DNA of 24,501 nucleotides. It comes from a virus. The position numbers were made by a program, and so were the translations under genes. Location: the IMG/VR virus record IMGVR_UViG_3300031825_000380, positions 1-24,501 of that record. The stretch is one strand, 5' to 3'. Of the stretch, positions 1 through 24,501 are shown piece after piece. Position 1 is the stretch's first letter; every line of letters begins with the position of its first letter. The notes beneath the pieces are model-generated. The model saw only the letters and a list, made by a program, of their open reading frames with translations, did no database searches and was not told the origin of the DNA.

Positions 1-1410
1 GAGGCCGATGACGCCGCGCTGACTCTGCTGGCGCAGCGCCGTGGCCTCCTCGTCGACGAGGAAGCGCAGCACCTCGCGGGACCGGCCGCCATAGTCCTCG
101 ACGGCGGCCTGCGCGTCGCCATAGGCATCCCGAAGCTCGCGGATGAGCTTCGTGTGGTTTTCGAGCGCGTCCTCGATGGTCGGCGCGTCGGATTTCCAGG
201 CCGACCACAGATAGCCGACGCCGCCGGCGAGCGCGGCGACGCCCACGACCGCCAGGTTGATCGGCGTCAGCATCGACATGAAGCCGGCGGCAATGTTCGT
301 GCCGGCCGTCGCGAGCGACGTGCCGGGCGCGAACATCTGCGACAGCTGCATGCCCTGCTGCATCATCACGACGAACGGGCTCTGCCCGGAGGCGAGCGAC
401 ACGGCGACGTCGTTCAACTGGTACTGCATGCCGACGAGATGGCCGGTCGACATCTGGCCGGCCTTGCCGACCGCCCGGATTCCGGCCGCCTCCTCGTCGA
501 AGCGCCGCCGCGCCAGCCCCTGCGCGAGGCCGAGCTCTTCCGTCGAGATTGCGCCGGCGCTGGCGAGCCGCTGATACTCGAGGAGCGCGGCGTTCATCCG
601 GTCGAACGCGGCGCCGACAGGGTCGATCTCGGACCGCAGGCGGGCGGCCGAAGCCGACATCGCCTCCGCCTCGCGGATGCTATCCTCGAACACCGCGGCC
701 GAGGCTCGCGCCGAGCCCCCGGCTCGACCGATGCCGAACAGGTCATTGACGTCCTGCTGCGACGACACGGCGAACTGGGCGGACCGGGCGCCTTCGATCA
801 TCTCGACGCGCCGCATCTCCTCGTCGAGCGCCTGGAAAGTCGCTCCGGAGGCCGCCGCGCCCGGCTGGCCGATGCCCAGTCGGCTGTTGAGCCCGTCGCG
901 GAACGCGGCGCCCGCTTCCGCGCCGCGCAGGCGAGCGATATCGTCGAGGCGGGACAGTTCGGTGTCGAAGGTCGACGCGGCTTCCGACGCGGACTTTCCG
1001 ACCGCATCGCTCACGCCGAGCAGCCGGTTCAAGGCGGTCTGGTCCACCACGGATGCACCGGCCGTGCCGAGGCCCTGCAGCTTCTGCCGCAGAGCGTCGA
1101 CCACGGTGCCGGTCCGCTCGGCGCTGGCGGCGCCCTGGTTCATCGCCGTCGCGACAATGCCGAGGTCGCGCGCGACGTCCCGCATACCGCGCGCCAGGGG
1201 ATCGACCCGCCGCTCCAATCCCTCGAAGCTGCGGAGGGCGGACAGCATCCGCCGGTCCGTGCCCTCGGTCGAGCGCCCCATCGCCTCGCCCGCCGCGCCG
1301 ACCCGGGTCTCGGCGTCGGCCAGGTCGAGCAAGGCGTCGCGCAGCCGCTCGACGTCGCCGGCGCCGGCGGCCTGCACGGTTACCCTGCGGATGGTGTCGA
1401 GCGTCGCCAT
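1..1410 (-). CDS. Tail length tape-measure protein, N-terminal 470 residues (cut by window edge)
   Basis: This protein sets siphovirus tail length and acts inside the tail tube. The frame is open from the ATG at 1410 to base 1 with no stop, so only the N-terminal 470 residues are visible. The N-terminal half is polar and helical. Around residues 360-395 is MQYQLNDVAVSLASGQSPF followed by a Met/Gln-rich stretch, a hallmark of the lambda-type tape-measure N-terminal domain (TMP_2 family). A hydrophobic Gly/Ala-rich segment follows, where such proteins often have membrane-active helices. The ATG lies one base after the stop of the frameshifted chaperone gene, with a purine-rich GAGGA upstream. 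The order chaperone then tape measure matches lambda G/GT-H. The C-terminal part should continue left of the window. Confidence 0.93.
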   Translation of the reverse strand, partial: MATLDTIRRVTVQAAGAGDVERLRDALLDLADAETRVGAAGEAMGRSTEGTDRRMLSALRSFEGLERRVDPLARGMRDVARDLGIVATAMNQGAASAERTGTVVDALRQKLQGLGTAGASVVDQTALNRLLGVSDAVGKSASEAASTFDTELSRLDDIARLRGAEAGAAFRDGLNSRLGIGQPGAAASGATFQALDEEMRRVEMIEGARSAQFAVSSQQDVNDLFGIGRAGGSARASAAVFEDSIREAEAMSASAARLRSEIDPVGAAFDRMNAALLEYQRLASAGAISTEELGLAQGLARRRFDEEAAGIRAVGKAGQMSTGHLVGMQYQLNDVAVSLASGQSPFVVMMQQGMQLSQMFAPGTSLATAGTNIAAGFMSMLTPINLAVVGVAALAGGVGYLWSAWKSDAPTIEDALENHTKLIRELRDAYGDAQAAVEDYGGRSREVLRFLVDEEATALRQQSQRGVIGL

Positions 1411-1411
1411 G

Positions 1412-2169
1412 TCAGCGTTTTGCGTCCTCTGCCGCCTTGCGGCGTTCGGCCCAGTGGTCGAGCAGCACCCGGTCCAAGGCCCTGATCAACGCCACGAACC
1501 GGTCGAACTCTTCCGCGTCGTCGATGCCGTGCCGTTCGGCCCACCGGTCGATCGCCGTGAAGGGGATGGGACCGGAGCCTTTGAGGCCGGACGCCCGGTC
1601 GGTGCCGAGCTCCCAGAACGCCCCCCACTCGACCGTCAGGTGATCGGGGAGCGTCGGCTTGGCGGCGATCTCGTCGTCGGGGTCGCCGTCCTCGCTGGCG
1701 ACGGCACGGAGCCACTCTTCGTGCTCGCCCCACGCCAGGTGCCATTCGAGGACGGCGGTCAGTTTCCCACGTCGGCCGCGAGATCGGCCCGGCCGCGCTC
1801 GTTCTGGATATCGGCGGCGAGCCGCACAATCGAGCGGAACGCGGCGAGGCACGGGTCGAACAGCAGCGCCTTCGCCCGCTCCGGCGAGTAGGGGATTGCC
1901 GTTCCGTCGTCTTCCTCGAGGCCCGCCCAGTCGAGGAGGACGAGCTCATGCAGCAGCGTGGCGTCGATCCGGTCCTCGTCCTCCGGATCGAGCATCGTGC
2001 CGATCCGCCGCGCGACGCCCGCCTCGAGCTGACGCTGACGCCGGCGATACTCGACCGTGCCGCGGCTGCGGACCTTGAGCGAGACGCCGGCGAAGTGCGT
2101 CCCCGGGACATCGACCCACGCGCCGCCTTCGGCCTTGTCGACGTCGTACCTGATCTTCGAGAGCTTCAT
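1412..2169 (-). CDS. Tail assembly chaperone, -1 frameshift fusion product (gpGT-like)
   Basis: Two overlapping minus-strand frames sit between the tail tube and tape-measure genes, exactly where lambda G and G-T lie. The upstream frame starts at the ATG at 2169 and stops at 1759. The downstream frame has no good start of its own and is read in -1 from a GGGAAAC heptamer at 1762-1768. The predicted fusion is about 252 residues: 136 from the first frame, then 116 beginning LTAVLEWHLAWGEHEEW. Tail assembly chaperones of this kind coat the tape measure and recruit tail tube subunits before polymerisation; they are not in the virion. The C-terminal part is acidic and Trp-rich. The fusion is inferred from frame geometry plus gene order; the product itself cannot be seen. 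Confidence 0.78.
1759..2169 (-). CDS. Tail assembly chaperone, unshifted product (gpG-like)
   Basis: This 136-residue protein is the major product of the chaperone locus. It begins MKLSKIRYDVDKAEGGAWV and ends AADVGN directly at the slippery site. The start at 2169 overlaps the stop of the preceding 68-aa gene as ATGA, which supports it over longer upstream options. The sequence has a short beta-rich N-terminus (WVDVPGTHFAGVSLKVRSRG) and a helical acidic C-terminus, as in other phage tail assembly chaperones. It should be made in large excess over the fusion. Function is assigned by position and recoding signal, not by a recognised catalytic motif. Confidence 0.8.
   Translation of the reverse strand: MKLSKIRYDVDKAEGGAWVDVPGTHFAGVSLKVRSRGTVEYRRRQRQLEAGVARRIGTMLDPEDEDRIDATLLHELVLLDWAGLEEDDGTAIPYSPERAKALLFDPCLAAFRSIVRLAADIQNERGRADLAADVGN
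1762..1768 (-). promoter_or_regulatory. Programmed -1 ribosomal frameshift slippery heptamer GGGAAAC
   Basis: Read on the minus strand in the upstream frame, the sequence is GTG GGA AAC TGA. This gives the canonical X XXY YYZ heptamer G GGA AAC with a stop immediately after it. Slipping one base back re-pairs both tRNAs on GGG AAA and opens the downstream frame at CTG. Lambda uses the closely related GGGAAAG for G-T. No strong downstream hairpin was identified by eye. Confidence 0.85.
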
Positions 2170-2372
2170 TCCCGCGTGCCCTTCTTCTTCGGAGCCGAAA
2201 CCTCGTCCGCCACACCCTCGGCCACCGCGTCGGCGTAGCGGGCGAGACCCTTCGCCACCCATTGGCCGGCGAGGTCGTCGTCGACCGGAAGGCGCCGACC
2301 GACGGCGAACGCTTCGCGCACCTTGCCGTCGGGGTAGTAGTCGAACGCCGTCGTGATGATGACGTCGCGCAT
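2166..2372 (-). CDS. Small conserved-looking phage protein (68 aa) between tail tube and chaperone
   Basis: The start at 2372 overlaps the tail tube stop as TGATG, and the stop at 2166 overlaps the next start as ATGA, so it is translationally coupled on both sides. The protein begins MRDVIITTAFDYYPDGKVR and ends with a Lys-rich tail. Its core (G..LPVDDDLAGQWVAKGLA) resembles in layout the 70-aa head gene at 5369-5581 (SPGDETDRFGDAEAGRLVEAGYA): a short beta segment, then a helix, then a Gly-Ala turn. I do not recognise a named family. A small structural or assembly role is inferred from location only. Confidence 0.75.
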   Translation of the reverse strand: MRDVIITTAFDYYPDGKVREAFAVGRRLPVDDDLAGQWVAKGLARYADAVAEGVADEVSAPKKKGTRE

Positions 2373-3301
2373 CACGCCACCGCCCGGGTGATCTTGATCG
2401 AGCACGCTTCCGTCGCGTCGTATTTCGCGCGGAAGGGAACCCGCATCATCACCTTCTGGTTCTTGCCGCCGATCTGATGCGCGCCGTCGAGGAAGACGGA
2501 ATTCGGCAGGAGGATCGTGTATTTCTCGTTCGCGGTCTGGCCGATCGTGGCCGAGATCGCGCCGCCGCCGTGATCGAGCACCTTCTGGTAGAGGTCGATG
2601 CCGTCGAACAGCGCCTCGAACTCGCCGGTCACGTCGCAGTCGCCATCGGCGTACTCGTCGCCGACCATCGAGCCGAGATAGGGCACGTCGGCGAGGTTGT
2701 TGCGGATCTGCAGGGTGAGGCGCCGGAGCTTCGGCGCCGGCGCGAGATCGGCGATCGACAGCCCGCCGAAGCTCGCGGCGGCGGTCATCACGCCCTTGGT
2801 GTTGGCGGCCGTGTAGGTCGCCCCCGAGATCGCCGAGGACGCGACGGCGATCGTCTGGGCCTTCACCGTGAGGCTGCCGGTGATCTTCTGCTGCGCGGTG
2901 ATGTCGAGCGACAGCATGTCGACCATGCCCATCGGGCCGCGCACGAACGACGGCGAGGCGAGCGCCGAGATCGCCTCCTCGAAGGTGAAGTACTGCCGCG
3001 TGATGCCGTTCTTCAGCACGTTCGTCGCCCACGTGCCGAAGGCCGCCCCCGCGAAGAGCGCGTCCATCGACCCGTAGGAGAGCTCGAAGGGATAGGTCGC
3101 CGAGGCGGCCATGAAGAGCTGGAACTCGTCGCGGACGTTGCGGTCCGGCTGGATCTCTTCCGAAACGCCGGTCGTCTTGTTCGGCCGGAGCCCGCCGCCG
3201 GTCACTCGCATGGTCTGGAAGGCCGGCGTGGCCGGGGTCGTGCCGGGCGTCACTTCCGGCACGTAGGCGAAGCGCGTCGCCGCGCCCGAAGGGGTGGCCA
3301 T
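2372..3301 (-). CDS. Phage tail tube (major tail) protein
   Basis: This 309-residue protein should polymerise into the non-contractile tail tube. It begins MATPSGAATRFAYVPEVTPG, a start typical of lambda gpV/phage_tail_tube_2-type proteins, which carry an N-terminal 'E.T.GTTP' segment and a beta-sandwich body. Alternating beta stretches such as FRAKYDATEACSIKITRAVA close the protein. A strong Shine-Dalgarno (AAGGAGGG, about 7 bases upstream) decides the start and fits a highly expressed protein. It lies between the tail terminator and the chaperone, the standard siphovirus order. Confidence 0.88.
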   Translation of the reverse strand: MATPSGAATRFAYVPEVTPGTTPATPAFQTMRVTGGGLRPNKTTGVSEEIQPDRNVRDEFQLFMAASATYPFELSYGSMDALFAGAAFGTWATNVLKNGITRQYFTFEEAISALASPSFVRGPMGMVDMLSLDITAQQKITGSLTVKAQTIAVASSAISGATYTAANTKGVMTAAASFGGLSIADLAPAPKLRRLTLQIRNNLADVPYLGSMVGDEYADGDCDVTGEFEALFDGIDLYQKVLDHGGGAISATIGQTANEKYTILLPNSVFLDGAHQIGGKNQKVMMRVPFRAKYDATEACSIKITRAVA

Positions 3302-3331
3302 GGCGGCCCTCCTTTGCTTGGTGAGTGGTGA

Positions 3332-3739
3332 TCAGCCGAAGAGGTCGAACGTGTAGGGCACGACGACGGCGGCACCGGCGAAGTTGCCGTTGCCCTCGAG
3401 GCCGCCGGGGAACACGGTCGGCGCGAAGGTCTCGACGGCGCCGATGAGCTTGCCGCGGAACAGCGCGGCGATCGTCGAGGCCCAGGTGAGTGCCTGGTCG
3501 TCGCCGCTGCCGCGGGTCACCATGACAACGACCCGGAAGGCGCCCTCTTCGCGGAAGAGGTTCTGCCCGGGCGCCCCGACCGTCACCTGTTCGGAGCGCG
3601 CGAAGGGGTATTCGACGCGCAGGAACGGCGAGCCGTCCGTCGGCGCCGTGCCAGCCGTGTTCGTCCCGATGATCGGCGTTGCCTCCCAGTTGAGGGCGAG
3701 AAACGCTTCGATCGTCTCGACGACCGCCTTGTCAGCCAT
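3332..3739 (-). CDS. Tail terminator-like protein (gpU / DUF4128 type)
   Basis: This 135-residue protein would cap the tail tube at the head-proximal end and stop polymerisation. It starts MADKAVVETIEAFLALNWE and has the layout of tail terminator-like proteins (DUF4128): an N-terminal helix, a 'T..PF.RVEYPF' beta strand, and a C-terminal 'VVVPYTFDLFG' strand. Length and position, directly before the tail tube gene and after the neck genes, agree with the family. The family call rests on pattern memory, so it is good but not certain. Confidence 0.78.
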   Translation of the reverse strand: MADKAVVETIEAFLALNWEATPIIGTNTAGTAPTDGSPFLRVEYPFARSEQVTVGAPGQNLFREEGAFRVVVMVTRGSGDDQALTWASTIAALFRGKLIGAVETFAPTVFPGGLEGNGNFAGAAVVVPYTFDLFG

Positions 3740-3742
3740 CGG

Positions 3743-4399
3743 TCACCTCGGCGTCACGACGATCGCCGGCTGCCGGCGCAGCCACTCGGCCCGTCGCGCG
3801 CCCTTCGATCGCGATTTCATGCCGGTCTTGCCGGCCCATTCGTCGACCGCGCCGAAGAGCGGGGCGCGGTAGCTGAAGCGGATCCGGGCGAGGTTCCCGA
3901 ACCGCTTCGCGGCCATCACGGCGACGGCCTGATAGACGCCGTCGGGCGCCTGGTCCGACTGCCCCCGCTCGATCTTCCGCGCGTAGGGCTGAAGGTTCAC
4001 GAAGGCCGCCTCCTCGAAACGGCCGGGCAGCGGTGCGCCGGCCGCGATCTCGACGCCGTCCACCGTGAAGACGTGCGAGCGCGCGTAGCGACCGGTGAGG
4101 GTCGGCGACGCCTCGACGAGCGCCCGCCCGATCCACTGCAGCATGTCCTCGAAGAGGTCGAACTCGGCGACGATCACACCCCGCGGCGAGACGCTGTCGA
4201 GCGGCGCGCCGAGGCGGCCGTCGACGGTGGTCTCGTGCGGCGGCACCCGCCCGAGGGCGCGCGCGTTCTGCGAGGCCGCCTCGTCGATCGCCTCTCGCGC
4301 CGCGGCCGCCAGCGACCGGCTCTGCGCCTCCGGCGACAACTCATCGTCGATCAAGGCGAAGATGGCGCGATCCGGTGACCGGCTCGACCTGACTGCCAT
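3743..4399 (-). CDS. Neck / tail completion protein in the HK97 gp10 (gpZ) position
   Basis: This 218-residue protein begins MAVRSSRSPDRAIFALIDDE. It has a helical Ala-rich N-terminus and a basic C-terminus (GKTGMKSRSKGARRAEWLRRQ). The start at 4399 overlaps the upstream stop as TGATG. It sits between the head closure protein and the tail terminator, where HK97-type phages encode the gp10/gpZ family that completes the head-proximal tail end. Similarity to HK97 gp10 itself is not obvious by eye, so the role is inferred from synteny. Confidence 0.68.
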   Translation of the reverse strand: MAVRSSRSPDRAIFALIDDELSPEAQSRSLAAAAREAIDEAASQNARALGRVPPHETTVDGRLGAPLDSVSPRGVIVAEFDLFEDMLQWIGRALVEASPTLTGRYARSHVFTVDGVEIAAGAPLPGRFEEAAFVNLQPYARKIERGQSDQAPDGVYQAVAVMAAKRFGNLARIRFSYRAPLFGAVDEWAGKTGMKSRSKGARRAEWLRRQPAIVVTPR

Positions 4400-4746
4400 C
4401 ACCCGATCACCCGGACGCCATAGGCGATGAGCACGCCGCCGATCCGCCGCATCGAATCGTCGACCGCGACCGGCGTCGTCACTGCGCCGCGGATGACGAT
4501 GCGGTCCCGGCCGTTCATCTCGATCGGCACCGGGAACGAGCCGATGTCCTCGGCCATGAGCACGACGAGCCGCTCGCCCTGCTGCACCCCCTCGACGAGA
4601 TCGACGGGATCGTAGCTGGTCACCCGCGCCCGCATCGTCACCTCGGTCGCCTGCTCGGGTGACGGGTTGAGGCGGCGCAGCGTGACGGTCTCGCCGAAGG
4701 CCTCGATCATCCGCCGATAGGTCGCGAGCGCGCGCGCGGCGGGCAT
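4399..4746 (-). CDS. Head closure / head-tail adaptor protein
   Basis: This 115-residue protein begins MPAARALATYRRMIEAFGE. After the N-terminal helix it is mostly beta: TVTLRRL, VTMRARVTSYDP, ERLVVLMAEDI, DRIVIRG, GVLIAYGVRVIG. This small beta-barrel pattern is typical of head-tail adaptors of the SPP1 gp16/HK97 gp9 kind, which seal the connector after packaging. Both ends overlap neighbours as TGATG, so it is coupled to the connector and neck genes. Confidence 0.72.
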   Translation of the reverse strand: MPAARALATYRRMIEAFGETVTLRRLNPSPEQATEVTMRARVTSYDPVDLVEGVQQGERLVVLMAEDIGSFPVPIEMNGRDRIVIRGAVTTPVAVDDSMRRIGGVLIAYGVRVIG

Positions 4747-5372
4747 CAGAAGATCCGGAACGGTGCGAGCAAGAGCGAGCACGCCCGATCGTAGGAGATG
4801 CCGACGACGTCCGACGTCGTCCAGTCCCACGACCCAACGCCGGTGACCTCTTCGCGCCGCAGCAGGGCGTCGGGCCGCAGCAGCGAGCGGAGGTAGCCGA
4901 CCCGAAGCACGATCGCCTGACGGATGGGCTCGGGAACGTCGGTGCCGGCGGCGCCATATCCCGCGACGAAGCGAACCCGCACCGACTGCTGGCCGGACGC
5001 CCCGGACGGCCATCCGCCGGCGGCGCGGGCCGGAATGATCCGAGCCGGGGTGCCGGGCAGCACGCGATAGGCCGACGGCGCGACGATCGTCTCCTCGCCC
5101 TCGGCGTCCGTGATGCCGATCTCGCTCACCGACTGATAGGGCGGCAGCGGCAACCGAATCTCGCACGGGAACCCGTCGAGCAGCAGATCCCACGTCTGAT
5201 TGATGAGCGCCCGGCCGAGCCACCCCGCCGAACCGTCGATCTCCTGCCGAGCCGATGTGATCAGCGCGCCAAGAACCGCGTCCGAAACGCTGTCCGGCAA
5301 GCCGAGCCGCGACCGCACATCTGCGGCCGTGAGCGGCTCGACCGCCGGCGGGGTGACGAGGACGAGGGTCAT
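4746..5372 (-). CDS. Head-tail connector protein (gp6-like, phage_connect type)
   Basis: This 208-residue protein begins MTLVLVTPPAVEPLTAADVR. The 'P.V.PLTAADVRSRLGL' start followed by 'LITSARQEIDGSAGWLGRALI' is the characteristic helical N-terminus of the gp6-like connector family, which forms the ring below the portal. The middle is the usual beta insert (CEIRLPLPPYQSVSEIGI...), and the end returns to helices. It follows the capsid and small head genes and precedes the head closure gene, matching HK97 order. The start overlaps the upstream stop as ATGA. Confidence 0.87.
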   Translation of the reverse strand: MTLVLVTPPAVEPLTAADVRSRLGLPDSVSDAVLGALITSARQEIDGSAGWLGRALINQTWDLLLDGFPCEIRLPLPPYQSVSEIGITDAEGEETIVAPSAYRVLPGTPARIIPARAAGGWPSGASGQQSVRVRFVAGYGAAGTDVPEPIRQAIVLRVGYLRSLLRPDALLRREEVTGVGSWDWTTSDVVGISYDRACSLLLAPFRIF

Positions 5373-5581
5373 CCGCGCGGCTTCCGGACGCGGGGCTTGG
5401 TCGTCGTTTCCGGCGCCGGATCGCGCGTCGCGGTCTCGGCATCCTCGGCGTCACGGACCGGCACCGCGTAGCCGGCCTCGACGAGGCGCCCGGCCTCGGC
5501 GTCACCGAAGCGGTCCGTCTCGTCACCGGGCGACAGCACGAAGTCGCCGCCGGCGAGGCTCACCAGCATCCTGATCTTCAT
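5369..5581 (-). CDS. Small head-region protein (70 aa), uncharacterised
   Basis: The chosen start MKIRMLVSLAGGDFVLSPGD at 5581 is preceded by GGAG with six bases between GGAG and ATG, the same arrangement as the capsid gene; ATGs at 5593 and 5632 lack this. The core 'GDFVLSPGDETDRFGDAEAGRLVEAGYAVPV' is a small fold often seen next to capsid genes (a strand pair, a helix and an 'aG.A' turn). The tail is charged and Pro/Thr-rich and ends in KPRVRKPRG. The function is not known to me. Location between capsid and connector suggests a head accessory role. Confidence 0.72.
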   Translation of the reverse strand: MKIRMLVSLAGGDFVLSPGDETDRFGDAEAGRLVEAGYAVPVRDAEDAETATRDPAPETTTKPRVRKPRG

Positions 5582-5600
5582 GTCGATCTCCATGGTGAGG

Positions 5601-5624
5601 CCGGGCGGCCCGAAGGCCGCCCGG
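5601..5624 (-). other. Perfect 10-bp hairpin with UUCG loop between capsid and downstream genes
   Basis: The arms CCGGGCGGCC and GGCCGCCCGG are perfectly complementary. The minus-strand transcript places UUCG in the loop with a closing C-G pair, the exceptionally stable tetraloop. It lies between the capsid stop (5645) and the next start (5581). There is no U-run after it, so it may be a pause, an mRNA-stabilising 3' end or a leaky terminator rather than a classic terminator. Confidence 0.85.
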
Positions 5625-5644
5625 AGCGTCACCCCGACGAGGCG

Positions 5645-6913
5645 TTACGAAGCGGCGGTGATGAGGTGCTTCACGGCGGCCGTGTCGCCGAGCTCGCCGT
5701 CGAAGCGGATGAGGCCCGCGATGCCCATGTCGGGCCAGAAGCGCTCGCGAAGCACGCCGATGATCGGCGAGCCGACCTTGCGGACGAAGTACTTCGAGAA
5801 GTCGCCGAACAGCATGACCTTCTTCGCCGCGGCGAGCGAATCCATCGCCTGGTTGATGCTGTAGGGCCGGCCGTTGAAGCTGCCGGGGATGCCCTTCTGC
5901 ACATCGCCCTGCTGCCACAGATAGTTGCCCTGGCCGTCCTTCAGCTTCCGGACCGCGTTCAGCGTCGTGTCGTTGAACATGTACCGGGCCTTCGGCGACG
6001 CCCGATAGGCGGGATCGACCGAGTGCTCGAGGTCGATGATCTCGTCCCACGTGATCGCCGCTGTCGCCGCGGCCGTCTTGCCGAGCGTCGACGCCGTGAC
6101 GATCCCGTTCGGCGCCGACGAGCCGGTGCCGGTCGTCAGCTGGGAATTCGCGATGCGCCCCAGCCGCTCGCCGAGCAGCGCGCCCAGCAGGGTCTCCATG
6201 CTGAAGATGGAGTCCATGTCCAGTTCCCACGACCACCGGATGAACTCGGTGTCGAAGGCGTAGGCGTCGAGCGACTTCTGCCCGAAGACGACGTCCTTGC
6301 CGCCGTCGTCGGTGAGCGCGGTCGCCTCGGTGTGCGCCTCGGCAGTGGACGCGGTATCGTTGACCGTCGGCACCTTCATCGAGTTGCCGCTCGCGGTGTT
6401 GATCGGGGTGCAGATGGCCTCGTCGTACATCGGCCCCCACGCCTTCATCGAGAGGATGATGAAGTCCGCGAGCGTGGTCGGCACGGTGAAGCCGCCGGCG
6501 GTCGTGGTGCCGGCCGTCTGGGCGCGCGCCTCGAACTTCGCCGTGCCCTGGCGGAGAACCGCCCGCTCCTCGGGCTCGAGCTCGGAGATGTCGACACCGC
6601 AGATCACCTTGGCGAACACCGCCCGGTATTCGGGCTTGGCGCCCTCGTCCTGGCCGCCCGCCTCGCCGTCCGACCCGGCCGGCCGGTTCTTGGCGCGCTG
6701 CTCGGCGGCCTTCGCCTCCATCGCGGCGACACGCTCCTCGCGCTCGATCTGGCGCTCGATGCGGTCGTGCTCGGCCATCGCGGCGTCGTGCTGACCCTCG
6801 AGCTCCTTCGCGCGCGCCTCGTCGGTCGTCGCGCTGATCAGGTCGAGCCGCTCGCGGGCCTCGGCGACGATCTTCGCCTGGCGCTCACGCAGTTCCTTGA
6901 GCTTCGCGCTCAT
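5645..6913 (-). CDS. Major capsid protein, HK97 fold
   Basis: This 422-residue protein forms the icosahedral shell. The start MSAKLKELRERQAKIVAEAR at 6913 is favoured by GGAG six bases upstream; in-frame ATGs at 6919 and 6925 are too close to that site. Residues 1-90 are a long charged coiled coil, the delta (scaffolding) domain that the prohead protease removes in HK97. A low-complexity Gly/Glu linker follows, then the capsid core with TAGTTTAGGFTVPTTLADFI, a very typical N-arm to E-loop region of the phage_capsid family. Length fits the family. The gene is separated from both neighbours by UUCG hairpins, unlike the tightly overlapping genes elsewhere, consistent with separate control of its high dose. 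Confidence 0.95.
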   Translation of the reverse strand: MSAKLKELRERQAKIVAEARERLDLISATTDEARAKELEGQHDAAMAEHDRIERQIEREERVAAMEAKAAEQRAKNRPAGSDGEAGGQDEGAKPEYRAVFAKVICGVDISELEPEERAVLRQGTAKFEARAQTAGTTTAGGFTVPTTLADFIILSMKAWGPMYDEAICTPINTASGNSMKVPTVNDTASTAEAHTEATALTDDGGKDVVFGQKSLDAYAFDTEFIRWSWELDMDSIFSMETLLGALLGERLGRIANSQLTTGTGSSAPNGIVTASTLGKTAAATAAITWDEIIDLEHSVDPAYRASPKARYMFNDTTLNAVRKLKDGQGNYLWQQGDVQKGIPGSFNGRPYSINQAMDSLAAAKKVMLFGDFSKYFVRKVGSPIIGVLRERFWPDMGIAGLIRFDGELGDTAAVKHLITAAS

Positions 6914-6931
6914 GCTCATCTCCATGAAGAA

Positions 6932-6947
6932 GCCCGCCGAAGCGGGC
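6932..6947 (-). other. UUCG-loop hairpin between prohead protease and capsid genes
   Basis: The arms GCCCGC and GCGGGC enclose CGAA on the plus strand, giving C(UUCG)G in the minus-strand transcript. It ends about 20 bases before the capsid start and is followed by TTCTTC, a weak pyrimidine tract. It could be a leaky terminator, a processing site or a 5' stabiliser of the capsid message. Confidence 0.75.
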
Positions 6948-6977
6948 CGTTGATGGGATTGGGCGAAGGCGAGCGCC

Positions 6978-7577
6978 TTACGCTTTACTCCGGACCCTCA
7001 GGTCCAGGTCAGCCTTCAGCCGCAGGCGCCGGGCCGCGGCGTTGAAGTTGTGCTGGCGCCGTTCCCGCCGCGCCTCGTCGAGCGAGCGCAGGGCGATCGA
7101 CGTCCCGTCATAGGCGGGCTCCGAGACGATCGAGACCTCGAAGAGCTCGACTTCCTTGATCGTCCGCGTCGACACATCGCCGGTCTCGTCCCACTCCTGT
7201 CGGGTGACCATGAAGCCGAACGACATGCCGGTGAGGTCGCCGCGCGCGATGAGCTCGCGCACGTCGCGCCCCGACGAGGTGTCAGGGAGGTCGATCTCGA
7301 CCGCGAGGCCCTTCGCGTCTTCCTTGAGCCGCAGCGTGCCCGACGAGGAACGGCCGAGAAGCCGCGTCCGGTCGTGTCCGAAATAGGCGCGGACGTCCGC
7401 CGTCTTCAGCGTCTCGGTGAAGGCGCCCCTCTCGATCACCTCTCGGAACGCCCCCCCGATGTCGGCGACCGTTCCGAAGACGGCGGCATAGCCCGCCACG
7501 GTGACCTTGGCGCCATCCTCGCGGTGCTCGACCGGGAACAGCAGCGAGCGCTTTTCGGCCTCGGGCTTCGTCGTCAT
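6978..7577 (-). CDS. HK97-family prohead protease (peptidase S78)
   Basis: This 199-residue serine protease matures the procapsid by cleaving the capsid delta domain. It starts at MTTKPEAEKRSLLFPVEHRE, with ATGA overlap to the portal stop. Family landmarks are 'GYAAVFGTVADIGGAFREVI' near residue 29, 'RAYFGHD' with the likely catalytic His68, 'LTGMSFGF' with the likely nucleophile Ser119, and 'LFEVSIVSEPAYDGT' near 145-160. The C-terminus is basic (RRERRQHNFNAAARRLRLK). Length matches the family. It lies between portal and capsid, as in HK97. Confidence 0.95.
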   Translation of the reverse strand: MTTKPEAEKRSLLFPVEHREDGAKVTVAGYAAVFGTVADIGGAFREVIERGAFTETLKTADVRAYFGHDRTRLLGRSSSGTLRLKEDAKGLAVEIDLPDTSSGRDVRELIARGDLTGMSFGFMVTRQEWDETGDVSTRTIKEVELFEVSIVSEPAYDGTSIALRSLDEARRERRQHNFNAAARRLRLKADLDLRVRSKA

Positions 7578-8830
7578 GGCTTCGGTCCATCCTCGTCGGA
7601 AGGGCTGCCCGGCGGCGAGCCGGCGGCGGAGGAACTCGCGGGCGCCGTGCCGAGCACGACCGTCGCCCCCTGGACGAACAGTTCGTCGGCCGCCGGATTG
7701 GCGTGCTTCGGCCGGTTCTCCAGCGCGCGGCCTTCGTTCGGGGTGAGCAACCCGCCCTGCACGCCGCGGACGATGCCCTCGATCCGGGACTTGAAGTCGC
7801 CGCGCATCAGGCCGTCGAGGTTGTGCTCGACGAACCGGCCGCTGTTGAACCGACCGAACAGCTTGAGGTTCATCTCGCCTTCGAGCGCCTGCGCCCACTG
7901 ACCGATCAAGTGCTTGACGAGGTGCAGATCCTGCTGCTCGGCATTCGAGAACGTCGCCCGGCTGAGATCCTGCAGGAACACCGGCGGCAGCTGGTAGGTC
8001 CGCGCGATCTCCTCGACCTGAAACCGCCGCGCCTCGGTCATCTGGCCCTTTTCGGGGTCGTAGCCGACCTGCTTGAGCTCGTGCCCGGGCGGCATGGGGA
8101 AGATCGGCTTGTCGCTCCTCTTCGCCGCGTCGATCGCCCGGTGAATGTCCGCCATGGCGCGCTTCAGTGCCTCGGGCCCCTGCGGTAGCGGTCCGGAGAG
8201 CGCGAGCGGGGGAACGCCGCCGCCGGCAAAGAACGTGCTCGCATAGTCGTTCATCGCGAGCGCGAGCTGGATCGCCTTCGCGGCCATCGCGATCGGGCCG
8301 TAATGGCGCAGGCCGTCGGCCCGCAGCATGAACGGCACGTCGATGACGTCGGCTGCGGGGTATTCCTTGCTGTCGAACCGATAGGTTGTCCGGCCGCCGG
8401 AGCGCTTGATCTGGACCCGCTTCGGATCCATCGGCCAGAGCGCCTCCACGCCCGTCGGCGTGCGCTCGATCCAGGCCAAGCCGCGGCCGCCAGTGAACAC
8501 CTGCTGCCAGAAGTAGGCGCGGAATTTGAACCCATCCTGTTCGTCGTTCGGGTTCTCGTGCACCACCGTTTCGAGCTTGCCGCTGATCCGGACAGGTCCC
8601 TCCTTCGTGTTGCGGAAGGCATGGAGCGGAAGGCTCGCGAGCGTCCGCGACAGGAAGGCGACCGCGGCCCACACGGCCGGCACCGCGAGCGCGCTGTCGA
8701 TCGTGACGTTCGGCAAGTTCGCGGAGCCAAGGCCGAAGAACTGCAGGAAGTTCTCGGCGCTCACCGGGACGCGCGGGTCCTCGATCGACGACCTGGTCTC
8801 GCGGCGAATGTCGAGGCCGAGGAACTTCAT
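7574..8830 (-). CDS. Portal protein (HK97 gp3-like)
   Basis: This 418-residue protein forms the dodecameric portal through which DNA enters and leaves the head. It starts at MKFLGLDIRRETRSSIEDPR, overlapping the terL stop as ATGA. Recognisable phage_portal features include 'ALAVPAVWAAVAFLSRTLASLPLH', 'WIERTPTGVEALWPMDPKRV', 'KFRAYFWQQVFTGGRG', 'QMTEARRFQVEEIARTYQLP' and 'AEQQDLHLVKHLIGQWAQALE'. The C-terminus is Pro/Ser/Gly-rich and overlaps the protease start. Length is normal for the family. Confidence 0.95.
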   Translation of the reverse strand: MKFLGLDIRRETRSSIEDPRVPVSAENFLQFFGLGSANLPNVTIDSALAVPAVWAAVAFLSRTLASLPLHAFRNTKEGPVRISGKLETVVHENPNDEQDGFKFRAYFWQQVFTGGRGLAWIERTPTGVEALWPMDPKRVQIKRSGGRTTYRFDSKEYPAADVIDVPFMLRADGLRHYGPIAMAAKAIQLALAMNDYASTFFAGGGVPPLALSGPLPQGPEALKRAMADIHRAIDAAKRSDKPIFPMPPGHELKQVGYDPEKGQMTEARRFQVEEIARTYQLPPVFLQDLSRATFSNAEQQDLHLVKHLIGQWAQALEGEMNLKLFGRFNSGRFVEHNLDGLMRGDFKSRIEGIVRGVQGGLLTPNEGRALENRPKHANPAADELFVQGATVVLGTAPASSSAAGSPPGSPSDEDGPKP

Positions 8831-10698
8831 TCGGTGGCCTCCATCAGCGAGAACTCCGGATCGTCCCACGGCGACGAGGCCGGCAGGCTTTCGCTGAAGT
8901 CCGTCATTGCCGCCCCGACCCCCATCGCCAGCGTGACGACGCCATCAATCCGGCCGCGCGAGCGCTTCTTGTCGAAGGCTCGGTTGTCCTGCCCGTCGCT
9001 GTCGATCTGGGCGTTGGCAGCGCACGAATAGGTCACCGGAGAGGAGTCGACTGTGATCGTCCTCGTCAGGATTGCGTCCTCGAGGCGCTCGATCGAGCGC
9101 GGCATCGTCAGCTGGCGATCTTCGAAGCGGACCTGCTTGCCCTGTGTGTGGGCAACCATCTTCAGTCCTTGCCCCTCGGGTTCACCCGGCCCCTTCCAAC
9201 GCCAGACAGGGAAGCCGATCTCCTCGCAAGCGGCGATGAAGTCGGCCATCCCGGCAGGGTCGAAGGCGAGGAACTGGACGTCGTGCTCGGCGACGAGCCG
9301 CTGCACCTCGGCCGCCACGAACGTCTTGTCGATGACGGCGCCTGGCACCGGAGCGATGAAGCCCTTCTCGGCCCACTGATCATAGGGCACGAGGTCGGCC
9401 TTCGATCGGTCGGCCAGGCCATCCTTCGTCGTCCAGTACCAGGTCTTCGCGTAGAGGCGCCCGTCCTCGCCGATCCACACTGCCGTGAGGGCCGTCAGGT
9501 CGTTCTTCTTCGACAGGTCGAGCGAGAGCCAACAGGGACGCCCCTTGAGCGAGGCGACGTCGACCTTGCCTTGGACGGCGGACCAAGCCTCCTCGGCGAT
9601 CCAGAAGTCGGTCGAGCCTATCGGCACGCCGAAGTAGAGCCGCTTCACGGACAGCGAGGTCGACAGCAGCGACTTCGCCGTCTTCACCATCCCCTCGATG
9701 TTCTCTCGGGGGAACGTGACGCCGAGCGCCGGCAGCGACTTCGACCAGCACGCCGGGTTGTCGAAGACGGTCTCCCGGTCGGCTTTGTCGATGCGGGCGA
9801 CGAAGGCGAAGGCCTCGTCGTCCTCGATCTCGCCGAGGGCGACCTTCTGATAGAACTCCGAGTACTCGGTGCCGACGATTTGTGTCGACGCCGGCGTGTT
9901 CGTCCCGAGCAGCATCAGCGCATCGCCGGGCATCTTGGCGATGGCGTTCTTCCAGATCTCGATGGACGTGCTGTTCTTGAATTCGTGGATCTCGTCGGCC
10001 GCAACCAGGGTCGGCTTCGGACCCGACGGCGACTCCCCGTTGGCGAGGGACTGAAACAGCGCGTCCGTCGCCGGGAACTCGATCTTCCAGGCGTTGTCGC
10101 CTTCACCTCGGATCAGGACGTGGCCGAGGCTGACGAGAGTGTCTTCGACCTCCGGATCCGGATCGGGGATCCGCGCCCGGCACATGGCTACGGCATCCTT
10201 GAAAAGGACGTTGGCCGTCTGCTTGTCCTGCCCGATCGCGAAGGCCTTCGCCCGTTGCACGCCGTAGAAGCCGGTCATGTAGAGGCCGATCGCCGCCATC
10301 AGCGGCGACTTCGCCTGGCCCTTGCCGGTCTCCAGCCATGCCGAGCGGAAGCGCATCCGCCCGCTTGTCTTCCGCCAGCCGAACAGCGAGCCGACGACGA
10401 AGACATGCCAGGGCAGCAGACTGAACGGCAGTCCGACCTTCGCGCCTTCCGTGATCGTCAGCATCACCGGCGGAAACGCGAGCGCATGCTCGGCCCTGTC
10501 CGGCTCCCACCGCAGGCCGCGATCGCCCCCCGTGTCCAGATCCCTCAGGTGTCGGCGCGCAGCGGCGATCTCGATCTCGCCTGCAGCCTCACCATCCGGC
10601 CGGCGCCCGCTCGCCACCGCGACGGCATAGGCCGTCGTCGGGTCGTCAGGATACCGAGCGGAGGAAGCGGTCAGCGGCGCGCGGCGCTTTCTTGGCAC
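8827..10698 (-). CDS. terL: Terminase large subunit (HK97 gp2 / Terminase_1 type)
   Basis: This 623-residue motor ATPase and nuclease packages DNA through the portal. The start is a GTG at 10698, inside the end of terS (53-base overlap); the residues that follow are family-like (DDPTTAYAVAVASG, then ARRHLRDLD). A Walker A variant TGKGQAKS lies at residues 124-131, and Walker B LVAADEIHEF with Asp235/Glu236 near 231-240. The C-terminal nuclease has acidic positions in 'WLSLDLSKKND' (Asp394), 'LAFDPAG' and 'GRIDGVVTLAMG'. These motifs fit the Terminase_1 family, typical of cos-packaging HK97-like phages, though packaging mode is not proved. It is followed directly by the portal gene. Confidence 0.95.
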   Translation of the reverse strand: MPRKRRAPLTASSARYPDDPTTAYAVAVASGRRPDGEAAGEIEIAAARRHLRDLDTGGDRGLRWEPDRAEHALAFPPVMLTITEGAKVGLPFSLLPWHVFVVGSLFGWRKTSGRMRFRSAWLETGKGQAKSPLMAAIGLYMTGFYGVQRAKAFAIGQDKQTANVLFKDAVAMCRARIPDPDPEVEDTLVSLGHVLIRGEGDNAWKIEFPATDALFQSLANGESPSGPKPTLVAADEIHEFKNSTSIEIWKNAIAKMPGDALMLLGTNTPASTQIVGTEYSEFYQKVALGEIEDDEAFAFVARIDKADRETVFDNPACWSKSLPALGVTFPRENIEGMVKTAKSLLSTSLSVKRLYFGVPIGSTDFWIAEEAWSAVQGKVDVASLKGRPCWLSLDLSKKNDLTALTAVWIGEDGRLYAKTWYWTTKDGLADRSKADLVPYDQWAEKGFIAPVPGAVIDKTFVAAEVQRLVAEHDVQFLAFDPAGMADFIAACEEIGFPVWRWKGPGEPEGQGLKMVAHTQGKQVRFEDRQLTMPRSIERLEDAILTRTITVDSSPVTYSCAANAQIDSDGQDNRAFDKKRSRGRIDGVVTLAMGVGAAMTDFSESLPASSPWDDPEFSLMEATE

Positions 10699-11077
10699 GT
10701 TCCACCTTGGTCACCGCACCGCGCCGCCGCGGCGACAGGCCGAGCTCGGCCTCGATCACCGCCGCATCGCTGCCGGCCTCGCGCATCACCGTGAAGTGCG
10801 GGCTGACCCGCGCGATGGCCTTGCTGTTGCCCCGCCGCGGCTTCGTCACGGCGCCGTGCTCGGCGACCTCTCGCGAGGCGCGGTCGAAGATCAGGTAGGC
10901 GCAGACGAGCCGCTGCATCGCATGGGCGTTCGCCGGCGCTAGCAGATCGCGGTCGCGAAGTTCGGAGACGACCCGGCGCCAGTGCTCCTGCGCGGCGGCG
11001 ATCTCGAGCACGTCGTTGAGCAGCGAGGACCAGTCCGGCTCCGGCACGATCTCACCCGCCCCCTCGACAACGTTCAT
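10646..11077 (-). CDS. terS: Terminase small subunit, P27 family
   Basis: This 143-residue protein recognises phage DNA and starts packaging with TerL. The start MNVVEGAGEIVPEPDWSSLL at 11077 has GGAGG about 10 bases upstream; the in-frame GTG at 11086 sits too close to that site. The layout is the P27-type one: N-terminal 'P.PDW', a long helix 'EIAAAQEHWRRVVSELRD', a central 'LVCAYLIFDRASREVAEHG', and a basic C-terminus 'SPRRRGAVTKVERAKKAPRAA' for DNA or motor contact. It overlaps terL, consistent with coupled expression. Confidence 0.88.
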   Translation of the reverse strand: MNVVEGAGEIVPEPDWSSLLNDVLEIAAAQEHWRRVVSELRDRDLLAPANAHAMQRLVCAYLIFDRASREVAEHGAVTKPRRGNSKAIARVSPHFTVMREAGSDAAVIEAELGLSPRRRGAVTKVERAKKAPRAADRFLRSVS

Positions 11078-11083
11078 GCGCTT

Positions 11084-11098
11084 CACCCCTCCGGGGTG
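11084..11098 (-). promoter_or_regulatory. Short hairpin containing the terS ribosome binding site
   Basis: The minus-strand sequence CACCCC-GGA-GGGGTG is a perfect 6-bp hairpin. The GGAGG that serves terS falls in its loop and 3' arm. When folded it would partly mask the ribosome binding site and could lower terS translation. The effect is inferred; only the inverted repeat and its overlap with the Shine-Dalgarno are seen. Confidence 0.5.
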
Positions 11099-11170
11099 CC
11101 CTCAACTTTTCCGTCTGAAACTCATCTCGGTGCGAACGGAGGTGACCCGCCGGTCCGGGACCCGATCGCC

Positions 11171-11377
11171 TTAGAGTTTCGACCCACCCCCGGGGCCGGG
11201 CTTGGCAGGGGAGGGAGCCGCGGAGGGGAGCAGGTCCTCGACCACGTCGACCACCGCCTTGATGCCGAGGCCGAGCTCGTTGCAGACCGTAGAGGAGACG
11301 AGCGAGAGCAGTTCGTCGCGGTCGATGATCCGGCGGTGCCGGCGCTCGTGAACCTCGGTCGTGGTGACCTTCGTCAT
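11171..11377 (-). CDS. Small uncharacterised protein (68 aa) between HNH and terS
   Basis: The start at 11377 (MTKVTTTEVHERRHRRIIDR) overlaps the HNH stop as ATGA; an alternative ATG at 11395 would add six residues. The N-terminal half is charged. The middle 'LLSLVSSTVCNELGLGIKAVVDVVEDLL' looks like two amphipathic helices, and the end is Pro/Ala/Gly-rich and disordered. I recognise no family. Its place between HNH and terS suggests a packaging-associated helper, but that is only context. Confidence 0.6.
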   Translation of the reverse strand: MTKVTTTEVHERRHRRIIDRDELLSLVSSTVCNELGLGIKAVVDVVEDLLPSAAPSPAKPGPGGGSKL

Positions 11378-11739
11378 GGTGCCCCCCGATTCCATGGATG
11401 CGCAGGATCGAGTGGCCGGCCGGCGGCATCACTGCCGGCGACGTAGCCGCGCCGCTCTTCCCGCTGCTTCGTGCTGTCGTGGTGGTCTTTGCAGAGCGAC
11501 TGCCAGTTGGCGGTATCCCAGAACAGCGCCTGGTCGCCTCGGTGCGGGATGATGTGGTCGACGACGGTAGCCGGCGTCACGTGGCCGGAGGCCTCGCACT
11601 TGGTGCAGAGTGGGTGATGGGCGAGGTAGGTGAGGCGGGACTTCTCCCATCGGGCGTTGTAGCCGCGGGTGCGGGACGAAGGACGCGGCGCCTGAGTGGC
11701 TAATGCCTGTGCTTCTCGATGGCGGTTGCCTTTCGCCAC
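11374..11739 (-). CDS. HNH endonuclease next to the terminase genes
   Basis: This 121-residue nuclease has a zinc-ribbon-like C45-x2-C48 pair (HHPLCTKCEASG), the His of the HNH core in 'VVDHIIPHRGD' (Asp61-His62), and 'NWQSLCKDHHDSTKQREE' with Asn79, Cys83 and His86/87. HNH proteins beside terS/terL are known in HK97-like cos phages, where some stimulate terminase cutting at cos. The start is a GTG at 11739, because a TGA lies in frame just upstream; AGGAG stands about 9 bases before it. It is the first gene of the late cluster as seen here. Confidence 0.92.
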   Translation of the reverse strand: MAKGNRHREAQALATQAPRPSSRTRGYNARWEKSRLTYLAHHPLCTKCEASGHVTPATVVDHIIPHRGDQALFWDTANWQSLCKDHHDSTKQREERRGYVAGSDAAGRPLDPAHPWNRGAP

Positions 11740-11810
11740 GCATCACGCTCCTGTCGATCAAGGCGCCGCAGCAGTCCCCTCATCAGCGGCCCCGCGATGG
11801 AGGAAGGCCG

Positions 11811-12017
11811 ATGACGAAACAGGCCACAACCCACTGGCGAGTGTCTGAGTATCCGTCGGGTCGGCCGTTCATCGTGCTTGAGCCGCTCTCTGGCGACACA
11901 CTCGCCACATTCCAGCGGACGATCGGGTTCGATCTGCCAGATGGAACGACAATTCACGAGGCGAAGGAGATAGCGGCCTTCCTTCGACTGAAGCTGCACG
12001 CGATCACCGAGACCTAG
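11811..12017 (+). CDS. Small plus-strand protein (68 aa), uncharacterised
   Basis: It starts at MTKQATTHWRVSEYPSGRPF with an excellent GGAGGAAG 4-5 bases upstream, which decides this start over in-frame codons further left. The protein has a beta-rich first half (WRVSEYPSG.PFIVLEPLSG) and a helical end 'TIHEAKEIAAFLRLKLHAI', a compact small fold. It runs against the surrounding late and early operons, so it probably has its own promoter. An inverted repeat GCTTCC-ACC-GGAAGC lies just after its stop (12026-12040). I do not recognise the family. Confidence 0.65.
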   Translation: MTKQATTHWRVSEYPSGRPFIVLEPLSGDTLATFQRTIGFDLPDGTTIHEAKEIAAFLRLKLHAITET

Positions 12018-12165
12018 GCCCTCGAGCTTCCACCGGAAGCAATGTCTGGTACGATCCCCTCAACCAAGAGGAGGTGCTATGCCAGGGCTGCCGGCCTCTA
12101 GTCTGCTAGGCCGCGCAACAATCACGCGGACCAGAGCCTTGCCAATATCCGAGACGCATCCTTCG

Positions 12166-12888
12166 TCACTCCATCAGCCCGAGGATATGCCGACGGAGCC
12201 TCGGGTTCTTGTGGCTCCGGGTGACCGGGGGGCCCGAGCCGGTGAGGTCGAAACGCGCGATCCCGAACGGCGTTCGCGGATCGTTCCGGAACGAGAAGAA
12301 GGTGAGCTTCCCCATCGGCTGTGTCATCGAGCGGTCGAAGCCGACACTCAGGCCGGGGCCGTAGATGGAGAAGCTGTCCCATTGGTCCGGCCCCTTGATG
12401 CGTATGATGACCTCCTGCCCAGGGGGCACCGGTTGTGCGGGACCGACGTTCATCGGAGGAGAGCGGTTTGCGCCTTCCAGGAAGCCGGTCGGGACCGTAC
12501 CGACGGACGTGAGGACACCGGTTTCGCGGCCGAAACGATAGAATTTCAGGCTGACATAGTAGCTCGGCCGCGTTCCCTCGCCGTTCGGGTCGCCGATGAT
12601 GACGCCGATCTCGTCGGCGGAGGTGTCGAACGTGAAGCGAGAGACGAGATCGAAAAACTTGACGTTGAAGTCGCCGAGCGAGATCGCCGCCGGGCGACCC
12701 GCGGGCGCGCTGGTCGGGAAAGCCCCGATGTCCTTTCTCACGCTCCATTCGCCGGAGAGGACGCGCATGCCGCGCAAGTCGTCCGGATCGGCTTGCTTGA
12801 AGTTCTTGTGAATTTCGATGTCCGCAAGCGCGGGCGCCGACGTGGCTAGGATAGCGACCGCCAGAGCGGCCTGAAGAAGTCGACGCAT
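12166..12888 (-). CDS. Secreted beta-rich protein of unknown function (cargo candidate)
   Basis: This 240-residue protein starts at MRRLLQAALAVAILATSAPALA, a clear Sec signal peptide with likely cleavage after ALA at about residue 22. A GGGGG tract about 5 bases upstream supports this ATG over one at 12957. The mature part is rich in predicted strands (FNVKFFDLVSRFTFD, IGVIIGDPNG, YYVSLKFYRFG, EVIIRIKGPDQWDSFSIYG, GKLTFFSFRNDPR), giving the look of a beta-sandwich. It has no lipobox. It lies alone between early and late operons with gaps on both sides, the typical position of an autonomously expressed moron. No named family is recognised. Confidence 0.75.
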   Translation of the reverse strand: MRRLLQAALAVAILATSAPALADIEIHKNFKQADPDDLRGMRVLSGEWSVRKDIGAFPTSAPAGRPAAISLGDFNVKFFDLVSRFTFDTSADEIGVIIGDPNGEGTRPSYYVSLKFYRFGRETGVLTSVGTVPTGFLEGANRSPPMNVGPAQPVPPGQEVIIRIKGPDQWDSFSIYGPGLSVGFDRSMTQPMGKLTFFSFRNDPRTPFGIARFDLTGSGPPVTRSHKNPRLRRHILGLME

Positions 12889-13261
12889 TGAGCCCCCATG
12901 GTCGGCGCTCCGCGGCGGAAATTCGCCGGAAGCGAGCCTTCCATCGGTATATCGCAAGCGTCGTTCTCAGGCCACGGCAGGCTTACGGACTTGAGCGGAG
13001 TTGCCCGGAGTTGGGAGTGGCCCTCTAACCGGTCGGCCTGACCGGATCGAACACGGCAGACGTCCCAAGAAGCTCGACAACGCGGCGGCCGGGCATCGGC
13101 TCTTACCATCCCGATCGGGGGTGCCTCCCCTTGGAACGGCCGCGTCGATCTCTGAATCGAAAGCCCCGCTCGGGTGCCGGGCGGGGCTGGAAAGTCGGCG
13201 ACTTAGGCGCATCAGGCACACTGCTCACGCATAGGCAAGATGCCCCGATGATCCCGCAAAG
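12889..13261. other. Gene-free interval of about 370 bases between secreted protein and early operon
   Basis: No convincing coding frame is seen. It holds the early-operon terminator at the right, an inverted repeat CCGGTC-GGCCT-GACCGG (13029-13045), and two direct CGGAGTTG copies ten bases apart (12996-13003, 13006-13013). An AT-rich GATATA patch near 12949-12955, upstream of the secreted-protein gene, could hold its -10. No tRNA fold was found. Confidence 0.6.
13152..13188 (-). terminator. Intrinsic terminator of the early (replication) operon
   Basis: On the minus strand an 8-bp GC-rich stem AGCCCCGC / GCGGGGCT encloses an 11-base loop and is followed by TTTCGATTC. It lies about 70 bases downstream of the stop of the last early gene (13262). 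The short T-run makes it moderate in strength, which would suit antitermination control. Confidence 0.75.
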
Positions 13262-14128
13262 TCAAGCCGTCGACATGCGACGCTCGACGTAGTTCCGCGT
13301 CGGGTCGAGCGGCTGGCAAAACTCGCGGTCGAGAAGCGATAGACCTTCGCGCAGCGCGCGGCCGATGAACTCGCGCGTCTGCCGGTCCGGAGATCCGTTC
13401 ACCACTGTTGCAGTCGGCCACGTTGCCGAGACCTCCGCGCAGGTCCGCCCTTCGTAGACCACCGCCCGGACGATCCTGTAGCCGATGAGGCCGAGTGCCT
13501 GCGCGGCGCGCTTGTGATCTTCCATGGCCGAGAGCACGTCATCCATGATCGGCGCGCCGCCTCGGGTCGAGGTATCGACGCGGATGGCTGAGTAATCGAT
13601 GCAGCCGACGCCGCCGGCCTCAGCAGCCTCGACGACGGATCTGAACCACGCCGCAGCGCGCGCCTGGCGCTTGTCGATGTCGCCGCGGCGGGCGAGCTGC
13701 TTGATCGGGTTCGATACCCGCATCTCGGCGCTGTCGAGGTTCTTGGACCACGGCGAGGGCACCATCACGACGATGCTGGCGCTGCTGATGGGCTTCGGCG
13801 CCTTGGCGCGCTCGCGCTGGCGCTCGGCCTTCGCTGCAGCTTCGTCGGCAGCGCGCGCGATCGGCGCCGCGGCAGCAGCCTTCGCCTCGACGCGGGCGCC
13901 GATGCCGTCGAGCGTCGCGATCGGCGCATAGCGCGCGACCCGCTCCCGCGCTGCCAGCCGCCACCGGGTGGCCTTGGCGACCTTCGCCCGCGCCTCGGCG
14001 ATGGCCGCATCGTCTCCGGCCGCCTCGGCCTTCGCGAGATCCACCCTGGCGCGCTGCACCGCGGCCGAGTGCCGATCCACCAGCTTCTTCGCCGCCGCCG
14101 CCCGTTCGGTTGCCGTCTTCCTGGCCAT
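13262..14128 (-). CDS. Last early gene: basic coiled-coil protein, candidate late-gene regulator
   Basis: This 288-residue protein starts at MARKTATERAAAAKKLVDRH with AGGAGG six bases upstream. Residues 1-120 are a very Ala/Arg/Glu-rich coiled coil. The C-terminal half (from about 140) is folded: 'IDKRQARAAAWFRSVVEAA', 'IDYSAIRVDTSTRG', 'ALGLIGYRIVRAVVYEGRTCAEV' and 'FIGRALREGLSLLDREF'. The pattern of a Gln/Arg-rich helix followed by an inducer-like 'G...IV..V...G.t..e+a' and a closing helix is reminiscent of small DNA-binding or DUF6456-like phage regulators. Being last in the early operon, just before its terminator, it occupies the place where lambdoid phages carry Q. The regulatory role is inference. 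Confidence 0.55.
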   Translation of the reverse strand: MARKTATERAAAAKKLVDRHSAAVQRARVDLAKAEAAGDDAAIAEARAKVAKATRWRLAARERVARYAPIATLDGIGARVEAKAAAAAPIARAADEAAAKAERQRERAKAPKPISSASIVVMVPSPWSKNLDSAEMRVSNPIKQLARRGDIDKRQARAAAWFRSVVEAAEAGGVGCIDYSAIRVDTSTRGGAPIMDDVLSAMEDHKRAAQALGLIGYRIVRAVVYEGRTCAEVSATWPTATVVNGSPDRQTREFIGRALREGLSLLDREFCQPLDPTRNYVERRMSTA

Positions 14129-14138
14129 GTCCGGCCTC

Positions 14139-15206
14139 CTACGCTGCTGCCGCGAACAAACCCGGCACGTGGCGCCGGGCTTCGTCCGGACCGAACCGGC
14201 TGACGAGCATGTCGCGCCGCTGTTCGGCCGTGAGGCGGCACCCGCTGCTGTCCGGCTCCGGCCCCCACGCTCCGAGCCACTTCCCGGCGACGTAGCTCCG
14301 GCGGACGAACTCGCATGGGGCAATCCCCGGCGGCCAGTCCGGCGGATCGAGCTTGCGCAACTCGGCCATCTCGCGGTTCGCTGTGGACGCCGCCGACGGC
14401 GCCGGCGGTGATCGTCCATGCCGGTCGGCATCGGAGAGCACCCAGTTCCGCCAGGTCGCGCCCCAGTCGAGCTTGACGCCCTTCTGGCCGGCCGCGGAGT
14501 GGAAGTGGTTCCGGAACCTCTCGGCCATCCGCCCCGTCTCGGTGGCCGTGAAGCCCTGCGCCTCGGCGTAGGCGAGGTTCTCGGGTGACGGCTGCCAGTC
14601 GTCGGGAAGGCGGCCGCCGCGTTTGGTCGACCGGGGAGGGGGACTGGTCGGCGGAGCTTCGTCGGGATGGGCGGATGCGTCGCCAGACGCAGCCTCTACC
14701 TCTTCTCTTTTCTGCTCCTTCTCCTGCTCCTGGCTTCGGAGGGGCTCGGAAGCCCCTTCAAAGCCCCTTGCTCGGAGACGGGATACCGACGCCACCTCGC
14801 CGAGGTTGAAGGCGGTGCCGTACCGGTCGATAAACGCTTGTCGGATCACGCCTTCCGGCATCTTCGGCACCTCCGCGCGGATGCCCTTCACGCGGTTGTC
14901 GGACGGGCTCAGCGCATCGCCGATCTGGTATCGAGCCATCTCGACGACGAAGACCCACTCCGACGCCTCGTCGTAGACGCAAAATCCAGCTTCCGAGAGC
15001 CTTCGAAGCCCCTCCGAAGCCCCTTCCAAGGTCAATCCGACCTCATGCGCGATGTACATGGCGGGGCAGTAGAACACCCCCGACATCGTCGAGTGCGGGC
15101 CGGTCATGAGGTAGAGGGCGATACGCTGCGCATCGGGATCGGACCGCAGCCGGCGCCCGGTGTCGCCTGTCCAGAAGGACGGCGCGACCTTCCCGTAGTC
15201 CCGCAC
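14139..15206 (-). CDS. Replication initiator-like protein (lambda O / helix-turn-helix type)
   Basis: This 355-residue protein begins at a GTG (15206), four bases after the helicase stop, with GGAGAGG upstream. Residues 1-120 look like a winged-helix domain (KVAPSFWTGDTGRRLR, MYIAHEVGLTLEGASEGLRRLSEAG). Then comes a charged low-complexity linker (about 150-195). A second domain follows: 'LPDDWQPSPENLAYAEAQGFTAT' and 'FRNHFHSAAGQKGVKLDWGATWRNWV', which I know from phage replication/DnaT-like C-termini. The protein follows a DnaB-like helicase, supporting a role in origin recognition or helicase loading. Repeats encoded inside the gene may be the origin. The exact family is not certain. Confidence 0.72.
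   Translation of the reverse strand: MRDYGKVAPSFWTGDTGRRLRSDPDAQRIALYLMTGPHSTMSGVFYCPAMYIAHEVGLTLEGASEGLRRLSEAGFCVYDEASEWVFVVEMARYQIGDALSPSDNRVKGIRAEVPKMPEGVIRQAFIDRYGTAFNLGEVASVSRLRARGFEGASEPLRSQEQEKEQKREEVEAASGDASAHPDEAPPTSPPPRSTKRGGRLPDDWQPSPENLAYAEAQGFTATETGRMAERFRNHFHSAAGQKGVKLDWGATWRNWVLSDADRHGRSPPAPSAASTANREMAELRKLDPPDWPPGIAPCEFVRRSYVAGKWLGAWGPEPDSSGCRLTAEQRRDMLVSRFGPDEARRHVPGLFAAAA
14740..15024 (-). repeat. Two pairs of AAGCCCCT repeats inside the replication gene (possible iterons)
   Basis: AAGCCCCT occurs at 14750-14757, 14761-14768, 15006-15013 and 15017-15024 on the plus strand. In both pairs the two copies start exactly 11 bases apart, one helical turn. The left pair also carries an inverted copy AGGGGCT at 14740-14746, forming a palindrome with a 4-base spacer. 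The encoded residues are also similar (GASEGLR versus GASEPLR), so protein repeats are an alternative explanation. Confidence 0.5.
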
Positions 15207-15209
15207 GGC

Positions 15210-16622
15210 CTAGTACCTCTCCAAGTCGCGGACGACGTTCGAAGCGATGTCGGCGAACGCCACCACCGTCTTCGTCGGTCCCATGCGCTGCTTCAGGATG
15301 AGCAGTTCGATCGTGTTGCGGGCGCGGTCGAGGCGCACGACCTCGTCATCGGTCAGCGTCGCCTTGCGCTCGAGGTGGTAGGCCTCTCGGAACACGCCCA
15401 CGACCGTGTCCGCGTCCTCTTCGATCGACCCGGACCATCGCAGATCGGCGAGGCTCGGCCGCTTGTCCTCGCGGGTCTCCGTCGATCGGTTCAGCTGGCA
15501 GAGCGCGAGCACCGCAACGCCCAGGTCCTTGGCGAGCGGCTTGAGCGCGTTCGACGTCTCCTTGGTCTCCTGGACGACGTTGCCGGCATAGCGGTTCGAG
15601 GATCGAACGAGCCCCATGTGGTCGATGACGACGAGCCCGAGGGTGTGCCCGGCCTGCTCCATTTCGCGGGCGATGCGGCGGGCGCGGGTCGAGATCTGCG
15701 CGACGGTGAGGCCGGGTTGGGGATCGACGACGAGCGGCATCCCCGCGAGCTTCGGAGACGCCTCGAGGAGGCGCATCATCTGGCGGTCATCGATCGCGGC
15801 GCGGTGTGCCTCGGAATAGGCGATCGGGCTGTCGTTGATCCACGATGCGTCGGTGAGCGCCCGAAGCGCCAGCTGCTCGCTGGTCATCTCCGCAGAGAAA
15901 TAGGCCACGCCGACGCCGGATCGGGCTGCGGCCAGCGCGGCCGACAGCGCCACCGCCGACTTGCCCATGCTTGGCCGGCCCGCAAGGACGATGTAGTCGC
16001 CGCGAGCCATGCCGAGCGTCGCCCGGTCCATCTCGCGGAGCCCCCATGTGCAGCCGACGAGCTGCCGGCCGGCGGCGCGGCGCTCGTTGATGTCGGCGAG
16101 CGCGGCATCGGCGGCGGCGCCGAGGGTCGATCGGCGTGTCTGCGGGCTCGCCCGCGCGCTCACGATGCCGTCGAGCGCGCCGATCACCTCGGATGCGATG
16201 GTGGCCGGCGCGACGCTCCACGACGCCGCCTGCACGCGGGAAATGGCGGTCTGCGCAGCATCGATGATCCGGCGCCGGTCGGCGGCATCGCGGACCGATC
16301 GCACGTGCGTCGGAAACTCGATCATCGAGCCTGGCGCATCGGCCATGATCCGAAGCAGGTACTGGTTCGGCGTCAGGTCGGCGATCGTCCGCACACCGAC
16401 CGAGGCGGCAATGAGGCGCGGCTCGATCCCGCGGCCGGAGCGCACCGCATCGGCGATCTCGCGGAAGATGATGCCGTGCTCGGCGATGGCGAAATCGGCG
16501 GCGTCCAGATCTTCGCAGGCGGCCAACTCGTCGGGGTGCCCGATGAGCACGCCGAGCACCCTGCGCTCAAGCTCGATGACGGCTTCCGGGATCTCGATAG
16601 GGCGCAACGGATGCACGCTCAT
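15210..16622 (-). CDS. Replicative DNA helicase, DnaB family
   Basis: This 470-residue hexameric helicase unwinds the phage fork. It starts MSVHPLRPIEIPEAVIELER with AAGGTGG just upstream and ATGA overlap with the previous gene. The N-terminal DnaB domain has 'ELERRVLGVLIGHPDEL' (17-33). The RecA-like core has Walker A GRPSMGKS at 215-222, 'AYFSAEMTSEQLALR' (240-254), Walker B LGLVVIDHMGLV at 328-339, 'LALCQLNRSTETRED' (H4), and 'LRWSGSIEEDADTVVGVFR'. All active-site motifs look intact and the length is that of full DnaB. It is encoded directly before the putative initiator, as in many phages that bring their own helicase. Confidence 0.95.
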   Translation of the reverse strand: MSVHPLRPIEIPEAVIELERRVLGVLIGHPDELAACEDLDAADFAIAEHGIIFREIADAVRSGRGIEPRLIAASVGVRTIADLTPNQYLLRIMADAPGSMIEFPTHVRSVRDAADRRRIIDAAQTAISRVQAASWSVAPATIASEVIGALDGIVSARASPQTRRSTLGAAADAALADINERRAAGRQLVGCTWGLREMDRATLGMARGDYIVLAGRPSMGKSAVALSAALAAARSGVGVAYFSAEMTSEQLALRALTDASWINDSPIAYSEAHRAAIDDRQMMRLLEASPKLAGMPLVVDPQPGLTVAQISTRARRIAREMEQAGHTLGLVVIDHMGLVRSSNRYAGNVVQETKETSNALKPLAKDLGVAVLALCQLNRSTETREDKRPSLADLRWSGSIEEDADTVVGVFREAYHLERKATLTDDEVVRLDRARNTIELLILKQRMGPTKTVVAFADIASNVVRDLERY

Positions 16623-16804
16623 TGACCACCTTGAAGTGTTGGCCGTTCGGAGGCGGGGGTGAATTCGAGGACGAAGCGAGACCATGCGCGGCCTGCCTCG
16701 ACGCCATCGGCGATGTCGCGGGTCCGCTGCGCCCGCTCGGCGGCGGCGCAGTACTCGGCCCAGGCGCGTTCGGTTCGGGTTTCAAGGTGGACGGGGTCAG
16801 CCAT
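16619..16804 (-). CDS. Small protein (61 aa) between Cro-like regulator and helicase
   Basis: It begins MADPVHLETRTERAWAEYCA and is almost wholly helical and charged, ending in SERPTLQGGQ. The start overlaps the upstream stop by 8 bases and its stop overlaps the helicase start as ATGA, so it is translated as part of the early operon. No family is recognised. A helper role in replication or regulation is only suggested by position. Confidence 0.65.
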   Translation of the reverse strand: MADPVHLETRTERAWAEYCAAAERAQRTRDIADGVEAGRAWSRFVLEFTPASERPTLQGGQ

Positions 16805-17150
16805 CGGCCGCCTCCGATCCGCCGGCCACGCACGCGCACGCGCCCGACGCGCCCGCTACGTGCGTGCACGTGCGCTGTGCGCTAGGAGCGGGATGCGCGC
16901 GAGGGGCGGGGGCTGCGGGGGCGAGGAATGTACCATCGGCGCCGGCCCTCGGCGGGAAGAAGTCGGGGCGAAGATCCTCGACCGGGACACGCCCCTGAGT
17001 CGCCCGCGAAATGCGATGCGCGAGCTCTACCGATACCCTGCCGGTTCGACAGGCCTTCGAGATCGCCGGCTGCGACACGCCCGCGGCGGCCGCGAGCTTG
17101 CCCTGGCTGCCACAGAACTTGATGGCTCGTGAGATCGGGTCCGTCTGCAT
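16797..17150 (-). CDS. Cro/YdaS-like helix-turn-helix regulator, first gene of early operon
   Basis: This 117-residue protein starts at MQTDPISRAIKFCGSQGKLA. The motif 'GSQGKLAAAAGVSQPAISKACRTGRVSVELAHRISRATQGRV' is a Cro/YdaS-type helix-turn-helix (residues 14-55). The C-terminal 50 residues are Ala/Pro/His/Cys-rich and look disordered; such long low-complexity tails are unusual for Cro. It is transcribed divergently from the CI-like repressor, the classic position of Cro. There is little room and no clear Shine-Dalgarno between the predicted promoter and the ATG, so it may be read as a nearly leaderless message. An in-frame start at 17189 would sit on the promoter and is less likely. Confidence 0.83.
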   Translation of the reverse strand: MQTDPISRAIKFCGSQGKLAAAAGVSQPAISKACRTGRVSVELAHRISRATQGRVPVEDLRPDFFPPRAGADGTFLAPAAPAPRAHPAPSAQRTCTHVAGASGACACVAGGSEAADG

Positions 17151-17236
17151 GAGCCGCAGTCGATACCCTTGGTAATGATTTGTCAACAACTAAAGGAATA
17201 GATGGCTCCTATAACTTTTGTGATATGGAGGCACCC
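17151..17236. promoter_or_regulatory. Divergent cI-cro switch region
   Basis: This AT-rich interval carries a minus-strand -35 TTGACA (17181-17186) with a TATCGA -10 (17160-17165), spacing 15, for the early operon. On the plus strand TATAAC (17210-17215) is a possible -10 for cI, without a good -35. The inverted repeat TACC-CTT-GGTA (17164-17174) lies between the minus-strand -35 and -10, and TTGT-CA-ACAA (17180-17189) covers the -35. Both are candidate operators. GGAGG before the cI ATG is its ribosome binding site. Confidence 0.65.
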
Positions 17237-17875
17237 ATGAGCGTCGGGACGAAAATTGCCGAGCACCGGGAACGGGCTGGTTTGAGCCAGAGCGCGCTCG
17301 CCCGTCGCGTCGGGGTCAGTCAGGCCACCATCGCGAAGATCGAGAGCGGGCAGACGGCGCAGAGCAAGCATCTGCCGCAGATTGCGCGGGCTCTCGGGGT
17401 CAGCCTTGGGGAGTTGGATCCTGACCTCCAGTCGCTCGGGGCCTTCCGCCCGGAGATCATCCCGGGCGAGAAGCTCGTCGGGCCCGGCGGCTTCCCGGTC
17501 TACGCCGCGGCCGAGGGCGGCAACGGCCACATGATCGTCACCTTCGACGCCGTCGAGCACGTGAAGTGGCCGTCGGTCCTCGAAGGCGTCCGCGGCGCCT
17601 ATGCGATCCTGATCGTCGGGGATTCGCTCGCCAAGGCCTACCGCCACGGCGACATGGCCCTCGTCCATCCCGGCCTGCCGCCGGCCCGTGACGAGGTGCA
17701 CGTGCTCTACCACACCCCGCCGGACGGGCAGGCGGAGGCGATCATCAAGAACGTGCTCGGCTGGAACGACCGCGTCTGGAAGCTCGAGCAGTTCAACCCC
17801 CACCTCGAGTTCGAGGAGCACCGCGTCGACTGGCCGGTGTGCCATCGGGTCGTCGGGAAGTACGCGAGGCGGTAG
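17237..17875 (+). CDS. cI: CI-like repressor: XRE helix-turn-helix plus S24-type domain
   Basis: This 212-residue protein should bind the adjacent operators and hold lysogeny. Residues 5-40 are an XRE helix-turn-helix (IAEHRERAGLSQSALARRVG, then SQATIAKIESGQ). The C-terminal half is an S24/LexA-like fold with 'AILIVGDSLAKAYRHGD'; Ser130 and Lys171 (AIIKNVLG) match the Ser-Lys dyad. The usual Ala-Gly cleavage pair is not evident: the corresponding region reads PVYAAAEGGNGHM. Induction by RecA-stimulated self-cleavage is therefore doubtful, and the family often has 'GDSM' where this has 'GDSL'. The ATG at 17237 follows GGAGG. The membrane gene 13 bases downstream is probably co-transcribed and so expressed in the lysogen. 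Confidence 0.92.
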   Translation: MSVGTKIAEHRERAGLSQSALARRVGVSQATIAKIESGQTAQSKHLPQIARALGVSLGELDPDLQSLGAFRPEIIPGEKLVGPGGFPVYAAAEGGNGHMIVTFDAVEHVKWPSVLEGVRGAYAILIVGDSLAKAYRHGDMALVHPGLPPARDEVHVLYHTPPDGQAEAIIKNVLGWNDRVWKLEQFNPHLEFEEHRVDWPVCHRVVGKYARR

Positions 17876-17888
17876 AGGGGCAATCGCT

Positions 17889-18365
17889 GTGACAGTCATT
17901 CACTTGAAGGAGCGAAATCGCCAGATTTTGAGTCTTGCAATCTGGGCATGGCTCGTGGGTTGTATTTTTCTGCTGTGGGCGTTTATCGTTCTGCCGACTA
18001 ACTATGCTGTACTTATCCTTCTGGGCACAGCTACGATTGTGGCGACCTTGCGCGTTGTAGCGACCGCGATCTCGGCAGAGTTGGCGGATCTCCAGCGCAG
18101 TCTGTGGCTGGACCACCTAACATCGAGAAAGTTCGCCGAGCGAATGATGCAGGAAAATGGGATTGGTGAGGAGAGCATTGAAATCAATTGGGAGGCTGCA
18201 CGGAAATATGCCGTCGATGATGTTAAGAATGTATATCTGAACGAATTTGATGAGCCTGGGTTCTGGTCTTTCGCTTGGCATTTTGTTTTTGCACAACTCT
18301 TTAGGTTTGTAGGTATCGGTCTAGGAATTGCTGTATATTTGTTTTTCTCCAATCTCATAAAGTAG
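17889..18365 (+). CDS. Membrane protein downstream of cI, possible superinfection-exclusion cargo
   Basis: This 158-residue protein starts at a GTG with GAGGGG about 8 bases upstream. Hydrophobic segments lie at about residues 14-35 (LAIWAWLVGCIFLLWAFIVL), 38-60 (YAVLILLGTATIVATLRVVA) and 135-155 (FRFVGIGLGIAVYLFFSNLI). Between them is a soluble charged region of about 75 residues with 'LADLQRSLWLDHLTSRKFAERM'. The gene is clearly AT-richer than cI, suggesting separate acquisition. No family is recognised. A lysogenic membrane protein right behind the repressor is compatible with superinfection exclusion, but that is inferred from place and topology only. Confidence 0.75.
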   Translation: MTVIHLKERNRQILSLAIWAWLVGCIFLLWAFIVLPTNYAVLILLGTATIVATLRVVATAISAELADLQRSLWLDHLTSRKFAERMMQENGIGEESIEINWEAARKYAVDDVKNVYLNEFDEPGFWSFAWHFVFAQLFRFVGIGLGIAVYLFFSNLIK

Positions 18366-18527
18366 GGAGCGTGGTGGGTTCCAGCCGACTTCTCGTCGGG
18401 AAGGGCCCCTGATCTTAGCGATCGAGGCCGAGTGGCTCACGCAGTGAGCCATCTCCACCTATCCGACAGCCTGGACTCTCGGCCGAACCCGGCTATCTTT
18501 CCCTCAACCACGAATGGGGAGGGGCCC
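18366..18527. promoter_or_regulatory. Leader of the Cys-rich peptide gene with inverted repeats
   Basis: This 160-base interval has a perfect inverted repeat TGGCTCAC-GCA-GTGAGCCA (18433-18451) and a smaller one CCGAC-TTCTC-GTCGG (18385-18399). The first could be an operator or a transcript hairpin, and the second could end the cI-membrane transcript. No confident -35/-10 pair was found. Confidence 0.45.
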
Positions 18528-18722
18528 ATGAAGCTACTCGCACTTGCGCTCTTGCTGGGGCTCGCCGCGCCGGGCGCGCCGCCGATGACGCCGGTTCCTG
18601 GCGCTCCGGTGATCGCTGCGGCGTGCTGCAAGGTGTGCGGCAAGGGCAAGGCGTGCGGAAACTCCTGCATTGCGAGGGATCGGGCATGTCGGAGCGGGCC
18701 GGGGTGCGCGTGCAATGGGTAG
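18528..18722 (+). CDS. Secreted Cys-rich peptide (64 aa, eight cysteines)
   Basis: It starts MKLLALALLLGLAAPGAPPM with GGGGAGGGG just upstream. Residues 1-32 form a signal-peptide-like hydrophobic segment and a Pro-rich linker. The mature part has Cys33, 34, 37, 43, 47, 54, 60 and 62 in 'ACCKVCGKGKACGNSC' and 'ACRSGPGCACNG'. Small exported proteins with a C-x2-C-x(3)-GKACG-x2-CI...C...GCAC pattern occur in many Proteobacteria, but I know of no established function. The spacing suggests disulfides in the periplasm or metal binding. It lies in the prophage cargo zone and is a candidate host-fitness or envelope factor. Confidence 0.78.
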   Translation: MKLLALALLLGLAAPGAPPMTPVPGAPVIAAACCKVCGKGKACGNSCIARDRACRSGPGCACNG

Positions 18723-18907
18723 CGCCTTAGCGGTGAACCAAGGCAGCTTTGACCGGCCGGTCCGCCATCGGGAAGTGGGGGGCGTGGGAGGTAGATCGAC
18801 GGGAAGAAATGCTGCTCGCTCAATCTCACAGCTATTGCTGCGGCCCCGCTCATCCGCCACAAATAGAACGACGCTGGGCCGAGCGTCGCCCCTAGACATT
18901 TAGCGCC
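18723..18907. other. Leader of the AlbA_2 gene with a GC-rich hairpin
   Basis: About 185 bases hold no supported gene. CGACGCT-GGGCCG-AGCGTCG (18869-18888) is a perfect 7-bp hairpin ending 19 bases before the next ATG. No good Shine-Dalgarno stands before that ATG (sequence TTTAGCGCC). The hairpin could be a terminator of the upstream transcript or a control of translation. Confidence 0.45.
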
Positions 18908-20356
18908 ATGGAAAACCAAACAATTGAAAGTGTCATTCTTGATATAATCGACAATAGGGAAAGTGAAACGGCAGAATTTAAGGTTAACAACTGCGACCCA
19001 CAGCGTATTGGCGTGCTGGTTTCGGCTGTCTCAAATTCTGCCGCAATTGCTGGGCGCGCCTGTGGTTACATAGTATGGGGTGTTGCCGACGATACCGGTG
19101 AAATCGTAGGAACAACATTTAAGCCGAAAGAAGAGAAGAAGGGCGGACAACTTTTGACAGTGTGGCTGGCAAGCTGTCTGCAGCCATCGATTAGCTTTCA
19201 TTTCCGTTCAGTGACGATGTCAGGGCGAGCAGTCGTCGTCCTTGAAATTCCTGCGGCGATGGATGCCCCGACCAAATTCAATCATATTGCATACATACGA
19301 GTAGGAAGCGGAACTCCCAAGCTATCCGACTACCCGCAACGCGAAGTCGAGCTGATCAGAGCTTTAAAGCCATTCGTATGGGAGCGTGCGGCAGCTGATA
19401 CAAATGTGGGTGGCGGCAACGTTGTAAAGCTCCTCGACTGTGAGGCTTACTTCAGTCTCCTCCAATCTTCCGCACCCAAGAATTCAGATAGAGTCTTGGA
19501 GGTACTTGAGGCCGATGGATTGATCGATAGAACTCCTGGGGGAATGTGGAATATTAGAAATATTGCTGCCATCCTGCTAGCTCGACACCTCTCTGATTTT
19601 CCAAGCGTGAAGCGGAAAGCAATTCGCGTTGTCCAATATGCAGGAAGAAGCCGCACAGAAGCGATCGGCGAAATTGAAGGGGCGCGTGGATATGCAGTTG
19701 GATTTCGTGGATTAGTCAGTCACATGGAGTCTATTCTACCAAAGACGGAAGAGTACAGCGGTGCAATGAGGGAGGATAAGAAATCGTATCCCCCAATTGC
19801 GATTAGGGAGCTTGCGGCGAATGCGTTAATCCACCAAGATTTTTCGATAGCGGGTGCAGGTCCAACTATAGAAGTTTTCCGCGATCGAATCGAGTTTACA
19901 AATCCTGGTGAGCCGCTTATCGCCGTTGATAGATTCATCGACATGCCTCCCCGTTCAAGAAATGAGAACGTTGCGTCGCTTCTCAGGAGAATGCGGATTT
20001 GCGAGGAGCGCGGGAGCGGCGTCGATAAGATCGTAAGCGCAGTTGAGCAATTTCACCTCCCGGCCCCAAGTATTAGGGTTGACTGCGGAAATACGAAGGT
20101 GACGCTCTTCTCGAAAAAGCCATTTGCGAAAATGGATCGCGATGAAAAGCTAAGGGCGTGCTATCAGCATTGCGTGCTGCGGTTTGTCGAGAACTCGCCC
20201 ATGACAAATTCCACCCTTCGCCACCGGCTAGGCGTTCTAGATCGCAACTCGGCTGCGATCTCGAGGCTAATCAACCATGCCACCGAAGCTCGCCTGATCC
20301 GACAGTCGGAATCCTGGAACCCTCGAACTGGCTACTATGTCCCCTATTGGGCATAG
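18908..20356 (+). CDS. AlbA_2/Schlafen-domain ATP-binding regulator (COG2865-like), AT-rich cargo
   Basis: This 482-residue protein has an N-terminal AlbA_2 (Schlafen-type) domain at about 15-140 with 'ESETAEFK' (Glu20, Glu23, Lys25), 'YIVWGVADDTGEIVG' and 'HIAYIRVGSGTPKLS'. A middle region follows. Then comes a GHKL-like ATPase segment with 'IRELAANALIHQDF' (Asn306), 'RIEFTNPGEPL', 'SRNENVASLLRRM' and 'CEERGSGVDKI' (299-375). The C-terminal winged helix is about 413-470. These are the landmarks of the RecG-like/COG2865 regulators. Schlafen/AlbA_2 proteins include nucleic-acid-binding and nuclease members, and some act in phage defence. The gene is much AT-richer than the phage core, lacks a visible Shine-Dalgarno, and stands alone, so it is probably a later insertion. 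Confidence 0.88.
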   Translation: MENQTIESVILDIIDNRESETAEFKVNNCDPQRIGVLVSAVSNSAAIAGRACGYIVWGVADDTGEIVGTTFKPKEEKKGGQLLTVWLASCLQPSISFHFRSVTMSGRAVVVLEIPAAMDAPTKFNHIAYIRVGSGTPKLSDYPQREVELIRALKPFVWERAAADTNVGGGNVVKLLDCEAYFSLLQSSAPKNSDRVLEVLEADGLIDRTPGGMWNIRNIAAILLARHLSDFPSVKRKAIRVVQYAGRSRTEAIGEIEGARGYAVGFRGLVSHMESILPKTEEYSGAMREDKKSYPPIAIRELAANALIHQDFSIAGAGPTIEVFRDRIEFTNPGEPLIAVDRFIDMPPRSRNENVASLLRRMRICEERGSGVDKIVSAVEQFHLPAPSIRVDCGNTKVTLFSKKPFAKMDRDEKLRACYQHCVLRFVENSPMTNSTLRHRLGVLDRNSAAISRLINHATEARLIRQSESWNPRTGYYVPYWA

Positions 20357-20428
20357 GGAGCTTGATTCAAGAGTGCGTGCCTTGCAGAGGTGGCGGATTT
20401 CCTCATTAAAATTAATGGCTTATGGGGG

Positions 20429-20472
20429 CAATCATATTTGATCGCCATTTGATTTTTCGGTCAATCATATTT
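20429..20472 (+). repeat. Direct repeat CAATCATATTT, two copies 33 bases apart
   Basis: The 11-mer occurs at 20429-20439 and 20462-20472. It lies in an AT-rich tail between the converging AlbA_2 and thermonuclease genes. The 33-base offset equals three helical turns. It could be a protein-binding site or the edge of the inserted AT-rich segment. A matching copy near the left side of that segment was not seen. Confidence 0.6.
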
Positions 20473-20488
20473 AGACGGAAATGTCAAG

Positions 20489-20860
20489 CTAGCACCACGG
20501 CGCCCGCTTGGTCCGTCCGTTGTAGCGGCGGACCAAGCCCTCGGCGATCATGACCTCGCCGACGTCCCTCCCGCCAACGCGCACGATCGCCAGCGTGCGC
20601 CGGTAGCGATCCCGGCCCTTCCGCTCGATCGTGACGTAGCCGACCGCCAGCAGATCGCGGAGACGGTCCGTCGCCTTCCGGGCGAGCCGGCACTCCCGAG
20701 CACACCGGCAGTTCATCTCCGCGGCGTCGATCCCCATGATGCGGATGCGCTCATCCCCGATCCGGATCGTGTCGCCGTCGGTGACGCGGATGGCATTCTC
20801 GGCGCTAGCCGCGGTCGCCAGCGTCAGCGCCGCGGCGAGGATCAGTCCGAACAGCCTCAA
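20489..20860 (-). CDS. Secreted thermonuclease (SNase-like)
   Basis: This 123-residue nuclease starts at a TTG (20860). The TTG overlaps the upstream stop as TTGA and has GGAGGAG 5 bases before it. Residues 1-20 are a signal peptide (LFGLILAAALTLATAASA). The SNase core has 'IRVTDGDTIRIGDERIRIMGIDAAE', with Arg40 and Glu48 at the active site, and 'RYRRTLAIVRV' with Arg88. Three Cys (NCRCARECRLA, 51-57) are typical of alphaproteobacterial phage-borne members. It would degrade DNA or RNA outside the cytoplasm, for instance injected or environmental DNA. It is the last gene of a three-gene minus-strand cassette. Confidence 0.92.
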   Translation of the reverse strand: MRLFGLILAAALTLATAASAENAIRVTDGDTIRIGDERIRIMGIDAAEMNCRCARECRLARKATDRLRDLLAVGYVTIERKGRDRYRRTLAIVRVGGRDVGEVMIAEGLVRRYNGRTKRAPWC

Positions 20861-21147
20861 GCCAACTCCTCCGGAACCTGCCCGACCTGGCCGATGATGA
20901 TGGCGTCGTCATAGTCGCCGGTCGCCGGGTCGCCCGTGCGAGAGAACGCCACCACGCCCACGATGCCAGTTCGATGCGCGGTCCGCTCGAGTAGCAGCTT
21001 CGCATGGCTGCTGTCGCGCGCCGGGATCGGCGACGCCGGTGCAAGCCCGGTCCGTCGTCCTTGCTGCCGCATCTCGAAGGGCTGGACCACGTAGACGGTC
21101 TGCCGCCCGGCAACGGATGCCTTGATGGTGGGGGTCTCGCCTCTCAT
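20857..21147 (-). CDS. Small paralogous protein B (96 aa), upstream of thermonuclease
   Basis: It starts at MRGETPTIKASVAGRQTVYV with GAGGAG 8 bases upstream. It shares with its neighbour (21162-21419) a 'VVQPFE' strand, an Ala-rich helix and 'AFSRTGDPATGDYDDAIII..VGQVPEEL'; the neighbour reads 'AFCRTGDPELGDYDDAEIL..CGEVPRD'. The pair is clearly a tandem duplication, even at DNA level (18-base identity). I recall similar unnamed proteins in Rhizobiales genomes and phages but no known function. It is coupled to the thermonuclease gene. Confidence 0.78.
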   Translation of the reverse strand: MRGETPTIKASVAGRQTVYVVQPFEMRQQGRRTGLAPASPIPARDSSHAKLLLERTAHRTGIVGVVAFSRTGDPATGDYDDAIIIGQVGQVPEELA

Positions 21148-21243
21148 CGTTCTCTCCTCGGTCAGGCGGCGCGGGCCGCGTCCAGGGTGTCGCGGGGAAC
21201 CTCGCCGCACACGCGCAGGATCTCCGCGTCGTCATAGTCGCCG
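20903..21243 (-). repeat. 18-base identical segment shared by the tandem paralogues
   Basis: GCGTCGTCATAGTCGCCG is found at 20903-20920 and at 21226-21243. It encodes the GDYDDA core in both proteins and marks a gene duplication. Flanking bases have diverged, so the duplication is not very recent. Confidence 0.85.
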
Positions 21244-21419
21244 AGCTCGGGGTCGCCGGTTCGGCAGAAGGCGATCGCCCCGCCGTGGCGGGCCGCCAGG
21301 CGCTCCGCCAGCCGCACCGCATGGTCCTCGCTCTGTGCCTGGCACGCCGGGGCCGCATAGACCACGCCCCGCGGGCTTCGTTCGAACGGCTGCACGACGA
21401 AGTAGGTGATCAACGCCAC
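21162..21419 (-). CDS. Small paralogous protein A (85 aa), first of the minus cassette
   Basis: The most likely start is a GTG at 21419 (MALITYFVVQPFERSPRGVV) with AAGGGGG about 9 bases upstream; a start as far as 21512 is open but gives an unrelated N-terminus. The predicted fold is strand-helix-strand: 'YFVVQPFE', 'SEDHAVRLAERLAARHGGAIAFCRTGDPELGDYDDAEIL'. It is the paralogue of the next gene, 14 bases downstream. The RTGDP..GDYDDA core is probably functionally important because it is the best kept segment. Function unknown. Confidence 0.75.
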   Translation of the reverse strand: MALITYFVVQPFERSPRGVVYAAPACQAQSEDHAVRLAERLAARHGGAIAFCRTGDPELGDYDDAEILRVCGEVPRDTLDAARAA

Positions 21420-21581
21420 GGCCCTGTCCCCCTTGCTTTCGTTCAGGCTGACTCCGGAACTGGAACAAAGCAAGAACGAATGATTCGCAAGAGCGACAGG
21501 GGTGGGCGGCATAATTTAGGGTATTGACAGACTATAACGTAGAGAATTAACTCTTCGATAACGAATGTAGGAGAGCCGAAC
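21420..21581. promoter_or_regulatory. Divergent promoter region between paralogue cassette and plus-strand lysogeny genes
   Basis: On the plus strand TTGACA (21524-21529), 17 bases, then TTAACT (21547-21552) is a good sigma-70-type promoter for the 71-aa gene at 21582. The 10-mer GGGTATTGAC at 21519-21528 resembles GGGTATCGAC on the minus strand of the cI-cro region (17159-17168), so the same repressor may bind here. ATAACG occurs twice (21534-21539, 21559-21564), flanking AGAG-AATTAA-CTCT. Confidence 0.6.
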
Positions 21582-21797
21582 GTGCCGAGCGAGGTCATCA
21601 AGGTCGACTGGCGCGGCCGCGACGCCGCCGGCGACGAGTACACGGACGTCGCGGCCAGCGAACAGGTCGCGGCCGGCTTCCTCGTCAACGTGCCAGTGAT
21701 CCTGCAGTACCCCGACGGCCGACAGGTTCCGAGCAGCCGCGTCGAAGTCACGCCCGCCGGCATCGAGTTTCTGAGGACGAACCTGCCGCGACACTAG
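21582..21797 (+). CDS. Small protein (71 aa) behind a strong promoter
   Basis: The GTG start at 21582 is preceded by GGAGAG 8 bases upstream. The protein reads MPSEVIKVDWRGRDAAGDEY and closes with 'SRVEVTPAGIEFLRTNLPRH'. That end is similar to the last helix-turn of phage KilA/antirepressor-like and small alphaproteobacterial phage proteins. It has one short hydrophobic strand (FLVNVPVILQYPDG). The function is unknown. It opens the plus-strand cluster leading to xis and int. Confidence 0.68.
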   Translation: MPSEVIKVDWRGRDAAGDEYTDVAASEQVAAGFLVNVPVILQYPDGRQVPSSRVEVTPAGIEFLRTNLPRH

Positions 21798-21837
21798 CGG
21801 CGCCAGCAACAGCACCAACCTCCGAAAGGAACGCGCC

Positions 21838-22863
21838 ATGGGACACCATGCGAGCGAACGGGTGGAGTATGCCCGCGACGTGACGCCGACGACATTCGGC
21901 GTTCTCAGCCCGATGGAGCCGAGCGCCGATCCCATGCTCGATACCATCGTCCGATGGAAGGGCGCGCTCGAGCGCTTCTACGCCGCCTTCGGCGAGGACG
22001 CCGATAGCTTCGATGATACGGCTGCGAACGAGCTGGCCGAAGCGACGTGGCGGCCGATCCTCGCCGACATAGTGGCGCACACCCCGCGCACGGCCAGCTA
22101 CCAAGGTGCCTTGGCCGCGATCGAGCTGATATTGTCCGAGATTGGCTACTCCCTCGTTGAACCGTGGCACCGATCGTTCCTCGGCAGCGCTCTCGACTAC
22201 CTCAAGCAGTCCGACGTGGAGCTGAAGCATCTCGGCGGCGAGCTCGAAGACGCGATTGCCGCCGAGAAGGCCATCGAGGCGGCCTACAACGCGGGCCAGT
22301 ACGAAGACGAAGATGTAGCGCTCGATGCTACCTATGCGAGCACGCACGCGATCATCGATCAGATTGTAGCGATCCCGGCATCGACGATCGAAGGGCTTCG
22401 CATCAAGGCCCGGGCGATCCAGTGGTGCTACCATGACGACCCGGTCGATCTGGTCGTTGACCAGAACACGACGGACCTCCGCATTGCGAACAGCCTCATC
22501 GCGGACCTCCTGGCGGTTCCTCCGGCGGTCGGGGCGCTCCCCGTCGCGCCGGACCCGATGCTCACCCTCATCGAGCGCTGGATCGACGGCAATCGGCGCT
22601 ATGGCGAGACGCCGAGCGATCTCCTCAACGACATCGAGGATGAGCAGAAGGCCGCCGAAGCGACCTACGGCCCGCCGCTCCGCGAACTGAGGGACGAGAC
22701 GCCGGAGACGACGACGAGGGCCGGCGCGGCCGCCGCGATCGAGTCCGTCCTTGACGACAATCTGGTCATGGACTGGGGCATCCCGGTCCTCAAGTCGGTG
22801 CTGGCGTACCTGCGGCAGGCGCCCGGTTCGAAGATCGTCGAGGCGGAGGTCGGGTCGTGCTGA
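21838..22863 (+). CDS. Triple helical-repeat protein of unknown function
   Basis: This 341-residue protein starts MGHHASERVEYARDVTPTTF with AAAGGAA 8 bases upstream. It contains three copies of a roughly 90-residue unit at about 31-123, 127-224 and 239-327. Units 1 and 3 begin 'DPML..I.RW' and end 'LDYLKQ' or 'LAYLRQ'. All have a middle 'EA.+......L......TP.T..G..A...IE..L' helix set. Single and repeated forms of this unit are common in Rhizobiales prophages, to my memory, but have no known role. The spread of Glu and Ala suggests an all-helical scaffold. It is probably co-transcribed with the genes up to integrase. Confidence 0.72.
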   Translation: MGHHASERVEYARDVTPTTFGVLSPMEPSADPMLDTIVRWKGALERFYAAFGEDADSFDDTAANELAEATWRPILADIVAHTPRTASYQGALAAIELILSEIGYSLVEPWHRSFLGSALDYLKQSDVELKHLGGELEDAIAAEKAIEAAYNAGQYEDEDVALDATYASTHAIIDQIVAIPASTIEGLRIKARAIQWCYHDDPVDLVVDQNTTDLRIANSLIADLLAVPPAVGALPVAPDPMLTLIERWIDGNRRYGETPSDLLNDIEDEQKAAEATYGPPLRELRDETPETTTRAGAAAAIESVLDDNLVMDWGIPVLKSVLAYLRQAPGSKIVEAEVGSC

Positions 22864-23156
22864 CCGGCGCCCGCCCAACGATGCCGTTCGGCTTGTCTCC
22901 CCAGGCGAAGGCCGTGCTTCGCAATCCGACGACCGAGGGCGCCCTCGCTCTCCTGACGCCGGAGATGCGAGCCTCGGTCATCCATCCGCTGGTACCCCTG
23001 GCGAGTATCCACAAGGCGCGCCTCAAGTGGCCCGGGTCGACCAAGCAGATGGTTCGCGAGAGCAAGGCGTGGCTCCGCGAGCACGGTTTCGGGACCGATC
23101 CCAACGGCCCATCGGCCGATGTCCCCATGGCGCACGTCAGGGTGCGCAGGCAATGA
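22857..23156 (+). CDS. Small protein (99 aa) before the excisionase gene
   Basis: The GTG start at 22857 overlaps the previous stop and has GGAGG about 8 bases upstream. The protein starts MLTGARPTMPFGLSPQAKAV and contains 'LLTPEMRASVIHPLVPLASIHKARLKWP' and 'QMVRESKAWLREHGFGT'. The second segment resembles a DNA-contact helix but no family is certain. The stop overlaps the next start as ATGA. An in-frame ATG at 22881 is an alternative start. Confidence 0.7.
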   Translation: MLTGARPTMPFGLSPQAKAVLRNPTTEGALALLTPEMRASVIHPLVPLASIHKARLKWPGSTKQMVRESKAWLREHGFGTDPNGPSADVPMAHVRVRRQ

Positions 23157-23521
23157 CCCGGCTTCGCCCTGACGTTGACGAAGTCCCGGAGCCCATCCGC
23201 AGGGCGTTCGAACAGCGCGCGTCGCTGTCGATCGCCGAGCTCGCCCGGCTGATGGGCGTCGACGTCGGAACGCTGCGCCGCCTCGTGCAGGACGGCGAGA
23301 TCAGCTACGTTGCGATGGGTGAGGGCTTGAAGCGGCCGCGGCGACACTTCACCCTGATCGACGTCGCCGCGTTCTACGCCCGCCGCCGGCGCCGGGAGAT
23401 GCCGCAGTGTCGGTCTACAAGCACAAGACGAGCCCGTTCTGGCACTTCGACTTCCAGCTCGACGGTCGTCGCTTTCACGGAACTACGGGCGCGACGAGCC
23501 GCCGAGAAGCGGAACGAGTAG
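23153..23521 (+). CDS. xis: Excisionase-like DNA-binding protein (MerR/Xis type)
   Basis: The protein starts MTRLRPDVDEVPEPIRRAFE. Residues 24-75 are a winged-helix excisionase fold: 'SLSIAELARLMGVDVGTLRRLVQDGEISYVAMGEGLKRPRRHFTLIDVAAFYARRR'. It would bend att DNA and direct Int towards excision. It overlaps the integrase start, as often seen for xis-int. The frame runs on for 115 bases within int, giving a basic Ser/Thr/Arg tail that may be only a by-product of the overlap. The start overlaps the previous stop as ATGA. Confidence 0.82.
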   Translation: MTRLRPDVDEVPEPIRRAFEQRASLSIAELARLMGVDVGTLRRLVQDGEISYVAMGEGLKRPRRHFTLIDVAAFYARRRRREMPQCRSTSTRRARSGTSTSSSTVVAFTELRARRAAEKRNE

Positions 23522-24501
23522 AGCGAGCCGAACGCGAGAAGGCCCGCCGCGTCGTCGCGGAGGACAAGGCGAAGGCTGCCGCCGGCTTGTCCGACATGAC
23601 CGTTGACGTCGCCTGCGGCCGCTATTGGGCCGAGGTCGGCGAGCACCACGTCAACAGCGCGACCACCTGGAAGGCGATCGAGCGCTTCGTCGACCACTTC
23701 GGCACGTCGAGGCTGGCGGACGTCTCCGATGCCGATATGGCCGAGCTCGTCGCCAAGCGCCGCGCCGGCGGCGCCGGACCCGCCACGGTCAACCGTACGG
23801 TCGTAGAGCCTCTTGCCCGCATCTTCGGCCGGGCCGCCCGCACATGGGGCGTCGCGATCCCGCGCCCGCCGAACTGGTCGGCCCATCGCATGGCCGAGCC
23901 GCGCGAGCGCGTCCGCGAACTGACGACCGACGAGGAGGATCGCCTTTTCGCGGCGATCCGGCCCGACTATCTCCCGCTGCTCGAATTCGCCATCGCCGCC
24001 GGCGTGCGCCAGGCCAACGCCCTGCAGCTGACGTGGTCGCAGATCGACGAAGGGCAGGGGGTCATCCGCATCATCATGAAGGGCGGGGAGCCGCACGTGC
24101 TGCCGATCTCCTCGGCAATCCGAGAGATCCTCGGTCGCTGCCGCGGCCATCACGAGACGCGGGTGTTCACCTACGTCGTGCACCAGGCGCGCGGGCGCCG
24201 GAAGCTCGGGGATCGCCTGCCGATCACCAAGGCGGGGCTGCGACGCGTCTGGACGAACGCGCTCGAGGCGGCCGGGATCGCCGACTATCGCTGGCACGAC
24301 AACCGCCACACGGCCTTGACCCGCGTGCTGCGCGCGACCGGCAACCTGCGGATCGCCCAACAGCTGGCGGGCCACCGCGACATCACGACCACGGCTAAGT
24401 ACAGCCACGCCTTGACGAGCGACGTCCTCGCTGCGATGGAGCGCGTCACGAAGTCCCGAGAAAAGTCCCGAGATCGACGGCGGAAAGTTTCAACAGGTTG
24501 A
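23407..24501 (+). CDS. int: Tyrosine recombinase integrase
   Basis: This 364-residue site-specific recombinase inserts and excises the prophage. The GTG start at 23407 (MSVYKHKTSPFWHFDFQLDG) follows GGGAG by 8 bases. The N-terminal 'W.FDFQLDGRRFHGTTGATSRREAER' is an arm-binding domain; residues 64-155 are the core-binding domain. The catalytic domain has Arg201 (AAGVRQANAL), Lys225 (IMKGGEPH), His297/Arg300 (WHDNRHTAL), His323 (AGHRDITTTAKY) and Tyr332. The HxxR motif reads HDNR where HDLR is usual. All catalytic residues are present. The window ends on its stop codon, so the att site, normally just beyond, is not seen. Confidence 0.96.
   Translation: MSVYKHKTSPFWHFDFQLDGRRFHGTTGATSRREAERVERAEREKARRVVAEDKAKAAAGLSDMTVDVACGRYWAEVGEHHVNSATTWKAIERFVDHFGTSRLADVSDADMAELVAKRRAGGAGPATVNRTVVEPLARIFGRAARTWGVAIPRPPNWSAHRMAEPRERVRELTTDEEDRLFAAIRPDYLPLLEFAIAAGVRQANALQLTWSQIDEGQGVIRIIMKGGEPHVLPISSAIREILGRCRGHHETRVFTYVVHQARGRRKLGDRLPITKAGLRRVWTNALEAAGIADYRWHDNRHTALTRVLRATGNLRIAQQLAGHRDITTTAKYSHALTSDVLAAMERVTKSREKSRDRRRKVSTG

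Follow-up and report, generated by a model that had tools for sequence, protein, structure and literature searches.

The stretch of DNA analyzed here, referred to as the window, corresponds to a virus record of 24.5 kb in IMG/VR (IMGVR_UViG_3300031825_000380), in which genes for tail, head, protease, terminase, and DnaB-like helicase proteins lie on the minus strand. On the plus strand, a bacterial Schlafen-type gene (18908–20356) encodes a 482-amino-acid protein with AlbA_2, GHKL ATPase, and winged-helix domains. It is placed between the gene for an S24/HTH_3 CI-like repressor (17237–17875, in a frame open from 17180), about 1 kb upstream, and a tyrosine integrase gene (23407–24501) downstream, both on the same strand. 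The left end of the window interrupts a long minus-strand open frame, a tail gene, and the integrase stop codon (24499–24501) coincides with the end of the record, a pattern that would fit trimming of a provirus at the edge of a gene. The record represents a temperate phage with a GC-rich bacterial host, and the repressor and integrase genes of this phage flank the Schlafen gene, in agreement with an earlier note on this DNA, which had read the gene as carried by a prophage.

Directly 3' of the repressor gene is the second AT-rich gene in the window (17889–18365, plus strand; GC 0.472, GC3 0.52), which encodes a 158-amino-acid membrane protein. No homolog of this protein was found among phage or plasmid records, and its gene, too, may be acquired cargo. 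A gene of normal phage GC (18528–18722, plus strand) that lies between the AT-rich pair encodes a small, secreted, Cys-rich protein (CCKVCGKGKACGNSCIARDRACRSGPGCACNG). On the other side, convergent with the Schlafen gene, is an SNase-family nuclease gene with a signal-peptide-like sequence (20489–20860, minus strand); a perfect 10-bp inverted repeat (GCTTGGTCCG/CGGACCAAGC, 20506–20538) was seen by eye at the 3' end of this gene. A tRNA search of the window found none, and no restriction-modification (R-M) or BREX genes were present among the window ORFs searched, in a record whose left end cuts a gene.

The AlbA_2 domain and GHKL-like ATPase that had been proposed from the sequence were both recovered by profile search. 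SLFN_AlbA_2 (PF04326), a predicted Mg-dependent RNase domain, spans residues 18–138 (18959–19321; E = 2e-15, 57.8 bits against a curated cut-off of 25.3), and HATPase_c_4, a histidine-kinase-like GHKL domain, spans residues 316–400 (19853–20107; E = 2.6e-21). The proposed winged helix (residues 404–482; 20117–20353) was matched in the AF2 model of the protein, but the corresponding sequence match in the Pfam scan, to MarR_2, was below threshold (0.0064). The AlbA_2 and HATPase assignments are thus firm because they come from sequence profiles, while the winged helix is assigned mainly from the model. The model, built with an alignment of 19 sequences, has a pLDDT of 88. In VIA-align comparisons, residues 8–156 resemble SAMD9 tRNase and DNA-binding domains (Z about 9; 9.1 for the SAMD9 tRNase), residues 236–403 resemble histidine-kinase ATPase domains (Z 9–10), and residues 404–482 resemble the winged helices of MarR, MecR2, Z-alpha, and Pol III (Z about 9), with the caution that a Z score near 9 may by itself reflect common folds. 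Residues 1–403 match 3lmm, an uncharacterized Corynebacterium protein, with a Z score of 22.8 and an rmsd of 15.8, the latter indicating that its domain packing differs from that of our model. Foldseek matches to the N-terminal part of the model included Schlafen 13, 14, 11, and 5. The closest relatives are about 48–50% identical to the window protein, which falls on a long branch of the tree, outside any supported group.

Schlafen AlbA_2 domains with an ExxxxExK motif cut tRNA or rRNA. In the window protein this catalytic motif (E18-SETA-E23-F-K25; 18959–18982) is intact. E18 and K25 are invariant across 19 sequences, and E23 is found in 18 of them. By profile alignment these residues correspond to E206, E211, and K213 of SLFN14, in which changes in the motif to A, Q, or R abolish RNase activity (PMC12215978). 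D61 (19088–19090) aligns with a peripheral active-site Asp (SLFN14 D249, SLFN13 D248) that is less important than the motif in SLFN14 (PMC12215978), and its position is occupied by D or N among relatives. R131 is also invariant in the alignment and is a candidate counterpart of SLFN14 R133. Within the GHKL part, the N-box (RE-AN-H; E301, N305, and H309; 19808–19834) is invariant and a GxG at residues 369–371 is conserved, whereas the G1 box has NPG in place of the usual Asp, so that ATP binding by the window protein is not assured. The gene had previously been described as an AlbA_2/Schlafen regulator. The family assignment stands, but "regulator" fits the data less well, since ExxxxExK is kept and the same architecture has been published as that of a Schlafen RNase.

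As had been noticed before, no Shine-Dalgarno sequence precedes the gene (GCCCCTAGACATTTAGCGCC-ATG); the start codon is consistent with those of homologs (MENQ.../MENR...). A leader hairpin reported at the same time did not hold up, with 76 of 200 shuffles folding at least as well as the native sequence (z = -0.24). The AT-rich 3' tail described there (20357–20488; 132 bp) does have a GC content of 0.417, and both copies of its 11-bp direct repeat CAATCATATTT are real (at 20429 and 20462), but the repeat is modest when compared with simulated tails of the same composition (p about 0.01). RNA structure in the tail was not significant (z -0.69), searches for an Rfam family and for a terminator returned none, and a promoter search gave one weak promoter-like site, within the Schlafen gene itself.

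The GC content of the gene is much lower than that of its neighbors, as the earlier note had said. At a GC content of 0.504 it is the lowest 1449-base stretch of the record, whose remaining segments have 0.683 +/- 0.023 (z = -7.8), and its GC3 is 0.501 compared to 0.86–0.95 in five phage core genes, whose GC is about 0.68. A similar tendency was observed among virus-borne relatives. In 20 such loci (17 from IMG/VR, phage Musica, and two Javan satellites, with the window excluded), the gene had lower GC than its flanks in 19, with a mean difference of -0.065. For loci on plasmids and chromosomes the count was 12 of 21, with mean differences of -0.014 (10 plasmid loci) and -0.001 (11 chromosome loci). 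The contrast between the two groups (p=0.0006, Mann-Whitney) is indicative, as the loci are not fully independent. The most extreme mismatch was a gene of GC 0.482 within surroundings of 0.709 (L115). No 10-mers were shared between the sequences on either side of the AT-rich block in the window, which hence shows no visible insertion repeats. The compositional evidence supports recent acquisition of the AT-rich Schlafen gene by a GC-rich phage.

In several phages and satellites, relatives adjoin lysogeny genes. An S24 repressor gene on the strand of the Schlafen gene immediately precedes it in L116 and precedes it in L130 with a membrane-protein gene in between; an integrase gene is directly downstream in L120, L122, and L129. 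The satellite Javan328 has an HTH repressor gene upstream and an integrase gene downstream of its relative, Javan309 has the same order, and Javan96 encodes a more distant AlbA_2/HATPase_c_4 protein. The relative in Burkholderia phage Musica (49% identity) has an integrase gene about 2.4 kb away. Eight IMG/VR loci (L119, L121, L124, L125, L127, L131, L132, and L134) have no repressor or integrase gene close by, indicating that the position is recurrent rather than universal. No copy of the Schlafen gene was seen in 80 phage loci, largely partial ones, that have a related terminase, nor in the loci of integrase relatives (L143–L146). An AT-rich dip in L144 was considered as a cargo gene and rejected because it overlaps a repressor-like gene. 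The window repressor, used as a query against viral contigs, had no match. A conserved membrane-protein partner was likewise rejected, since the one in the window lacks homologs, L130 has an unrelated one at the equivalent position, and none is present in L116 or the Javan satellites.

Other relatives are found in defense operons. The type I R-M order hsdM-hsdS-Schlafen gene-hsdR was observed at six loci (L099, L118, L135, L137, L138, and L141), among them an Acidovorax plasmid. Four of the eight Planctomycetota neighborhoods (L135, L137, L138, and, by partial matches, L141) have an hsd operon containing the gene. In L118 (IMG/VR 3300031965_001282, positions 3745–11996), a contig called viral, a candidate hsdM found by similarity is followed by hsdS, the Schlafen gene, and hsdR; a SIR2-like ORF precedes this operon. 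A Desulfosarcina relative lies inside a set of anti-phage genes, DUF499-DUF3780-DUF1156-Schlafen gene-PLD. On a Pseudosulfitobacter plasmid (L012, 6209–14838), genes for an MmeI-type methylase, an unknown protein, the Schlafen relative, a DEAD helicase-like protein, and a GIY-YIG nuclease follow one another in what looks like a defense operon. Further relatives on plasmids are unlinked to such genes and adjoin par, tra, or transposase genes. The PADLOC 2023 models gave weak partial matches only (best E 8.6e-5; PDC-S50 0.0044), with no strong full-length match. Taken together, these neighborhoods bear out the link to immunity suggested in the earlier note: homologs occur within operons for R-M or anti-phage functions as well as in the repressor/integrase modules of phages and satellites. 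They are not confined to housekeeping contexts, given the relatives in lysogeny modules and in hsd, DUF499/DUF1156/PLD, and MmeI operons.

Our preferred interpretation, which we regard as probable, is that the window gene encodes a stand-alone bacterial Schlafen protein of AlbA_2-GHKL-winged-helix (MloB-like) type, recently acquired by a temperate phage as lysogenic defense cargo. GHKL domains often have a dimer state that is switched by ATP, and winged helices bind nucleic acid. We propose that the gene would be expressed in the lysogen and that the winged helix and GHKL part would form both a dimer switch and a sensor gated by nucleic acid or ATP, responding to a trigger such as an incoming phage or one able to inhibit host restriction. 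The triggered AlbA_2 domain could then cut tRNA or another RNA through E18, E23, K25, and Mg, and the cleavage would stop translation and block the second phage. The lack of a Shine-Dalgarno sequence and of a clear promoter makes expression in the lysogen less certain. If the family acts only as a backup inside R-M or BREX operons, the orphan copy in the window may differ. A role in competition between phages, as had been suggested for this gene, is plausible on this analysis. We more tentatively raise the possibility that stand-alone Schlafen-GHKL-winged-helix proteins are a recurrent lysogenic cargo in unrelated phages and satellites, encoded either 3' of the repressor gene or 5' of the integrase gene, that could confer superinfection immunity by RNA cleavage without an R-M or BREX partner.

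Alternatively, the protein could be a transcription regulator of the lysogeny decision of its own phage, in which ATP-gated binding to DNA close to the repressor and integrase genes, through the AlbA_2 domain and the winged helix, takes the place of RNA cutting. This possibility survives because a winged helix encoded beside repressor and integrase genes could act on DNA, and it is favored by the repeated adjacency to these genes, by the C-terminal domain, and by database labels of the "putative transcriptional regulator" kind. Nevertheless, we consider it unlikely: the catalytic motif is nearly invariant and a pure DNA binder need not keep it, relatives inside hsd and DUF499/DUF1156 operons have no need for a lysogeny regulator, and no copy was seen in the phage loci with a related terminase, mostly partial.

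Two other explanations concern what the phage gains from the gene. Translation-blocking RNases of the Schlafen kind can be toxic, and the orphan placement of the gene on phages, satellites, and plasmids would suit selfish cargo, mainly an addiction or abortive toxin that gives the prophage stability rather than defense. We give this little weight, as no conserved antitoxin-like partner accompanies the gene (the upstream membrane gene has no homolog elsewhere) and the R-M linkage suggests defense. Or the gene might be a passenger, captured recently and without function for this phage. That the ORF is intact, with every family-invariant residue kept, and that a similar gene recurs in lysogeny modules of unrelated phages make this very improbable, even with the strong mismatch in composition, the lack of a recognizable Shine-Dalgarno sequence or promoter, and the absence of a close relative at the equivalent place in related phages. 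If defense by a stand-alone Schlafen protein is correct, phages and satellites have repeatedly recruited bacterial relatives of human antiviral Schlafens against rival phages, and the window would offer a partner-free version of a protein often buried in R-M or BREX operons, one whose trigger and target could be tested more readily.

Several known systems resemble the window protein in part. The fold of its AlbA_2 domain is common to SLFN13, SLFN14, and the SAMD9 tRNase, and the ExxxxExK motif is common to the Schlafens; SLFN proteins, however, have two tandem lobes and other C-terminal domains, in contrast to one lobe followed by GHKL and winged-helix domains. The window protein also matches PHROG 12156, named "DNA helicase" or RecG-like, over its full length. 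We rejected this label because the Pfam scan of the protein found no helicase motor domain, and it seems to have been misassigned by annotation transfer. Closer in setting are the proteins of Streptococcus satellites Javan328, Javan309, and Javan114, which are annotated "putative transcriptional regulator" and share 38% identity with the window protein over the full length. Those of Javan328 and Javan309, like the window gene, are encoded between an HTH repressor and an integrase gene; the satellites are low-GC, unlike the GC-rich window phage, and have no composition mismatch of comparable size. In the Campylobacter type I R-M locus, mloB (cj1552c) lies between hsdS (cj1551c) and hsdM (cj1553c) (PMC9769813). 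A 47% identical homolog on a Cereibacter plasmid is annotated "MloB," and other homologs lie between hsdS and hsdR, whereas no hsd genes were found among the window ORFs searched; the likeness to Campylobacter MloB is drawn from name and locus. In a 2026 survey of BREX, a Schlafen RNase joined to a minimal histidine kinase and a wHTH was found in close linkage with BREX core loci, across at least 1017 taxa (PMC12839542). This three-part architecture is that of the window protein, whose relatives are likewise linked to methylase and helicase defense operons, although the copy in the window is a solitary one within the lysogeny module of a phage, with no BREX or R-M genes found in the record. 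Members of the class are frequently, but need not be, encoded in operons of BREX, BREX-related, or type I R-M systems, and many plasmid and phage relatives also lie outside such operons. With an AlbA_2 domain, a histidine-kinase-like ATPase, and a predicted winged helix in one chain, the window protein is, as judged from its sequence, a divergent member of the known Schlafen-GHKL-wHTH (MloB-like) class in a phage setting.
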